In this document: piece after piece, positions 1-64,000 of the stretch
Numbering within the stretch: position 1 is the first letter of the stretch
Layout of the letters: each line of letters begins with the position of its first letter
NCBI RefSeq assembly: GCF_030811855.1
Contig: NZ_JAUSRN010000010.1
Location: forward strand, 97,001-161,000
Direction: 5' to 3'
DNA: 64,000 nt
Source: Variovorax paradoxus
GTDB taxonomy: Bacteria; Pseudomonadota; Gammaproteobacteria; Burkholderiales; Burkholderiaceae_C
Made by a program: the position numbers and the translations under genes
The notes under the pieces: generated by a model
Databases searched by the model: none
Seen by the model: the letters and a program-made list of their open reading frames with translations, nothing else
Told to the model about the DNA's origin: nothing

Positions 1-110
1 ACGGCGCGCGACTGCCCGTGACGGCGCTGGTCGACCAGTTCTATGCCGACGTGCAGCAGGCCGGCGGCAAGCGCTGGGACACGTCGAGCCTGATCACCCG
101 GCTCAAGTAA
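1..110 (+). CDS. 3' end of a 3-hydroxyisobutyrate dehydrogenase-family protein (partial)
   Basis: Only the last 35 codons are present, read in the frame starting at base 3 and ending in TAA at 108-110. The tail contains LPVTALVDQFYADVQ followed by WDTSSLITRL. This is the usual ending of the beta-hydroxyacid dehydrogenase family (3-hydroxyisobutyrate dehydrogenase, 2-hydroxy-3-oxopropionate reductase GarR), NAD(P)-dependent cytosolic oxidoreductases. The catalytic lysine and the Rossmann fold lie outside the window, so substrate cannot be assigned. A strong hairpin terminator follows directly. Confidence 0.6.
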   Translation, partial: GARLPVTALVDQFYADVQQAGGKRWDTSSLITRLK

Positions 111-116
111 ATAAAA

Positions 117-140
117 AAAAGCCCGCGCAAGCGGGCTTTT
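117..140. terminator. Bidirectional intrinsic terminator
   Basis: The hairpin AAAAGCCCGC-GCAA-GCGGGCTTTT is followed by TCTTTG on the plus strand and by an A-rich run, read as T on the minus strand. It lies between two convergent genes, the dehydrogenase end on + and dolP on -, and should stop transcription from both sides. Confidence 0.85.
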
Positions 141-154
141 TCTTTGTTTGGCGG

Positions 155-943
155 TCAGCGCACCGGCGTGGTCATTGCACCGCCCGGCTGGGCCGGCGGC
201 AGCGGTTCCATCGGCGGCAGCGGCACGCGCGATGAAGACGAGGACGGTGCGGGCCCAGGCCCAGGCCCAGGCCCAGGCCCAGGCCCAGGCCCAGGCGCCG
301 GTGGGGGCGCCCCGGTGCCGCCGCGCTGCGCCTGATTGGCCAGTTCGGATTCACTCACGACCTCGACCACGCGCACCACCTTCTGCACGCCCGATACGCC
401 GCGTGCGATGTCGGTCGCGCGGTCGGTTTCGCGCCGCGTTGCAATGCCCATCAGGTAGACCACGCCGCGCTCGGTCACCACCTTGAACGAATTGGCGAAG
501 ATGTCCTTGGCATCGAGCAGCGAAGCCTTCACCTTGCCGCTGACGAACAGGTCGTTCGAGCGTTCCTGGAAAGTACTGGACGGGCCGACGGTGAGCTCGT
601 TGACCACCGAGCGCACGTTGTCCACGCGCTGGATCAGGTCTTCGACGCGGCGGCGGTCGGCCTCGCTGCCCACGGCGCCCGTCAGCAACACCTGGCGGTT
701 GTAGCTGGTGACGCTCACGTACATGTAGTCGTTGGCGATCTCGCGCACCCGCGCGGCCGCACGCAGTTCGATGCCCTGGTCGTCGAGTTGGGCGCCCGAG
801 CTGCGGCGATCGGTCGCCACCATGCCCATGCCCACCGCGGCGGCCCCTCCGACCACCAGCGGCACGCAGGCCGAGAGCCCGGCAACCAGCACGGCCCCCG
901 AGGCAATTGCAATGGCGAGGCGTTTGAACGGTGTCGTCGTCAT
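155..943 (-). CDS. dolP: BON-domain outer-membrane lipoprotein (DolP/YraP family)
   Basis: A 262-residue envelope lipoprotein of the DolP (YraP) family, which in E. coli supports outer-membrane integrity and division-site functions. A signal peptide ends in the lipobox LSAC with the lipidated cysteine near residue 26. Two BON domains follow at about 55-118 and 133-197. The C-terminus differs from E. coli DolP: an APGPGPG run of Gly-Pro dipeptides, then Ser- and Pro-rich sequence. Start chosen at 943 because ATG overlaps the diaA stop as ATGA and leads straight into the signal peptide. It is the last gene of yraN-diaA-dolP, the same order as in E. coli. Family is clear; the role of the GP tail is unknown. 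Confidence 0.9.
   Translation of the reverse strand: MTTTPFKRLAIAIASGAVLVAGLSACVPLVVGGAAAVGMGMVATDRRSSGAQLDDQGIELRAAARVREIANDYMYVSVTSYNRQVLLTGAVGSEADRRRVEDLIQRVDNVRSVVNELTVGPSSTFQERSNDLFVSGKVKASLLDAKDIFANSFKVVTERGVVYLMGIATRRETDRATDIARGVSGVQKVVRVVEVVSESELANQAQRGGTGAPPPAPGPGPGPGPGPGPGPAPSSSSSRVPLPPMEPLPPAQPGGAMTTPVR
254..295. repeat. Hexanucleotide tandem repeat, 7 x CCCAGG
   Basis: Seven perfect copies of CCCAGG lie inside dolP. On the coding strand they give alternating Gly-Pro codons (about ten GP dipeptides counting the flanks). The unit is two codons long, so copy-number changes would lengthen or shorten the GP tail without a frameshift. Confidence 0.9.
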
Positions 944-1584
944 GTGGAAGCTTCCTGTTCTCCGAGTAACTGGGCATCCACGCCGTCGCACAGGCAATGC
1001 AGTGCGAGCAGGTGGACTTCGTGGATACGCGCCGCACGTTCGTGCGACACGCCGATCTGTACATCCGTTTCGCGCAGCGCGCGGCCGATGGCGCCACCGG
1101 TTCCGGTGCTGCCCACGCCGGGCGATGCCGCCTGGCCGGCGCTGGCGTTGCCGAGCAGCGCGACCACGGTCATGTCGCGCTCGTGCGCGGCCAATACCGC
1201 GGCCAGCACCGCGGCCGACTGCCCGCTGGCGCTAAGCACCAGCAGCACGTCGCCGGCCTGGCCGAGCGCGCGCACCTGGCGGGCAAAACGATCGGCGTCG
1301 ATGGCGTTGGCGCTGTCGGCCGTGGGATCGGTGCTGTCGCCGGGCAGCGCAATGGCGGCCAGCTCAGGGCGCTCACGCTCGAAGCGGCCGACGAAGTGCG
1401 CCGCGAACTGGGCCGCAAGCAGGCCCGACACGCCCGCACCGCAGGCCAGCACCTTGCCGCCGCTGGTCACGCAAGCCAAAAGGGCCTGCATGGCTTGCGA
1501 AATGGGTTTGCTGAGGACTGGGCCGGCCTGGTACTTGAGGTCGGCGCTATCGATGAAGTGTTGCTGAATCCGTTGCTCGAGCAT
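940..1584 (-). CDS. diaA: SIS-domain protein, DiaA/GmhA type
   Basis: A 214-residue sugar isomerase (SIS) domain protein. Visible features are the SIS phosphosugar-binding segment (ACGAGVSGLLAAQFAAHFVG, about residues 46-65), LVLSASGQSAAVLAAV and the C-terminal HEVHLLALHCLCDGVD helix. By sequence alone it could be phosphoheptose isomerase (GmhA) or DiaA, the DnaA-binding initiation factor. The setting between yraN and dolP, opposite rsmI, matches E. coli diaA and favours DiaA. Start at 1584 gives MLEQRIQQHF, the usual beginning of the family; the open frame upstream has no plausible start. It overlaps dolP by 4 bp. Confidence 0.87.
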   Translation of the reverse strand: MLEQRIQQHFIDSADLKYQAGPVLSKPISQAMQALLACVTSGGKVLACGAGVSGLLAAQFAAHFVGRFERERPELAAIALPGDSTDPTADSANAIDADRFARQVRALGQAGDVLLVLSASGQSAAVLAAVLAAHERDMTVVALLGNASAGQAASPGVGSTGTGGAIGRALRETDVQIGVSHERAARIHEVHLLALHCLCDGVDAQLLGEQEAST

Positions 1585-1649
1585 GGGGCGGGATGATACC
1601 GGGGGGTGATGAAACAAGACGTGTGCGGGGTGGAGCCTCTGCCGGCCGT

Positions 1650-2027
1650 TCAGTTCCCGCCCGCGTCGAATGCTGCCTTCAGCCAGGTGATGCGCTCCTC
1701 GACCAGCACCACGTCGAAGCGGCACGGAGGCAGCGTGCGCAGGTTGTTCAGGTAGTGGCGCGCCGCAAAGACGATGCGCCGCTGCTTGACGCCCGTGATG
1801 CTGCCGCCGGCCCCGCCATGCGCGCCGCTGCTGCGCTGCCGCACCTCGACGAACACCAGCGTGGCGTCCTGCGGATCGCGCATGATCAGGTCGATCTCGC
1901 CGCCGCCGCGGCCGGGCGTTCGATAATTGCGCGCAACCAGCACCAGGCCGGCATCGTGCAGGTGGTCGAGCGCGGCGTCTTCCGCCGCATCGCCGCGACG
2001 CTTGGTCGTCGTTGTGATGGTCTTCAT
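1650..2027 (-). CDS. yraN: UPF0102 family protein YraN
   Basis: A 125-residue member of UPF0102, predicted to have a Holliday-junction-resolvase-like nuclease fold with no firmly established function. The conserved core is visible: RRGDAAEDAA, then GEIDLIMRD and LVFVEVRQR, which supply the acidic E-x-D ... E-V-R residues. Start chosen at 2027 (MKTITTTTKRRG) because AGGGAG lies 6-7 bases upstream; a longer form from 2075 is possible. First gene of yraN-diaA-dolP, divergent from and tightly packed against rsmI. Confidence 0.88.
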   Translation of the reverse strand: MKTITTTTKRRGDAAEDAALDHLHDAGLVLVARNYRTPGRGGGEIDLIMRDPQDATLVFVEVRQRSSGAHGGAGGSITGVKQRRIVFAARHYLNNLRTLPPCRFDVVLVEERITWLKAAFDAGGN

Positions 2028-2074
2028 GCTTGCTCCCTGCCGGCTTTCTTTTTTTGTTTCTTCGGAGAAACCCA

Positions 2075-3025
2075 TTGGCTTCACTAGCACCCGCTTCTTT
2101 CGGCGCCGTCCTTGCGGCCGCGCGCGACGCCTCGGGTGCACAGCATTATCCGCAGGGCACGCTGTACGTGGTGGCCACGCCCATCGGCAACCTGGCCGAC
2201 ATCACGCTGCGCGCGCTGCACGTGCTGCAGATCGTGGACGCCATTGCCTGCGAGGACACGCGCCACACGCAAAGCCTGCTGCGCGCCTACGGCATCGACC
2301 GGCCCGGCGGCCAGCTGCTGGCCGTGCACCAGCACAACGAGGCCGAGGCGGCGCAAACCGTGGTTGCGCGGCTCGCCCAAGGTGAGCGCATTGCCTACGT
2401 GAGCGACGCCGGCACGCCGGGCGTGAGCGACCCCGGCGCGCGACTGGTGGCGGCCGTGCGTGCGGCCGGCCAACGCGTACTGCCGCTGCCTGGCGCGAGC
2501 AGCGTCACCACGCTGATCGGCGCGGCGGGGCTCGTGGCGGCCGGCGACGAGAGCAGCGCCTTCGTCTTCGCGGGATTCCTGCCGACCAAGGCCGGCGAGC
2601 GCGACGCAGCTGTGCAGGCGCTCGCGCAGGAGCGGCGCGCGGTCGTGCTGCTGGAGGCGCCGCACCGCATCGAAGCCGTGGCGCGCGCGCTGGCCGTGCT
2701 GGGCGAGCGCCGCATCACCGTCGGCCGCGAGCTCACCAAGCAGTTCGAGGAGATTGCGACCGTTTCCACTGCAGAGTTGCCAGCTTGGTTTGCCGCCGGC
2801 CGAGACCGCACGCGCGGCGAATTCGCGCTGGTGCTGCACCCGGTGGCCGCCTCCACCGACGACGGCGCCGAAGGCGAACGCGTGCTGCGCCTGCTGTTGG
2901 CCGAGCTGCCCGTGAAGACGGCCGTGCGGCTCGCGGCCGAGATCAGCGGCGCGCCCCGCAATGCGCTGTACGAAACGGCGCTGCGCATTCGCAACGATGC
3001 CGGCTCGGCTGACGACGAGCAATAA
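2075..3025 (+). CDS. rsmI: 16S rRNA (cytidine1402-2'-O)-methyltransferase
   Basis: RsmI transfers a methyl group from S-adenosylmethionine to the 2'-OH of C1402 in the decoding centre of 16S rRNA. The protein (316 aa) shows the tetrapyrrole-methylase-like fold: LYVVATPIGNLADITLRAL near the start, CEDTRHT, YVSDAGTPGVSDPG (the SAM-site loop) and EAPHRIEA. No in-frame ATG precedes these motifs. The TTG at 2075 is preceded by CGGAGAAA at 2063-2070 and is the best start; another TTG at 2030 would add 15 mostly hydrophobic residues. It is divergent from yraN, the order seen in many proteobacteria. Confidence 0.92.
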   Translation: MASLAPASFGAVLAAARDASGAQHYPQGTLYVVATPIGNLADITLRALHVLQIVDAIACEDTRHTQSLLRAYGIDRPGGQLLAVHQHNEAEAAQTVVARLAQGERIAYVSDAGTPGVSDPGARLVAAVRAAGQRVLPLPGASSVTTLIGAAGLVAAGDESSAFVFAGFLPTKAGERDAAVQALAQERRAVVLLEAPHRIEAVARALAVLGERRITVGRELTKQFEEIATVSTAELPAWFAAGRDRTRGEFALVLHPVAASTDDGAEGERVLRLLLAELPVKTAVRLAAEISGAPRNALYETALRIRNDAGSADDEQ

Positions 3026-3027
3026 GC

Positions 3028-3762
3028 TCAGCCGTCCAGCTCCGCATAGCGCCTGAAGATCCCGTCTTCATTGAACGCGATGCGACGCGGGCTTTTCAGG
3101 TAGTTGTGCACGCGCTCGCGGCGCCTGACGTTGTCGTGCAGTTTCTCGACCAAAGGCGTGTCGGCCAGCGCCCTGGCCGCGGCCTTCGGGAATGCATAAC
3201 GCAGGCCATCCACCAACTGGAACAGCGACAGGTCGGCATAGGTGAGCACATCGCCCACGAGGTGCGACGACCCCGCTGGATTGCGCTGCAGCACCCGCTC
3301 GAACCAGTTCAGGAACTTGGGAATCCGCTCTTCGCGAAAGGCCCGCGCGCGCTGCACGGCCGCGTCGCGCTGGTCTTCGTAGTAGGCGCCGGTGGAGATG
3401 GGGTGGTGCGTGTCGTGCGCCTCCGCCACCACGTCGGCAATGGTGAGTTGCAGCTGGTGCGTCCAGAGGCCGTCTGATTCGCCGACGCCCGCAAGGCCGA
3501 GGCGAGGCCCGAGGTACAGCAGGATGGCCGCGGTCTGCCCGACGACGATGTCGCCATCGATCAGGAACGGCGGCGCGAAGGACGGCCGCACGATCTCGGG
3601 GTCGTCGAGCCGGTCGCCCAATGCGGACTCGCCGCCGCCCTTCGATTCGGGCAGCCGCGCCACGTCGACATAGTCCGCACCGGCCGCCTCGAGCGCGAGC
3701 CGCACGAATTCCCCGCGGCCCTGGATCGTGGGCCAGTAGTGGAGTTGATAAGTAGTGGTCAT
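3028..3762 (-). CDS. Glutathione S-transferase family protein
   Basis: A 244-residue cytosolic GST-fold protein. The N-terminal thioredoxin-like domain begins TYQLHYWPTIQGRGEFVRL, with Tyr and Trp at positions where alpha/pi/sigma-type GSTs place the catalytic tyrosine. It contains APPFLIDGDIVVGQTAAILLYL, which carries the cis-proline and the glutathione gamma-glutamyl-binding Q-T pair. The all-alpha C-terminal domain includes VGDVLTYADLSLFQLVDGL. Its stop lies 2 bases from the convergent rsmI stop. Substrate cannot be predicted. Confidence 0.85.
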   Translation of the reverse strand: MTTTYQLHYWPTIQGRGEFVRLALEAAGADYVDVARLPESKGGGESALGDRLDDPEIVRPSFAPPFLIDGDIVVGQTAAILLYLGPRLGLAGVGESDGLWTHQLQLTIADVVAEAHDTHHPISTGAYYEDQRDAAVQRARAFREERIPKFLNWFERVLQRNPAGSSHLVGDVLTYADLSLFQLVDGLRYAFPKAAARALADTPLVEKLHDNVRRRERVHNYLKSPRRIAFNEDGIFRRYAELDG

Positions 3763-3815
3763 GCGGCCATGGTGTCAGGCTCCGCACGCCCCTGCAACCG
3801 ACCGCTTTTAGCCCC

Positions 3816-4448
3816 TCATAGCCCCTCGGCTAGCTCCACTGCGCGACGTTTCGCGTCGGCCCGCGCGCCAGCATCGACCTCCGGTCCCATCAACGTTTTT
3901 TCGACCACGACCGAGCGCACCTCGCACACGCCGATGAACCGCAGCCACGTCTCGATGTAGGGCAGCTGAAAGTCGAACGCGTGCGCCGAGCCGTCCTTTC
4001 CCAGCGGATAGTCCAACCCTCTCGCGCACACCACCGTCGCCTTGCGGGTCTGGAGCATGCCCGACAGGCCCGAAGCGTCGAAGCGGAACAGCACGTCCTT
4101 GTGCGACACCACGTCGATGAGGTGCTTCAGCTTGTAGGGAATACCAAAGTTCCAAAGCGGCATCGCGAGCACGATGTGGTCTGCCGCATGAAAAGGCGCG
4201 GCGATGCGCCGGACCTCGTCCCAGGCCGTTTGCTGGGCGTCGGTGAGCGGCACGCCGTTGATGCCGGCGTACTTGGCGTCGAACATGTCCTGCGACAGCT
4301 CCGGAAGCGCCATCGTCCAGGGGTTGAGCGTGGTGACACGGCACGCCGGGTGCACGCGCTTCACCTCGTCGATGAATGCGCCGGCCACTTCGATGCTGGC
4401 GGAACGCGTTTGCCTGGGAGAGGTCTCGATGTACAGGAGTTCTTTCAT
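3816..4448 (-). CDS. azoR: FMN-dependent NADH:quinone/azo reductase
   Basis: A 210-residue flavodoxin-fold reductase of the AzoR/acyl-carrier-protein phosphodiesterase family. It uses NADH and FMN to reduce quinones and azo dyes. The FMN-phosphate loop is at ETSPRQTRSAS (residues 8-18), and the family hallmark MPLWNFGIPYKLKHLIDVV sits near the middle, followed by GLDYPLGKDG. Length agrees with E. coli AzoR. It is divergently transcribed from a LysR regulator 109 bp away, a common arrangement in which the regulator controls the reductase. Confidence 0.9.
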   Translation of the reverse strand: MKELLYIETSPRQTRSASIEVAGAFIDEVKRVHPACRVTTLNPWTMALPELSQDMFDAKYAGINGVPLTDAQQTAWDEVRRIAAPFHAADHIVLAMPLWNFGIPYKLKHLIDVVSHKDVLFRFDASGLSGMLQTRKATVVCARGLDYPLGKDGSAHAFDFQLPYIETWLRFIGVCEVRSVVVEKTLMGPEVDAGARADAKRRAVELAEGL

Positions 4449-4557
4449 GGCTTGCAGGGGATGAGTGGTTCAGGTCAGCCGAGGCTAGGCATCAACCAGC
4501 ACGCGCACAAGCAACATAATTTGCGGCAATTCAGAACAAACCGCACTGAACGAAACC
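4449..4557. promoter_or_regulatory. Divergent promoter region, azoR / LysR
   Basis: A 109-bp AT-richer gap between the starts of azoR (-) and the LysR gene (+). The interval 4505-4535 (ACAAGCAACATAATTTGCGG) is a likely place for LysR binding and overlapping promoters. No perfect T-N11-A palindrome could be fixed by eye. Confidence 0.45.
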
Positions 4558-5445
4558 ATGCTCGATTCCCAGCAACTGCGCGCCTTTGTCTCCGTCGCCG
4601 ACCACGGCAGCGTGACCCGCGCGGCCGAAGCCATGCACCTGACGCAATCGGCCGTCAGCGCACAGATCAAACGGCTCGAAGAACAACTGGGCTGCCGGGT
4701 CTTCGAGCGCACCACCCGCTCGCTGCAGCTCACCGCCCAGGGCAGCGTGCTGCTGAGCTATGCGAGGAGCATCCTCAACCTGCAACAGCAGGCGGTCTCC
4801 CGGCTCGCGGCGCCCCGCCATGCACCGACGACCCTGCGCCTCGGATGCTCGGAGGGATTTCCCAGCGAATGGCTCTTTGCCGCGCTCGCAGGCTTTCGCC
4901 AGCGCCGACCCGACGTGCACGTGGAGATCACCGGCGGCATCAGCACCGTGCTGGCCAAACAGGTGCGGCAGCGCTCGCTCGACCTGATGGTCGGCACGGT
5001 CTGCGATGCCGGAAGCGACACCGAAACGCTCTGGATGGAACCGCTGGTATGGGCCTTTTCCGAGCGCGCGCTGCTCGACCCCGACGCGCCCGCGCCGCTG
5101 GCCTTTCTATCGGAGCCTTGCCCGTTCCGCGAAGCCGCGCTCGCGTCACTGGCCGGCCATGGCGCGGCGAACTGGCAGATCGTGCTGACCGCGCAGAGTT
5201 CTGGCGCATTGGTGTCGGCCGCCGCCGCCGGCTTGGCGATCACCGTGCTGACGCCTTCGGGCATGCCGCCTGGCCTGCGCTCCATTTCGCCGGGGAGTTT
5301 TTTGCCGGCGTTGCCGCCGGCGCGGTTTGTGATTCACCGCGGCGAAGGGAGCGCGGCGCCACAGCCATTGGCGGCATTGGTTGACGAGGTTCGGGAGGCC
5401 TGTTTTCGGTGGCGCGGCTCGCATGCGAGAGCGCTGGAGGCTTAG
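4558..5445 (+). CDS. LysR-family transcriptional regulator
   Basis: A 295-residue LysR-type regulator. The N-terminal winged HTH is clear: MLDSQQLRAFVSVADHGSVT, AAEAMHLTQSAVSAQIKRLE and LGCRVFERTTRSLQLTAQG. A periplasmic-binding-protein-like effector domain follows from about residue 95. It is divergent from azoR and probably controls it. The inducer is unknown. Confidence 0.88.
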   Translation: MLDSQQLRAFVSVADHGSVTRAAEAMHLTQSAVSAQIKRLEEQLGCRVFERTTRSLQLTAQGSVLLSYARSILNLQQQAVSRLAAPRHAPTTLRLGCSEGFPSEWLFAALAGFRQRRPDVHVEITGGISTVLAKQVRQRSLDLMVGTVCDAGSDTETLWMEPLVWAFSERALLDPDAPAPLAFLSEPCPFREAALASLAGHGAANWQIVLTAQSSGALVSAAAAGLAITVLTPSGMPPGLRSISPGSFLPALPPARFVIHRGEGSAAPQPLAALVDEVREACFRWRGSHARALEA

Positions 5446-5678
5446 CAAATGCAGGAGGGGCACCCTGAATCGGCGGCGATTGCTAGACGCAGGACAGCGC
5501 CACATTTGGCTTCTGTTCGCTGACCAACGCGCTTTACTGGCGCAGTCGATTCTTTAAGGCTGGCTCGTCGGACGGACTGGCTTCCAGGCGAGCCGTACTT
5601 GATTGCGTGCGAGCGACGATCCCGGTGGCTCGCGACCGGTATCCCGCCAGCAGAGCAAACCCGCTCGTACGACGAAAT
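5446..5678. other. Boundary segment of the accessory island (no gene seen)
   Basis: A 233-bp gap between the LysR gene and the GIY-YIG gene. Base composition falls from the GC-rich core toward the AT-richer island here. No copy of the tRNA-Arg 3' end and no clear direct repeat was found, so the exact island edge is not resolved. Confidence 0.4.
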
Positions 5679-6650
5679 TTAGAAATCGTTCCCGGATGGT
5701 TGCTCCGTTTGACTAAGCGCCAGCGCAGCTTGGCCAACCTGCTCCTCTTGCCATTCCGCATAAGTTTTGCCGGAGCCTTCGACCACCCAGTGGGTGCGAC
5801 CGTTAGCGGTTCGCCCAGCCACCACGGCTGCTGCCGCGCTCGGACTGGAAAAAGCATAGTTCTTCGTGAACTCGTTGTGGATGCCGTCAGGTGTTGGAAT
5901 CAGAACACCGGCCTTTACGAGTTCCTCGAACAGGAGCGTATAGCTACCCTCCACGCCTTCCCAAGCAAGACGCGCCTTGGAGCCCTTCATCACCACAAAT
6001 TCACCCTCAAGCTCTTGCGCGCGAGCAGTAATTCCATGCCGCCTGACGTCGCCGATAAAAATGGGAGATGGCGACACTGATGGGGGCACAGCTGTGTCGC
6101 TGGAAACCTTCGAGGCAGGCGCTTGAGGTGCCGCGCGGAGGTAGTCAAAGCCCAGCACAGGCAGCAGTGTCTGGATTTGCTCCAGGAAGAACTCCATATC
6201 AGAACGGTCTGCCTCGGGAAGATTCTCGTACTGTGGATCTGTGCCATTCACAAGCACGCATCTACCTGCAGCTTGTGCGACTGTAATAAGTCGGCTCTCA
6301 AGATACTTAACGTGCCCCTTCGTGAGATTGGCATCTTTGCTGGTGATGATGCACACACGTTCCCAAAAGTCTTTGCCGCCCTTGTCCTCGGGTCTGTTAT
6401 GCAACTTGAGCCTCGTAGCGACATCGTCAGTCTCACCTAGGTAGATCTGTGTGCCAACCCCAGTACCCGTGTCCGGGCCTGCCAACAAGTAGACGCCCGC
6501 TCGCCTGGCTTCTGAGCGTTGGACGAGCTCCGCGAGCTTTCCGCGCGAGCCGGTAATCACATGACCGGTCCAATTCATGATCTCTGCAGTGAGCAAGCCC
6601 TGCGGAATGCCATCTACGAGAAACAGCTTGAGTGTTCGGCCTTTGTTCAT
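5679..6650 (-). CDS. GIY-YIG nuclease-domain protein with DUF4357
   Basis: A 323-residue protein with an N-terminal GIY-YIG endonuclease domain at about residues 50-135. AGVYLLAG and QIYLGETDDVATRLKLH supply the two beta strands and following Arg/His. FWERVCIITSKDANLTKGHVKYLESRLI supplies the catalytic-Glu region. The C-terminal portion (about 225-305) resembles DUF4357, with RARLAWEGV-like and FSSPSAAAAVVAGRTANGRTHW segments. Such proteins often occur near restriction-modification genes; the exact job is unknown. Codon use and GC are lower than the flanking core. ATG at 6650 is the only reasonable start. Confidence 0.82.
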   Translation of the reverse strand: MNKGRTLKLFLVDGIPQGLLTAEIMNWTGHVITGSRGKLAELVQRSEARRAGVYLLAGPDTGTGVGTQIYLGETDDVATRLKLHNRPEDKGGKDFWERVCIITSKDANLTKGHVKYLESRLITVAQAAGRCVLVNGTDPQYENLPEADRSDMEFFLEQIQTLLPVLGFDYLRAAPQAPASKVSSDTAVPPSVSPSPIFIGDVRRHGITARAQELEGEFVVMKGSKARLAWEGVEGSYTLLFEELVKAGVLIPTPDGIHNEFTKNYAFSSPSAAAAVVAGRTANGRTHWVVEGSGKTYAEWQEEQVGQAALALSQTEQPSGNDF

Positions 6651-7249
6651 GTCTTTTTTGATCTCTTCTATAGAGCCATCGAACCTACCGACTGATTAAA
6701 CGAGTCGCGGTCAACCTACCCATCTACCGATCAGCCCGCCTAGCGTATGAAGCAACAACGCGTCTTTACGTAGTTCACCAGAAAGAGGTGCTGCCCTCTT
6801 TGGCCTGGCCTGCCATCTTTACACCGCAGTTCACGCAGGTCGGTTTTCAGTACTGTCATCGTAGGCGACCGCGAGCAGTCTCTGTTGCTGCTCGACCGTG
6901 CGAGTGCCAATGAGGGGCAGCAGACCGGATCGATCTTGCGCATTGACGCCATTGGCCTTGGCGAACACCAACGCGTCGTCAGTAACGTCGAATTTGTGGC
7001 AAAGGTGCCGTACTGCAGATCGCGTTGGTCACACCGAAGAACTCGCGCAATTTCCGAACGCCGATCGACTTGCGGCGCCAGTGCCTGCAGTAAACCTACC
7101 CTGCTATTCGGACCCGCAGTTGCGGATCACTAAAGGAGACGAAGGGACGCTCTCACTACCGGGCGTTTTCACCGCAAACCGGTAATCAGGCTCTCAACTT
7201 TTACGCGGTCCGATTCATGTGAGCAAGCGCAAGGTACCCCGCTCACGTC
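6651..7249. other. 600-bp degenerate stretch inside the island
   Basis: No intact gene is convincing here. Short open frames occur on both strands but have no recognisable motif. One minus-strand stretch, 6831-7028, looks like a decayed protein end (listed separately). GC is lower than the core. The segment probably represents remnants from island turnover. Confidence 0.4.
6831..7028 (-). pseudogene. Possible remnant of an oxidoreductase C-terminus
   Basis: A minus-strand frame open between TGA at 7029-7031 and TGA at 6831-6833. It encodes about 65 residues including VRHLCHKFDVTDDALVFAK and LLPLIGTRTVEQQQRLLAV. The spacing and the P-L-I-G-T-R element recall the cofactor-binding end of aldo/keto reductases. 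There is no start codon with an RBS and no N-terminal domain, so if the resemblance is real this is a fragment. The match was made by eye and is weak. Confidence 0.25.
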
Positions 7250-8053
7250 TCACTTTGAGCCTCGCGCGTATCGTTTTTCATATCGACTCCGATCGGCCTT
7301 CTTAACAGCCGCGGCCGCCGTCAACTCGGCTACCTGGCGTTCGAGCTGCGCAATCTTGCTGCGCGTCTCTTCTTGCACCCTCATTTCAGCTCGCTTCACC
7401 AAGCTATGCCGAGGCAGAGACAGCGGGCGATTTGAAGTCGCGGCCGGTTGAGATGGGCGCCCGCCTTCAAGAAAAGTCACATATTCATAATGATCATCGA
7501 GCGAAACGAACACCCCATTGGCTGCCGCCCAATCACGGAGCGCACGTCGACAATGATTTTTCCAGCTCACGACCTCGATTCCCCAGCCCGCTGCATGCAT
7601 GCGTTCCATGTCAGCATGAAAGCCTGCACCGGTGTCGTATCCTGCCCCATCACCGGTCATAAGCACGACGGTCTGCGGCTCGGCGAAGTCGCTTATCGCT
7701 CTTAGCATATGGACTTGAAGACATTGGTCCAGCCCCTGCTCGCCCCCGGACTGCTTTCCCCGTTCATACAGCTCGGGCTTGACGCCGGTTGCATCTTCCA
7801 AGCGGCGCCAGACGGCATCCTGCTCAGGAGGGACTGAGCCAACGACACACAGCCGTCCGATTGGACGCCCCGCAATTGCCAGGGCGAAGAGATGGTCAAA
7901 CTGGAGCCTGACACTAGACCGGGCAGCCTTCCCTTCTCTTAATTCAGCAACATCTTTCGCTGAGACAAAAATGTTTGAATTGTCAACAAAAAGATGCACC
8001 GGCTGGGCCAACGGCACTCCAGCATCCGAGGGAATAATTTTTGGATTCTTCAT
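7250..8053 (-). CDS. NYN (PIN-like) domain putative ribonuclease
   Basis: A 267-residue protein with a NYN/PIN-like fold. The first acidic motif is HLFVDNSNIFVSA (Asp24, Asn25, Asn27). Further acidic residues lie at LDQ (Asp109), and LMTGDGAGYDTGAGF carries Asp135 and Asp140, the usual divalent-metal set for NYN RNases. The C-terminal 50 residues (about 218-265) are highly charged and probably form a coiled coil. NYN proteins cleave structured RNA or tRNA and are found in defence islands. The neighbouring RM and toxin genes fit that, but no experimental function can be claimed. Confidence 0.8.
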   Translation of the reverse strand: MKNPKIIPSDAGVPLAQPVHLFVDNSNIFVSAKDVAELREGKAARSSVRLQFDHLFALAIAGRPIGRLCVVGSVPPEQDAVWRRLEDATGVKPELYERGKQSGGEQGLDQCLQVHMLRAISDFAEPQTVVLMTGDGAGYDTGAGFHADMERMHAAGWGIEVVSWKNHCRRALRDWAAANGVFVSLDDHYEYVTFLEGGRPSQPAATSNRPLSLPRHSLVKRAEMRVQEETRSKIAQLERQVAELTAAAAVKKADRSRYEKRYARGSK

Positions 8054-8173
8054 GCCCGAATGCTAGGTTGGTGTCGACTGCGAAGAGCTAGCGTATGCCC
8101 TCATAGAAAACTCAAATTTGCCGGCAGCTATCGAGAGCCCACTCCAAAAACCGACGAACCCCAGTGGCCCTTT

Positions 8174-8593
8174 CTAGCCTGAGCGGGCGCCCCGCCCCGA
8201 ACTGGGGAACGGCAATATGTCCGCCTCGTGTGGCTGCTTCTTCTTCTTTTTGTTGGTCCCATCGGCTAACGTTTTCATCGATGCCGAGTTCATCTGTGCC
8301 GATGCGCCATCCGGCGGCCGTCCGCGGTACACGTCTTTACGATGATCAACATCGAGGATGAGCAATTCAAGATCTTGGACCACATACAAGATGCGATAGT
8401 CTCCTGAGCGCTCTCGGTAGACCGGCCGCCCCAAACCATCCTCCACGCCCACTAACTTCTTCGAGCCGGGCGGATGTGGGTCCTGTTCCAATGATTGAAT
8501 CTTGCTGACAACTTGAAGTCGAATCTTGCGAGGAAGGGCTTCGACAGCCGACAGAGCATCTTCGGTGAAAGCTAGGTTTAAAGGCATGTTCAC
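8174..8593 (-). CDS. RelE/ParE-superfamily toxin-like protein
   Basis: A 139-residue protein whose first ~90 residues match the RelE/ParE toxin fold. It has AVEALPRKIRLQVVSKIQSL, the G-RPVYRERSGDYRILYVV core strand set with catalytic-region Arg/Tyr, and a final strand LLILDVDHRKDVYR. RelE members cut mRNA on the ribosome; ParE members poison gyrase. The C-terminal ~45 residues are an unusual extension with a KKKKKQPHEADILPF stretch. The GTG at 8593 overlaps the methylase stop as GTGA; the ATG at 8587 is the alternative start. No separate antitoxin gene is visible on either side, which is odd for this family. Confidence 0.8.
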   Translation of the reverse strand: MNMPLNLAFTEDALSAVEALPRKIRLQVVSKIQSLEQDPHPPGSKKLVGVEDGLGRPVYRERSGDYRILYVVQDLELLILDVDHRKDVYRGRPPDGASAQMNSASMKTLADGTNKKKKKQPHEADILPFPSSGRGARSG

Positions 8594-11013
8594 TCGGCGC
8601 TCAACAGCAAGGCAAGTCTCTCTTTTAACTCGCGACCCCGAATGACTTTGCCTTGTCCTTCCTTGATGCGGTCCAGCTGCAAACGCGCTACCGTGGAATC
8701 GAAGGCATCTTCCGCGTTCTCCAAAATTTGCTTTTCCACCATATTCGCTCTCGCCACGTAGTCTGTTATCCGCGCGACGATTTCCGCATCTGCAGGGAGT
8801 GGGAAATTGCTGATCCGCTCAGGGGTGGCCTTTCGGCCATAGCTAAAGCGCCAAGCCTCATGCCGGACCACGGCTGCCGCTACGTACAGCAAAGCGTGTG
8901 GAGTGTTCTCTTTAGGCACCAGGAGTAGACAATCATCCGTGACGCCGCAAGGCCATTCTTGCACGTGCGCTACGCCGATCGAGCCAGTACTTGGCACGGT
9001 CACAAATGGTGCAGCAAGAACATTTTCAAAGTCGAAGAAGCCATAGCACCCGTTGTCCAAGCCACTCGATGAGATCACCAAAGAATTCCCCGGGCGTAGA
9101 CCTTCTTTGCTATGCAACTGCTTCTGACCGTAGCTGATGTTGAAGTAGGCCCCAAGGGTTCCGGCAACACTTTCTTTGATCACCTTCGTGCCAAATTTAC
9201 CCGGCGTACGCGGCTTGTGATGACCAATGCGAACGAGGTCATCGGCATGCAACGCCACAAACGCTGTGCGGCCCCGGATAACCTCAAGAACCTTCGCGTC
9301 TACGTTCGCGGGATCAATCTCTTTTGCCGGAATGTAAGCGCCAGGAGCGAAGCTCAAATCATCATCCAGGGGCACCCATCCGCAAAACCCAGGGACCGAT
9401 CGTCTTCCATTAAAGGCTTCAAGGGCTGCCGGCAGTTCCGTACCAGGACATGGCACTCGTACACCCTTTTTGAGCCTATATCCGTCATTCTCGACACGCG
9501 CAAAGAACACAGATTTATTCTTCGGGTGCGGCACTCCTTTAGTGATGTAAAGAATGACAGTGTTCGCTGCCGCATACGGCTGAAAAAGTTCATCCGGAAG
9601 CTTGATTGCCGCCTCCAGCGTGTTTCTCTTCAGCAGCCCTTCTCTCCACTCGCGCTTGCTTCTCTTCACCAAGAGCGAGAGTGGAATGATCACTGCCATA
9701 CGCCCGTTTTGGGACAGGCCTTGGAGGGCTCGCTCGATGAATCTTTCTGCAGGCGCGTCCGTTTTCTTGTGAGGAAATGGAGGGTTCATCAGCGCAACCG
9801 AGGCTGTGCCGATAGGAAACTCTTTCGCAGTAAAGCAATCGCCTCGATGAACGCTCGATGATCCGTCACCTCGCAGGATCATGTTGGCGACACATAGCGC
9901 AGCCGTGATGGGCTCATCATCAAACCCGACGAGTCGCTCCTGCACGAGCTTAACAATCTGAGCACGAGAAAGGTTGTGTTCTCGCGCCATGCGGTTCATC
10001 GCCGCGATTAGAAAGCCCCCTGTACCGCAGGCCGGATCTAGCACGACGTCGTTCTTCGTGACGGCTAGCAAGTCAGCGCAGAACGAGGCAACATGCCGCG
10101 GCGTGAAGTACTGGCCAATCGTGTTGCCACCGGCGTACTGGAAAAACGTCTCGTAGAGCTGCCCGAGGTAGTCGTGCTCAGCCGTCAGCACCGCCACATT
10201 TAGGCGTTCCAAGATGGCAAGGATCCGCCTCGCCTTGATGGCGAGCTTCTCGTTGGCCTCTTCGATGTGCAAGCTTTTAGCGAGCGTGGGTTTTCCCGCG
10301 TTCCAGAAGGACTCTTCACATGCCTGATTGATGTCGCGGAGAATGTTGCTTGGGTCTTTGCGGAGATTTCCCTTCGACTTCCACAGGGCAAGCATGCATG
10401 CGCCAACAACTGCCGGGCGAGATCGGTCATTCACGCTCGACTCACGCAACAAGCGGTTGATCTCGTCCGCGCGTTCCGCGAGAACATCCGGATGGGGCAC
10501 TGACGGCCTAAGCTCGCCACTGCCAGCAGGACTACGAAGCTGCTCCGCATCAACCCGATTTGGAATCCAACCTATTGGATGGCCTTCGTAGGTTGCGAAA
10601 GTCCAGTGCGAGCCGTCCCATCGGGACACGCGCACCTGAAATTCGTCCTCAGACGTTCCCGCAACGGCGATTGCGAGAGGCGAGTATCCAGCTTCGACGC
10701 AGGCCGCTCCGTACTGTCCAGTCGATTCAGCGACGGCTTTTTTGATGTCTCTGATCGACGCCTTTGCTTCGATCACCGCCAGCGGTTGCAGGGTGTGCTT
10801 GTCAACGAGGACTGCCTCTGGCAGACCATCCCCGACGTTTTTTCCTTTGCTTCGACCCTTAAAGATCTCGCGAAGGTGCGGGTAATCTTTGTATTCGTGC
10901 TGTCGAAGCAGTTCGCCTGCCGGCGGACGCCGAGTGTCCCAGCCTTGAGCGGTGAGCAACTCGGTGAGTAAGTGTTCTGCTCGCACTTCTGCGACGCGTT
11001 GAGGATTAACCAC
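8590..11013 (-). CDS. Fused restriction-methylation-specificity protein (type IIG / HsdM-like)
   Basis: A single polypeptide of 807 residues. The N-terminal ~130 residues resemble an HsdR_N PD-(D/E)xK nuclease: DGLPEAVLVD followed by PLAVIEAKAS (Glu82-x-Lys84). The centre is a gamma-class N6-adenine methyltransferase with QYFTPRHVAS, the SAM motif VLDPACGTGGFL (about 325-336) and catalytic NPPF (about 410-413). The C-terminal ~200 residues resemble a type I specificity/target-recognition domain, ending in a charged helix. The start is GTG at 11013 because AGGAGG lies just upstream and an HsdM-type N-terminus follows. It overlaps the zinc-ribbon gene upstream by 8 bp and the toxin gene downstream by 4 bp. 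The three genes are probably translationally coupled. Confidence 0.85.
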   Translation of the reverse strand: MVNPQRVAEVRAEHLLTELLTAQGWDTRRPPAGELLRQHEYKDYPHLREIFKGRSKGKNVGDGLPEAVLVDKHTLQPLAVIEAKASIRDIKKAVAESTGQYGAACVEAGYSPLAIAVAGTSEDEFQVRVSRWDGSHWTFATYEGHPIGWIPNRVDAEQLRSPAGSGELRPSVPHPDVLAERADEINRLLRESSVNDRSRPAVVGACMLALWKSKGNLRKDPSNILRDINQACEESFWNAGKPTLAKSLHIEEANEKLAIKARRILAILERLNVAVLTAEHDYLGQLYETFFQYAGGNTIGQYFTPRHVASFCADLLAVTKNDVVLDPACGTGGFLIAAMNRMAREHNLSRAQIVKLVQERLVGFDDEPITAALCVANMILRGDGSSSVHRGDCFTAKEFPIGTASVALMNPPFPHKKTDAPAERFIERALQGLSQNGRMAVIIPLSLLVKRSKREWREGLLKRNTLEAAIKLPDELFQPYAAANTVILYITKGVPHPKNKSVFFARVENDGYRLKKGVRVPCPGTELPAALEAFNGRRSVPGFCGWVPLDDDLSFAPGAYIPAKEIDPANVDAKVLEVIRGRTAFVALHADDLVRIGHHKPRTPGKFGTKVIKESVAGTLGAYFNISYGQKQLHSKEGLRPGNSLVISSSGLDNGCYGFFDFENVLAAPFVTVPSTGSIGVAHVQEWPCGVTDDCLLLVPKENTPHALLYVAAAVVRHEAWRFSYGRKATPERISNFPLPADAEIVARITDYVARANMVEKQILENAEDAFDSTVARLQLDRIKEGQGKVIRGRELKERLALLLSAE

Positions 11014-11539
11014 CGGCCCTCCTGGCGCTCTTTGACTGCACTGGGCAAACAAGCGCATGCGCAGTAGGCGCGCTTGCACCATCGTCGTCCACTTCACCGT
11101 AACACGCGAGGCGAATACGGTCACTCAGATGCTTTGCCGACCTGTAAGAGCCGAGCCGAAGCTTTTCTTTCAATTGGGCCACTTTGATGGCACCCCTACT
11201 TTCAGAATAAAGATAGAACGCCGCAAGCCACTTTCGCAGTGGGATGTGGGAGTCCTCCATGACCGTTCCGACGGTCACAGTAAACGTTGATTTGCATGAG
11301 CCGCATTTGAAAAGCCCAGATCGGATTCGCGCCTGGGGGTTGGCCTTGACGGAGTAAACCGTGTCTCTGTTTTCGCAGTGAGGACACACAGGGCCGGTAG
11401 GCCACCGTTCCCTTTCTAGAAATGCGCGAGCTGCCTCCTCATTCGGAAAGCGCTCTTCGAGGAGGTCAAGTGAAATTGGCGCGGCATACACGAGGGCGAG
11501 GGTATGGACTTCGACTGGTTTCGTCAAGTGACAAATCAT
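11006..11539 (-). CDS. Truncated IS1595-type transposase zinc-ribbon protein
   Basis: About 177 residues from ATG 11539. It matches only the N-terminal part of IS1595-family transposases: FPNEEAARAFLERERWP, a zinc ribbon with CPHC and CGSC (about residues 52-81), FKCGSCKSTFTVTVGTVM and HIPLRKWLAAFYL. The HTH-like region follows, but the entire DDE catalytic domain is missing. The frame stays open further upstream across the tRNA gene, so longer starts are implausible. No inverted repeats of an IS were seen. The stop overlaps the methylase GTG by 8 bp, suggesting a retained, possibly regulatory, product rather than random debris. RBS support for the start is weak. Confidence 0.65.
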   Translation of the reverse strand: MICHLTKPVEVHTLALVYAAPISLDLLEERFPNEEAARAFLERERWPTGPVCPHCENRDTVYSVKANPQARIRSGLFKCGSCKSTFTVTVGTVMEDSHIPLRKWLAAFYLYSESRGAIKVAQLKEKLRLGSYRSAKHLSDRIRLACYGEVDDDGASAPTAHALVCPVQSKSARRAGG

Positions 11540-11685
11540 CGGAGGACTATGCCGGCTGCGACCGAAAACGACTGTTATGAACAGCCCCGACTGCAGTTCA
11601 AAATGGGGCTCCTCGATCAGTTCTGACAGCAGTACTGACGAGGTGCCCACATGGGATGCTGCGGCTCGGGAAGATGCCCCCAGGC

Positions 11686-11722
11686 AAAAGAAAACCCGCC
11701 ACGCCAGCAAGCGTGCGGGTTT
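11686..11722 (-). terminator. Intrinsic terminator of the tRNA-Arg gene
   Basis: On the minus strand AAACCCGCACGC pairs with GCGTGGCGGGTTT (one bulged base) around a six-base loop, followed by TTTTCTTTTG. It lies about 34 bases downstream of the tRNA 3' end. Confidence 0.8.
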
Positions 11723-11755
11723 CTGAGTTTGACGAGACGCTGCGGTCTCGGTATT

Positions 11756-11830
11756 TGGTCCCGCCGCCAGGAATCGAACCTGGATCTCAGCCTTCGGAGG
11801 GCCGAATTCTATCCGTTGAAATACAGCGAG
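11756..11830 (-). tRNA. tRNA-Arg (anticodon CCG)
   Basis: Cloverleaf folded by hand. The anticodon stem CGGCC/GGCTG encloses loop CTCCGAA, so the anticodon is CCG. The T arm CCAGG-TTCGATT-CCTGG is perfect. The D arm (TTTC/GAAT) is weak. The acceptor CTCGCTG pairs with CGGCGGG with two G-U pairs, and A-CCA is encoded. The first base is C, which is unusual. The accessory island begins at the 3' side of this gene, a typical site for integrating elements. Confidence 0.85.
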
Positions 11831-11873
11831 GAATCTGGGTTCCGGCAGAACCGGAGCCACGCATTATCGCCCA

Positions 11874-12545
11874 TCAGACGGCGACTTCTTCATCAGCTTC
11901 GTTCCCGATGCCGGCTTTCGAGTTCCGCACAAAGCCCAGCCCGGCCAGGTAGACGCGGAAGGTGCGCCGGCCGGTGGGGACCAGGTCGAAGGCTTCCGGG
12001 TCGAGCAGCCAGTTCTGGATCAGCCCGCTGATCAGCGCGTGCAGGCCCTGCGCCGCCACGTGGCCGGGCACGGGCAGCTTGATGTGGTCGCGGCGCGCTG
12101 CCGTGCGCAGGGCTTTTTCGAAATCGGCCACGCAAGCGTTGCGCGCGTCCAGGTGGCGCTGCTGCACCGAGGCCATGTCGTGGGTGTATTCGACCTTGTG
12201 GGTGGCCACGTCGAACACGCGGCGCACTTGGGGGTCGGTGGCCATGAGGGTCAGGGCGTGCACCATGCCCTCTTCGATCTGGCCCAGCGGGTCGTCGTTG
12301 AGGCCGGCCGCGGCGGCGGCCCTGGGGCCGGCTTCCAGCGGCAGGATGACGCGCTCCATCATGGCGTTGAAGAGGTCGGCCTTGTCCTTGAAGTGCCAAT
12401 AGATGGCCCCGCGCGTGGCCCCGGCCTGCTGCGCAATCTGCTGCAGCGAGGTCTGCGAGACGCCTTGCGCCTGAAACAGCAGCTCCGCGGCATCGAGCAA
12501 GCGATGCCGCGTGGCCAGTGCCTCTTCCTTCGTACGACGTGCCAC
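11874..12545 (-). CDS. acrR: TetR-family efflux repressor (AcrR/TtgR type)
   Basis: A 223-residue TetR-family repressor. The HTH begins EEALATRHRLLDAAELLF and continues QTSLQQIAQQAGATRGAIYWHFKDKADL, near-identical in pattern to AcrR/TtgR/MexR-like regulators of RND pumps. The C-terminal half is the ligand-binding domain. GTG at 12545 is preferred because GGGAG lies at correct spacing upstream and the product then starts (V)ARRTKEEA. It is divergent from the acrAB-oprM operon with a palindromic operator between them. The inducer is unknown. Confidence 0.88.
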   Translation of the reverse strand: MARRTKEEALATRHRLLDAAELLFQAQGVSQTSLQQIAQQAGATRGAIYWHFKDKADLFNAMMERVILPLEAGPRAAAAAGLNDDPLGQIEEGMVHALTLMATDPQVRRVFDVATHKVEYTHDMASVQQRHLDARNACVADFEKALRTAARRDHIKLPVPGHVAAQGLHALISGLIQNWLLDPEAFDLVPTGRRTFRVYLAGLGFVRNSKAGIGNEADEEVAV

Positions 12546-12608
12546 CAAGTCTCCCGTTTTGTAAAGCCAAGCCCTTTCGGTATCGTGGGGCCATTGGGGT
12601 TGTCACTA

Positions 12609-12628
12609 TACATCCATGAATGTATGTA
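12609..12628. promoter_or_regulatory. AcrR-type operator palindrome
   Basis: The 20-bp inverted repeat TACATcCATgaATGtATGTA lies in the acrR-acrA gap. It closely resembles the E. coli AcrR operator family (TACATACAT...ATGTATGTA), with matching half-site sequence and spacing. It sits 63 bp from the acrR start and 95 bp before acrA, so it can control both. Confidence 0.8.
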
Positions 12629-12723
12629 AACTAGCGGGCTTCCCCGATGGCCCGGCTGCTTTTGCTGGTTTTCTGTTCGCTTCGCGAACACGCCATCTCC
12701 CGTCTTTGCTTCAAAGGATTCGC

Positions 12724-14040
12724 ATGCCTCTCCTGCATGTTTCGCGTCAATCGTCGTTTTCGCCGCGCCTCGCGATCGTGGCCGCCTCCGTGGTGTTGGC
12801 GCTTGCGGCTTGTTCCAAGGGCGACGCGCCCGCCGGACCGGGCGGCGCAGGTGGCGGCGGCGGCGCCCGGCCCGCTCCTGAAGTGGGCGTGGTGGTTGCC
12901 ACGCCAACCGACGTGGGCCTGGTAACCGAGCTGCCGGGCCGCCTCGAAGCCTCCCGCGTGGCCCAGGTTCGCGCCCGCGCCTCGGGCATCCTGCTCAAAC
13001 GCGAGTTCCGCGAAGGCAGCGACGTGAAGGCCGGCCAGCTGCTGTTCCGCATCGATCCGGCGCCGCTGGTGGCGGCCGCGCAGAACGCGCAGGCCACGCT
13101 GGCCCGCGCCGAAGCCAACGCCGTTCAGGCCAAGGCACTGGCCGACCGCTACAAGCCGCTGGTCGAGGCCAACGCCGTGAGCAAGCAGGAATACGCAACG
13201 GCCGTAGCCTCGCAAAAGACGGCGGAGGCCGACGTGGCCGCGGGCCGCGCCGCGGTGCAAACCGCCAAGATCAATCTTGGCTACGCCAACGTGACTTCGC
13301 CCATTTCGGGCCGCATCGGCCGTGCGCTGGTGACCGAAGGCGCGCTGGTGGGCCAAGGCGACGCAACCGAGCTGGCCGTGGTGCAGCAGATCAGCCCCAT
13401 GTACGTGAACTTCACGCAGTCGGCGTCCGACGTGCTGAAGCTGCGCCGCGCGCTGGCCGCGGGCCAGTACAAGCGGGCCAACGGCGAAGAGGCCGCCAGC
13501 GTCACGGTGGTGCTGGAAGACGGCACCGAATACGCGCTGCCCGGCAAGCTGTTGTTCTCCGACCTGACGGTGGATTCGACCACCGGACAGGTCACGCTGC
13601 GCGCCGAGGTGCCCAACCCCAAGGGCGAGCTGCTGCCTGGCCTGTACGTGCGCGTGCGGCTGGAGCAGGCGCAGGCCAGCAACGCGATCACCGTTCCCCA
13701 GCAGGCCGTAACGCGCACCCAGCAGGGCGACACGGTGTCGGTGGTGGGTGCCGACGGCAAGATCAGCCAGCGCACCGTAAAGATCAGCGCCGCCAAGGAC
13801 AACCAGTGGGTGGTGCTCGATGGCCTGAAGGCGGGCGAGCAGGTGATGGTCGACGGCTTCCAGAAGCTGCAGATGATGCCGCCCGGCACGCCCGTGAAGG
13901 CGGTGCCGTGGAAGAAGCCGATGCCGAATGGCGCGGCACAACCGGCAGGACAGGCGGCAGCACAACCAGCAGCGCAGGCGGCCTCGGCCCCGGCGGCGGC
14001 AGCCAGCGGTCCGGCGTCTGCCACGGCCGAGAAGAAGTAA
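12724..14040 (+). CDS. acrA: RND efflux periplasmic adaptor lipoprotein (AcrA/MexA family)
   Basis: A 438-residue membrane-fusion protein linking an RND pump to an outer-membrane channel. A signal peptide ends in lipobox LAAC (CSKGD follows). The MFP core is visible: the lipoyl half RVAQVRARASGILLKREFREGS, GQLLFRIDPAP, an alpha-hairpin rich in Ala/Gln (about 115-180), and the second lipoyl half LGYANVTSPISGRIGRALVTEG. The last ~40 residues are an Ala/Pro-rich tail. ATG 12724 has AAGGA seven bases upstream; the frame upstream of it lacks signal-peptide character. First gene of acrA-acrB-oprM. Confidence 0.92.
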   Translation: MPLLHVSRQSSFSPRLAIVAASVVLALAACSKGDAPAGPGGAGGGGGARPAPEVGVVVATPTDVGLVTELPGRLEASRVAQVRARASGILLKREFREGSDVKAGQLLFRIDPAPLVAAAQNAQATLARAEANAVQAKALADRYKPLVEANAVSKQEYATAVASQKTAEADVAAGRAAVQTAKINLGYANVTSPISGRIGRALVTEGALVGQGDATELAVVQQISPMYVNFTQSASDVLKLRRALAAGQYKRANGEEAASVTVVLEDGTEYALPGKLLFSDLTVDSTTGQVTLRAEVPNPKGELLPGLYVRVRLEQAQASNAITVPQQAVTRTQQGDTVSVVGADGKISQRTVKISAAKDNQWVVLDGLKAGEQVMVDGFQKLQMMPPGTPVKAVPWKKPMPNGAAQPAGQAAAQPAAQAASAPAAAASGPASATAEKK

Positions 14041-14056
14041 TCAGGAGCGCGCCCGC

Positions 14057-17000
14057 ATGGCCAAATTCTTTATCGACCGACCGATCTTCGCCTGGGTGAT
14101 CGCGCTGTTCATCCTGGTGATGGGCGGCGTCGCCATCACCCAGCTGCCGATCTCGCAGTACCCGCCGGTGGCACCGCCGGCCATCGTGATCAACGTTGCC
14201 TACCCCGGCGCCTCGGCCCAGACGCTGGAGGACAGCGTGCTGTCCGTCGTCGAGCGCGAGATGAACGGCTCGCCGGGCCTCATCTATATGGAATCGGTGG
14301 CCCAGGCCGACGGCACGGGCACCATCACCATCAGCTTCCAGGCCGGCACCAACCCCGACCTGGCGCAGGTGGACGTGCAGAACCGGCTCTCCCGTGCCAC
14401 GCCGCGCCTGCCGGCCGCCGTGACGCAGCAGGGCGTGCGCGTGGACAAGGCGCGCAACAACTTCCTGCTGTTCGCGATGCTGTCTTCGGACAACCCGGAC
14501 TTCCCCCCAGTGGCGCTCGGCGACTACGCCGCGCGCAACATCGTGCCCGAGCTGCAGCGTGTGGTGGGCGTGGGCCAAGCCCAGCTGTTCGGCACCGAGA
14601 ACGCCATGCGCATCTGGGTCGATCCGGCCAAGCTGCAGGGCTTCAATCTGTCGGCCACCGATGTGAACAACGCCATTCGCGCGCAGAACGCCCAGGTGTC
14701 CTCGGGCTCCATCGGCGACCTGCCCAACATCCCCGGCCAGGCCATTGCGGCCACGGTGGTGGTGAACGGCCAGCTCGCCAACGTGGAGCAGTTCAAGAAC
14801 ATCATTCTGCGGGCCAACACCGACGGCTCGGCCGTGCGGCTGAAAGACGTGGCGCGGGTCGAGCTTGGCGGGCAGTCGTATGCCACCTCGGCGCGCCTGA
14901 ACGGCGTGCCCGCGGTCGGCATCGGCGTGCAGCCCACGCCCAACGGCAACGCGCTTCAATCGGCCAAGGCCATCCGCGCCAAGATGACCGAGCTCGAGCG
15001 CTTCTTCCCGCCGGGCGTGAAGTGGACCATTCCGTACGACAGCTCGCGCTTCGTGCAGATCTCCATCACCGAAGTGGTCAAGACGCTGCTCGAAGCGGTG
15101 GCGCTGGTGTTCGTGGTGATGTTCCTGTTCTTGCAGAACTGGCGCTACACGATCATTCCGACCATCGTGGTGCCCATTGCTCTCTTGGGCACGTTCGCCT
15201 CGCTGCTCGCGCTGGGCTTCTCGATCAACGTGCTGACCATGTTCGGCATGGTGCTGGTGATCGGTATCGTGGTGGACGACGCCATTGTGGTGGTCGAGAA
15301 CGTCGAGCGCATCATGAGCGAAGAGGGGCTCTCGCCGCTCGAAGCCACGCGCAAGGCCATGAAACAGATCTCGGGCGCCATCATCGGCGTGACCGTGGTG
15401 CTGATCTCGGTGTTTGTGCCGCTGGCGTTCTTTGCGGGCTCCACCGGCAACATCTACCGCCAGTTCTCGGCGGTAATGGTGACCTCGATCGCCTTCTCGG
15501 CCTTCATGGCGCTGTCGCTCACGCCAGCCCTGTGTGCCACGCTGCTCAAGCCGGTGGAAGCCGGCCACCACCACGAGAAGACAGGCTTCTTCGGCTGGTT
15601 CAACCGGGGTTTCACGCGCACGGCCAAGGGCTACGAGAGCGTCGTCGCGCGCATTCTGCGGCGCGCCGCGCGCTACCTGATCATCTACGTGGCAATCATC
15701 GGCGCGGTGGTGTTCACCTACATGCGCCTGCCAAGCTCGTTCCTGCCCGCGGAAGACCAGGGCAACATCATCGTGAACGTGCAGCTGCCCCCGGGCGCCA
15801 CGCAAGAGCGATCGCTGGCGGTCATGCAGCAGGTTGAAAACTTCATCCTGAAGCAGCCTGAAGTGCAGAGCATGGTCGGCGTGATGGGCTTCAGCTTCTC
15901 GGGCCAGGGCCAGAACGCGGGCCTCGCCTTCGTGACGCTGAAGGACTGGGAAGAACGCAAGGACCCGGCCCACTCGGCCCAGGCGCTGGCGGGCCGCGCC
16001 TTCGGTGCGCTCTCGGGCATCCGCGACGCCTTCATCTACCCGCTGAGCCCGCCGCCCATTCCTGAACTGGGCAATGCCAGCGGCTTCAGCTTCCGGCTGC
16101 AGGATCGCTCGGGCGCGGGCCACGAGGCGCTCATCAACGCACGCAACCAGCTGCTGGGCATGGCCGGACAAAGCAAGATCCTGTCGCAGGTACGCCCCGA
16201 CGGCCTGGAAGACGCGCCGCAGCTGCAGATCGACATCGACCGCGACAAGGCGAACGCTCTGGGCGTGACCTTCGACGCGATCAACGCGACGCTGTCGACC
16301 GGGCTGGGTTCGAGCTACATCAACGACTTTCCGAACCGCGGCCGCCTGCAGCGCGTGGTGGTGCAGGCCGATGCGCCGGCCCGCATGCAGCCCGACGACC
16401 TGCTGCGCCTGAACGCCAGCAACACGCAGGGCCAGCCGGTGCCGCTCTCGGCCTTTGCCACCACCAAGTGGGTGAAGGGCGCGACGCAGACGGTGCGCTA
16501 CAACGGCTATCCGGCCATTCGCATCAGCGGCGACGCCGCCGCGGGCTTCAGTACGGGCGCCGCCATGGCCGAGATGGAAAAGCTCGCCGCCCAGCTGCCG
16601 CAAGGCTTCGGCTTTGAGTGGACGGGCCAGTCGCGCGAAGAAAAGCTAGCGGGTTCGCAAGCCATCGTGCTGTACGGCTTCGCGATCCTGGCGGTGTTCT
16701 TGTGCCTGGCCGCGCTGTACGAGAGCTGGTCGATCCCGCTGTCGGTGATTCTGGTGGTGCCGCTCGGCGTGCTGGGCGTGCTGCTGGCGACGATGCTGCG
16801 CGCCTACTCCAACGACGTGTACTTCCAGGTGGGGCTGATCACGATCATCGGCCTCTCCGCGAAGAACGCGATCCTGATCATCGAGTTTGCGAAGGACCTG
16901 CAGGCGCAAGGCAAGGGCATCATCGAATCAGCCCTGGCCGCGGCCCACCTGCGGTTCCGGCCCATCGTCATGACCTCGCTGGCCTTCGGCCTGGGCGTGG

Positions 17001-17218
17001 TGCCGCTGGTGCTCGCCTCGGGCGCCGGCTCGGCCAGCCAGCGCGCCATTGGCACGGGTGTGCTGGGCGGCATGGTGACGGGCACAGCGCTGGCGGTGAT
17101 CTTCGTGCCGGTGTTCTTCGTGGTGGTGCGCAGCCTGTTCAAGGGCAGTGCGCGCCAGCATGAAGCCGACAAGCGGCATGCAGAGGCAGCCGGCATCACG
17201 GAAGAAAAAGCAACATGA
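14057..17218 (+). CDS. acrB: RND multidrug efflux pump, HAE1 family (AcrB/MexB type)
   Basis: A 1053-residue inner-membrane drug/proton antiporter. It begins MAKFFIDRPIFAWVIALFIL and has 12 membrane segments and two large periplasmic loops. The proton-relay pair is in VLVIGIVVDDAIVVVENVER (Asp-Asp of TM4), with the partner lysine in LSAKNAILIIEFAKDL (TM10). The length equals that of AcrB. CAGGAG lies upstream of ATG 14057. Its stop overlaps the oprM start as ATGA. Probable substrates are hydrophobic antimicrobials, organic solvents or plant phenolics, by family analogy only. Confidence 0.95.
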   Translation: MAKFFIDRPIFAWVIALFILVMGGVAITQLPISQYPPVAPPAIVINVAYPGASAQTLEDSVLSVVEREMNGSPGLIYMESVAQADGTGTITISFQAGTNPDLAQVDVQNRLSRATPRLPAAVTQQGVRVDKARNNFLLFAMLSSDNPDFPPVALGDYAARNIVPELQRVVGVGQAQLFGTENAMRIWVDPAKLQGFNLSATDVNNAIRAQNAQVSSGSIGDLPNIPGQAIAATVVVNGQLANVEQFKNIILRANTDGSAVRLKDVARVELGGQSYATSARLNGVPAVGIGVQPTPNGNALQSAKAIRAKMTELERFFPPGVKWTIPYDSSRFVQISITEVVKTLLEAVALVFVVMFLFLQNWRYTIIPTIVVPIALLGTFASLLALGFSINVLTMFGMVLVIGIVVDDAIVVVENVERIMSEEGLSPLEATRKAMKQISGAIIGVTVVLISVFVPLAFFAGSTGNIYRQFSAVMVTSIAFSAFMALSLTPALCATLLKPVEAGHHHEKTGFFGWFNRGFTRTAKGYESVVARILRRAARYLIIYVAIIGAVVFTYMRLPSSFLPAEDQGNIIVNVQLPPGATQERSLAVMQQVENFILKQPEVQSMVGVMGFSFSGQGQNAGLAFVTLKDWEERKDPAHSAQALAGRAFGALSGIRDAFIYPLSPPPIPELGNASGFSFRLQDRSGAGHEALINARNQLLGMAGQSKILSQVRPDGLEDAPQLQIDIDRDKANALGVTFDAINATLSTGLGSSYINDFPNRGRLQRVVVQADAPARMQPDDLLRLNASNTQGQPVPLSAFATTKWVKGATQTVRYNGYPAIRISGDAAAGFSTGAAMAEMEKLAAQLPQGFGFEWTGQSREEKLAGSQAIVLYGFAILAVFLCLAALYESWSIPLSVILVVPLGVLGVLLATMLRAYSNDVYFQVGLITIIGLSAKNAILIIEFAKDLQAQGKGIIESALAAAHLRFRPIVMTSLAFGLGVVPLVLASGAGSASQRAIGTGVLGGMVTGTALAVIFVPVFFVVVRSLFKGSARQHEADKRHAEAAGITEEKAT

Positions 17219-18639
17219 CCAAGAAACTGATCCCCACAGCCCTGGCCGCGGCCATGCTGCTGGCCGGCTGCTCGCTGATTCCGACCTACGAGCGCCCCGC
17301 GGCGCCGGTGCCGACCACCTTTCCGGGCGATCCGGCCCAGCCGGCCGGCCCGGCCGCGGCGGCCGTGCCGTGGGAAGACTTCTTTACCGACGCGCGGCTC
17401 AACGGGCTGATCCGCACCGCGCTGGAGAACAACCGCGACCTGCGCGTGTCGGTGCTCAACATCGAACAGGCGCGCGCGCAGTTCCAGGTCCAGCGCTCGT
17501 CGCTGTTCCCGGCGGTCGGCCTCACGGGCAGCGGATCGCGCTCGAGCCCCAACCCCTACCAGGCCTTCGACAGCAGCGCGGGCAGCGTGTCGTCGCAGTA
17601 CAGCGTCAACCTGGGCATCACGGCCTGGGAGATCGACTTCTTCGGCCGCGTCCGCGCGCTGAAGGACCAGGCGCTGGGGCAATACCTGGCCACCGAGGAA
17701 TCGCGCAAGGCCGCGCAGGTGAGCCTGATTGCGGCGGTCGCCACCGGCTGGCTCACGCTGATTGCCGACGACGAGCTGCTCGAGCTCACGCGCCAGACGC
17801 TGGGCACGCGCGAAGAATCGGTGCGCCTGACCAAGATGCGCTTCGACAACGGCGTTTCGTCCGAGCTCGACTTCCAGGCCGCCAATTCGCTCGCCGAAAC
17901 CGCGCGCGCCTCTTATGCGCAGCAGCAGCGCACGCGCATGCAGGACGAGAACGCGCTGGCCCTGCTGCTGGGCGCGCCGGTTCCGGCCAGCGCCACGGCG
18001 GGCGGGGTCAAGGGCCTGGACAGCGTGCAGCCGATGCCCGACGTGCCGGCCGGCCTGCCGTCCGACCTGCTGGCCGAGCGGCCCGACATCCGCGCCGCCG
18101 AGCAGCAGCTCATTGCGGCCAACGCCAACATCGGCGCGGCGCGCGCCAACTTCTTTCCGCGCGTGTCGCTGACCACCACCCTGGGCACCGCGAGCAGCGA
18201 GTTCTCGGGCCTGTTCGACAGCGGGTCCAAGGCCTGGTCGTTCGCGCCGTCGGTCACGCTGCCGATCTTCGACGCGGGCCGCAACCGGGCCACGCTCGAC
18301 TCGGCCAAGGCCGGGCGCGAGATTGCCGTGGCGCAGTACGAGAAGTCGATCCAAACCGCGTTCCGCGAAGTGGCCGACGCCCTGGCCGGCCGCGCCACGC
18401 TGGGCGAGCAGGTGCGTGCGCAGCGCGCGCAGGCCGAGGCGGAGTCGGTGCGCTTCCGGCTTTCCGACATGCGCTACCGCAACGGCATTGCGAGCGCGCT
18501 CGACCTGCTCGATGCGCAGCGTTCGCTCTATACGGCGCAGCAATCGGCGGTGACCACGCGGCTCTTGCAGCTCCAAAACCAGGTCACGCTCTACAAGACG
18601 CTGGGCGGCGGCTGGGCTACTAAAGACGGCAAGGGCTGA
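17215..18639 (+). CDS. oprM: RND efflux outer-membrane lipoprotein (OprM/NodT family)
   Basis: A 474-residue TolC-type outer-membrane channel. The lipobox LLAGC follows a short signal peptide, then SLIPTYERPAAPVPTTFPGD. Two OEP repeats are present. Family landmarks are WEDFFTDARLNGLIRTALENNRDL near the N-terminus, ITAWEIDFFGRVRALKDQAL, and in the second half LAERPDIRAAEQQLIAANANIGAARANFFP. It completes the tripartite pump with AcrA and AcrB and ends the operon, followed by a strong hairpin. Confidence 0.93.
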   Translation: MTKKLIPTALAAAMLLAGCSLIPTYERPAAPVPTTFPGDPAQPAGPAAAAVPWEDFFTDARLNGLIRTALENNRDLRVSVLNIEQARAQFQVQRSSLFPAVGLTGSGSRSSPNPYQAFDSSAGSVSSQYSVNLGITAWEIDFFGRVRALKDQALGQYLATEESRKAAQVSLIAAVATGWLTLIADDELLELTRQTLGTREESVRLTKMRFDNGVSSELDFQAANSLAETARASYAQQQRTRMQDENALALLLGAPVPASATAGGVKGLDSVQPMPDVPAGLPSDLLAERPDIRAAEQQLIAANANIGAARANFFPRVSLTTTLGTASSEFSGLFDSGSKAWSFAPSVTLPIFDAGRNRATLDSAKAGREIAVAQYEKSIQTAFREVADALAGRATLGEQVRAQRAQAEAESVRFRLSDMRYRNGIASALDLLDAQRSLYTAQQSAVTTRLLQLQNQVTLYKTLGGGWATKDGKG

Positions 18640-18664
18640 GGCTTTCGCGCGACGGCCCCGGGTA

Positions 18665-18692
18665 GGCCTTCCGTCCTTTGGACGGAGGGCCT
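18665..18692 (+). terminator. Terminator-like hairpin after the efflux operon
   Basis: GGCCTTCCGTCC-TTT-GGACGGAGGGCC forms a long GC stem, followed by TCTCT. It is 26 bp past the oprM stop. The T-tract is weak, so termination efficiency is uncertain. Confidence 0.65.
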
Positions 18693-18695
18693 CTC

Positions 18696-18701
18696 TATAA
18701 T
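18696..18701 (+). promoter_or_regulatory. Candidate -10 box for the cytochrome gene
   Basis: A perfect TATAAT 54 bp before the cytochrome start. No -35 element stands at 16-18 bp; TTGGAC at 18678 is only 12 bp away and lies inside the hairpin. Treat as tentative. Confidence 0.45.
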
Positions 18702-18754
18702 CGCCGGTTGATTCGAAAAAGCCCCCCGACGAGCCCCCGTTATTGAGGACGCCA

Positions 18755-19384
18755 ATGAGCGCAGACCCGCATTACCAGGCCAAAGAAGAAGCCCACTCCG
18801 GCCCGATCAAGAACCCGAGGCAACTGCTGCTCGCGGTATTTTTCTCTTTCGTTGTTCCCATTCTGATCATCGTGGGCCTTGTGGCCTATGTGGTTTCCGG
18901 CAATAAGCCCGCAGGCACCGCCGAGGGCGACAACATGGCGCTCTACGGCGTTTCCAAGGATGCGCGCGACCGCGAAGTGGCCGAGCGGCTCAAGAAGGTC
19001 GGTGCCATCGAGATCCGCGATGCCAACCGTCCGCTCGCAGCCGGCGAGGCCGTTTTCAAGGCGCAATGCGTGGCCTGCCACGGCTCGCCCGGCATTCCCG
19101 GCGCACCCCACCTGAACGACGCCGCAGCCTGGGGCCCGCGCATCGGCCAGGGCTACGAAACGCTGCTCGACCATGCGCTGCATGGCAAGGGCGCCATGCC
19201 GGCACAGGGCGGCGGCGACTTCGAAGACCTCGAAATCGGCCGTGCCGTGGTCTACATGGCCAACGCCGGCGGCGCCAAGTTCCCAGTGCCCGATCGTCCA
19301 GCAGCAGCAGCAGCGGGGGCAGCAGCAGCCCCGGCCGAAGGCGCTGCCTCGGCAGCCGCACCGGCTGCCAGCGCAAGCAAGTAA
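18755..19384 (+). CDS. Membrane-anchored cytochrome c (c5 type)
   Basis: A 209-residue monohaem c-type cytochrome. A membrane anchor lies at about residues 23-47, so the haem domain is periplasmic. The haem site is CVACH (Cys105, Cys108, His109) with probable axial Met148 in HGKGAMPAQGG; these fit cytochrome c5/CycB. The C-terminus ends in an Ala/Pro-rich tail. ATG 18755 follows TTGAGGAC. Probably shuttles electrons to a terminal oxidase. Monocistronic, closed by a strong terminator. Confidence 0.88.
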   Translation: MSADPHYQAKEEAHSGPIKNPRQLLLAVFFSFVVPILIIVGLVAYVVSGNKPAGTAEGDNMALYGVSKDARDREVAERLKKVGAIEIRDANRPLAAGEAVFKAQCVACHGSPGIPGAPHLNDAAAWGPRIGQGYETLLDHALHGKGAMPAQGGGDFEDLEIGRAVVYMANAGGAKFPVPDRPAAAAAGAAAAPAEGAASAAAPAASASK

Positions 19385-19401
19385 GCACTTCGCTACCAAT
19401 A

Positions 19402-19431
19402 AAAAAAAGCCGGCTTCGAGCCGGCTTTTTT
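19402..19431. terminator. Bidirectional intrinsic terminator
   Basis: AAAAAAGCCGGCT-TCG-AGCCGGCTTTTTT: a perfect stem flanked by A and T runs, between the convergent cytochrome gene and the following minus-strand gene. Confidence 0.9.
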
Positions 19432-19456
19432 CATGGGCGACGCAAAGTCGCGGCGG

Positions 19457-20005
19457 CTACTTCGCCATTGCTGCGAGCCTGCGCGCCGCCGGGCTCAACA
19501 CGTGGCCGAAGCGCTGCGGCAAGTCGCCCGCGCGCACCGCATCGGGCGTCCACAAGCCCTGCTCCACGGCCTCGGCGGCCAGTGCCACGTCCTGCGTATG
19601 GACCAGCCCAAGACCGAGCGGCGTGGCAAGGTAGAGCCGGCCCAGCTCATCAAGCAGGCAGGCCGAGATGGCATCGACAGGCTGCCCGGTGTGGGCCGTG
19701 ACGGGAAAGTCCTTGTCGTCGGCAATGCGCCAGACGAAAGGCGCGGCCTCCAGTTCAACGTAGACGCGCTGCGGGCCGTTCTGGAAGAACCACTGGCCTT
19801 CTGCGTCGCGGTCGTAGTTGCGCTGGATGAAGTCGATCAGCTTTTCGTGCCGCAGCATCGAACCCTTGGCGGTGGTGAAGGGCCCTTGCGACTGCGTGCG
19901 GTCGTCGCGCATGTACCAGTTGCCGCGCGCATCGAGGCCCAGCCAGCCGTAGCAGTGCGGCACGTTGGGCCACTTGGCAAGTGCCTGTTTGACGATGTCG
20001 TCCAT
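19457..20005 (-). CDS. Conserved uncharacterised protein (DUF family, Burkholderiales)
   Basis: A 182-residue soluble protein beginning MDDIVKQALAKWPNVPHCYGW and continuing GLDARGNWYMRDDRTQ, then KLIDFIQRNYDRDAEGQWFF and a C-terminal GHVLSPAARRL segment. No signal peptide or membrane span. I recognise it as a conserved betaproteobacterial family without a known role; I cannot name the DUF number with certainty. ATG 20005 is the first codon giving this N-terminus. Only 4 bp separate it from the hydrolase gene upstream, so the two are probably co-transcribed. Confidence 0.72.
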   Translation of the reverse strand: MDDIVKQALAKWPNVPHCYGWLGLDARGNWYMRDDRTQSQGPFTTAKGSMLRHEKLIDFIQRNYDRDAEGQWFFQNGPQRVYVELEAAPFVWRIADDKDFPVTAHTGQPVDAISACLLDELGRLYLATPLGLGLVHTQDVALAAEAVEQGLWTPDAVRAGDLPQRFGHVLSPAARRLAAMAK

Positions 20006-20009
20006 GCAG

Positions 20010-21062
20010 CTATTTTGCGCGTCCGCGCGGCGAAATGGGGGCTGCAAACTGGCTGAGCCAGCCGCCCACTCGCTCCGGCATGCCGCGCACGTGCCCGGGC
20101 GGCACCCCGAGCGGAAAACCCACGTGGCCGCCGTGCGCGGGTTGCCACAGCGTGACGTATGGGCCGACCTCGCCGGGGCCGGGCAGGCTGCTGGCCGGAA
20201 TGAATGGATCGTTGAGCGCATTCACCACCAGCGTGGGCACGCGGATCGCGCGGAGGTGGGGCTTGGATGAGCCCCGCTCCCAGTAGTCGTCGGTGTTGCG
20301 AAAGCCGTGCAGGGGCGCGGTGAACACGTCGTCGAAGGCGTAGAGATCCCTTGCCGCAAGCAGCCGCTCGCGGTCGAACAGCCCGGGAAACTGCGCCAGC
20401 TTGGCAAGCGCCTTGGGCTTCATGGTCGAGAGGAACATTCGCGTGTAGACCAGCCGGTTGAAGCCGCGGCCGATGGCCTGGCCGCCGGCGGTCAGGTCGA
20501 CCGGCGCAGATATCGAAGCCACCGCATCGACCAAGGCCCGGGCCGTCTCGCCGGCCTCGCAGGCCCAGCGCAGCAGCGCGTTGCCGCCGAGCGAGACGCC
20601 CGCCGCCAGCACCGGGCCGCCGCCGCGCAGCGCATGCTGGCCGTGCATGCGCCGCAGGATCCAGCCAATCTCTTCATAGTCGCCCGAGTGGTAGGCCCGC
20701 GGCGCCAGGTTCATCTCGCCGCTGCAGCCCCTGAAATGCGGCACCGCAAAGGCCATGCCGCGCTCGGCCGCAAAGGCCGCGAATGCCTCCGCATAGTGGC
20801 TGCGGGAGGAGCCCTCCAGCCCGTGGAACAGCACCAGCAGCGGCTGCGGGCCAGGCAAAGGCGCGTCGACGAAATCGACGTCGATGAAGTCGCCGTCGGG
20901 CGCGGTCCAGCGCTCGCGCCGGTACAGGGGCGCCGGCCCGTCGAAACGGCGGGCATACAGCGCCGGCCAGATGGTCTGCAGGTTGCCGCCCGGCAGCCAT
21001 CGGGGCGCCATGTAGCCCATGGACGAGTTCATGGAGGGTGAAGGAGGCGGGTCGGCTGGCAT
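20010..21062 (-). CDS. YheT-type alpha/beta hydrolase
   Basis: About 350 residues of the YheT/EMB8 alpha/beta-hydrolase family. Landmarks: APRWLPGGNLQTIWPAL, LVLFHGLEGSSRSHYA (oxyanion region), VPHFRGCSGEMN, the nucleophile elbow GVSLGGNALLRW (Ser), LVVNALNDPFIP (Asp region) and HGGHVGFP (catalytic His). Substrate unknown, probably a carboxylic ester. The ATG at 21062 lies 5 bases after the preceding gene's stop, suggesting reinitiation; ATG 21032 (MNSSMGYMAPRW) is a reasonable alternative. Neither has a good RBS. Confidence 0.85.
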   Translation of the reverse strand: MPADPPPSPSMNSSMGYMAPRWLPGGNLQTIWPALYARRFDGPAPLYRRERWTAPDGDFIDVDFVDAPLPGPQPLLVLFHGLEGSSRSHYAEAFAAFAAERGMAFAVPHFRGCSGEMNLAPRAYHSGDYEEIGWILRRMHGQHALRGGGPVLAAGVSLGGNALLRWACEAGETARALVDAVASISAPVDLTAGGQAIGRGFNRLVYTRMFLSTMKPKALAKLAQFPGLFDRERLLAARDLYAFDDVFTAPLHGFRNTDDYWERGSSKPHLRAIRVPTLVVNALNDPFIPASSLPGPGEVGPYVTLWQPAHGGHVGFPLGVPPGHVRGMPERVGGWLSQFAAPISPRGRAK

Positions 21063-21067
21063 CGCGA

Positions 21068-21520
21068 TCAGTGCAGGGTCTGGGGTGGATCGTTCGATTC
21101 GCTGGGCTCGCGTGCGCTGCCCGGGCTCGCATGGTGGGCCACCAGGCGCCAGCCTTCCACGGTCTTGTGATAGACGTTGGTGGCCAGCACGAAGGCATGT
21201 TTGGGCCCTTCGGCGGTGAGCACCTCGATGCGTTCGAGCACGTTGTGCACGGCGCTCGCGAGCGACTCGATCTTGCGCACGCGCGCCGGCGTCGCATGGA
21301 TGGCGCCGTTGCCGAACATCTGCTCGAAAGCCGCTCGGATGGCCGTGGTTCCCACCAGCCGCGGGCCGCCCGGATGGACGCAGAACACCTCGTCCTCGTC
21401 GGCCCAGCAGGCCATCAGTGCATCGATGTCGCCGCGCTGCAGCGCTTCGTAAAAGGCCGTTTCGATGTCGTCGGCAGTGCCGCCGATGGCCGCGGCGGCG
21501 CGGAGTGGGGTCTTGGGCAT
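21068..21520 (-). CDS. SnoaL-like / NTF2-fold protein
   Basis: A 150-residue protein of the NTF2-like superfamily (SnoaL/YybH type). It shows the helix TADDIETAFYEALQRGDID, ALMACWADEDEVFCVHPGG, LVGTTAIRAAFEQMF and a final strand GWRLVAHHASP. These folds serve as small hydrolases, isomerases or binding modules; no catalytic set is decisive. First gene of a three-gene minus-strand unit with the YheT hydrolase and the conserved unknown protein. Confidence 0.75.
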   Translation of the reverse strand: MPKTPLRAAAAIGGTADDIETAFYEALQRGDIDALMACWADEDEVFCVHPGGPRLVGTTAIRAAFEQMFGNGAIHATPARVRKIESLASAVHNVLERIEVLTAEGPKHAFVLATNVYHKTVEGWRLVAHHASPGSAREPSESNDPPQTLH

Positions 21521-21618
21521 ATCGTGATTTTGCCGCGCGTTCCACCGATGAGAAGCCGCACCGCTTTGGTCCGCTGCGCACCGCGCTGCCGCGCGCGGCG
21601 CAATTCACTTGCTCCACT

Positions 21619-21636
21619 TTGGACCAAATGGTCAAA
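21619..21636 (+). promoter_or_regulatory. RutR-like operator upstream of rutA
   Basis: TTGGACCAAATGGTCAAA contains GACCA-AA-TGGTC with outer TT...AA, close to the E. coli RutR consensus TTGACCA-NN-TGGTCAA. It lies about 52 bp upstream of the sigma-54 promoter. A matching element sits before the second operon at 27052. Confidence 0.75.
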
Positions 21637-21687
21637 CAAAAACATCTCTAAACATTCAAGTCATTGATTCAAAACGACTTTTTTCTT

Positions 21688-21703
21688 TGGCACGGGCTAT
21701 GCA
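21688..21703 (+). promoter_or_regulatory. Sigma-54 (-24/-12) promoter of rutABCDEF
   Basis: TGGCACGGGCTATGCA matches TGGCAC-N5-TTGCA with one mismatch, and the GG and GC dinucleotides are 12 bp apart as RpoN requires. It is 35 bp before the rutA ATG. In E. coli the rut operon is part of the NtrC nitrogen-limitation response, so this fits. Confidence 0.8.
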
Positions 21704-21737
21704 TAGGGCTCCGGGAACTCGCAACAGGAGCTTTTGC

Positions 21738-22850
21738 ATGAACGTCGGCATCTTCATTCCCATCGGCAACAACGGCTGGCTGCTCTCCGAAAACGCGCCG
21801 CAGTACAAGCCGAGTTTCGAACTCAACAAGGAGATCACGCTGACGGCCGAGCGCTACGGTGTGGACTTCGTACTGTCGATGATCAAGCTGCGCGGCTTTG
21901 GCGGCAAGACCGAGTTCTGGGACCACAACCTCGAGTCGTTCACGCTCATGGCCGGGCTCGCGGCCGTGACCACGAAGATCAAGCTCTTTGCCACCGCCGC
22001 CTCGCTGGTGATGCCGCCGGCCATTGTCGCGCGCATGGCGTCGACCATCGATTCGATCTCCAACGGCCGCTTTGGCCTCAACCTAGTCACCGGCTGGCAG
22101 CGGCCCGAGTATTCGCAGATGGGCATGTGGCCCGGCGACCAGTTCTTCGGCACGCGCTACCAATACCTTTCGGAATACATCCAGGTGCTGCGCGACCTGT
22201 GGGGCACCGGCCGGTCGGACTTCAAGGGCGCGCACTTCCAGATGGACGACTGCCGCCTGAGCCCGCAACCGAAGGCCGACATGAAGGTGATCTGCGCGGG
22301 CCAGAGCGACGCCGGCATGGACTTTTCCGCGAAGTACGCCGACTACAACTTCTGCTTCGGCAAAGGCGTGAACACGCCCAAGGCCTTTGCGCCCGCGGCC
22401 GAGAAGCTCATCGAGGCCACCCGCAAGACCGGCCGCCACGTCACAACCTATGTGTTGGTGATGGTGATTGCCGACGAAACCGACGACGCCGCACGCGCCA
22501 AGTGGGAGCACTACAAGGCCGGCGCCGACCACGAGGCCATTGCGTGGCTGGGCCAGCAGGGCGCCGCTGACACCAAGTCGGGCGCCGACACCAACGTGCG
22601 CCAGATGGCCGACCCGACCTCGGCCGTCAACATCAACATGGGCACGCTGGTGGGCTCCTATGCCACCGTGGCGGGCCTGCTCGACGAGATGGCCGAGGTG
22701 CCGGGCACCGAAGGCGTGCTGCTCACTTTCGACGACTTCGTGCAGGGAGTGCAAGCCTTTGGCGAGCGCATACAGCCGCTGATGAAGAGCCGCGCGCATG
22801 TGCAGAGCCCAGTGCCATCGCAGGCCGAACCCGAGCGCCTTGCGGCCTGA
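21738..22850 (+). CDS. rutA: Pyrimidine oxygenase RutA
   Basis: A 370-residue flavin-dependent monooxygenase of the bacterial luciferase fold. RutA opens the uracil ring with FMNH2 and O2 to give ureidoacrylate/peroxyureidoacrylate. Diagnostic stretches are [74 protein letters not shown] and the C-terminal [22 protein letters not shown] 21738 has CAGGAG at seven bases. First gene of rutABCDEF. Confidence 0.96.
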
Positions 22851-22861
22851 AGGAGAAGCGC

Positions 22862-23653
<792 letters not shown>

Positions 23654-23676
23654 TTTTTTTCAAAGGAGCCCATCCC

Positions 23677-24069
23677 ATGCCCAAGCAAGCCATCATCCCG
23701 GCCGGAACCACCACGCCGATCGCCCCGTTCGTGCCCGGCACCATGGCCGACGGCATCGTCTACGTGTCCGGCACGCTGCCCTTCGACAAGGACAACAACG
23801 TGGTCCACGTGGGCGACGCCTCCGCGCAGACGCGCCACGTGCTCGAGACGATCCAGAACGTGATCAGGACGGCCGGCGGCACCATGGACGACGTCACGTT
23901 CAACATGATCATGATCAAGGACTGGGCCGACTACGCGAAGATCAACACGGTGTACGCGGAGTTCTTTCCGGGCACCAAGCCCGCGCGCTACTGCATCCAG
24001 TGCGGCCTGGTCAAGCCAGATGCGCTGGTCGAGATCGCCTCGATCGCCCACGTCGGCAACAAGGCCTGA
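23677..24069 (+). CDS. rutC: RidA-family aminoacrylate deaminase RutC
   Basis: A 130-residue Rid-family protein, thought to speed conversion of 3-aminoacrylate to malonate semialdehyde. Landmarks: [45 protein letters not shown]-like [18 protein letters not shown] and the C-terminal [18 protein letters not shown] precedes ATG 23677. Position 3 of the rut operon supports RutC rather than a housekeeping RidA. Confidence 0.93.
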
Positions 24070-24071
24070 GC

Positions 24072-24872
24072 ATGCCGCTGCACTACGAAGTGCACGGTCC
24101 GGCCGATGGCGAGGCGGTGCTGCTGTCGTCGGGGCTCGGCGGATCGGCCGCCTTCTGGCAACCGCAGATTGGCGCGCTGGTCGAAGCGGGCCATCGCGTG
24201 ATTGCGTACGACCAGCGCGGAACGGGCCGCAGCCCAGCCGCGCTGGACGCGGGCTACGCCATTGCCGACATGGCACGAGACGTAGTGCGGATCCTCGACG
24301 CCACGTCGACGCCGCGCTGCCACCTGGTGGGCCATGCGCTGGGCGGGCTCGTGGGCCTGCAGCTTGCGCTCGACGAGCCCTCGCGCGTGGCCAGCCTGGT
24401 CCTGGTCAATGCATGGTCCAAGCCCAACCCGCATTCGGCGCGCTGCTTCGATGCGCGGCTTGCGCTGCTCGATGCCTGCGGCCCGCGTGCCTATGTCGAA
24501 GCGCAACCGATCTTCTTGTACCCCGCGGCCTGGTGCGCGGAACATGCAGAGCGCGTGGCCGACGAGGTCGACCATGCCTTCGCGCATTTTCCGGGCGTTG
24601 CCAACATGCGTGCGCGCATTGCCGCGCTGCGCGCGTTCGACATCGATGCGCAGCTTGGCGACATCACCGCACCTACGCTGGTGGCCGCCGCCATGGACGA
24701 CGCACTGGTGCCATGGACCTGCTCCCAGCACCTGGCCGATGGCCTGCACGACGTGACGCTCCACTTCATGCCGCACGGTGGCCATGCGCACAGCGTGACC
24801 GAGGCCGACGCCTTCAACCGCAGCCTGCTCGACTTTCTTTCCCGGGTCAGCGCACCCGGCGTACTCGCATGA
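24072..24872 (+). CDS. rutD: Alpha/beta hydrolase RutD
   Basis: A 266-residue alpha/beta hydrolase, proposed to speed aminoacrylate/carbamate hydrolysis. It has the [16 protein letters not shown] oxyanion loop, [11 protein letters not shown] and [17 protein letters not shown], where Ala replaces the usual serine nucleophile: the elbow reads G-H-A-L-G, as is typical of Rut[13 protein letters not shown] and [15 protein letters not shown] end the protein. It starts 2 bases after rutC and overlaps rutE by ATGA. Confidence 0.92.
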
Positions 24873-25465
24873 CCAACGCAATCGCTCTCGACGACGCCGC
24901 ACTGGCGCTTCTCTTTACCGAGGCACGCAGCCACAACGGCTGGACCACCGAGCCCGTCACCGACGCGCACATCCGCCAGATCTATGCGCTCGCATGCATG
25001 GGGCCGACGTCGGCCAACTGCTCGCCCGCTCGCTTCGTGTTCGTTCGCACGCCCGAAGGCAAGCAGCTTCTCGCGCCCGCGCTTTCCAAGGGCAACCTCG
25101 ACAAGACCATGACGGCGCCCGTCACCGTGATTGCCGCGTGGGACCGCAAGTTCTACGACAAGCTGCCCACGCTGTTCCCGCATGCCGATGCGCGCAGCTG
25201 GTTCACCGGCAGCCCCGAGGCCGCGCACGAAACCGCCTTTCGCAATGCCAGCCTGCAGGCAGGCTACCTGCTGCTCGCCGCGCGCGCCGTGGGGCTCGAT
25301 GCGGGGCCGATGTCGGGCTTCGACAAGGCCAAGGTCGACGCCGCGTTCTTCGAGGGCACCGACTGGACCACCAACTTCCTGATCAACCTCGGGCACGGCG
25401 ATGCGGCCAAGGTGTTCGGCCGCCTGCCGCGCCTGGCCTTCGACGAAGCCTGCCTGCTCGCCTGA
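24869..25465 (+). CDS. rutE: Malonic semialdehyde reductase RutE
   Basis: A 198-residue nitroreductase-fold flavoprotein that reduces toxic malonate semialdehyde to 3-hydroxypropionate. Family landmarks: [34 protein letters not shown] (FMN binding), [27 protein letters not shown] and a final FLINLGHGD. It overlaps rutD by 4 bp, so it is translationally coupled. Confidence 0.94.
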
Positions 25466-25486
25466 CGCCCACGGGAGTTTCTTCTC

Positions 25487-26029
25487 ATGCTGCTGAACGC
25501 AATGGCTTCCAACAACGTCGCGCCGGCCGGCGCGCCGCATGCGCTGCCCAAGGCCGACTACCGCAATGCGATGGCGCGGCTGGGTGCCGCCGTCAACATC
25601 ATCACCACCGACGGTCCGGCCGGCCGCGCCGGCTTCACGGCCTCGGCCGTGTGCAGCGTGACCGACGAGCCGCCAATGCTGCTGGTGTGCCTGAACCGTT
25701 CGGCCTCGGTGTACCCCGCGTTCACGGCCAACGGCGTGCTCTGCGTGAACGTACTGGCGGCGGGGCATCAGGCGCTCTCTGGCCTGTTCGGCGGCAAGAC
25801 GCCGATGGACGAGCGCTTTGCCGCCGCACGGTGGAGTCGCAAGGCCACCGGCTCGCCAGTGTTAGATGACGCTGCCGCCTCGTTCGACTGCCGCGTGGTG
25901 CGCGCCACCAGCGCGGGCACGCACGATGTGCTGTTCTGCGAAGCGCTGGCAATTGCGATCGGCGGAGCGGCGCAGAGCCTCATCTACTTCGATCGCCGCT
26001 ATCACGAGATCGCAGCGCCGCCGCACTGA
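25487..26029 (+). CDS. rutF: Flavin reductase RutF
   Basis: A 180-residue NADH:FMN oxidoreductase that supplies FMNH2 to RutA. It shows [64 protein letters not shown] and the C-terminal [16 protein letters not shown] lies nine bases before ATG 25487; ATG 25499 is an alternative. Last gene of the operon; rutG (uracil permease) does not follow. A repeat-rich intergenic region comes next. Confidence 0.93.
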
Positions 26030-26040
26030 CCTCTCTTGTC

Positions 26041-26150
26041 CCCTCTCCCTCTGGGAGAGGGTCAGGGTGAGGGCAGCGGCCTCAGCAAGCGCGCCGCATC
26101 TTCCAACGCCGCTGGCCCTCACCCCAGCCCTCTCCCAGAGGGAGAGGGAG
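26041..26150. repeat. REP-like inverted repeat pair (R1)
   Basis: Two copies of a CCCTCTCCCTCTGGGAGAGGG palindrome with CAGGGTGAGGGC tails, in opposite orientation, about 40 bp apart. The whole can form a large stem between convergent rutF and rutR and may end transcription from both. The same family recurs at 36.9, 37.0, 41, 43.1 and 48.9 kb. Confidence 0.85.
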
Positions 26151-26165
26151 CAAGTCCGCAACCCC

Positions 26166-26210
26166 GGCGCCGCCGCACTGAGCCTTCTTGTCCCGGAGGG
26201 AGCAAGTCCG
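26166..26210. repeat. Degenerate second copy of the rutF 3' end
   Basis: CGCCGCCGCACTGA...CTTCTTGTCCC here repeats the last codons and stop of rutF (26012-26041), and GGAGGGAGCAAGTCCG repeats 26144-26160. The palindromic core between is missing, so it looks like a tandem duplicate that lost its REP centre. Confidence 0.6.
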
Positions 26211-26212
26211 CC

Positions 26213-26923
26213 CTAACGCGGCGCAATCCCTTGCAGCACGATCCGCTGCACGTTCTCCACCGTCTGCTCGAAGAACGCCGCATCTTCCAGCGTGTGCCCC
26301 GTCAGCGCCTGCACCTGCACGCCGAAATCCGCATAGTGCTGCGTGATGGCCCACAGCGCAAAGATCAAATGGTGCGGATCGACCGGCGCGAGCTTGCCGG
26401 CATCGATCCATGAACGAATGACCTCCGACTTGCGCTCCACCAGCGTGCGCAATTCGCGGTCGAGCTCGTCGCGAAGGAGCGGCGCGCCCTGGATCATTTC
26501 GAGGCAGAACAATCGCGATGCATCCGGCCGGTCGCGCGAGATCACGAGCTTGCGGCGGATGTAGCTGCCGATGGCTTCGCGCGGGTCTTGCTCGGCGCTG
26601 AATCCGCGCAACGGCTCGAGCCACAGTTCGAGCAGGTCGCGCAGCACGCTGACGTACAGCTCCTCCTTGTTCGCGAAGTAGTAGAGCAGGTTGCTCTTGG
26701 ACACGTCGGCGCGCGCCGCCACCTGGTCGATCGACGTGCCGTGCAACCCGAAGCGCGAGAACAGACCCAGCGCGGCGCCGAGGATGGCGCTGCGCTTGTC
26801 CTCGATCTGGCGCAGCCTGCGGCTCACCGCGGATGCGCTGCGCACCGCCGGTTTCGTGCGCTTGCGCGCCGGGCTGGGCTTTTTTGTGCTGCTGGCTGCG
26901 GCCAGCGCCTTGGTCTTCGGCAT
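26213..26923 (-). CDS. rutR: TetR-family pyrimidine regulator RutR
   Basis: A 236-residue TetR-family protein. The HTH EDKRSAILGAALGLFSRFG, GTSIDQVAARADVSKSNLLYYFANKEELY and the C-terminal RutR signature (DPREAIGSYIRRKLVISRDRP, SRLFCLEMIQGAP, FALWAITQHYADFGVQV) match RutR. In E. coli this protein senses uracil and thymine and represses rut genes. The N-terminal ~35 residues before the HTH are a Lys/Pro/Ala-rich extension. ATG 26923 chosen. It lies between the two operons that carry RutR-like operators. Confidence 0.92.
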   Translation of the reverse strand: MPKTKALAAASSTKKPSPARKRTKPAVRSASAVSRRLRQIEDKRSAILGAALGLFSRFGLHGTSIDQVAARADVSKSNLLYYFANKEELYVSVLRDLLELWLEPLRGFSAEQDPREAIGSYIRRKLVISRDRPDASRLFCLEMIQGAPLLRDELDRELRTLVERKSEVIRSWIDAGKLAPVDPHHLIFALWAITQHYADFGVQVQALTGHTLEDAAFFEQTVENVQRIVLQGIAPR

Positions 26924-27051
26924 CTTCCCTCGCTTCTCGATTACGGACTCGTCTTTCAACGCGCACCACTGTAAGGCCGCGGTGCATCGCGTCGCGCGAC
27001 ACGGACCTTCCGGCACGCGCGGCGCGCACCATGCTGACGCGGCAAATGCGT

Positions 27052-27069
27052 TTTGTCCATTTGGTCCAA
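27052..27069 (+). promoter_or_regulatory. RutR-like operator before the oxygenase operon
   Basis: TTTGTCCATTTGGTCCAA has CCA-TT-TGG flanked by G...C and outer TT...AA, an imperfect RutR box. It is placed 1 bp upstream of a perfect sigma-54 -24 element, so bound repressor would occlude RpoN polymerase. Confidence 0.65.
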
Positions 27070-27070
27070 C

Positions 27071-27086
27071 TGGCACAGACGTTGCA
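27071..27086 (+). promoter_or_regulatory. Sigma-54 (-24/-12) promoter of the second operon
   Basis: TGGCACAGACGTTGCA is an exact match to TGGCAC-N5-TTGCA. The start of the oxygenase gene lies 38 bp downstream. Confidence 0.85.
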
Positions 27087-27123
27087 TGGCGAAAGGCATG
27101 CCAAGCACGAGGACGACCGACAC

Positions 27124-28125
27124 ATGACACTCCTGTCCGTACCCATCATCGATCTCGCGCCCTACTTCGGCGGCACAGCCGAAGGCAAGGCCAAGATCGC
27201 AAAGCAGGTCGACGAGGCCTGCCGCAGCATCGGCTTTCTCGTCATCACGAACCACGGCATTCCGGCCGAACTGATCGCGCGTGTGTCGCAGCTCTCGCGC
27301 CAGTTCTTCGACATGCCGTTGGCCGAGAAGCGCAAGGTCGATCGTCCACGCCAGGATGCGGTGCGCGGCTACAGCGCGGTTGGCGAGGAAGGCCTTTCCT
27401 ACAGCCTGGAAGAAGCCGCGCCCGGCGACTTGAAGGAGTCCTTCTCGATCGGCCCTTCGAATGTGCCCGACGACGACTACCACCGCGGCCCCGCCGCCGG
27501 CCCGCACTTCGAGCCCAACAGCTGGCCGCCCATCGAAGGATTCCGCGAAGCGTACGAGAGCTACTTCGAGGCCATGAGCGATCTCTCGCGCTCGCTGATG
27601 CGCATCTTCGCGCTCGGTCTTTCGCTCGACGAGCCGTTCTTCGACGACAAGATCGACAAGCACATCAGCATGTTCCGCGTGCTGAGCTATCCGCCGCAGC
27701 GCGAAGCGCCGCTGCCAGGCCAGCTGCGCGCCGGCGCGCACAGCGACTACGGCAGCCTCACCATCGTGCTGCCCGACGACAAGGGCCTGCAGGTGTTCAA
27801 CAAGGCGGGACAGTGGGTCGACGTGCCGCAGGTGGAAGGCGGGCTGGTCGTCAACATTGCCGACCTGATGATGCAGTGGACCAACGACCAGTGGGTGTCC
27901 ACGCTGCACCGCGTGGTCAACCCGCCTTTCGAGGTGGCAAGCACCAACCGCCGCCAGTCGCTGGTGTTCTTTCACCAGCCCAACTACGACGCGATGGTCG
28001 AGTGCCTGCCGAGCTGCCTCGCTCCAGGCGAAGAGCCGAAGTACGCGCCCATTTCGTCGGGCGACCACCTCACGTCGAAGTTCGTCAAGCAGACCACCTT
28101 CGGCGGCACCAAGGCCGTGGCCTGA
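27124..28125 (+). CDS. 2-oxoglutarate/Fe(II)-dependent oxygenase (IPNS-like)
   Basis: A 333-residue non-haem iron oxygenase of the isopenicillin-N-synthase-like family. The N-terminal DIOX_N domain is SVPIIDLAPYF with EACRSIGFLVITNHGIP. The iron facial triad is visible as His-x-Asp in AGAHSDYGSLTIVL and His in STLHRVVNPP; the 2OG-binding Arg lies in TNRRQSLVFF. Substrate unknown. Placement under RutR-like and sigma-54 control beside a nucleoside-type ABC importer suggests hydroxylation or demethylation of a nucleobase, as thymine-7-hydroxylase does, but this is inference. First gene of a seven-gene operon. Confidence 0.88.
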   Translation: MTLLSVPIIDLAPYFGGTAEGKAKIAKQVDEACRSIGFLVITNHGIPAELIARVSQLSRQFFDMPLAEKRKVDRPRQDAVRGYSAVGEEGLSYSLEEAAPGDLKESFSIGPSNVPDDDYHRGPAAGPHFEPNSWPPIEGFREAYESYFEAMSDLSRSLMRIFALGLSLDEPFFDDKIDKHISMFRVLSYPPQREAPLPGQLRAGAHSDYGSLTIVLPDDKGLQVFNKAGQWVDVPQVEGGLVVNIADLMMQWTNDQWVSTLHRVVNPPFEVASTNRRQSLVFFHQPNYDAMVECLPSCLAPGEEPKYAPISSGDHLTSKFVKQTTFGGTKAVA

Positions 28126-28127
28126 GC

Positions 28128-28514
28128 ATGGCGCATCTGTCTTACGTCAACGTCTTTGCGAAAGACGTGGTTGCGCTCAGCGGCTTCTATCAGCGCGTGT
28201 TCGGCTTTCCGGAAATCGAGGCGATCCGATCGCCGATCTTCCGCGGACTGGACACCGGCAAATCGAGCCTGGGCTTCAACGCGCTCGATGCCTACGAGCT
28301 GCTGCACCTGGCCGAGTTCTCCGACACGCGCGGCGTGAAGTTCCTGCTGAACATCGATGTCGACAGCAAGGACGACGTCGACCGCATGGTGCCGGTCGCG
28401 CTCGAGGCCGGCGCCACGCTGGTGAAGCCGCCCTACGTCACCTACTACAACTGGTACCAGTCGGTGCTGCTCGATCCCGAGGGCAACGTGTTCCGCATCA
28501 ACTTCATGATGTGA
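28128..28514 (+). CDS. VOC-fold (glyoxalase/dioxygenase superfamily) protein
   Basis: A 128-residue single VOC domain: LSYVNVFAKDVVALSGFYQRVFGFPEI at the N-terminus and WYQSVLLDPEGNVFRINFM at the C-terminus, with two beta-alpha-beta-beta-beta modules. VOC proteins are metal-dependent lyases, isomerases or dioxygenases. The two His/Glu ligand positions (Asn8 region and Glu in DPEGN) are only partly conserved, so it may be catalytic or a binding protein. It starts 2 bases after the oxygenase stop. Confidence 0.82.
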   Translation: MAHLSYVNVFAKDVVALSGFYQRVFGFPEIEAIRSPIFRGLDTGKSSLGFNALDAYELLHLAEFSDTRGVKFLLNIDVDSKDDVDRMVPVALEAGATLVKPPYVTYYNWYQSVLLDPEGNVFRINFMM

Positions 28515-28579
28515 CGGCACGCGGCACGCCCTTCCCTCCCTCTTTCTTCCCTGACACGCTCCTCACGAAAGGTCGCTCC

Positions 28580-29686
28580 ATGCTGCGCATTCCCACTCAC
28601 GGCTTCACCTCCGGCCTTGCCATGGCGCTCGCAGCTGGCGGCGCGACGTTCGCGTTGCCCGCCATGGCGGCCGACGGCTTCACGCTGAAGGACAAGCCGA
28701 AGATCGCGATGCTCTATTTCGGACCGAAGAACGACGGCGGGTGGACGCAGGCCTTTGACGAGGCACGGGCCAAGGTCGAGAAGGAAATCGGCCAGAAGAT
28801 CCAGTTCGTCGAGAACGTGCCCGAAGACGCCTCGGCCATCAAACCCGCAGCCGAGAAGTTCATCCAGCGCGGCGCCAACATCGTGATCGGCACGGCCTTC
28901 GGCTATTCCGACAGCTTCAAGGACCTGGCCGCCAAGTACCCCGGTGTGGCTTTTCTCAACGGCTCGGGCACCACCAACGGCAGCAACCTCGAATCGTTCT
29001 ACGGCCGCACCTACGAGAGCCAGTATCTCTGCGGCATGGCCGCGGGCGCGGCGTCGAAGACCGGCAAGCTCGGCTTCGTCGCGGCCAACCCTTTCGGCGT
29101 CGTGAACTGGACCATCAACGCCTTTGCGCTGGGCGCGCAGAAGATGAACCCCAACGCCACGGTCAACGTGATCTACACCGGCGCATGGAACGACCCAGTC
29201 AAGGAACGCGCCGCTGCTGCCGCGCTGATCGACCAGGGCGCCGACGTGATCGGCCAGCACGTCGATTCGCCCACGCCGCAGATCGTGGCGCAGGAGCGCG
29301 GCGTGTACGGCACCGGCCACCACCGCGACCTGCGCCAGTTCGCGCCCAAGGCCACCCTGTGCTCGTCGGTATGGGTGTGGGACCGCTTCCTCACGCCCGA
29401 GCTCAAGAAGATCATGGCCGGCAACTGGAAGCCGGCGCCCTACGGCGCCTTCATCGAGATGAAGGACGGCGGCACCGACATCGCGGGCTTCGGCCCGGCG
29501 GTGCCCAAGGACAAGGCCGCGCAGATCACCGCCGAGCGCGACGCCATCATGAAGGGCAAGCAGGTCTACGCCGGCCCGCTCGCCGACCGCGACGGCAAGG
29601 AGCGCGTGGCCAAGGGCGCGGTGCTGTCGGATGCCGACCTCTGGAAGATGGACTGGTTCGTCAAGGGCGTGGTCACGCAGAAGTAA
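28580..29686 (+). CDS. BMP-family ABC transporter substrate-binding protein
   Basis: A 368-residue periplasmic binding protein of the BMP/Med (PnrA-like) family that binds nucleosides or related bases. A signal peptide runs to about residue 32 (ALPAMAADG). Diagnostic segments: KIAMLYFGPKNDGGWTQAFDEA, ANIVIGTAFGYSDSFKDLA, GRTYESQYLCGMAAGAAS and FVAANPFGVVNWTINAFALGA. It is followed by its ATPase and two permeases. Ligand is probably a purine/pyrimidine or nucleoside. No lipobox cysteine, so soluble rather than lipid-anchored. Confidence 0.9.
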   Translation: MLRIPTHGFTSGLAMALAAGGATFALPAMAADGFTLKDKPKIAMLYFGPKNDGGWTQAFDEARAKVEKEIGQKIQFVENVPEDASAIKPAAEKFIQRGANIVIGTAFGYSDSFKDLAAKYPGVAFLNGSGTTNGSNLESFYGRTYESQYLCGMAAGAASKTGKLGFVAANPFGVVNWTINAFALGAQKMNPNATVNVIYTGAWNDPVKERAAAAALIDQGADVIGQHVDSPTPQIVAQERGVYGTGHHRDLRQFAPKATLCSSVWVWDRFLTPELKKIMAGNWKPAPYGAFIEMKDGGTDIAGFGPAVPKDKAAQITAERDAIMKGKQVYAGPLADRDGKERVAKGAVLSDADLWKMDWFVKGVVTQK

Positions 29687-29699
29687 GAAGGCGACGCCA

Positions 29700-31232
29700 A
29701 TGCCCAACGCGCTCGAGCTCACTGGCATCCGCAAGTCTTTCGACGGCTTTGCGGCGCTGACCGATGCGCACTTCGAAGCGCACTGGGGCGAAGTGCATGC
29801 GCTGCTCGGCGAGAACGGTGCGGGCAAGTCCTCGCTGATGAACATCGCGGCGGGGCTCTACGCACCCGAGGCCGGCCAGATGCTGGTCGACGACAACGTG
29901 GTGCGCTTTGCCGGACCGGCGGATGCAGCGAGGCACCGCATCGGCATGGTCCACCAGCATTTCAAGCTGGTGCGGCCTTTCACGGTGGCAGAGAACATCT
30001 TGCTCACTGCGCCGGCGCCTGCGGAGTTTCAAAGCCACGGCGAACGCTTGCGCGAGATCTCGCGCGACATTCGCAACAAGGCCTCGGAGCTGGGCTTCGA
30101 GATCGATCCTGCCAAACGCGTCGATGCGCTCTCGATTGCCGAGCAGCAGCGCGTCGAGATTCTCAAGGTGCTGCTTGCGGGTGCGCGCATCCTGATTCTC
30201 GACGAGCCCACCGCGGTGCTCACCGACCAGGAGGCCGCGCGCCTGCTGCAGACGGTGCGGGGCCTCGCGCGTGCCGGTTCCGCCGTGGTGCTGGTCACGC
30301 ACAAGATGGCCGACGTGAAGACCTATGCCGATCGCGTGACGGTGATGCGCGGCGGCCGCACGGTGGCGACGCTGGAGCCGGGCGCCACGCCGGTGGCCGA
30401 GCTCGTGAAGCTCACGGTCGGCGAATCCATCGCGACGCAGGGCTTTCAAGCGGCGAGGTCGGCGCGCGGCCCGGTGCGGCTCACCGTGCGCGGCCTGCGC
30501 TCGGCGGCGTCGGCGCAGGGCCGCCGCGTGCTCGACGGTGTCGACCTCCAATTGCATTCGGGCGAAATCTACGGGCTGGCCGGTGTCGGCGGCAACGGTC
30601 AGGGCGAACTGGCCGACGCCATCATGGGCCTGCCCGATGCCGGCAGTTCGCTCGAAGGCGAGATTCATCTGGAGGGCCATGGCGATCTCAAGGCCATGGG
30701 CGCGCCGGAGCGCCGCAACGTGGGCATTGCCGCAATTCCGGCCGACCGCTACGGGCTGGCGCTCGCGGGCGGCCTGTCGGTGGCCGAGAACTACGCCATT
30801 GGCCGCGTGCACACGGGGCGCTACGGCCCAGCATGGCATCTGCGGCGCGGCCGCATTCAGGAAGACACGCAGGAAGCGGTGCGCGCCTTCGACGTGCTGG
30901 GGGTGCGCTCGGTGGCGCAGAAGGCCGCGCTGCTCTCCGGCGGCAACGCGCAAAAACTGGTGCTCGCGCGCGAGTTCGGCAAGTCGCCCTCCCTGGTGCT
31001 GGCGCACAGCCCGAGCCGCGGGCTCGACGTGCGTGCGAGCGCCGAGGTGCATGCGCGCCTGCGCGCCGCGCGCGACAGCGGTGCCGCGGTGCTGCTGATC
31101 AGCGAAGACCTCGACGAGGTGCTGCAACTCGCCGACCGCGTGGGCGTGATGACGCGCGGCCGCATTGCCGGCGAGTTTGCGCAGCCGGCCGACCGGCAGG
31201 CCATTGGACAGGCGATGGTGGACCATGGCTGA
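29700..31232 (+). CDS. ABC transporter ATP-binding protein (duplicated, nucleoside type)
   Basis: A 510-residue protein with two ABC domains, like NupA/YufO. Domain 1: Walker [26 protein letters not shown] signature region and Walker B RILILDEPTAVL. Domain 2: YGLAGVGGNGQGELADAI, LSGGNAQKLVLAREF, with a Walker B that reads LVLAHSPSRGLD, degenerate as in most transporters of this type. It powers uptake through the two permeases that follow. Starts 11 bp after the binding-protein stop and overlaps the next gene by 8 bp. Confidence 0.92.
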   Translation: MPNALELTGIRKSFDGFAALTDAHFEAHWGEVHALLGENGAGKSSLMNIAAGLYAPEAGQMLVDDNVVRFAGPADAARHRIGMVHQHFKLVRPFTVAENILLTAPAPAEFQSHGERLREISRDIRNKASELGFEIDPAKRVDALSIAEQQRVEILKVLLAGARILILDEPTAVLTDQEAARLLQTVRGLARAGSAVVLVTHKMADVKTYADRVTVMRGGRTVATLEPGATPVAELVKLTVGESIATQGFQAARSARGPVRLTVRGLRSAASAQGRRVLDGVDLQLHSGEIYGLAGVGGNGQGELADAIMGLPDAGSSLEGEIHLEGHGDLKAMGAPERRNVGIAAIPADRYGLALAGGLSVAENYAIGRVHTGRYGPAWHLRRGRIQEDTQEAVRAFDVLGVRSVAQKAALLSGGNAQKLVLAREFGKSPSLVLAHSPSRGLDVRASAEVHARLRAARDSGAAVLLISEDLDEVLQLADRVGVMTRGRIAGEFAQPADRQAIGQAMVDHG

Positions 31233-32376
31233 CGCATCGCTCGCAGCCATTGCGCAGCCAGGGCAAACCGATTCGGACGCGGCGCAGCGCGCGCGGCGCC
31301 AACCGCTGGCGCGCCGGCGCTATGCGCTCGAGATTCGCCAGCACATGGGATGGCGGCGGCAGGCGCTCATCCTCGCGGCGGCACTCCTCGTCGGGCTGGC
31401 GATTTCCGCCGCCATTCTTGTGGCCGCCGGCGTTCCCGCGGACGAGCTCGCCAACGAGTTCGTGACGCAGACCTTTTTGGACGGCCAGAACTTTCGCGCC
31501 GTGCTGTTCCAGGCCGCCCCGATGATCCTCGTGGGACTGGCTGGCTCGCTGGCGTTTCGCGCGCGCTTCTGGAACCTGGGGCTCGAGGGCCAGATGATCT
31601 GGGGCGCCATCGGCGCCACGGCCGTTTCGATGTGGCAGATCGGGCCCGAACCGCTGCGCCTGCCGCTGATGTTCGCGGCCGCCATCGGCTGCGGGCTGCT
31701 CTGGGTGCTGGGTCCGGCGTGGCTGAAGATCAGGCTCGGCGTGAACGAGATCATCTCTACGCTGATGCTCAACTACATGGCGGGCAACTTCCTGCTGCAC
31801 CTGGTCTACGGCAGCTGGAAGGACCCGAAGGACAACTTCCCTTATTCGCCGCAGTTCCGCGCCTTCGAGCGGCTGCCCGACCTGGGCGCCGGCGTGAGCA
31901 GCGCGATCGTGCTGGCAACCGTGGTGGCGCTCTTCGCGTGGTGGCTCGTGAGCGTGAGCCGCGCCGGGCTGTACCTGCGCTTCGTCGATGCCAATCCGCG
32001 CGTGGCGCATGCCAACGGCGTGCCGGTGCGCCGCACGATCTATGGCGCCGTGCTGCTGTCGGGTGCGATGGCCGGGCTCGCGGGCTTTGTGGTGGCGTCG
32101 GGCCAGGAAGGGCGGCTCACGCAGGCCTTCTACCAGGGCTATGGTTTCTCGGGCATCCTGATTGCTTTTCTCGCGCGCAACAACCCGCTCGCGGCCACCG
32201 TGGTGGCGCTGCTGGTGGCGGCCTTGTTTGTCACCGGCCGCAGCCTGCAGGTGTTCTACCAGGTGCCGTTCTCGATGGTGCAGCTGATCCAGGCCATCAT
32301 CGTGGTGTGCGTGGCGTCGAGCGATTTCTTCATTCGCCACCGGATGCGCCGTGTGGGTGGGGAGGCGGCTGCGTGA
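31225..32376 (+). CDS. ABC transporter permease 1 (NupB/YufP type)
   Basis: A 383-residue membrane protein of the BPD_transp_2 family. About 50 cytoplasmic residues come first, then roughly eight to ten membrane segments. Family landmarks: LVGLAGSLAFRARFWNLGLEGQMIWGAIGA, NEIISTLMLNYMAGNFLLHLVYG, SGAMAGLAGFVVASGQEGRL and GYGFSGILIAFLARNNPLA. Pairs with the second permease to form the importer core. GTGA overlap with the next gene. Confidence 0.9.
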   Translation: MADASLAAIAQPGQTDSDAAQRARRQPLARRRYALEIRQHMGWRRQALILAAALLVGLAISAAILVAAGVPADELANEFVTQTFLDGQNFRAVLFQAAPMILVGLAGSLAFRARFWNLGLEGQMIWGAIGATAVSMWQIGPEPLRLPLMFAAAIGCGLLWVLGPAWLKIRLGVNEIISTLMLNYMAGNFLLHLVYGSWKDPKDNFPYSPQFRAFERLPDLGAGVSSAIVLATVVALFAWWLVSVSRAGLYLRFVDANPRVAHANGVPVRRTIYGAVLLSGAMAGLAGFVVASGQEGRLTQAFYQGYGFSGILIAFLARNNPLAATVVALLVAALFVTGRSLQVFYQVPFSMVQLIQAIIVVCVASSDFFIRHRMRRVGGEAAA

Positions 32377-33305
32377 GCGGAAGCATCGCTCTCAACTGGC
32401 TTGCGAGCACGCCGGACTTCGCGGTGCCCTACGCGCTCGCTGCGCTGGGCCTGATCATCAGCGAGCGCGCGGGCGTGCTCTCGCTCGGTGCCGAAGGGCT
32501 GATGCTCGTCGGTGCGCTGGCCGGCATCGGCGCGCAGCTGGCGTTCGGGCAGCCGGCCGTGTCGCTGGTGCTTGCGATGCTCGCGGCCAGCGCGGTTTCG
32601 CTGCTGTTTGCGGTGATGGTGATCTGGCTGCGCGTGAACCAGGTGATCGCGGGGCTCGCGCTGGTGTTCTTCTGCCAGGGCCTCACGGCGCTCGTCGGCT
32701 CGCTGGCCGAATGGACCAACCATGCCACCGAAGGCATCGGCGGCATGGCGCTGTGGCCGCTGTCGCTGCTGCCCGGCGTGGGCCGGCTGTTCGAGCAGAA
32801 CGCCATGGTGTGGCTCACGCTGCCGATCTTCGTTGCGGTGGCTTGGTTCTTCTCGCGCACCTCGGCCGGGCTGCGGCTGCGCGCGGTGGGCGAGAACCCG
32901 CAAGCTGCCGATGCGGCAGGCATCCGAGTCGCCCTATGGCGGCTTGCCGCGGTGCTCGCGGGCTCGGCGCTGGTGGGCCTGGCCGGCGCGTACATCTCGG
33001 TGGTCAGCACCAAGCTCTGGATCGCAGGCATGACCGGTGGACGCGGCTGGATCGCCGTGGGGCTGGTGATCTTCGCGCGCTGGTCGCCATGGAAGGCGCT
33101 GGTGGGCGCGTTGCTGTTCGGCTGCATCGAGGCGCTGATCCCGCAGCTTGCGGCGGCCGGCGTGCAGCTGCCGCAGTACTTCGTGATGATGACGCCGTAT
33201 GCCGTGACGCTCGGCGTGATGGTCTGGGTGGCACTGGCCCGGCGCGGCGGCGACGACGAACCCGGCGCGCTCGGCCAGCCCTATGTGCGGGAGGAACGGC
33301 GATGA
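32373..33305 (+). CDS. ABC transporter permease 2 (NupC/YufQ type)
   Basis: A 310-residue permease starting with GTG inside the previous stop (GTGA). It contains FAVPYALAALGLIISERAGVLSLGAEGLMLVGALAG, VNQVIAGLALVFFCQGLTALVG, AVGENPQAADAAGIRV and TGGRGWIAVGLVIFARWSPWKAL, all typical of the second permease of BMP-type importers. About eight to ten membrane segments. Its stop overlaps the hydrolase ATG (ATGA). Confidence 0.9.
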   Translation: MSGSIALNWLASTPDFAVPYALAALGLIISERAGVLSLGAEGLMLVGALAGIGAQLAFGQPAVSLVLAMLAASAVSLLFAVMVIWLRVNQVIAGLALVFFCQGLTALVGSLAEWTNHATEGIGGMALWPLSLLPGVGRLFEQNAMVWLTLPIFVAVAWFFSRTSAGLRLRAVGENPQAADAAGIRVALWRLAAVLAGSALVGLAGAYISVVSTKLWIAGMTGGRGWIAVGLVIFARWSPWKALVGALLFGCIEALIPQLAAAGVQLPQYFVMMTPYAVTLGVMVWVALARRGGDDEPGALGQPYVREERR

Positions 33306-33976
33306 AGGCCTGGGTCTACAACGAAGAGCGCGAGCTCGAGGCGGCGCATTTCGCCGACTACCTGAACCCGGCCACCACCGCGGTCGTCTCCATCGACATG
33401 CACCGCGGCCATCTGGACGACAGCCCCGACTGCCCGTGCCCCGCGCCGCGGGCGCGCGACGTGGTGGCGCCCATCGACAGCTTTCATGATTCGGCGCGCG
33501 CGCTGGGCGTTCGCATCGTGCACGTCAAGTCGGTGCTGCGGCCCGATGGGGTCGACGACATCCACGGCATTCCGTCGGCATGGCGCCGCACCTTTCCACT
33601 GCACGTGGGCGCGATTCCGAATGCCGATGCGCATGCCATCGAAGGCTCGCGCTGGACCGAGTGGATGACGCGCGTCGAGCCCGGCGACATGCGCGTGGAG
33701 AGCAAGCGGCGGCTGTCGGCCTTCTATCCGACCGATCTGGACTTTCTGCTGCGCAACCAGCGCATCGAGACGGTGGTGCTGAACGGCGGTTTTACCGACT
33801 GCTGCGTGCTCAACACGGCCTTCGACGCCAACAACCACAACTACCGCGTGATCGTCTTGCGCGATCTGGTGCGCGGCACCGATGCGCTCCTGGAGAGCGC
33901 GGCGCTCGCGATGATGTCGCTGCACCTCGGCCTCGTGATGGATTCGGCCGAACTGCTGCGTCGCTGGCGCGGCTGA
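33302..33976 (+). CDS. Cysteine hydrolase (isochorismatase/carbamoylsarcosine-amidase family)
   Basis: A 224-residue cysteine hydrolase. The catalytic Asp is in TTAVVSIDMHRGHLDD, the Lys/Arg region in VESKRRLSAFYPTDLDFLLR, and the nucleophile Cys in TVVLNGGFTDCCVLNTAFDA. Likely hydrolyses an N-carbamoyl or amide intermediate and releases ammonia, parallel to RutB, but the substrate is not known. Last gene of the RutR/sigma-54 operon, coupled by ATGA to permease 2. Confidence 0.86.
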   Translation: MKAWVYNEERELEAAHFADYLNPATTAVVSIDMHRGHLDDSPDCPCPAPRARDVVAPIDSFHDSARALGVRIVHVKSVLRPDGVDDIHGIPSAWRRTFPLHVGAIPNADAHAIEGSRWTEWMTRVEPGDMRVESKRRLSAFYPTDLDFLLRNQRIETVVLNGGFTDCCVLNTAFDANNHNYRVIVLRDLVRGTDALLESAALAMMSLHLGLVMDSAELLRRWRG

Positions 33977-33980
33977 CTGC

Positions 33981-34748
33981 TCAGCCTGCCAGGCCCAGCC
34001 AGCGCCGGGCCACGGCGTGCATGTCGCCCTGCGCGGACTCCCAAACGACCTCGGGCGCCGCCACGTGCACGCCCGGCGGCGCGATGCGCAGCGCGACATC
34101 GACCAGCTCGGCCACCTTGGAGGCGCGCACCGGCTGCTCGCTGCTGGGCACCATGAAGCGCACGATGGACAGCATCCAGGCCGCGAGCCTTTCCGCAGGG
34201 TTGGCGAACTTCGCGTTCAGCGGCTTGCGCGCCGAACGCACGAGGATCACGCGGTCGAAGCCGTTGGCGACGACCGCCTGCTCGTCGAGGCTCGCCAGGC
34301 CGCGCTTGAGCGCCTCGGGCAGCTTGCCCTGGTCGTGCGGCTGCACGATGGCCAGTGTTCGCACGCCGCAGGCGCGCAGCCAGCGCGAGAGTTCAGGCAG
34401 GTCCGAAGGCTGTGGCACCCAGAGCGCACGCTCGCGGTCGTGGTACATCCGCGGCGGGTCGAAGGCGATCACCGCGGTGTCGGCCGAGGTGAGCGGCCAT
34501 TGCGCGATCGGGAGGTCGGGGCTCAGGCAGCTTTCGACGCCCCGCATGCCGTCTCGAATGGGCTCGCGCGACAACACGCGCGCATGGGCGAAACGATGGC
34601 TGCCCGCGAGCCGGCGCAGCAGCTCCTGCCCCAAGGCGCCGGTCGCGCCGGCAATCAGCAGCGTGCCGGCATTGGCGGAGTTGGCGGCGGCCACGGAAAC
34701 GCCCGGGCGGTTGGCCGCCTGCAGCGCTTGAAGTGGATCGATGGCCAT
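33981..34748 (-). CDS. NAD(P)-binding Rossmann-fold protein
   Basis: A 255-residue atypical SDR/NAD(P)-binding protein. The dinucleotide loop is TLLIAGATGALGQELLRRL. It lacks the YxxxK of classical SDRs, so it may be a binding or regulatory relative. Convergent with the cysteine-hydrolase operon (4 bp apart) and divergent from lemA. ATG 34748 chosen; an in-frame TTG at 34775 would add 9 residues. Confidence 0.75.
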   Translation of the reverse strand: MAIDPLQALQAANRPGVSVAAANSANAGTLLIAGATGALGQELLRRLAGSHRFAHARVLSREPIRDGMRGVESCLSPDLPIAQWPLTSADTAVIAFDPPRMYHDRERALWVPQPSDLPELSRWLRACGVRTLAIVQPHDQGKLPEALKRGLASLDEQAVVANGFDRVILVRSARKPLNAKFANPAERLAAWMLSIVRFMVPSSEQPVRASKVAELVDVALRIAPPGVHVAAPEVVWESAQGDMHAVARRWLGLAG

Positions 34749-34794
34749 GGAGACATCTATGCTACCTTCCGGCAATTCTGCGGAGGTAATGCAA

Positions 34795-35397
34795 ATGTCG
34801 ATCGTGAAACGCTGGTTCCTGATTCTTGCTGCGGCCCTGTCCCTGAGCGGATGCGGCTACAACGAATTCCAGTCGCTCGACGAGGCCAGCAAGTCGGCCT
34901 GGAGCGAGGTGCTCAACCAGTACCAGCGGCGCGCCGACCTGGTGCCGAACATCGTGGCCACCGTGAAGGGCGAAGCCAGCTTCGAGCAGGACACCCTCAC
35001 CAAGGTGATCGAGGCGCGCGCCAAGGCCACCTCGATCCAGGTCACGCCCGAGACGCTCAACAACCCGGAAACCTTCAACAAGTTCCAGCAGGCGCAGGGC
35101 GAGCTCTCCTCGGCGCTGTCGCGTTTGATGGTGGTGGCGGAGCGCTACCCGGAGCTGAAGGCCAACCAGGCCTTCCGCGACCTGCGCGTGACGCTCGAAG
35201 GCACCGAGAACCGCATCACCGTGGCGCGCAACCGTTACATCGAGACCGTGCAGAAGTACAACGTGCTGGCACGCAGCTTCCCGACCAACATCACCGCCAA
35301 GATCTTCAGCTACGACCCCAAGCCCAACTTCTCGGTGCAGAACGAAGCGCAGATCTCGACGCCTCCCACAGTCGACTTCAGCGCCCCCAAGAAATAA
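34795..35397 (+). CDS. lemA: LemA-family lipoprotein
   Basis: A 200-residue LemA family member. A signal peptide ends in LSGC (lipobox), then long helices: SKSAWSEVLNQYQRRADLVPNIV, ELSSALSRLMVVAERYPELKANQAF, TENRITVARNRYIETVQKYN. ATG 34795 is eight bases after GGAGG. Forms a probable operon with two TPM-domain genes, a widely conserved trio with unknown envelope function. Confidence 0.9.
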   Translation: MSIVKRWFLILAAALSLSGCGYNEFQSLDEASKSAWSEVLNQYQRRADLVPNIVATVKGEASFEQDTLTKVIEARAKATSIQVTPETLNNPETFNKFQQAQGELSSALSRLMVVAERYPELKANQAFRDLRVTLEGTENRITVARNRYIETVQKYNVLARSFPTNITAKIFSYDPKPNFSVQNEAQISTPPTVDFSAPKK

Positions 35398-35409
35398 GCC
35401 GCGGGTCCG

Positions 35410-36345
35410 ATGGCACTTGCCCTGATCCGCCGTGCGCTGGCCGCCGTGCTGCTGGCGGCGATGGCTTGGGCGGGCCTTGCGCCCACCGCCTGGGCGCAGG
35501 ACCTGCTGCCGGTGCCCACGCTCACGTCGCGGGTGATCGACCAGACGCAAACTCTGGGCGAATCCGAGCGCACCGATCTCGAAGCCAAGCTGGCCGCTTT
35601 CGAGCAGCGCAAGGGTTCGCAGATCGTGGTGCTGATGGTGGCCACCACGCAGCCCGAAGACATTGCGAGCTATGCCAACCGGGTGGGCAACGCCTGGAAG
35701 ATCGGGCGCAAGGAGGTCGGCGACGGCATCCTGGTGATCGTGGCCAAGAACGACCGCAAGATGCGTATCGAGGTGGCCAAGACGCTCGAAGGCGCGGTGC
35801 CCGACCTCGCGGCCATCCGCATCATCGACGAGGAGATGAAGCCGCGCTTTCGCAATAACGACTTTGCGGGCGGGCTCAATGCAGCGGTGGCCCGGCTCAT
35901 CGGGCTGGTCGATGGAGAGGCGCTACCGGCGCCTGCCAGCGGCAAGGACCAAGACGGCAGTGACGGAATCGACTGGGAGAACCTTGCGATCTTCCTGTTC
36001 GTTGGTGTCTTCATCGCGGCGCCCATCGTGCGCTCGATCGTCGGCAAGAAGCTGGGATCGGTGGTCATGGGCGGCGGCATCGGCGCGGTGGCCTTCTTTC
36101 TCACGACCAGCGTGGTCATCGCGGTGCTGGCGGGCTTTGTCGCCCTCATGGTGTCGCTGTTCTCGGCCGCGGCCACGGCAGGCGCGGGGCGCCGCGGCGG
36201 TGGGGGCGGCGGCTTTGGTGGCTGGGGCGGCGGTGGAGGTGGAGGTGGCTGGAGCAGCGGCGGGAGCAGCAGCGGCGGCGGCGGTGGCTTCAGCTCCGGC
36301 GGCGGCGGCGATTTCGGGGGCGGCGGCGCCTCGGGGGACTGGTAG
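35410..36345 (+). CDS. TPM-domain (YgcG-like) membrane protein with Gly-rich tail
   Basis: A 311-residue protein with a signal peptide (cleavage near AWAQD), a TPM/phosphatase-like domain (about 36-165: VIDQTQTLGESERTDLEAKL, IVVLMVATTQPEDI, GVGDGILVIV-like GDGILVIVAKNDRKMRIEV), then two or three membrane segments (about 195-260). The last ~55 residues are almost entirely Gly/Ser with Trp/Phe. Typical of YgcG homologues beside LemA. Confidence 0.88.
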   Translation: MALALIRRALAAVLLAAMAWAGLAPTAWAQDLLPVPTLTSRVIDQTQTLGESERTDLEAKLAAFEQRKGSQIVVLMVATTQPEDIASYANRVGNAWKIGRKEVGDGILVIVAKNDRKMRIEVAKTLEGAVPDLAAIRIIDEEMKPRFRNNDFAGGLNAAVARLIGLVDGEALPAPASGKDQDGSDGIDWENLAIFLFVGVFIAAPIVRSIVGKKLGSVVMGGGIGAVAFFLTTSVVIAVLAGFVALMVSLFSAAATAGAGRRGGGGGGFGGWGGGGGGGGWSSGGSSSGGGGGFSSGGGGDFGGGGASGDW

Positions 36346-36347
36346 GC

Positions 36348-36872
36348 ATGGCTGCAGCAACGCTCTTTTCGAAGCTCGGCCGCATCTGGCGCCACCAGTG
36401 GATGGACGAGGCCGATGTGCGGCGCGTGCTGCCCGATGCCGCCATGGAACGCCTGGCGGCGCGCGTGGCCGCGAGCGAGCGGCGCCACAGCGGCGAGATC
36501 CGCATCTGCGTGGAGGCGGGCCTGCCCTTGTCCTACCTGCGGCGGAACGCGTCGGCGCGCGAGCGTGCCGTGACGCTTTTCGGCAAGCTGCGCGTGTGGG
36601 ACACCGAGCACAACAACGGCGTGCTCATCTACCTGCTGCTGGCCGAGCATGCGATCGAGATCGTGGCCGACCGCGGAATCGACGCGCACGTGGACGACGC
36701 CGAATGGACCGCCATGGCGCAGCGCATGGGCACGGCATTCCGCGAAGGCCGCTTCGAAGATGGGCTCACGCAGGCGCTGGAAGAAATGTCGGCCTTGCTG
36801 GTGACGCACTTTCCGCTGGCGGAGAACCAGCCCGACACCAACGAACTGCCGGACGCGCCCGTCGTTCTTTGA
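36348..36872 (+). CDS. Second TPM-domain protein
   Basis: A 174-residue cytosolic or peripheral TPM-domain protein, without signal peptide. It contains RVAASERRHSGEIRICVEA, ARERAVTLFGKLRVWDTEHNNGVLIYLLLAEHAIEIVADRG and MGTAFREGRFEDGLTQALEEM. Two bases after the previous stop, so co-transcribed with lemA. Confidence 0.85.
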   Translation: MAAATLFSKLGRIWRHQWMDEADVRRVLPDAAMERLAARVAASERRHSGEIRICVEAGLPLSYLRRNASARERAVTLFGKLRVWDTEHNNGVLIYLLLAEHAIEIVADRGIDAHVDDAEWTAMAQRMGTAFREGRFEDGLTQALEEMSALLVTHFPLAENQPDTNELPDAPVVL

Positions 36873-36881
36873 CTTTGACTT

Positions 36882-37127
36882 CCTCCCTCCCCTCCCGGGG
36901 AGGGTTGGGGTGGGGGCAAGCGGCGTTACCACAGGGCACGCTCTGCCCGCCCCCATCCCAGCCTTCCCCCAGAGGGGGAAGGAGCAAATCCCTCAGGCCG
37001 ATGGCGGCATTCTTTTCTCCCTCCCCTTCCGGGGGAGGGTTGGGGTGAGGGCAAGCGGCGTTGCCACAGGGCACGCTCTGCCCGCCCCCATCCCAGCCTT
37101 CCCCCAGAGGGGGAAGGAGCAAATCCC
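36882..37127. repeat. Tandem REP-like palindromic repeats, period 135 bp (R2, R3)
   Basis: Two tandem copies of a unit made of CCTCCC...GGGAGGGTTGGGGTGGGGGC, a spacer with GCACGCTCTGCCCG, then CCCATCCCAGCCTTCCCC. AGGGTTGGGG recurs at 36901 and 37036. The junction also copies the last bases of pdeM (TCAGGCCGATGGCGGCA versus TCAATCCGATGCAGGCA). Located between the convergent TPM gene and pdeM; large hairpins could terminate both. Confidence 0.85.
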
Positions 37128-37817
37128 TCAATCCGATGCAGGCAAGGCCCACACTGTCTTGCCGCCCACCGCGTAGAAGCGCGTCCCCGGCGCCCGCTCC
37201 ATCAACCATCCTCCTGTGAACTCGCCAAAAGCCGGCAGCACGGCCTGCTGCGCATCGCTCGCGAAACAGGGCAGCCGCACGCTGTCGCGCCCCGGCCCGT
37301 GCAGCCGGCAAACCGGATGCAGGTGCCCGGCCAGCACGAAATGCGTGGCGTGCGTTTGCGGATGGTGGCAGCAGGCAAAGGGGCCGAGCAGATACGGCTC
37401 GTCAACCACCTCGATGCCGAGCGCGGCGGGCGGGTCGCCTGCGCGGCTGTCGTGGTTGCCGCGCACCAGAGTCATTCCGATGGCCGCATGCGCGGCGCGC
37501 CAGGCGGCCAGCGCCGCAAGCACCTGGGGCGTGCGCGCCTGCGCCGCATGCAGGAAGTCGCCGAGAAACACGAGGCGCTCTGGCGCGTGCTCCGCGATCA
37601 GCGCATCGAGCCGGGCCAAGTTCTGCTGCGTGGTGCCGCCCGGCACCGGCTGGCCGAACGTGCGGTAGGTCGCTGCCTTGCCGATGTGCAGGTCGGCAAT
37701 GAACAGCACATGTCCGGCGGGCCACCAGATGGCGCGCTCCGGCAGCAGATGCAGCAGCTCGCCGGCCCAATGGACCTGGAGCGCCGATGTGGAAAGACGA
37801 AGGTCAGGGGCGGTCAC
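37128..37817 (-). CDS. pdeM: Ligase-associated DNA-damage endonuclease PdeM
   Basis: A 229-residue metallophosphoesterase. Motifs in order: LFIADLHIGKAATYR (D-x-H), LVFLGDFLHA (GD), LVRGNHDSRA (GNHD) and VLAGHLHPVCR (GH-x-H). This is the PdeM family linked to Lhr helicase, ATP-dependent ligase and MBL exonuclease in bacterial repair clusters. No ATG precedes the domain; GTG 37817 (V-TAPDLRLS) gives the natural N-terminus, while GTG 37871 would add 18 residues. RBS weak in both cases. Here it is separated from the helicase by trxC. Confidence 0.86.
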   Translation of the reverse strand: MTAPDLRLSTSALQVHWAGELLHLLPERAIWWPAGHVLFIADLHIGKAATYRTFGQPVPGGTTQQNLARLDALIAEHAPERLVFLGDFLHAAQARTPQVLAALAAWRAAHAAIGMTLVRGNHDSRAGDPPAALGIEVVDEPYLLGPFACCHHPQTHATHFVLAGHLHPVCRLHGPGRDSVRLPCFASDAQQAVLPAFGEFTGGWLMERAPGTRFYAVGGKTVWALPASD

Positions 37818-37894
37818 GGGGCAACGAGTGTCGCAAAAGATGGAGGGAACGGCAGCCGACTTGCAATTCACCCCGCAAGCCCCAGTTTTTCGGT

Positions 37895-38344
37895 ATGACC
37901 GAAACGCCTCCGCTGCACATCGTCTGCCCGCATTGCCACACCACCAACCGCGTGCGCGCGGCGCAGTTGGGCAGCGCGCCCGACTGCGGCAGCTGCCACC
38001 GGCCGCTGTTCACCGGCCACTCGACCGCGCTGCCGGACGAAAAGACCTTCGACCGCCACATCGCACGCAACGAGATTCCGGTGCTGGTCGATTTCTGGGC
38101 GCCTTGGTGCGGCCCGTGCCGCCAGATGGCACCGGCCTACGAACAGGCTGCGGCACAGCTGGAACCGCGGGTGCGGCTGGCCAAGGTCGACACCGAAGCC
38201 GTGCCCAACCTGGGCGCGCGCTTCAACATCCGCAGCATTCCGACGCTGGCGCTGTTTCGCGGCGGCCGCGAAGTGGCGCGGCAGGCCGGTGCCATGGGCG
38301 CGGCGGACATCGTGCGCTGGGTCAAGTCGCACGGCGCGGGCTGA
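37895..38344 (+). CDS. trxC: Thioredoxin 2 (TrxC)
   Basis: A 149-residue thioredoxin 2. The N-terminal zinc-binding segment has IVCPHCHTTNR and DCGSCHRP (two CxxC pairs). The thioredoxin domain follows with the redox site DFWAPWCGPCRQMAP and the cis-Pro in RSIPTLALF. Cytosolic reductant of protein disulphides, induced by oxidative stress in E. coli. Divergent from pdeM and convergent with the helicase gene. Confidence 0.93.
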   Translation: MTETPPLHIVCPHCHTTNRVRAAQLGSAPDCGSCHRPLFTGHSTALPDEKTFDRHIARNEIPVLVDFWAPWCGPCRQMAPAYEQAAAQLEPRVRLAKVDTEAVPNLGARFNIRSIPTLALFRGGREVARQAGAMGAADIVRWVKSHGAG

Positions 38345-38359
38345 GCCGGGCGGCTGGCT

Positions 38360-41300
38360 TCACAGCGGCGGCAAAGGCCGCGAGCGACGTGAGGGCGGCC
38401 TGCGCTGGCGCTGCGGCGCGGGCGGCTTGCCCGGCCCTTCCTGGCCGAACGCGAGCGTGCTCTTCACGCGTTCGATCCCGCCGGCCGTGACCACGCCGCC
38501 TGCGGCTTTTTCCAACTGCTCGACCATGCGCGCAATGCGGTCGGCCACGTTCTCGTTCGACAGCTTTTCGCGGAACAGCTCGACCATGAGCGGAAACGAG
38601 AACGGCGTGGGCCGCTCGAGCGTCTTCAATACCAGCTGCTGATTCGCCATGCGCTCGAGGCTCGCGCGCAGGCGGCTGATCTCGAGCTCTTGCGCGAGCA
38701 GCTCCTGCTCGGCCTGCAGCAGCAGCTTGTTCGATGGGTCGTACTTGCGGAACACCTCCCAGAACAGCGACGACGAGGCTTGCAGCTGCCTGCTGCTGCG
38801 CTTCTCGCCAGGGTAGCCCTGGAAGATCAGGCCGGAGACGCGCGCAATCTCGCGAAAGCGGCGCTGCGCCAGCTCGCCCGCGTTGAGCGACGCGAGCACC
38901 TCGTGCAGCAACTGCGCATGCGCATCGTCGCCTTGCGGCAGCCGCAGCACCTGCGGCAGCAGCACAGGCCAGTCGACCGGCGTGGCGCTCAGCAGTTCGA
39001 AACCGTAGTCGTTCACCGCGATGGAGAAGGTTCGCGCATCGTGTTGCGCCACGCGCCAGGCCAGGAGGCTCGCGAGCCCCATGTGAACGTGCCGCCCGGC
39101 AAAGGGATAGAGGAACAGGTGCGAGCCTTCGCGCGTGACGAGCGTTTCGGCCAGCAGGGTCTGCGGCGTGGGCAAGGCCGACCATTGCTGCTGAATTTCC
39201 AGCAACGGCCGCACGCACTGCAGCTCGGGCGATTCATAGCGCCCTTCGCCGGCGAGTGCGAGCTGCTGCACCACCGCATCGGCCAGCGTCGTCGACAGCG
39301 GCATGCGCCCGCCATTCCAGCGCGGTACCGCGGCGCGCTTGCCGGTGGCGCGCCGCACCCAGGCCGTCATGTCGTGGATGCGTACGAGTTCGAGCAGCCG
39401 GCCGCCGAACAGGAAGCAGTCGCCGGGCTTCATGCGCGCGACAAAGCCTTCTTCGACGCTGCCGATCTTTGCGCCGCCCATGTACTGCACCGCCATGCTG
39501 GCGTCGCTCACGATGGTGCCGATGTTCATGCGGTGGCGCCGCGCGAGCCGCGCATCCGGCACGCGCCAAACGCCTTCGGCATCGGGCACGGCACGGCGGT
39601 AGTCGGGATAGGCGGCCAGCGAAGGCCCGCCCTGCGACACGAAGGACAGGCACCATTCCCAACTCTCCTGCGACAGGTTGGCATAGGCAGCGGTGCCGCG
39701 CACTTCCGCATACAGGTCGTCGGGTATGAAGCCGCCACCCAGCGCCACCGTCACCAAATGCTGCACCAGCACATCGAGCGGCTGCGCCGGCGTGTGGCGC
39801 GCTTCGATGTGGCCGGCCGCGATGGCCGCGCGCGCCGCGGCGCCTTCGACCATCTCGATGCTGTGCGTAGGCACGAGCGTGACCCGCGACGGCCGGCCCG
39901 GCGCATGCCCCGAGCGTCCCGCGCGCTGCAGCAGCCGTGCCACGCCCTTCGGCGAGCCGATCTGCAGCACGCGTTCGACCGGCAGGAAGTCCACGCCCAG
40001 GTCCAGGCTCGACGTACAGACCACCGCCTTGAGCTCGCCGTTCTTGAGGCCGAGCTCGACCCACTCGCGCACCGCGCGGTCCAGCGAGCCGTGGTGCAGC
40101 GCAATGATTCCGGCCCATTCGGGACGCGCCTCGAGCATCGCCTGGTACCAGATCTCCGACTGCGAGCGCGTGTTGGTGAACACCAGCGTGGTGCTGCTGG
40201 CGGCAATCTCGTCGAGCACCTGCGGCAGCATGGTGAGGCCCAGATGGCCGCCCCACGGAAAGCGTTCGGCGCGGCCGGGCAGCAGCGAATCGACGACCAG
40301 TTTCTTGGGCACCTGGCCCTGTACCAGCACACCCTCTTCATCGCCGAGCAATGCGTGCATGGCCTCTTGCAGGTTACCCAGCGTGGCCGACATGCCCCAG
40401 ACCGCGAGCCCCGGGTTCCAACGCCTGAGCCGCGCAAGCGCCAGCTGCACCTGCACGCCGCGCTTGTTGCCGAGCAGCTCATGCCATTCGTCGACCACCA
40501 CCATCTTCACGCGGCCCAAGACCTCGCTTGCATCGGCGCGCGCGAGCAGCAGCGACAGGCTCTCGGGCGTGGTGACGAGCACGGTCGGCAGGCGCTCGTT
40601 CTGCGCGGCGCGCTCGGCCGACGAGGTGTCGCCGCTGCGCGCGCCGACGCTCCAGGGGTGCACCTCGGCGCCCAGAGCTTCGAGCGGCTGCTTGATCGCG
40701 CGCAGCGTGTCAGCCGCGAGCGCGCGCATGGGGGTGAGCCACAGCACGGTGAGCGGCGGGGACGCGGGCCGCGCGGTTTCCTTCCGGGCTTGCGAGAACA
40801 CCTGCAGCGCGCCGAGCCAAACCGCATAGGTCTTGCCAGCGCCGGTGGTGGCGTGCAGCATGCCGGACCTGCCTTCGGCGATGGCTTTCCACACCTCGCG
40901 CTGGAACTTGAAGGGCCTCCAGCCGCGCGCGGCAAACCATGCATCGAGCGCCGCCTTGACGGTGGTCTTGCTCCTTCCCCTCCCGGGGGAAGGCTGGGAT
41001 GGGGGCACGCGGCCTTCGACAAGCGGCTGATCGTTGATACGCCGCTTGCCCCCACCCCTGCCCTCCCCCGGGAGGGGAGGGAGAAATGCGGGGCCCGACG
41101 GCTCGGTTGGGTTGTCTTCTCTCTTGCTCCTTCCCCTTCCGGGGGAAGGCTGGGATGGGGGCACGCGGCCTTCGAGGGGCGGCTGATCGTTGATACGCCG
41201 CTTGCCCCCACCCCTGCCCTCCCCCGGGAGGGGAGGGAGAAATGCGGGGACCGACGGCTCGGTTGGGTGGTCTTCTGTCTTGCTCCTTCCCCTTCCGGGG

Positions 41301-41422
41301 GAAGGCTGGGATGGGGGCACGCGGCCTTCGACAAGCGGCTGATCGTTGATGCGCCGCTTGCCCCCTCCCCTGCCCTCCCCCAGAGGGGGAGGGAGAAATG
41401 CGGGGTCCGGATCAGCTGTCAT
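38360..41422 (-). CDS. Ligase-associated Lhr-type DEXH helicase with repeat-derived N-terminus
   Basis: A 1020-residue superfamily-2 helicase. Real helicase sequence begins at about residue 153 ([15 protein letters not shown]) with [14 protein letters not shown] (Walker A), [16 protein letters not shown] (DEXH), [14 protein letters not shown], then the Lhr core [33 protein letters not shown] and [14 protein letters not shown]. The first ~152 residues are three in-frame Pro/Gly/Arg-rich copies of a 52-residue unit translated from REP-like DNA. No other start codon precedes the helicase domain. The ATG at 41422 overlaps the ligase stop as ATGA, so it is the genuine start and the repeats have inserted just behind it. 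Function: DNA repair with PdeM, ligase and exonuclease. Confidence 0.85.
40967..41410. repeat. REP-like tandem repeat, 2.8 copies of 156 bp (R4-R6)
   Basis: CTTGCTCCTTCCCC begins at 40967, 41123 and 41279, giving an exact 156-bp period. Each unit holds an inverted REP pair (CTCCCGGGGGAAGG...CCTGCCCTCCCCCGGGAGGGG). 156 is 52 codons, and the array is translated in frame as the helicase N-terminus. The last unit is partial and runs to the start codon. Confidence 0.92.
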
Positions 41423-43074
41423 GACGGCAACAACGCGGCGAGCGTCTGCAAAGTATCAGCCTCCGCCACCCGCTTGTCCTCGCGCCAACGCAGCATCCGC
41501 GGAAAGCGCACGGCGATGCCGCTCTTGTGGCGCGTGCTGCGTGCGATGCCCTCGAAGCCGAGCTCGAACACCAGCGTGGGCTCCACGCTGCGCACCGGAC
41601 CGAAGCTCTCGACCGTGGTCTTGCGGATGATCGCGTCCACGCGCGCCATTTCGGCATCCGTCAGGCCCGAATAGGCCTTGGCAAAGGGCACGAGCTTGCG
41701 GTCATCCTGTTCGGGCGGGCCGTCCCACACGGCGAAGGTGTAGTCGCTGTAGAGGCTCGCGCGCCGCCCATGGCCGCGCTGCGCATAGATCAGCACCGCG
41801 TCGATGCTGAGCGGATCGATCTTCCACTTCCACCACACGCCCACGTCCTTGGTGCGGCCCACGCCGTACTGTGCGTCGCGGCGCTTGAGCATCATGCCCT
41901 CCACGCCCATGCTGCGAGCCGCTTCGCGCTGGCGTGCCAGATCGCTCCACTCGATGCCCGTGAGCATCGGACTGGGCAGCAGCGACGGATGCTGCACGCG
42001 CGTGACGAGTTCGTCGAGCAGCAGCCGGCGCTCCGACTGCGGCAGCACACGCAGGTCGCGCCCTTCCCATTCGAGGATGTCGTAGGCCAGCAGCACCACC
42101 GGAATTTCGCGCAGCAGCTTCGCGCCCAGGGTCTTGCGTCCGATGCGCTTCTGCAGCTCCGCAAAGGGCTGCACCCTGTCCTCGCGCCAGACGGCAATTT
42201 CGCCGTCTAGAACTGTGCCGTCCGGCAGCGCGTCGCCCAGCACGGCAAGTTCGGGAAAGCGCTCGGTCACCAGTTCTTCGCCGCGCGACCACAGCCACAC
42301 TGCGCCTGCGCGCTTTACCAGTTGCGCGCGGATGCCGTCCCATTTCCATTCGACGATCCAGTCGGCCGGCGGCCCCAGCACGGCATCGAACTGTTCGAGC
42401 GGCAGGTTGAACGCGTGCGCGAGGAAGAACGGATATGGCTGCCCGCTGGTCTTCTGCACCTGCTCCGCACCCGACTCAGGCGCGATCAGCGCGCGATAGT
42501 CTTCCGCCCGCGGCCGGCCGCCGATGTGGGTGTAGCCCATGAGCCGCTGCGCCACGCGTTTGGGATCGATGCCGCCCACCGCCGCGAGCGCCTGCGTGAC
42601 CTGCAGCTTCGACACGCCCACACGGAATGCGCCGGTGATGAGCTTGAAGTACACCAGCCGCTCTTCGGCCGCGAGCTGCCGCCACTGCGCGCGCAGCCGC
42701 GTGGGCAGTTCGTCGGGCGCCGACTTGCCTGCATCCCGCAGCGGTAGCAGGTGCTCCTCGACCCAGCTCGCAAGGCCGAGATCGTGCGCCTCGGTGGGCG
42801 ACGGCAAGAGCAGCGAGATGGTTTCCGCCAGGTCGCCGACCGCTTCGTAGCTCTCGTCGAAGAGCCATTCGGGAAGGCCCGCCGCTTCCTGCGCGAGCAG
42901 ACGCAGCAGCTTGTTGGGCACGAGCTGGCGCGGCTTGCCGCCGGCCAGGAAGTACACGGCCCATGCCGCATCGGCAGGGTCGGCTTCGCGCAGGTAGCGC
43001 TGCAGCGCGGCTTGCTTGGCAAGACTCGAAGTGCTGGCATCGAGCTCGCGGTAGAGCGCCGCAAAGTCCTTCAT
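41419..43074 (-). CDS. ATP-dependent DNA ligase (repair type)
   Basis: A 551-residue ATP-dependent ligase. After an N-terminal DNA-binding domain, the nucleotidyltransferase core carries motif [15 protein letters not shown] (adenylated Lys in K-x-D-G), motif [13 protein letters not shown], motif [16 protein letters not shown] and motif [13 protein letters not shown], then an OB-fold. This is the ligase of the ligase-Lhr-exonuclease-PdeM repair group. It overlaps the exonuclease upstream and the helicase downstream by 4 bp each (ATGA). Confidence 0.93.
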
Positions 43075-44183
43075 GCCTTTGCTCCTTCCCCTCCCGGGGG
43101 AAGGCTGGGATGGGGGCCGCCAGCGTCCGCGTCGAGCGCCACTTGCCCCCTCCCCAACCCTCCCCCGGAAGGGGAGGGAGTTTCCTCGTCGTCCTCATCG
43201 CCGTATTCGGTCTTGAAGCCCTGCGCTTCCAATCCGTTCTCGGTGAGCCAGCGCACCATCACCGCCACGCTGCCGTGGGTCACGAACACCCGGCTGGCAC
43301 CCGTGCCGGCAATGGCCTGCTGCAGGCCGGGCCAATCGGCGTGGTCGGACATCACGAAGCCGCGGTCCACGCCGCGCCGGCGGCGCGTGCCGCGCAGCTG
43401 CATCCAGCCGCTCGCGAAAGCGTCGGCGTAGTTGCCGAAGCGGCGCATCCACGGTGTGCCCTGCGCCGAGGGCGGCGCCAGCACCAGTGCGCGCTTGAGC
43501 AGCGCGGCATCGACACCCGGGTCGGTCACGCGCAATGTCTGGGGCAAGGCCACGCCCGCGGCGCGGTACACCGCGTTGAGCGGCTCGACGGCACCATGCA
43601 CCACGATCGGCCCGATGGTGGTGTCCACGCCATGCAGGATGCGCTGCGCCTTGCCGAAGGCATAGCAGAACAGCACCGACGCGCGGCCGGCCTCCGCGTT
43701 GCCGCGCCACCAGGCGTCGATCTCAGCGAACAGCGCGGCCTGCGTAGGCCAGCGGTAGATCGGCAGGCCGAAGGTCGATTCGGTGATGAAGGTGTCGCAA
43801 GCAACGGGCTCGAAGGGCGCGCAGGTGCCGTCGGGCTCTGTCTTGTAGTCGCCCGAGGCGACCCACACGCGCCCGCCGTGTTCCAGCCGGACCTGCGCCG
43901 AGCCCAGCACGTGGCCGGCCGGATGCAGCGAGACGCGCACGCCGTGGTGCTCGATGGCTTCGCCATAGCCGAGCGTCTGCAATGCGATGTCGCTGCCCAG
44001 GCGCACGCGCAAGGTGCCCGCGCTGTCGGTGTGCGCCAGGTAGTGCGCATGGCCGATGCGCGCGTGGTCCGAGTGCGCGTGCGTGATGACGGCGCGCGCC
44101 ACCGGCCGCCAGGGGTCGATGTAGAAATCGCCCGGCGGGCAATAGAGGCCTTCGGGGCGGGCGATGACCAGGTCGTCGGGCAT
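43071..44183 (-). CDS. Ligase-associated MBL-fold DNA exonuclease
   Basis: A 370-residue metallo-beta-lactamase/beta-CASP-like nuclease. Motifs: AVITHAHSDHARIGH (HxHxDH), LHPAGHVLGSAQVRLE, VWVASGDYKTEPDG, VFVTHGSVAVMVRWL and the C-terminal FVMSDHADWPGL. First gene of the exo-lig-helicase operon. The last ~35 residues (PSPSGGGLGRGQ... to the stop) are translated from a REP-like repeat, not from the family's usual C-terminus. Start at ATG 44183 (MPDDLVIARPEGLYCP); ATG 44192 adds three residues. Confidence 0.88.
   Translation of the reverse strand: MPDDLVIARPEGLYCPPGDFYIDPWRPVARAVITHAHSDHARIGHAHYLAHTDSAGTLRVRLGSDIALQTLGYGEAIEHHGVRVSLHPAGHVLGSAQVRLEHGGRVWVASGDYKTEPDGTCAPFEPVACDTFITESTFGLPIYRWPTQAALFAEIDAWWRGNAEAGRASVLFCYAFGKAQRILHGVDTTIGPIVVHGAVEPLNAVYRAAGVALPQTLRVTDPGVDAALLKRALVLAPPSAQGTPWMRRFGNYADAFASGWMQLRGTRRRRGVDRGFVMSDHADWPGLQQAIAGTGASRVFVTHGSVAVMVRWLTENGLEAQGFKTEYGDEDDEETPSPSGGGLGRGQVALDADAGGPHPSLPPGGEGAKA
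43081..43180. repeat. REP-like inverted repeat inside the exonuclease 3' end (R7)
   Basis: Palindromes CTCCCGGGGGAAGG and CCTCCCCCGGAAGGGGAGGG in opposite orientation, same family as R1-R8. The array lies in the last codons of the exonuclease and ends just before the ATGA overlap with the ligase. Confidence 0.85.
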
Positions 44184-44271
44184 GGCGCACATCGTAGGCC
44201 CGCACCCCGCTCTTCGCGCAGACGGGCCGACGCGAAGCTGTGTCGGCGCGAGCCTACTCGCCGCTCTGCGC

Positions 44272-46353
44272 TCAGCGCTCCGGCACGCGCTTCAGGTCCT
44301 CGAGCCAGACCTCCGCTTCCGAGTCGCTCGGCGCGCGCCAGTCGCCGCGCGGAGACAGCGAACCGCCCGAGCCGACCTTGGGCGCGTTCGGCACGCAGGA
44401 GCGCTTGAACTGGCTGATCTTGAAGAAGCGGTAGAGAAAAGTGCCGAGATGGCGCTTGATGTCGGCCACCGCGTACTCGTTGCGCGCCGGCTGCAGGTCG
44501 TTCTCGGGCCAGCGTCCGCGCGTGCGGTCGCCCCAGGCCGCGTGAGCGAGGAATGCGACCTTGGTCGGCCTGAAGCCATAGCGCAGGATGTAGTAGAGAT
44601 GGAAGTCCTGCAGCTCGTAGGGGCCGATCACGTCCTCGGTCCGCTGGCCGGGCTGCTTGGACGATTCGCCGGCCGCATCCTTCTTCGCGTCATCGGGAAT
44701 GAGCTCGGGACTGACCTCGGTCAGCAGGATGTCGCGCAGCACGGCGCTGCCGTCGGCGCCCAGCACCTCGGTGGCCGCGACCCAATGCACCAGGTGCTTG
44801 ATCAGCGTCTTGGGCACGCTCGCGTTCACGTTGTAGTGCGACATGTGGTCGCCCACGCCGTAGGTACACCAGCCCAGCGCCAGTTCGCTCAGGTCGCCGG
44901 TGCCGACCACGATGCCGTTGTGATGGTTGGCGAGCCGGAACAGGTGGCTGGTGCGCTCGCCGGCCTGCACGTTCTCGAAGGTGATGTCGTACTGCGGCAC
45001 GCCCTGTCCGAAAGGATGGCCGAGGTCTTCCAGCATCTGGCGGCAGCTCGGGCGGATGTCGATCTCGCGCGCCGTGCAGCCGATGCTGGTCATGAGCCGG
45101 TGCGCCTGCGCCAGGGTGCGGCCGCTGGTGGCGAACCCCGGCATGGTGAAGCCGAGGATGTTGGCGCGCGGCAGGCCGAGCCGGTCCATGGCCTGCGCGC
45201 AGACCAGGAGCGCGTGCGTCGAATCGAGCCCGCCCGAGACGCCGATCACGAGCTTGTCGATGTGGCTGGCTTCGAGCCGCTGCACCAGCGACTGCACCTG
45301 GATGTTGAACACCTCGCCGCAGCGTTCGTCGCGCCGCGCCGGATCCGATGGCACGTAGGGAAAGCGCTCCACCGTACGCAGCAGGCCGCGCGGCACCTGG
45401 CGCGGCGGCGCCAGATCGAACTCGACGGTGCGCCAGCCCGCCAGCATGCTCTTGTGCTTCTGCACCGAGGTGCCGAAGCTGTTCTGCCGCATGCGTTCGC
45501 GCGACAGGCGCTCCAGGTCGACATCGGCCGCGATCATGTGCGAGCGGTTGCTGAAGCGTTCGCTCTCGGCCAGCATGTCGCCGCCCTCGCAGATCAGCGC
45601 CTGCCCGTCCCAAGCCAGGTCGGTGGTCGATTCGCCGATGCCGGCCGACGAGTAAAGATAGGCCGCGAGGCAGCGCGCCGATTGCAGGCTGACCAGCCGA
45701 TGCCGGTAGTCTGCCTTGCCGATCGTGATGTTGGAGGCCGAGAGATTGACCAGCACCGTCGCGCCGGCCAGCGCGGCGTAGCTCGAGGGCGGAATCGGCA
45801 CCCACACGTCTTCGCAGATCTCGACGTGCAGCTTGAAGAGAGGCATCTGCCGCGACTGGAACAGGAGCTCGGCGCCAAAGGGCACGCGCTCGCCGCCGAG
45901 TTCGACCTCGGTCGACAGCGCGGTGTCGGCGCCATTGAACTGCCGGCCTTCATAGAACTCGCCGTAGTTGGGCAGGTAGGTCTTGGGCAACACGCCCAGC
46001 ACGCGGCCGCCCGCGACCACCGCGGCGCAGTTGAAGAGTCGGTGGTCCACTCGCAGCGGCAGGCCCACGACGGCCACTGCGCCGGTGTCCCGCGAGGCCG
46101 CGGCGACCTCCAGCAGCGCGCGCTCGCAGGCATCGAGCAGCGCCGCCTGGTGGAACAAATCGTCGCAGGTATAGGCCGAGAGGCCCAGCTCGGGAAAGGC
46201 GACCAGCACCGCGCCGTCGGCGGCGGCCTCGCGATACATGCGGATGGTCTCGGCGACGTTGAATACCGGATCGGCCACGCGGTTGCGTGGCACCGCCACG
46301 GCGAGGCGCGCAAAGCCGTGGGTGTAGGGATTGGAGAACTCGTGCTCGGTCAT
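44272..46353 (-). CDS. nadE: Glutamine-dependent NAD+ synthetase
   Basis: A 693-residue two-domain enzyme: glutamine amidase plus NAD synthetase, catalysing the last step of NAD+ synthesis from deamido-NAD+, glutamine and ATP. The N-terminal amidase triad is seen as Glu in [15 protein letters not shown], Lys in [14 protein letters not shown] and Cys in EICEDVWVP. The synthetase PP-loop is [14 protein letters not shown], followed by [11 protein letters not shown] and [16 protein letters not shown]. Start ATG 46353 ([14 protein letters not shown]) matches the family; the frame extends 12 codons further without support. Confidence 0.94.
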
Positions 46354-46450
46354 GAACCGGATTGTGGAGCAGCCGGCGCAAGCGGTCACGACCGCGCGCT
46401 GCTGCAGCGCTCAGGCCGACGGCCATGGCCGCGGCCCGGCACGCATGCCA

Positions 46451-46855
46451 CTACAGCGACAGCAGGCGCTGGAAGAAGGAGCGATAGCGCCTCAGGGCCA
46501 GGCGCAGGTTCTCTGTCGAGGCCTGATTTGCCGTGTCCGTTCCACCATCGACCGCGTTGCGTTCGCTGGAGAAGGTCTGACCCAGGTCATCCAGGACCTG
46601 GCGGACCAGCTGATCGGCCTGGCGCACCGCCTGCTTCGGATCGTCGACGAAGCCGATCTGCACGGCATCCCAGCTGGCGCGAAAGTCTCGCGCCGCATCG
46701 GGAGAGAAAAGCGGCTCCAGCGAGTCGTCTTCACTCCTGGCGGGTGCTCTCGTCTCGGCCGCCCTCGTCTCGGCCGCCCTCGTCTCGGGCATGGGGCGTT
46801 GGTCCAAGTCGTCCGGCGCGATGGCGCGGTCTGCCTGGGTCGATTCACGGTTCAT
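46451..46855 (-). CDS. Hypothetical protein, paired with the next gene
   Basis: 134 residues. The N-terminal 45 residues are charged and contain a short ETRAAETRAAETRAP repeat. The C-terminal part has FRASWDAVQIGFVDDPKQAVRQADQLVRQVLDDLG, which closely resembles FSKAWNSLQAEFVDNPQGAVAQADELVRELML in the gene upstream. The two overlap as ATGA. Function unknown. Confidence 0.68.
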   Translation of the reverse strand: MNRESTQADRAIAPDDLDQRPMPETRAAETRAAETRAPARSEDDSLEPLFSPDAARDFRASWDAVQIGFVDDPKQAVRQADQLVRQVLDDLGQTFSSERNAVDGGTDTANQASTENLRLALRRYRSFFQRLLSL

Positions 46856-47445
46856 GATCGGACCTCCACCGGCCGTGCCGGCATTCTTTCCCGTTCGACT
46901 TCTCTCACCTCGAGCAGGTCATCGAACAACGCCCGGTAGTGCACCAGCGCCTTGCGCAATTCCTCTGTGTCGGCTTCGCCGCGCAGGTTGCGCGCCCGAA
47001 TGTCCTGTGCAGCGCGGTAGTTGCTCACCACGGCAGGATGGTCGACGGAGATGTCGGCCGCTCGGCGCTCGAAGTCGCCCATGGGATAGCCGCGCTTGAG
47101 CATCAGCTCGCGCACCAGTTCGTCCGCCTGAGCCACTGCCCCCTGGGGGTTGTCGACGAACTCGGCCTGCAGGCTGTTCCAGGCCTTGCTGAACCTGGCG
47201 CCTTCGCCCGGCGCAAGCGGAACGATGCGCAGCCCCTCGACGCGCTGCTGGCGTCTCTTGAGCTCGGCCTCGGCCTTCGAGCGGTTGCCCAGTTCCCTGA
47301 CGAGGCGCCCGTACTCCGAGCCGAAGCGCTCCTCGAGTTGCTGGGACTGTCGCTTTCGCTGATAGAGGATCACGGCCAGCGCGACCAGTACGAGGATCAC
47401 GACGATCGCCAGAACCAACCATGTCTGCGTGTTGACGGCATCCAT
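46852..47445 (-). CDS. Membrane-anchored hypothetical protein
   Basis: 197 residues. One N-terminal membrane segment (WLVLAIVVILVLVALAVILY, about residues 9-28) precedes a basic coiled-coil-like stretch, then the shared W-x-x-(L/V)-Q-x-x-FVD-x-P...AD-x-LV motif also found in its neighbour. ATG 47445 puts the membrane segment right after eight polar residues. Conserved in appearance but not a family I can name. Co-transcribed with 46451-46855. Confidence 0.72.
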   Translation of the reverse strand: MDAVNTQTWLVLAIVVILVLVALAVILYQRKRQSQQLEERFGSEYGRLVRELGNRSKAEAELKRRQQRVEGLRIVPLAPGEGARFSKAWNSLQAEFVDNPQGAVAQADELVRELMLKRGYPMGDFERRAADISVDHPAVVSNYRAAQDIRARNLRGEADTEELRKALVHYRALFDDLLEVREVERERMPARPVEVRS

Positions 47446-47629
47446 ACGCGTTTCCCTTCGATCGAACGCACCCGTGGTCCGCCGCGGTCGGCGGGGCATC
47501 GCGAGTGGGTGTAAAGGGATGCTGGTCCGGCGGCCGCGCCAAGCCAGTCGCCGAAGGGAGATTCAGCTGTGGGAGTCCACCTACAGCATGCCCGATGCAC
47601 GCCGCGGACCAGCGCGCAAGCTCACCAGC

Positions 47630-48796
47630 TCACCAAGCCGTCCACTTGGCCTCGCTGGCCGCGGAGGCCACCGTGCGTTCGATGAACCGCACGCCGCGTG
47701 CGCCGTCTTCCACGCGCGGGTAATCGGCCGCGAGCGGATCGGCTGCAATGCCCGCGAGCCGCGCGCGGATGTCGGCCACCACGCCGCCGTAGATGTTGGC
47801 AAAGGCCTCGATGAAGCCCTCGGGGTGCCCCGCGGGGAGACGGCTGGCGCGCCGGGCCGATTCGCACAGCCACGGCGAGCCGCGCGTGAGGATGCGCTTG
47901 GGTCCGTCGTGCGGCAGGTGCAGCAATTCGCTCGGCCGCTCCTGGCGCCATTCGAGCGTGCCCAGCGCGCCGGAGACGCGCAGGCGCAGATCGTTCTCCA
48001 GGCCGGTGTTGATCTGCGAGGCGATCAGCACGCCGCGCGCGCCGCCCTTGAAGCGCAGGAGCAGGCTGCCGTCGTCGTCGAGCATGCGGCCCGGCACCAG
48101 CGCGCTCAGGTCGGCGCAGAGGCTTTCGATCTCCAGGCCCGTCACGCTGGCGATGAGGTTCTCGGCATGCGAGCCGATGTCGCCGATGGCGCCGGCCGCG
48201 CCGCTGCGCGCGGGGTCGGTGCGCCAGTCGGCCTGCTTGTTGCTGCCGCTGCCTTCGACGTGGCTCGCAAGCCAGCCCTGGTTGTATTCGACCACCACCT
48301 TGCGCAGCTCGCCGAGCTGGCTCGAACGGACCATCTCGCGCGCCTGCCGCACCATGGGGTAGCCGGTGTAGTTGTAGGTGACACCGAAGACCGTGCCCTG
48401 CTTTTTCACAGTGGCCACCAGTGCATCGGCCTGCGCGCGCGTGTGCACCAGCGGCTTGTCGCACACGACGTGGAAGCCCGCCTCGGCAAAGGCCTGCGCC
48501 ACCGGAAAGTGCACGTGGTTGGGCGTGACGATCGAGACGAAATCAATGCGTTCTTCCGGCGGGCGGTTCAGCTCGTCGGCCAGGAGCGACTGCCAGTCGC
48601 CGTGGTTGCGGTCGTCCGCCAGCCCGAGGTCGCGGCCCGAGGCGCGCGCCTTCTCGGGGCTCGACGACAGCGCGCCGGCCACGAGTTCGATCTGCCCGTC
48701 GAGCGCCATGGCCTTGCGGTGCACGGCGCCAATGAAAGCGTCGCGGCCGCCACCGACCATGGCGCAGCGCAGCTTGCGAAGAGGTGTATCGGTCAT
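47630..48796 (-). CDS. Gfo/Idh/MocA-family oxidoreductase
   Basis: A 388-residue NAD(P)-dependent sugar or inositol dehydrogenase-type protein. Rossmann loop: [19 protein letters not shown]. It has [17 protein letters not shown] and the catalytic-site motif [15 protein letters not shown] (DKP in place of the usual EKP). The C-terminal domain includes [10 protein letters not shown] (GxxxxH catalytic His). Start ATG 48796 chosen. Last gene of the ROK/ABC sugar operon, so it probably oxidises the imported sugar. Confidence 0.88.
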
Positions 48797-48825
48797 CAAT
48801 CTTCTCGAGATTCCTGGGTAACTGT

Positions 48826-48935
48826 CCCCTCTCCCTCTGGGAGAGGGCCAGGGTGAGGGCATCGGCGTTTGCGAGCACGCTGCCTATGCCATGGCCGCCG
48901 CCCTCACCCCAACCCTCTCCCCAAGGGGAGAGGGA
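48826..48935. repeat. REP-like inverted repeat pair (R8)
   Basis: CCCCTCTCCCTCTGGGAGAGGGCCAGGGTGAGGGC followed, about 40 bp on, by the inverted CCCTCACCCCAACCCTCTCCCC...GGGGAGAGGGAG. Between the binding-protein stop and the oxidoreductase start; the hairpin may lower expression of the distal gene. Confidence 0.85.
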
Positions 48936-48941
48936 GGCAGC

Positions 48942-49904
48942 TCAGAACGGCGAGTTCGGGTGGTAGAAATCTTTTGCGTTTTCCTTCGTGATCAGCACCG
49001 AAGGAATGATCGTGGTCGCGGGCAGCTTCTCCCCCTTCAGCCGCGCTTCGGCCGTGAGCTTGATCGCGTCATAAATGAACTTGGGCGAGTAGCTCACGTC
49101 GGCGCCAATGCGCTTGTCCTTGCCGTCCATGATGGTCTTGACCATGCCCTTGGCGCCCGCGCCGCCAAAGATGATCTTGATGTCGTCGCGCTTGGCCTGC
49201 TCGATGGCCTTGAGCACGCCCACGGCCATGTCGTCGTCGGCGGCCCAGATGGCGTCGATGTTCTTGAAGCGCGTGAGGTAGTCCTGGGTGACCTTGAAGG
49301 CGTCGTCGCGGTTCCAGTTGGCGTACTTGGCGTCAAGCAGCTTGATGTCGGGATGGTTCTTCAGCACCGCGTTGAAGGCGTCCATGCGCTCGTTGTCCAG
49401 CGTGGTGGCAATGCCGCGCAGCGCAACCACGTTGCCCTTCCCGCCGAGCTGCTTGGCGATGTACTCGGCCGGGATGCGGCCGAAGGCAGTGTTGTCTCCG
49501 GCCACGTAGGCGTCTTGCGCACTGGTGTCGGTGAGGCCCCGGTCCACCACGGTCACGTAGGCACCCTTGGCTTTCACCTGCGCCACCGGCTTGGTCAGCG
49601 CGGCCGATTCGAACGGGAACACGACCAGCGCGTTGATCTTGGTGACGGTCGAGAGGTCTTGCAGCTGGTTTGCCTGCTCGGGCGCGTTGGCCGCGGTCTT
49701 GATCGTGATCTTCAGGTCCTTGTGTTCCTTCTCCAGGTCCTTCTTCGCCTGGTTGGCCCAGTAGTTGATGCCGCCCATGAAGCTGTGCGTGGCCGCGGGA
49801 ATCGAAACGCCGAGGTTCACTTTCTCGGCGGCGAATGCCGGCAGGCTCGCGGCCGCCGCGGCCGCCACGGCCGTGAGTGCGATGCGACGTGTGAAGCTTG
49901 TCAT
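48942..49904 (-). CDS. Sugar ABC transporter substrate-binding protein (RbsB-like)
   Basis: A 320-residue periplasmic binding protein of the peripla_BP_4 family. The signal peptide ends [13 protein letters not shown]. Landmarks: [76 protein letters not shown] and [19 protein letters not shown]. Transported sugar unknown (ribose, xylose, inositol or rhamnose-like). Follows its permease gene in the ROK operon. Confidence 0.88.
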
Positions 49905-49947
49905 GCTGGATGTCTCCTTGTGGTTGATGGATTGGAACGGGAACGGC

Positions 49948-50973
49948 CTAGCGGCGTCCTCTCTGGAGGAACGCGACGATGATGATCACGAAGCCCTGCA
50001 CCGCGGCGTTGAGGTACACGCTGATGATGCTGGTGAGGTTCAGGATGTTGCTGATGACCGAGAGCAGGATGGCGCCCACCACGGTGCCGGTGATGCTGCC
50101 CGCGCCGCCCTTCAGCGCGGTGCCGCCAACGATCACCGCGGCAATCGCCTCGAGCTCCCACAAGAGGCCGGTGGTCGGCGATGCGGAGCCCAGGCGCGGC
50201 ACGTACAGCAGCGTGGCAATGCCCACGCACACGCCGAGCAGCACGTAGGTGAGGATTTTCACGCGATCCACGTCCACCGCCGCGTAGCGCGCCACCTGCT
50301 CGTTCGATCCGATGGCCTGCACGTAGCGCCCGTAGGCCGTGCGGTTCAAGATGACGCCGCCGATGATGGCGACCACCACGAACACCCACACCGGCACCGG
50401 AATGCCCGCCAAGCTCGCGTAGTACACCGGCGCATAGAGGTCCGACAAATCGTTGTCGAGCGTGAGCGCGCCGCCGTCGGCAAAGTACGTGAGGTACGCG
50501 CGAAAGATGCCGAGCGTGCCCAGCGTCACGATGAAGGGCTCGATGCGTCCCTTGGTGATCAGGAGCCCGTGCGCAAGGCCGAACAGCGCGCCCAGCACCA
50601 CCGCGAGCACCGCCCCCATCACCACCGCCATGAGCGGCGAGCCCGAGGCGGGACCGGCCCAGTTGATGAACATGATCACGCTGCCCGCGATGAGAGCCGC
50701 CATCGAGCCCACCGACAGGTCGATGCCGCCCGAGATGATCACGAAGCACATGCCCACGGCGATGATGCCGATGAAGGCGGTGCGCGTGAGCACGTTCATG
50801 GCGTTGTCGAGCGTGGCGAAGTCGCTGTTCAGCAGCGTGCCGCCAATGCACAGCAGCACGAGGCCGATGACCGGACCGAGGCCGTGCAGGCGCTCGGTCC
50901 AGCGCGGCTTGCTTTCGCCGCGATGTTGCGCGGCTTCAGGCCGCGGCGTGGATGTCTGCTGTTCCGGTGGCAT
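49948..50973 (-). CDS. Sugar ABC transporter permease (RbsC-like)
   Basis: A 341-residue inner-membrane permease of the BPD_transp_2/RbsC family, about ten membrane segments. Landmarks: [49 protein letters not shown] and [24 protein letters not shown]. It starts 35 bases inside the end of the ATPase gene, so translation is coupled. Confidence 0.9.
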
Positions 50974-52474
50974 GAGCGATGAGCTCCTCTTCTGTCAAAT
51001 GGTCGGCGTCGAGCGTGGCGACGAGGCGGCCCGCTCGCATCACCGCGACGCGGTGGCACAGACCGATGAGTTCCATCAGCTCCGACGAAACGACGATCAC
51101 CGCGAGCCCTTCGCGGGCGAGTCGCTGGATCAGGAAATAGATGTCGCGCTTGGCGCCGATGTCGACGCCGCGCGTGGGCTCGTCGAGCACCACCACCTTG
51201 GGCTTGGGCTGCAGCACTTTGGCGAGCGCGAGCTTCTGCTGGTTGCCGCCCGAGAGCGAAGATGCCTTGACGTCGAGCGAGCCGGTGCGAATGCCGTAGT
51301 CCTTCACGGCCTCGGCCAGCGCGCCGCGTTCGGCCTCGGGCTGGAGCCAGGGCTGCGCATAGCGCTCGAGCGCCATCAGCGTGAGGTTCTGGCGCAGGCC
51401 GAAGTTCACGTGCAAGCCCTTGCCCTTGCGGTCTTCGCTCAGGTAGGTGAGGCCGTGCCGCGCCGCGTCGCGCGGATTGCGCCAGCCCGTCTGGTGCGGC
51501 ACTGGCTTGCCGAGCATTTCGACATCGCCGCTGGCGGGCCGAAGGCCCAACAGGCCTTCGAACAGCTCGGTGCGGCCGGCGCCCACAAGGCCCGCAAAGC
51601 CGAGGATCTCGCCGGGGCGCACCTCGAAGTCGACGTCGTGCGCCCAGCCGGGCACGCTGAAGTTGCGCACCCGCATGGCGGGCGCATCGGCCGCCACCAC
51701 CACGTCGCGCGGCGGGTACAGGTCGGCGAGTTCACGGCCCACCATGAGATTGGCCATCTGGTGGCGCGTGACCTGGGGCGTGGGTGCGCGCGCCACGAAG
51801 CGGCCGTCACGCATCACGATCACCTCGTCGGTCACCTGCTCGACCTCGTCCAGCTTGTGCGAGATGTAGACGATGGTCACGCCGTCGGCGCGCAGCTGCG
51901 CAATGAGCTTGAAGAGGCGCTCGGTCTCGCCGGGCGTGAGCGTGGCGGTCGGCTCGTCCATGATGAGCAGGCGCGCGCGTCGTGCGATGGCCTTGGCAAT
52001 CTCTACCAGCTGCTTCTCGGCCACGATGAGCCGCCGCACCTTGGTGCGCGGATCGACTTGCAGGCCGACGGCGGCGAGCGCTGCCGCAGCATCGCGTTCC
52101 ATCGACGCATCGTCGAGCAGCCAGCCTTTCTTCTTCTCGTGGCCGAGGAAGATGTTCTGCGCCACGCTCAGGTCTTCGGCGAGATTGAACTCCTGGTGGA
52201 TCAGCACGATGCCCAGCGCCTCGGCATCGCGCGAACTCGCGAACTGCTGCGGCTGTCCGTTGACGCGCAGCGCGCCGCCGGTGAGCGACTCGTACCCCGC
52301 AAGAATCTTCATCAGCGTCGACTTGCCGGCGCCGTTCTCGCCGAGCAATCCGTAGACGCGTCCGGGCGCGAGCGAAAAGCTCACGCCGTGCAGCACCTGC
52401 ACCGGGCCGAAGGCCTTCACCACGCCGTCGAATTCGACCGCGACGCTTCCCTTGGTTGCTGCCTGTGCCGTCAT
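50936..52474 (-). CDS. Sugar ABC transporter ATP-binding protein (RbsA-like)
   Basis: A 512-residue protein with duplicated ABC domains. Domain 1: Walker [17 protein letters not shown]-loop [21 protein letters not shown], Walker [14 protein letters not shown]. Domain 2: [36 protein letters not shown] signature and [17 protein letters not shown]. It is the energy module of the RbsABC-type importer. ATG 52474 overlaps the ROK stop (ATGA). Confidence 0.92.
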
Positions 52475-53673
52475 GGCGCCACCCCGCGGACTTTCAGTGT
52501 TTCGTGCATTGCGAGCACGCCTGCGCCGATCAGCCCGCCCTGCACGCCCAGTGGCGTGTACTGGATTTCCAGGTGGCGCGTGGAGAGCGCGAGCGAGCGC
52601 TGGTAGACGCTCTGCCGCACGGCCGCGAGAAACAACGGCCCGATGCGCGTGATGCCGCCGCCGATGAACACATGCGACGGATTGAAGAAGTTCACCACCG
52701 ACGCCAGCATCTGGCCGATGAGATTGCCGGCCCGCTGGATGATGCCGTTGGCGGCCGTATCGCCGGCGCGGCTCGCCTGGCCTACGTCGACGGCGTCGAT
52801 GCGCCCGTGCACGCGCAAGCATTCGGCGAGCAAGGCGCTCTCGCCGGCTTCGGCCGCCTGCACGGCCATGCGCGTGATGGCCGGCCCCGCGGCCATGGCC
52901 TCGACGCAGCCGACGTTGCCGCAGTGGCAGCGCGGGCCCTCTTGGTCGACGCAGATGTGGCCCACGTCGCCGGCCGAACCGGCCGCGCCGCGATAGACCT
53001 CGCCGTGGCAGACGATGCCGCAGCCGATGCCGGTGCCGATCTTGATCACGAGAAAGTTGTTTAGCGAGCGCTTCAGCCGCCAGAGCTCGCCGAGCGCCAT
53101 CAGGTTCACGTCGTTGTCGACGAAAACCGGCGCGGCGTAGTCCTCCCGCAGGTAGTCGCGGATCGAGAAGCTGTCCCAGGCCGGCATGAGCGGCGGGTTC
53201 ACCAGCTGCCCGATCTCGAAGTTGACCGGACCGGGCACGCCGATGCCAATGCCCAGCACGTTCCTGGCGCTGCTGTTGCAGCGCGCGAGCAGTTCACGCA
53301 TGAGCACGCGCACCCGCGCCAGCACCACGGCGGGGCCTTCGCGCACGTCGGCCGGTTCGTCGTGCTGCGCGAGAACGGTGAGGTCGGGGCGCAGCACCGC
53401 GACGTCGAGGCTGGTGGCGCCGATGTCGATGCCCACGAGCACGCCCAGGCCGGCGTGGAGCTGGAGGTTTTCGGCACGCCGTCCGCCCGACGAGCGCTGC
53501 AGTCCGGCTTCGGCCAAGAGGCCTTGGTCGACCAGGCCCGCAATCAGCGCATTGGCCTTGCTCTTGGAGAAGCCGAGCTGCTCGGCCATGGCATGGCGCG
53601 ATCCGCCGGCAGACCAGAAGGTGGTCTCCAGCAATCGCATTTCGTCCGCAGTGATGCCACTCCAGGGTGCCAC
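52471..53673 (-). CDS. ROK-family transcriptional regulator
   Basis: A 400-residue ROK-family repressor. The N-terminal winged HTH (SRHAMAEQLGFSKSKANALIAGLVDQGL) precedes the ROK sugar-kinase-like domain with VLVGIDIGATSLDVAVL, GIGIGVPGPVN, and the zinc motif HICVDQEGPRCHCGNVGCVEAM (C-x-C-x4-C). GTG 53673 has GGAGAC nine bases upstream. First gene of the sugar operon, so it probably senses the substrate and autoregulates. Confidence 0.88.
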   Translation of the reverse strand: MAPWSGITADEMRLLETTFWSAGGSRHAMAEQLGFSKSKANALIAGLVDQGLLAEAGLQRSSGGRRAENLQLHAGLGVLVGIDIGATSLDVAVLRPDLTVLAQHDEPADVREGPAVVLARVRVLMRELLARCNSSARNVLGIGIGVPGPVNFEIGQLVNPPLMPAWDSFSIRDYLREDYAAPVFVDNDVNLMALGELWRLKRSLNNFLVIKIGTGIGCGIVCHGEVYRGAAGSAGDVGHICVDQEGPRCHCGNVGCVEAMAAGPAITRMAVQAAEAGESALLAECLRVHGRIDAVDVGQASRAGDTAANGIIQRAGNLIGQMLASVVNFFNPSHVFIGGGITRIGPLFLAAVRQSVYQRSLALSTRHLEIQYTPLGVQGGLIGAGVLAMHETLKVRGVAP

Positions 53674-53771
53674 GCGCCATGTCTCCGATATTCTTTTGCC
53701 ATCCCGCAGCGGATGCTGTTCGGGCGGAATGCGAATACTAGGTGCGCGGCTTCAGCCGAACAAGATCGAAC

Positions 53772-53792
53772 TTTGACCAAATTTGGATCAAA
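53772..53792. promoter_or_regulatory. Candidate ROK operator
   Basis: TTTGACCAAATTTGGATCAAA is an imperfect inverted repeat (TTTGAcCaAA / TTTGGaTCAAA) about 100 bp before the ROK start. AT-rich TTTGG...CCAAA half-sites are typical of ROK/NagC-type sites. Position fits autoregulation. It also resembles a RutR box, but the spacing differs. Confidence 0.5.
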
Positions 53793-53819
53793 ACGGCACA
53801 ACCCGAAGCGCCAGACGCG

Positions 53820-53845
53820 AAAAAGCCGCCCGGAGGCGGCTTTTT
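53820..53845 (-). terminator. Intrinsic terminator of the atp operon
   Basis: AAAAAGCCGCC-CGGA-GGCGGCTTTTT with T-run on the minus strand, 31 bp past the atpC stop. Perfect seven-base GC core. Confidence 0.88.
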
Positions 53846-53876
53846 GTGAAGCAACGACGAAGAGCCTTCTTCGCGC

Positions 53877-54296
53877 TTACTTTTTCTGGCGGTACTTGCG
53901 CAGCGCTGCGAGCTGCGCAGCCATCACGGCGAGTTCCGACTGCGCCATTGCGATGTCGATGTCGGTCCTGGCGTTCTTGAGCGCTTCCTCGGCGGCCGCC
54001 TTGGCCTTGTTGGCCTTCTCGTCGTCGAGGTCCTTGCCGCGGATGGCGGTGTCGGACAGCACGGTGACGGCGTTGGGCTGCACTTCGAGAATGCCGCCGG
54101 CCACGAAGACGAACTCTTCGCCGCCATCGGCCGTTTCGATGCGCACCGCACCGGGACGGATACGCGTGATCAGCGGGGTGTGGCGCGGATAGATGCCGAG
54201 CTCACCGGCTTCACCGGGCAGCGCGACGAACTTGGCTTCGCCCGAGAAGATCGACTCTTCCGCGCTGACCACGTCCACATGAATGGTGTTTGCCAT
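53877..54296 (-). CDS. atpC: F1 ATP synthase epsilon subunit
   Basis: A 139-residue epsilon subunit. The N-terminal beta barrel ([44 protein letters not shown]) is followed by the two-helix C-terminal domain ([21 protein letters not shown]). It couples the central stalk to the rotor and restrains ATP hydrolysis. Last gene of the operon. Confidence 0.96.
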
Positions 54297-54367
54297 CTTT
54301 TTTCCTTTGCCGTTCTATGGAGAACATCGGAAAGCAAGCAGTCGGCCGTCTGGTGAGGCGCCGCGCA

Positions 54368-54385
54368 GCCGTACAGAAGTACGGC
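54368..54385 (-). other. Short perfect hairpin between atpD and atpC
   Basis: GCCGTAC-AGAA-GTACGGC, a seven-base stem and four-base loop in the 127-bp atpD-atpC gap. No T-run follows, so it is more likely an mRNA structure (stability or processing) than a terminator. Confidence 0.55.
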
Positions 54386-54423
54386 GAGCACGGCAACGAA
54401 GCCAGGGGGTCGACCGCGCCGCT

Positions 54424-55842
<1,419 letters not shown>

Positions 55843-55861
55843 TCAATAATGTTGCGACAGG

Positions 55862-55908
55862 TTCTTGCAGAAGCGTCCTTGTGCCATCGCGGGCCGCTTT
55901 TGCAAGAA
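55862..55908 (-). other. Long inverted repeat between the lipoprotein gene and atpD
   Basis: TTCTTGCAGAAGCG (55862-55875) and CGCTTTTGCAAGAA (55895-55908) are complementary at 13 of 14 bases around a 19-base loop. In the leader of atpD, downstream of the inserted lipoprotein gene. Could be an RNA processing site or a partial terminator that separates expression of the two parts of the operon. Confidence 0.6.
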
Positions 55909-55951
55909 TGCCGGACGGGCCGGCACCCTTGATTTCAGATACTTCTTCCGA

Positions 55952-56338
55952 TCAGCACTTCATTGCCGCCGCCTGTGCGGCGAAAGCATCGCTGGCAGCC
56001 TTGCAGGCCTGGCCCAGTGCGGCCTTGTCGGTGCCCAACGAAGCCCAGGCGGCCTTGGTCTGCTCCACGCTGGCCTTCATTGCATCGGCGGCTGCACCGC
56101 TTTGCGCGGACGCGCAGGCCTGCGCCTTGGACAGGTAGTCGTTGCACTCCTGCGGCAGGTCCGCGGCCGATGCCGTCGGCGCGGTTGCAGCCGGCGGTGC
56201 AGCTGGCGCAGGCGCCGCCGGAGCGGGAGCCGGTGCTGGCGTGGCGGCGGGTGCAGGCGGTGCCGCGGGTGCCTCTTCCTTCTTGGAGCAGGCAGTCAGC
56301 GCGGCGGCCATGGCCACCAGAACGAGAAGTTTTTTCAT
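55952..56338 (-). CDS. Small Ala/Pro-rich lipoprotein inside the atp operon
   Basis: A 128-residue lipoprotein: MKKLLVLVAMAAALTACSKK with lipobox LTAC. A 35-residue Ala/Pro linker follows, then a compact C-terminal domain with spaced cysteines (LPQECNDYLSKAQACAS, LGQACKAASDAF and a terminal KC), reminiscent of DUF5339 proteins. It sits between atpG and atpD, where standard atp operons have nothing. GGGGA is nine bases before ATG. It may be co-transcribed with the synthase, but no role in it is known. Confidence 0.8.
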   Translation of the reverse strand: MKKLLVLVAMAAALTACSKKEEAPAAPPAPAATPAPAPAPAAPAPAAPPAATAPTASAADLPQECNDYLSKAQACASAQSGAAADAMKASVEQTKAAWASLGTDKAALGQACKAASDAFAAQAAAMKC

Positions 56339-56424
56339 TATGCAGAGTCCCCTAAAAAAGGCCTTCGGTTATCGAGCCCGCAGAGCGGACCTCGAATGGC
56401 AATGTGGCCCGGTACATTGCCGCA

Positions 56425-57300
56425 TCAAACACCGGCGGCCGCAGCGGCGCCGGACACGATTTCCGAAAGTTCCTTGGTGATGCCTGCCTGGCGGGTCTTG
56501 TTGTAGACCAGCTTGAGCTCGTTGATCACGTTGCCTGCGTTGTCCGTTGCCGCCTTCATGGCCACCATGCGGGCAGAGTGCTCGGAAGCCATGTTCTCGG
56601 CCACGGCCTGGTAGACCAGCGATTCCACGTAGCGCACCAGCAGCTCGTCGATCACGCTTTGCGCATCGGGCTCGTAGATGTAGTCCCACGAATGCTGGCC
56701 CGCCTCGACTTGCAGCGAGTCTGCGGCCAGCGGCAGCAGCTGCTCGACGAGCGGCTCCTGCTTGATCGTATTGATGAACTTGGTGTAGCACAGGTACACG
56801 GCCGACAGCTTGCCTTCGGCATAGGCGTCGAGCAGCGTCTTGACCGGCCCGATGAGCTTGTCCAGATGAGGCGTGTCGCCCAGGTGGGTGACATGGGCCA
56901 CCACGCGCGCACCGATGCGGTTCAGGAAGCCCAGGCCCTTGCTGCCGATGGCCACCGAGTCGATGGCGATGCCCGCGCTCTGCGCCTCCCGCAGCTTGCC
57001 GGTGACGGCGCGCAGCAGGTTGGTGTTCAAGCCACCGCACAGGCCCTTGTCGCTCGTGACGATGATGAAGCCGATGGCCTTGGCATCGTTCTTCTTCATG
57101 AACGCGTGGGTGTACTCGGGATTCGCCTTGCCCAGGTTGGCCGCAATGTTGCGAATTTTCTCGCTGTAGGGGCGGGCGGCACGCATGCGCTCTTGCGCCT
57201 TGCGCATCTTGGAAACCGAGACCATTTCCATGGCCTTGGTGATCTTCTTGGTGTTTTCCACCGATTTGATCTTGCCGCGGATTTCCTTACCAGCTGCCAT
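56425..57300 (-). CDS. atpG: F1 ATP synthase gamma subunit
   Basis: A 291-residue gamma subunit forming the rotating central stalk. N-terminal helix [32 protein letters not shown] and C-terminal helix [35 protein letters not shown] are the hallmark paired coils; [20 protein letters not shown] lies between. Normal length. Confidence 0.97.
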
Positions 57301-57321
57301 GAGTGCTCCTTGTCCGGCCGA

Positions 57322-58875
<1,554 letters not shown>

Positions 58876-58923
58876 GACTCTTTCCTTCTTTCTTTGAGGC
58901 TACAAGTAGAGGGCTGAAGACCG

Positions 58924-59454
58924 TCAGGCCGCCAGCGCAACTTTCATTTGTTCAAGGCGCGCTTTGACGGAGGTGTCGAGCACCTCGTCGCCGACCACCA
59001 CACGGATGCCGCCGATCAGTTCCGGCTCTTGCTGGACCGTGACCTGCAGCTTGCGGGCGAAACGCTTTTCGAGCGCGGCCGCCACATTGGCCAGAGCCGC
59101 GGCGTCGATTGGAAAGGCGCTGTAGACCACGGCGTCGGACGAACCGCTCTTCGCATTGGCCAGTGCCCGGAACTGCTTCGCAATTTCCGGCAGCACCGAG
59201 AAACGCCCGTTGTCCAGGAGCGCACCCAGGAAGTTCTGGGCATTGGCAGTCAGCGGTGCACCGAAGGCGCCGGCGACCACACCGAGAACCTGTTCGGCCG
59301 TGGCCTTGGGGTTGTCGGCGAACTGCTTGAGTTCCGAGTTGGCCGCGATGGCGGCCACCTTGTCGAGCCATGCGCTGGTTCCGGCGACGTCGGACGACGA
59401 CGCCTTGAAAAGCGCTTCGGCGTAGGGACGTGCGATGGTGGCGAGTTCTGCCAT
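58924..59454 (-). CDS. atpH: F1 ATP synthase delta subunit
   Basis: A 176-residue delta (OSCP) subunit: [15 protein letters not shown] at the N-terminus, [26 protein letters not shown] in the middle, and the C-terminal [28 protein letters not shown]. It joins F1 to the b-subunit stator. Confidence 0.96.
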
Positions 59455-59462
59455 GGCTTCTA

Positions 59463-59933
59463 TCAGAGTTCGGTCTGCAGGCGGGCAAGCAAATCGGCGT
59501 GAACGCCCGCATTCACTTCCTTGCGCAGAATCTGCTCTGCGCCCTTGACGGCCAGTGCGGCAACCTGCTCGCGCAGTGCTTCGCGCGCCTTCAGTGCCTG
59601 CTGGTCGGCTTCGACACGTGCAGCAGCAACGATCTTGTTGCCTTCTTCGGTCGCGCGGGCCTTGGCCTCTTCAACGATGGCCTGGGCGCGACGTTCGGCG
59701 TCGGCAAGACGTTGCGCGGACTCATTGCGTGCCTGGCCCAGTTCGGCTTCCACGCGCTTGTTGGCGGCGGACAACTCGGATTTGGCCTTGTCGGCTGCAG
59801 CGAGGCCTTCGGCGATCTTCGCAGCGCGGTCGTCCAGCGCCTTGGCGATCGGCGGCCACACGAACTTCATCGTGAACCCGACCAGGATCAGGAACACGAT
59901 CATCTGAACGATCAGGGTACCGGTAATGCTCAC
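59463..59933 (-). CDS. atpF: F0 ATP synthase b subunit
   Basis: A 156-residue stator subunit. One N-terminal membrane helix ([24 protein letters not shown]) is followed by a long polar coiled coil rich in Ala/Glu/Arg. Length and pattern agree with E. coli AtpF. Confidence 0.96.
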
Positions 59934-60010
59934 TTTTCACCCTCTCTTTGGGATTGAATGCGAAGCCATTCCACGGAAGGGAACGACGTCACGGGTCCGA
60001 CGAGAAAGAC

Positions 60011-60334
<324 letters not shown>

Positions 60335-61204
60335 TCAGTGGTGATCGTGAGCCTGGCCGATGTAGACCAGCGCCAGCATCATGAACACGAAGGCTTGCAG
60401 CGTGATGATCAGGATGTGGAAGATGGCCCAGGCCGTGCCCGCGATGATGTGGCCGATGGCCAGGCCGATGCCGGTGGCCGACAGCGTGAAGGCACCGCCC
60501 ATCAACGCGATCAGCAGAAAGATCAGTTCGCCGGCGTACATGTTGCCGAACAGACGCATGCCGTGCGAGACCGTCTTGGCGACGAACTCGATCATCTGCA
60601 TGGCGAAGTTGAACGGATACAGCGCCCAGTGGTTGCCGAACGGCGCAGTGAAGAGCTCGTGCACCCAGCCGCCCAGGCCCTTGATCTTGATGTTGTAGAA
60701 CAGGCAGACCAGCAGCACGGCAACCGACATGCCCATCGTCACCGAGAGGTCGGCCGTGGGCACGACACGCAGGTAGGCGTGGTGCGGGTCTTCACCGGCG
60801 ATGCCGAAGATCTTGGCCCAGATTGCCGGGAACAAATCGACCGGGAACAGGTCCATTGCGTTCAGCAGGAAGATCCACACGAAGATGGTGAGCGCCAGCG
60901 GAGCGACGAACTTGCGGCTGGTGGCGTTGTGCACGATGCCCTTGGCCTGCTGGTCGACCATTTCGACCAGGAGCTCGACGGCCGCTTGAAAACGCCCGGG
61001 AACACCCGAAGTAGCCTTGCGGGCCGCGAGCCAGAGCAGCCAGCAACCCAGCATGCCCAACGCGATCGAGAAAAAGAGCGAGTCGAAATTGAATACCGAG
61101 AAATCCGCAACACCTCCGGGCTTGGAGCTTTGCAGGTGCGTCAAGTGGTGAATGATGTATTCACCCGCGGTCTGACCATGTTCCGCAGCGTTTTCAGCAG
61201 CCAT
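60335..61204 (-). CDS. atpB: F0 ATP synthase a subunit
   Basis: A 289-residue membrane subunit holding the half-channels. Conserved helix [24 protein letters not shown] contains the essential Arg. [13 protein letters not shown]-like [17 protein letters not shown] and [21 protein letters not shown] end the protein. Five to six membrane segments. Confidence 0.97.
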
Positions 61205-61208
61205 TCAG

Positions 61209-61694
61209 TTACTCGTCTCTATGTTGCCGGCGCCGGGGCGAGAACATCACCGCCAACCAGGCCGCCTTCATTGTCACCACCAAGCCGACCAGCATTGCAG
61301 GCCAGCTCAGCGCCGTAATCAGCCTTGGCGCCGCGAACAACATCGCAAGCGACAAGGCCATCTTGACCATTTCCCACAGGAAGAACCCAACCACCGCAGT
61401 GCCCGGATTCAGGGAAGAAAACCGGCCGGTCAACCCCCGTGCGAACACCGCAGCAGGAATGACCACCGCGATCGCACCGTAAGCGGCGGACCAACCCAGA
61501 TTTTGCCTCCCCGTCAGTCCCCAGGCGGCCAACGCCACCAGCAGACCGACAACCAACTGCCCCGCGATGACCCACCAAAGGGAAATCGAGGGATGCCTTG
61601 CTCGCAGTTCACGCGCCTCATCGGCGGTCAACGGCTTGTATTCCGTGTCGAGGTCTTCAGCGACCCCTTCATCTTTTCGGGCGATTGTTTTCAT
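61209..61694 (-). CDS. atpI: ATP synthase assembly protein AtpI
   Basis: A 161-residue membrane protein with four predicted segments (WWVIAGQLVVGLLVALAAWGL, AYGAIAVVIPAAVFARGL, TAVVGFFLWEMVKMALSLAML and WPAMLVGLVVTMKAAWLAVM). First gene of the atp operon and thought to help c-ring assembly; poorly conserved in sequence. Five bp from atpB. Confidence 0.85.
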   Translation of the reverse strand: MKTIARKDEGVAEDLDTEYKPLTADEARELRARHPSISLWWVIAGQLVVGLLVALAAWGLTGRQNLGWSAAYGAIAVVIPAAVFARGLTGRFSSLNPGTAVVGFFLWEMVKMALSLAMLFAAPRLITALSWPAMLVGLVVTMKAAWLAVMFSPRRRQHRDE

Positions 61695-61741
61695 TTCGAA
61701 TGAAGCCCGGATGACGACCCAGAATTTCTACAAAGCCATTG

Positions 61742-61747
61742 ATTATA
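61742..61747 (-). promoter_or_regulatory. Candidate -10 box of the atp operon
   Basis: A perfect TATAAT on the minus strand, 48 bp before the atpI ATG. The expected -35 position holds GC-rich sequence (GCCGGA), so it would be a weak or activator-dependent promoter. Confidence 0.5.
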
Positions 61748-61851
61748 AGTAAAAACCCAGCCCGTCCGGCCACTTGAAGTGTCGCCGTTGCAAATCGAGG
61801 CTTCGCAGGCTGACGAGAACCCGACTTGGCGCACGCAACCATAATTCCTGC

Positions 61852-62745
61852 ATGCATCCTCTCACTGCCGCACTTCCCAACACGCTCTGCTACCTCGACG
61901 GCGAATACACCGCCGTCAAGGATGCCAAGGTCAGCGTGCTCGACCGTGGCTTCATTTTCGGCGACGGCGTCTATGAGGTCGTCCCCGCCTATGGTGGCCA
62001 GCCCTTCTGCTTCGAAGAACATATGGCGCGGCTCGATCGTTCGCTGACCGAGTTGCAAATTGCCAATCCACTCACGCTCGCCGAGTGGCGCGGCATCGTG
62101 ATGCGCTTGATTGCCCCGGGTGGCGATGCACCGCAAGCCGTCTACTTCCAGGTCACCCGCGGCGTTGCGCCGCGCGACCATGCGATGGTCAAGGGCCTCC
62201 AGCCTACCGTCTTCGTGATGGTGAACCCGCTGCCACCGGTGTCCGATGCGGTGCGCGCCAAGGGCGTGACCTGCGTGACCGCAGACGACTTCCGCTGGCA
62301 GAAGGCCCACATCAAGAGCACCAGCCTGCTGGGCGCCGTGCTCTCCCGGCAGATCAGTGTCGAGGCCGGCGCGGCAGAGACCGTCATGTTCCGTGGCGAC
62401 TGGCTCAGCGAGGCTTCGTCGAGCAACGTATGGATGGTGAAAGACGGCGTGCTCATCGGCCCGCCCAAGGACAACCTCGTGCTCACCGGCATCCGTTACG
62501 GCCTGCTCGAACGCCTGTGCAAGGAAGGCGGCATTCCCTTTGCGCTGCGGCGCGTTTCGCGCGATGAAGTCTTCAGTGCCGACGAACTGATTCTGTCCTC
62601 GGCCAGCAAGGAAGTGCTGCCCGTCGTCGCGCTCGACGGCAAGACCATTGGCAATGGCCATCCCGGCCCCATCTACAAGAGCTTGTATGCGGCCTACCAG
62701 CAGGCCAAGCAACGCAACGCTGAGAAGCAAGGAGCCCCGGCATGA
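61852..62745 (+). CDS. dat: Class IV aminotransferase, D-amino-acid transaminase type
   Basis: A 297-residue PLP enzyme of fold type IV. Landmarks: VSVLDRGFIFGDGVYEVVPAY, QVTRGVAPRDHA, the PLP-lysine region IKSTSLLGAVLSRQ, and LSEASSSNVWMVKDG with TGIRYGLLERLCKEGG. Sequence alone does not separate D-amino-acid transaminase from BCAT or ADC lyase; the position beside ybeD-lipB-lipA is typical of dat in betaproteobacteria. ATG 61852 is favoured; no strong RBS. Overlaps ybeD by ATGA. Confidence 0.85.
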   Translation: MHPLTAALPNTLCYLDGEYTAVKDAKVSVLDRGFIFGDGVYEVVPAYGGQPFCFEEHMARLDRSLTELQIANPLTLAEWRGIVMRLIAPGGDAPQAVYFQVTRGVAPRDHAMVKGLQPTVFVMVNPLPPVSDAVRAKGVTCVTADDFRWQKAHIKSTSLLGAVLSRQISVEAGAAETVMFRGDWLSEASSSNVWMVKDGVLIGPPKDNLVLTGIRYGLLERLCKEGGIPFALRRVSRDEVFSADELILSSASKEVLPVVALDGKTIGNGHPGPIYKSLYAAYQQAKQRNAEKQGAPA

Positions 62746-63050
62746 CCGAGAACACGACCGACGCAGTCACCACACCCATTCCCGATCCGCGCAAGGAATC
62801 GCTGATCGAATATCCCTCGCAATTTCCGATCAAGGTCATGGGCGTCAAGGTCGATGGCTTCGTGCATGCGATCACCCAGATTGCCGAGCGCTTCGATCCG
62901 GCCTTCGACGCCACCACGGTCGAGCTGCGCGACAGCAAGGCGGGCAACTACCTGGGCGTGACCATCACCGTGACCGCCACCAGCCGCGAGCAGCTCGACG
63001 ATCTCTACCGCGCGCTGTCGGCCCATCCGTCGGTCAAGGTCGTTCTCTAG
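62742..63050 (+). CDS. ybeD: DUF493 family protein YbeD
   Basis: A 102-residue DUF493 protein with an ACT-like fold: [64 protein letters not shown]. Thought to be regulatory and commonly next to lipB. Coupled to dat by a 4-bp overlap. Confidence 0.93.
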
Positions 63051-63060
63051 GCAGGACCTG

Positions 63061-63762
63061 ATGCCGCTGGCAGAGCAACCGACGGGCACCGCCATCGCAC
63101 CGCGCTGGCTGGGCCGCGTCGGCTATGCCGAGACCTTTGCGGCGATGAAGCAGTTCACGCTCGATCGCCAGCCAGAAACCCCCGACGCGCTATGGATGTG
63201 CGAGCACTCCCCCGTGTTCACGCAAGGCCTCGCGGGCAAGCAGGACCACATCCTGAACCCCGGCGACATTCCCGTCGTGCAGACCGACCGCGGCGGCCAG
63301 GTCACCTTCCACGGCCCTGGCCAGGTGGTCGGCTACCCGTTGATCGACCTTCGGCGGGCGGGCTACTACGTGAAGGAATACGTTTACCGCATCGAGGAAT
63401 CGGTGCTGCGCACGCTGGCCCACTTCGGCGTAACGGGGCATCGCGTGCCGGGCGCGCCGGGCATCTACGTGCGGCTGGACGACCCGTTCTCGCATGCGGC
63501 GCTGACCGGCCCGCTGCCCGCCAGCGACCCGTTCCGGGGCCTCGGCAAGATCGCCGCGCTCGGCATCAAGGTGAGCCGCCACGCCACCTATCATGGGGTC
63601 GCACTCAATGTCGACATGGACCTCGAACCCTTCTCGCGGATCAATCCGTGTGGTTATGCGGGCCTGCAAACGGTCGATCTTTCTACAATCGGCATTCAAA
63701 CCACATGGGAAGAGGCTGCCCGCGTCCTGAGCCAGAAGCTCACTACCTACCTGGCGCCCTAA
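63061..63762 (+). CDS. lipB: Lipoyl(octanoyl) transferase LipB
   Basis: A 233-residue octanoyltransferase moving octanoyl from ACP to lipoyl domains. Landmarks: [45 protein letters not shown], the catalytic-Lys loop [24 protein letters not shown] and the acyl-site Cys in [17 protein letters not shown]. Upstream of lipA. Confidence 0.96.
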
Positions 63763-63769
63763 CAATCCA

Positions 63770-64000
63770 ATGAGCACCACCGAAGTCGTCCGCGACGCCC
63801 AGAGCGCCGAAAACTACAACCCGCTGGCCAAGCAGAAGGCCGCGGCCAAGCTTTCGCGCATCCCCGTCAAGGTGGTTCAGGGCGAAGTGCTCAAGAAGCC
63901 CGAGTGGATCCGCGTGAAGGCCGGCAGCCCCACCACCCGCTTCTACGAGATCAAGCAGATCCTGCGCGAGAGCAACCTGCACACGGTTTGCGAAGAAGCC
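63770..64000 (+). CDS. lipA: Lipoyl synthase LipA (5' part)
   Basis: The first 77 codons of lipoyl synthase, the radical-SAM iron-sulphur enzyme that inserts two sulphurs into octanoyl groups. The N-terminus shows [30 protein letters not shown] and [20 protein letters not shown], whose Cys is the first auxiliary-cluster ligand. It runs off the window end. 7 bp after lipB. Confidence 0.95.

Follow-up and report, generated by a model that had tools for sequence, protein, structure and literature searches.

A REP-like palindrome array lying in frame at the ligase–helicase junction of a Variovorax repair operon

An exonuclease, a ligase and an Lhr-Core helicase reportedly form a repair gene cluster, a description credited to Ejaz and Shuman in 2018, and translational coupling by 4-nt gene overlaps is said to have been described by Huber et al. 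in 2019. A later study describes reporter work in which a separation of ~20 nt nearly abolished overlap coupling (Huber et al., 2023; PMC10666635). For Pseudomonas putida, the Lhr-Core protein is described as comprising the core only (PMC8301817). Palindromic repeats that lie in frame within genes have been described by Di Nocera et al. (2013; PMC3733652); they are often paired, and many are found in repair genes (uvrA, recB and DNA ligase among them). The REP clusters encode 43–82 amino acids, and the translation of N-terminal cases was doubted (PMC3733652). Rickettsia palindromic elements (RPEs; Ogata et al., 2000) are selfish palindromes of ~150 bp that insert in frame and add a peptide, as outlined in PMC10969869.

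We analysed a stretch of 64,000 nucleotides of Variovorax paradoxus DNA (NCBI RefSeq assembly GCF_030811855.1, contig NZ_JAUSRN010000010.1, positions 97,001 to 161,000), hereafter the window. An earlier note on this DNA had proposed that a REP array is translated as a new N-terminus of an Lhr-type helicase. Here, the array is compared with its counterparts at the same junction in related genomes and with copies of the same element elsewhere.

The repair operon and its palindromes

The helicase gene (38360–41422, minus strand) encodes 1020 amino acids including the extension and belongs to the ligase-associated DEXH-box helicases of the Lhr-Core type. It scores 1111.6 bits against TIGR04121 (cut-off 850) over residues 159–971 and model positions 3–803 of 804, and contains the Pfam families WH_Lhr, DEAD_assoc, DEAD and Helicase_C. 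Its upstream neighbours on the same strand also exceed their own cut-offs; these are an ATP-dependent DNA ligase of 551 amino acids (41419–43074; TIGR04120, 719.6 bits, cut-off 400) and a ligase-associated exonuclease (43071–44192; TIGR04122, 498.3 bits, cut-off 325, residues 9–333). The ligase stop and the helicase start share the four nucleotides ATGA (41419–41422, minus strand), and the exonuclease stop likewise overlaps the ligase start by 4 nt. By the criterion of a stop and a start sharing 4 or 1 nt, the ligase–helicase pair is a candidate for termination-reinitiation coupling.

A tandem array at 40966–41409 repeats with a period of exactly 156 bp; TRF counts 2.8 copies, with 94% matches, no indels and a score of 797. 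On the minus strand, it comprises a 156-bp unit adjoining the helicase domain (40966–41121), a middle unit of 156 bp that is 96% identical (41122–41277), and a unit next to the start codon (41278–41409) with 132 nt matched at ~95% identity. Where the earlier note had counted three units of exactly 156 bp, the period is exact and the array consists of two full units and a partial third. Each unit is made of two REP-like palindromes in inverted orientation plus a linker, with arms of 46 nt that are 87% complementary and 27 nt apart. The open reading frame runs from the ATG overlapping the ligase stop through the array into the helicase, as had been claimed, and stays open for all 1020 codons. 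Residues 1–152 (40967–41422, minus strand) are the N-terminal extension built from the REP-doublet array.

The extension is rich in Pro, Gly and Arg, as described earlier, and has a net charge of +8; residues 1–151 matched no Pfam family at E 0.1. AlphaFold2 gave pLDDT values of 24–31 over residues 1–150, within a model that was poor overall (mean 53.2, pTM 0.40, 11 sequences). The low model confidence, which spans residues 1–155, lends weak support to the disorder ascribed to the extension in the earlier note, a probable feature.

The element is REP/BIME-like, in that it consists of short dispersed palindromes in inverted pairs. When the window's own genome was searched with one unit, 63 matches were obtained on both strands, most of them spanning unit positions ~1–3 to 118–127, and 41 further non-overlapping copies were aligned from 38 fetched stretches of this genome. 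Of the 40 dispersed copies spanning at least 110 positions, 18 have a net length that departs from the unit length by a multiple of 3. The unit lacks a GTAG/CTAC/GACG tag; its sole CGTC is at unit position 22, in the linker and not at a palindrome foot. A RAYT was considered as the mover of the element and is a doubtful candidate: the one Y1_Tnp gene found above the cut-off in this genome has no element copies in the surrounding 1.9 kb (best match 32 nt, E 0.01). A plasmid search returned five records with short matches.

The helicase gene, the exonuclease tail and, at two sites, one long uvrA all contain this dispersed element in frame. A single REP doublet at 43079–43180 (C10:140079–140180 in the unit search) constitutes the in-frame C-terminal tail of the exonuclease, which the earlier note on REP insertion had overlooked. 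Across 32 relatives' loci with both genes inside the fetched flank, the exonuclease/ligase junction has a 4-nt overlap in 31 (L025 is at +1). The exonuclease tail, its peptides judged by eye, is REP-derived and of varying length in 23 of these loci and short (7–18 residues) in nine.

Several further occurrences were observed. The uvrA of 1988 codons (L211, G000 contig C3) contains two in-frame REP doublets, at 19652–19770 and 23007–23116. Among 25 genus genomes searched for the first of these, nine gave a continuous match and 14 matched its flanks only; in one the match is truncated at the end of a contig, and one gave none. At L193 601–709 (G000:C4:6861–6969), an element bridges, in frame, a C-terminus resembling a dehydrogenase and a protein resembling cytochrome c (names assigned by eye), a possible fusion. 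Two more elements of the same family are found side by side in the window at 36880–36987 and 37014–37122. Perfect short tandem repeats are also present in the window at 252–296 (GGCCCA, 7.5 copies) and 46749–46788 (15 bp, 2.7 copies).

The ligase–helicase junction across relatives

From 80 named loci and a search of 101 genus genomes, we obtained 141 loci with both ligase and helicase, of which 96 are distinct (the identical loci L009 and L102 were counted once). Six of the 96 were set aside: L010, in which the ligase end is frameshifted, and L015, L061, L063, L140 and L144, in which the genes are non-adjacent or the start is lost. The ligase stop and helicase start form an NTGA 4-nt overlap in 89 of the 90 distinct junctions that remained; in the exception, L038, the ligase stop and an in-frame GTG overlap by 8 nt. 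The helicase is in frame from the start at the ligase stop in 77 of the 90, comprising 41 junctions in which the insert is absent or a short spacer is present, 35 that carry the element (34 and, in addition, L086, missed by a motif filter) and L066 with unrelated sequence. Twelve junctions are one phase off, and L087 is in the other phase (phase 0).

The element is present at the junction in 38 distinct related loci and is in frame in 36 of them, 35 with the ligase-stop ATG and L010 with an ATG of its own. One unit is found in 30 of these 36 loci, two units in one (L088), three in the window and in Variovorax sp. OV700 (L001), and seven in Variovorax sp. OK212 (L009), whose extension reaches ~366 residues; the other two have remnants of 20 (L115) and 25 (L089) residues. 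Nine distinct loci are empty of the element and start directly with M-x-K-x-VKxALDAWF from the ATGA. By parsimony on a 52-row tree, there were at least 8 changes in element presence or absence and, among the element-bearing loci, at least 20 length changes, all of them multiples of 3, with L087 and L114 off phase besides. Certain linkers are common to the window, OV700 and L088 and others to L009 and L114, which suggests that tandem expansion took place independently at least twice. The three-unit array probably arose directly from a one-unit extension and not from a bare gene.

These comparisons bear on what had been proposed earlier. Genes without the repeats, which the note had suggested looking for, exist in the nine empty loci, and unit number does change in frame between relatives (1, 2, 3 and 7 units). 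The claim that the expansion preserved the reading frame holds on the tree, apart from L087 and L114. The guess that the ancestral gene began directly at this ATG comes close to the start of the empty loci, with the qualification that the forerunner of this array probably already had one unit. The supposedly new N-terminus is in frame as claimed but is not private to the strain, as 36 distinct loci have an in-frame element.

For the Variovorax junctions with a 2-nt distance (L003, L004, L007, L017, L023, L075, L104 and L122), the tree shows empty loci intermingled with filled ones. The empty ones have nearly the same start, and exact loss or allele exchange are both possible. Recombinational import of an empty allele was considered as the cause of the losses and gained little support: the stretches flanking the junction mostly keep the neighbours expected for the species; the left flank of L017 is a weak contrary hint.

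The earlier note on in-frame REP insertion had also overlooked the out-of-phase relatives, in which the insert becomes a relay micro-ORF. Of the 12 phase-1 loci, 11 have an ORF that begins at the ligase stop and terminates in an NTGA, the NTG of which is the first codon of the helicase frame. This relay ORF is 8–45 codons long in eight loci (L040, L050, L056, L059, L148, L153, L154 and L157) and 213 and 260 codons long in L047 and L070, respectively. In L114, which has an out-of-frame array of about five units, it is 106 codons long; two REP units are read, followed by a GTGA restart within the array. The relay peptides were judged by eye to be REP-derived in 5 of the 11 loci (L050, L059, L153, L154 and L114). 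Shuffling of the eight short loci gave an exact relay by chance in 1.8–5.7% per locus, a range in which the starts were chosen knowing the outcome, several loci had two to four candidate starts and some loci are close relatives. The intergenic ORF of L047 and L070 has ATGA overlaps at both ends and resembles another repeated sequence.

Two loci break the simple frame rule: L114, which is rescued by its GTGA restart, and L087, which has no relay ORF and lies at the edge of an apparently rearranged duplicate. The same genome (L087, L111; G033) holds another copy of the helicase; the two are identical over 2000 nt, and this second copy is joined in frame to the end of a PilT-like ATPase preceding it (name assigned by eye). 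The second copy looks like a duplication or an assembly fault, and L087 thus appears rearranged.

Frame retention and alternative readings of the array

Two intergenic copies of the element, located between genes read as convergent by a codon-usage score, were followed through the genus as controls. One copy keeps its phase relative to the window's genome in 4 of 14 loci and the other in 2 of 10 (6 of 24 together), and many 1-nt indels occur within the element. At the ligase–helicase junction, 36 of 38 element-bearing loci are in frame, which differs from the intergenic controls with a Fisher p of 1e-8 and from the dispersed copies (18 of 40) with a Fisher p of 1.3e-6, although relatives share ancestry and both values overstate the evidence. 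In L086, a deletion of 2 nt near the start of the element and one of 1 nt near its end cancel each other, so that about half of the extension is read in another frame; a GTG is present at helicase residues VKAALD. The retained frame, the frameshifts that cancel and the lack of alternative starts in some relatives all speak for translation, and these sequence comparisons make it very probable that the array is made as an N-terminal extension of the helicase.

A draft genome of 41 contigs is a setting in which short repeats are prone to mis-assembly, and the array could in principle be an artefact of this kind. The units are not identical to one another (96%, and ~95% over 132 nt), however, and the independent OV700 genome has a three-unit array with its own substitutions while another genome has seven units, which leaves an artefact extremely unlikely. 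An improbable alternative is that the array is an untranslated 5′ spacer, with helicase translation initiating at an internal GTG (residue 139 in the window) or at some non-standard codon just ahead of the domain. The earlier statement that no other start codon precedes the helicase domain does not hold, as in-frame GTG codons occur on the minus strand at residues 35 (41318–41320), 87 (41162–41164) and 139 (41006–41008). The last of these is kept in the window, and the TIGR04121 match begins at residue 159. Di Nocera et al. argue that most REPs at the 5′ ends of ORFs in three species may be non-coding (PMC3733652), and several elements in the same genome immediately precede an ATG (L175, L177, L179 and L181). 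Against such a spacer, 10 of 34 REP-derived extensions have no ATG, GTG or TTG from after Met1 to ten codons into the helicase, and the GTG has been swapped for other codons in many relatives; if CTG, ATC, ATA and ATT are allowed as starts, an alternative is present in 35 of 35 extensions. The length of an untranslated spacer should also drift as it does in the intergenic controls, and that of the junction does not. Moreover, the out-of-phase lineages do gain a start codon right before the domain, and it overlaps the stop of an upstream micro-ORF.

Translation need not mean that the peptide itself is useful. That the extension is a selected functional part, such as a basic tail binding DNA or a partner, would be in line with its presence in most of the genus clade and with its net charge, which is positive for 31 of the 34 extensions (+4 at the median, +8 for both three-unit forms). 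Among 29 single-unit extensions, diversity at codon positions 1, 2 and 3 is nonetheless nearly flat (0.188/0.211/0.199, against 0.103/0.071/0.282 at the helicase start), and pN/pS is 0.88, compared with 0.24 in the helicase and 0.085 at the ligase end. The other five frames of the extension give 0.75–1.03, two of them below the coding frame. Since the coding frame does not give the minimum among the six, codon statistics by themselves carry no signal of translation, and selection at the peptide level was rejected on the same figures. The half-shifted frame of L086, the at least 8 gains or losses, the remnants of 20 and 25 residues and the range of 0–7 units also count against a functional tail, which we regard as very unlikely. 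As far as these alignments indicate, the reading frame is preserved and the peptide is hardly constrained.

The palindromes could instead act as nucleic-acid structures, for example as hairpins in the mRNA that determine its stability or how much helicase is made, with translation being incidental. The predicted RNA folds are extremely stable, with z values of -5.1 for one unit and -11.6 across the array (s.d. below shuffles), and paired columns are strongly conserved. Compensatory changes, on the other hand, occur in just 2 of 35 pairs and the covariation term is ~0, so covariation was discarded as uninformative proof of RNA function. The dispersed copies keep their stems too, and conservation may therefore reflect the element and not the locus; the multiples of 3 would also be left unexplained. 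We consider this unlikely as a full explanation, while a hairpin role is compatible with, and can be added to, the ribosome relay set out below.

A proposed ribosome relay and its known counterparts

The reading we favour, and hold to be probably correct, is that selection keeps a ribosome relay from ligase to helicase, by which passenger palindromes become translated while the tail itself is neutral. A dispersed element of 118 bp, made of two inverted REP-like palindromes, would have inserted a single time, early in the history of the genus, directly after the helicase start codon. Ribosomes finishing the ligase would restart at the ATG of the ATGA and read through the element into the helicase, and the element would thus be translated as a Pro/Gly/Arg-rich, probably disordered extension. 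The selected trait would be the uninterrupted relay, either in the same frame or through a relay ORF overlapping at both ends, and not the peptide, such that length changes survive only when the relay is kept. In the window's lineage, gene start and element would have been duplicated in tandem to give three units.

The comparison of relatives supports this relay through in-frame retention, cancelling frameshifts, missing alternative starts, weak peptide constraint and relay micro-ORFs; from these we infer ribosome restart at the ATGA, coupling as the selected trait and neutrality of the tail. Given that coupling is nearly lost at ~20 nt in the reporter study cited above (PMC10666635), a restart behind an insert of 140–1090 nt would lose coupling. 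If helicase synthesis needs the ribosomes of the ligase, such an insert must therefore be read through or become a relay ORF, and both solutions occur among the junctions. A stronger version, in which the relay is selected so strongly that arriving palindromes must code and unit number (0–7) serves as an adjustable dial of helicase per ligase, seems decidedly doubtful; if it were true, a selfish element would have become the means by which a repair operon tunes its expression.

The junction offers a natural test of N-terminal REP translation, a question left open in PMC3733652, and gives easy experimental access, in a harmless soil bacterium, to the varying copy number of hairpins in a repair operon. 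It further suggests that a short gene overlap can be a selected trait in its own right, turning junk DNA into protein or relay micro-ORFs. Our literature searches on a REP extension at this ligase–helicase junction found nothing, and the accessible parts of the literature on overlap coupling yielded no description of a mobile palindrome forced into a coupled junction. A term search of PMC3733652 gave no mention of Variovorax.

The window shares the exonuclease, ATP-dependent ligase and Lhr-Core helicase families with the exo-ligase-Lhr-Core repair cluster. The P. putida protein is the core alone (PMC8301817), whereas the Variovorax helicase has a REP-derived extension. The operon resembles the 4-nt-overlap coupling systems in its ATGA/GTGA stop-start overlaps and in the presumed strong dependence on distance (Huber et al., 2023; PMC10666635). 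Like the REPs of Di Nocera et al. (PMC3733652), the Variovorax element consists of paired palindromes in frame in repair genes; it differs in having no GTAG/CGTC tag, in its position at a 4-nt overlap and in its 0–7 in-frame units, and the present case adds a frame test against intergenic orthologues. RPEs, as portrayed in PMC10969869, are likewise in-frame selfish palindromes, a likeness of behaviour. They are described inside unrelated genes, whereas the Variovorax insert lies between two genes of an operon, undergoes tandem expansion and can turn into an ORF of its own. The occurrence of REPs within repair genes was already known; what looks new is the coupling constraint, the relay ORFs and the polymorphism of 0–7 units.
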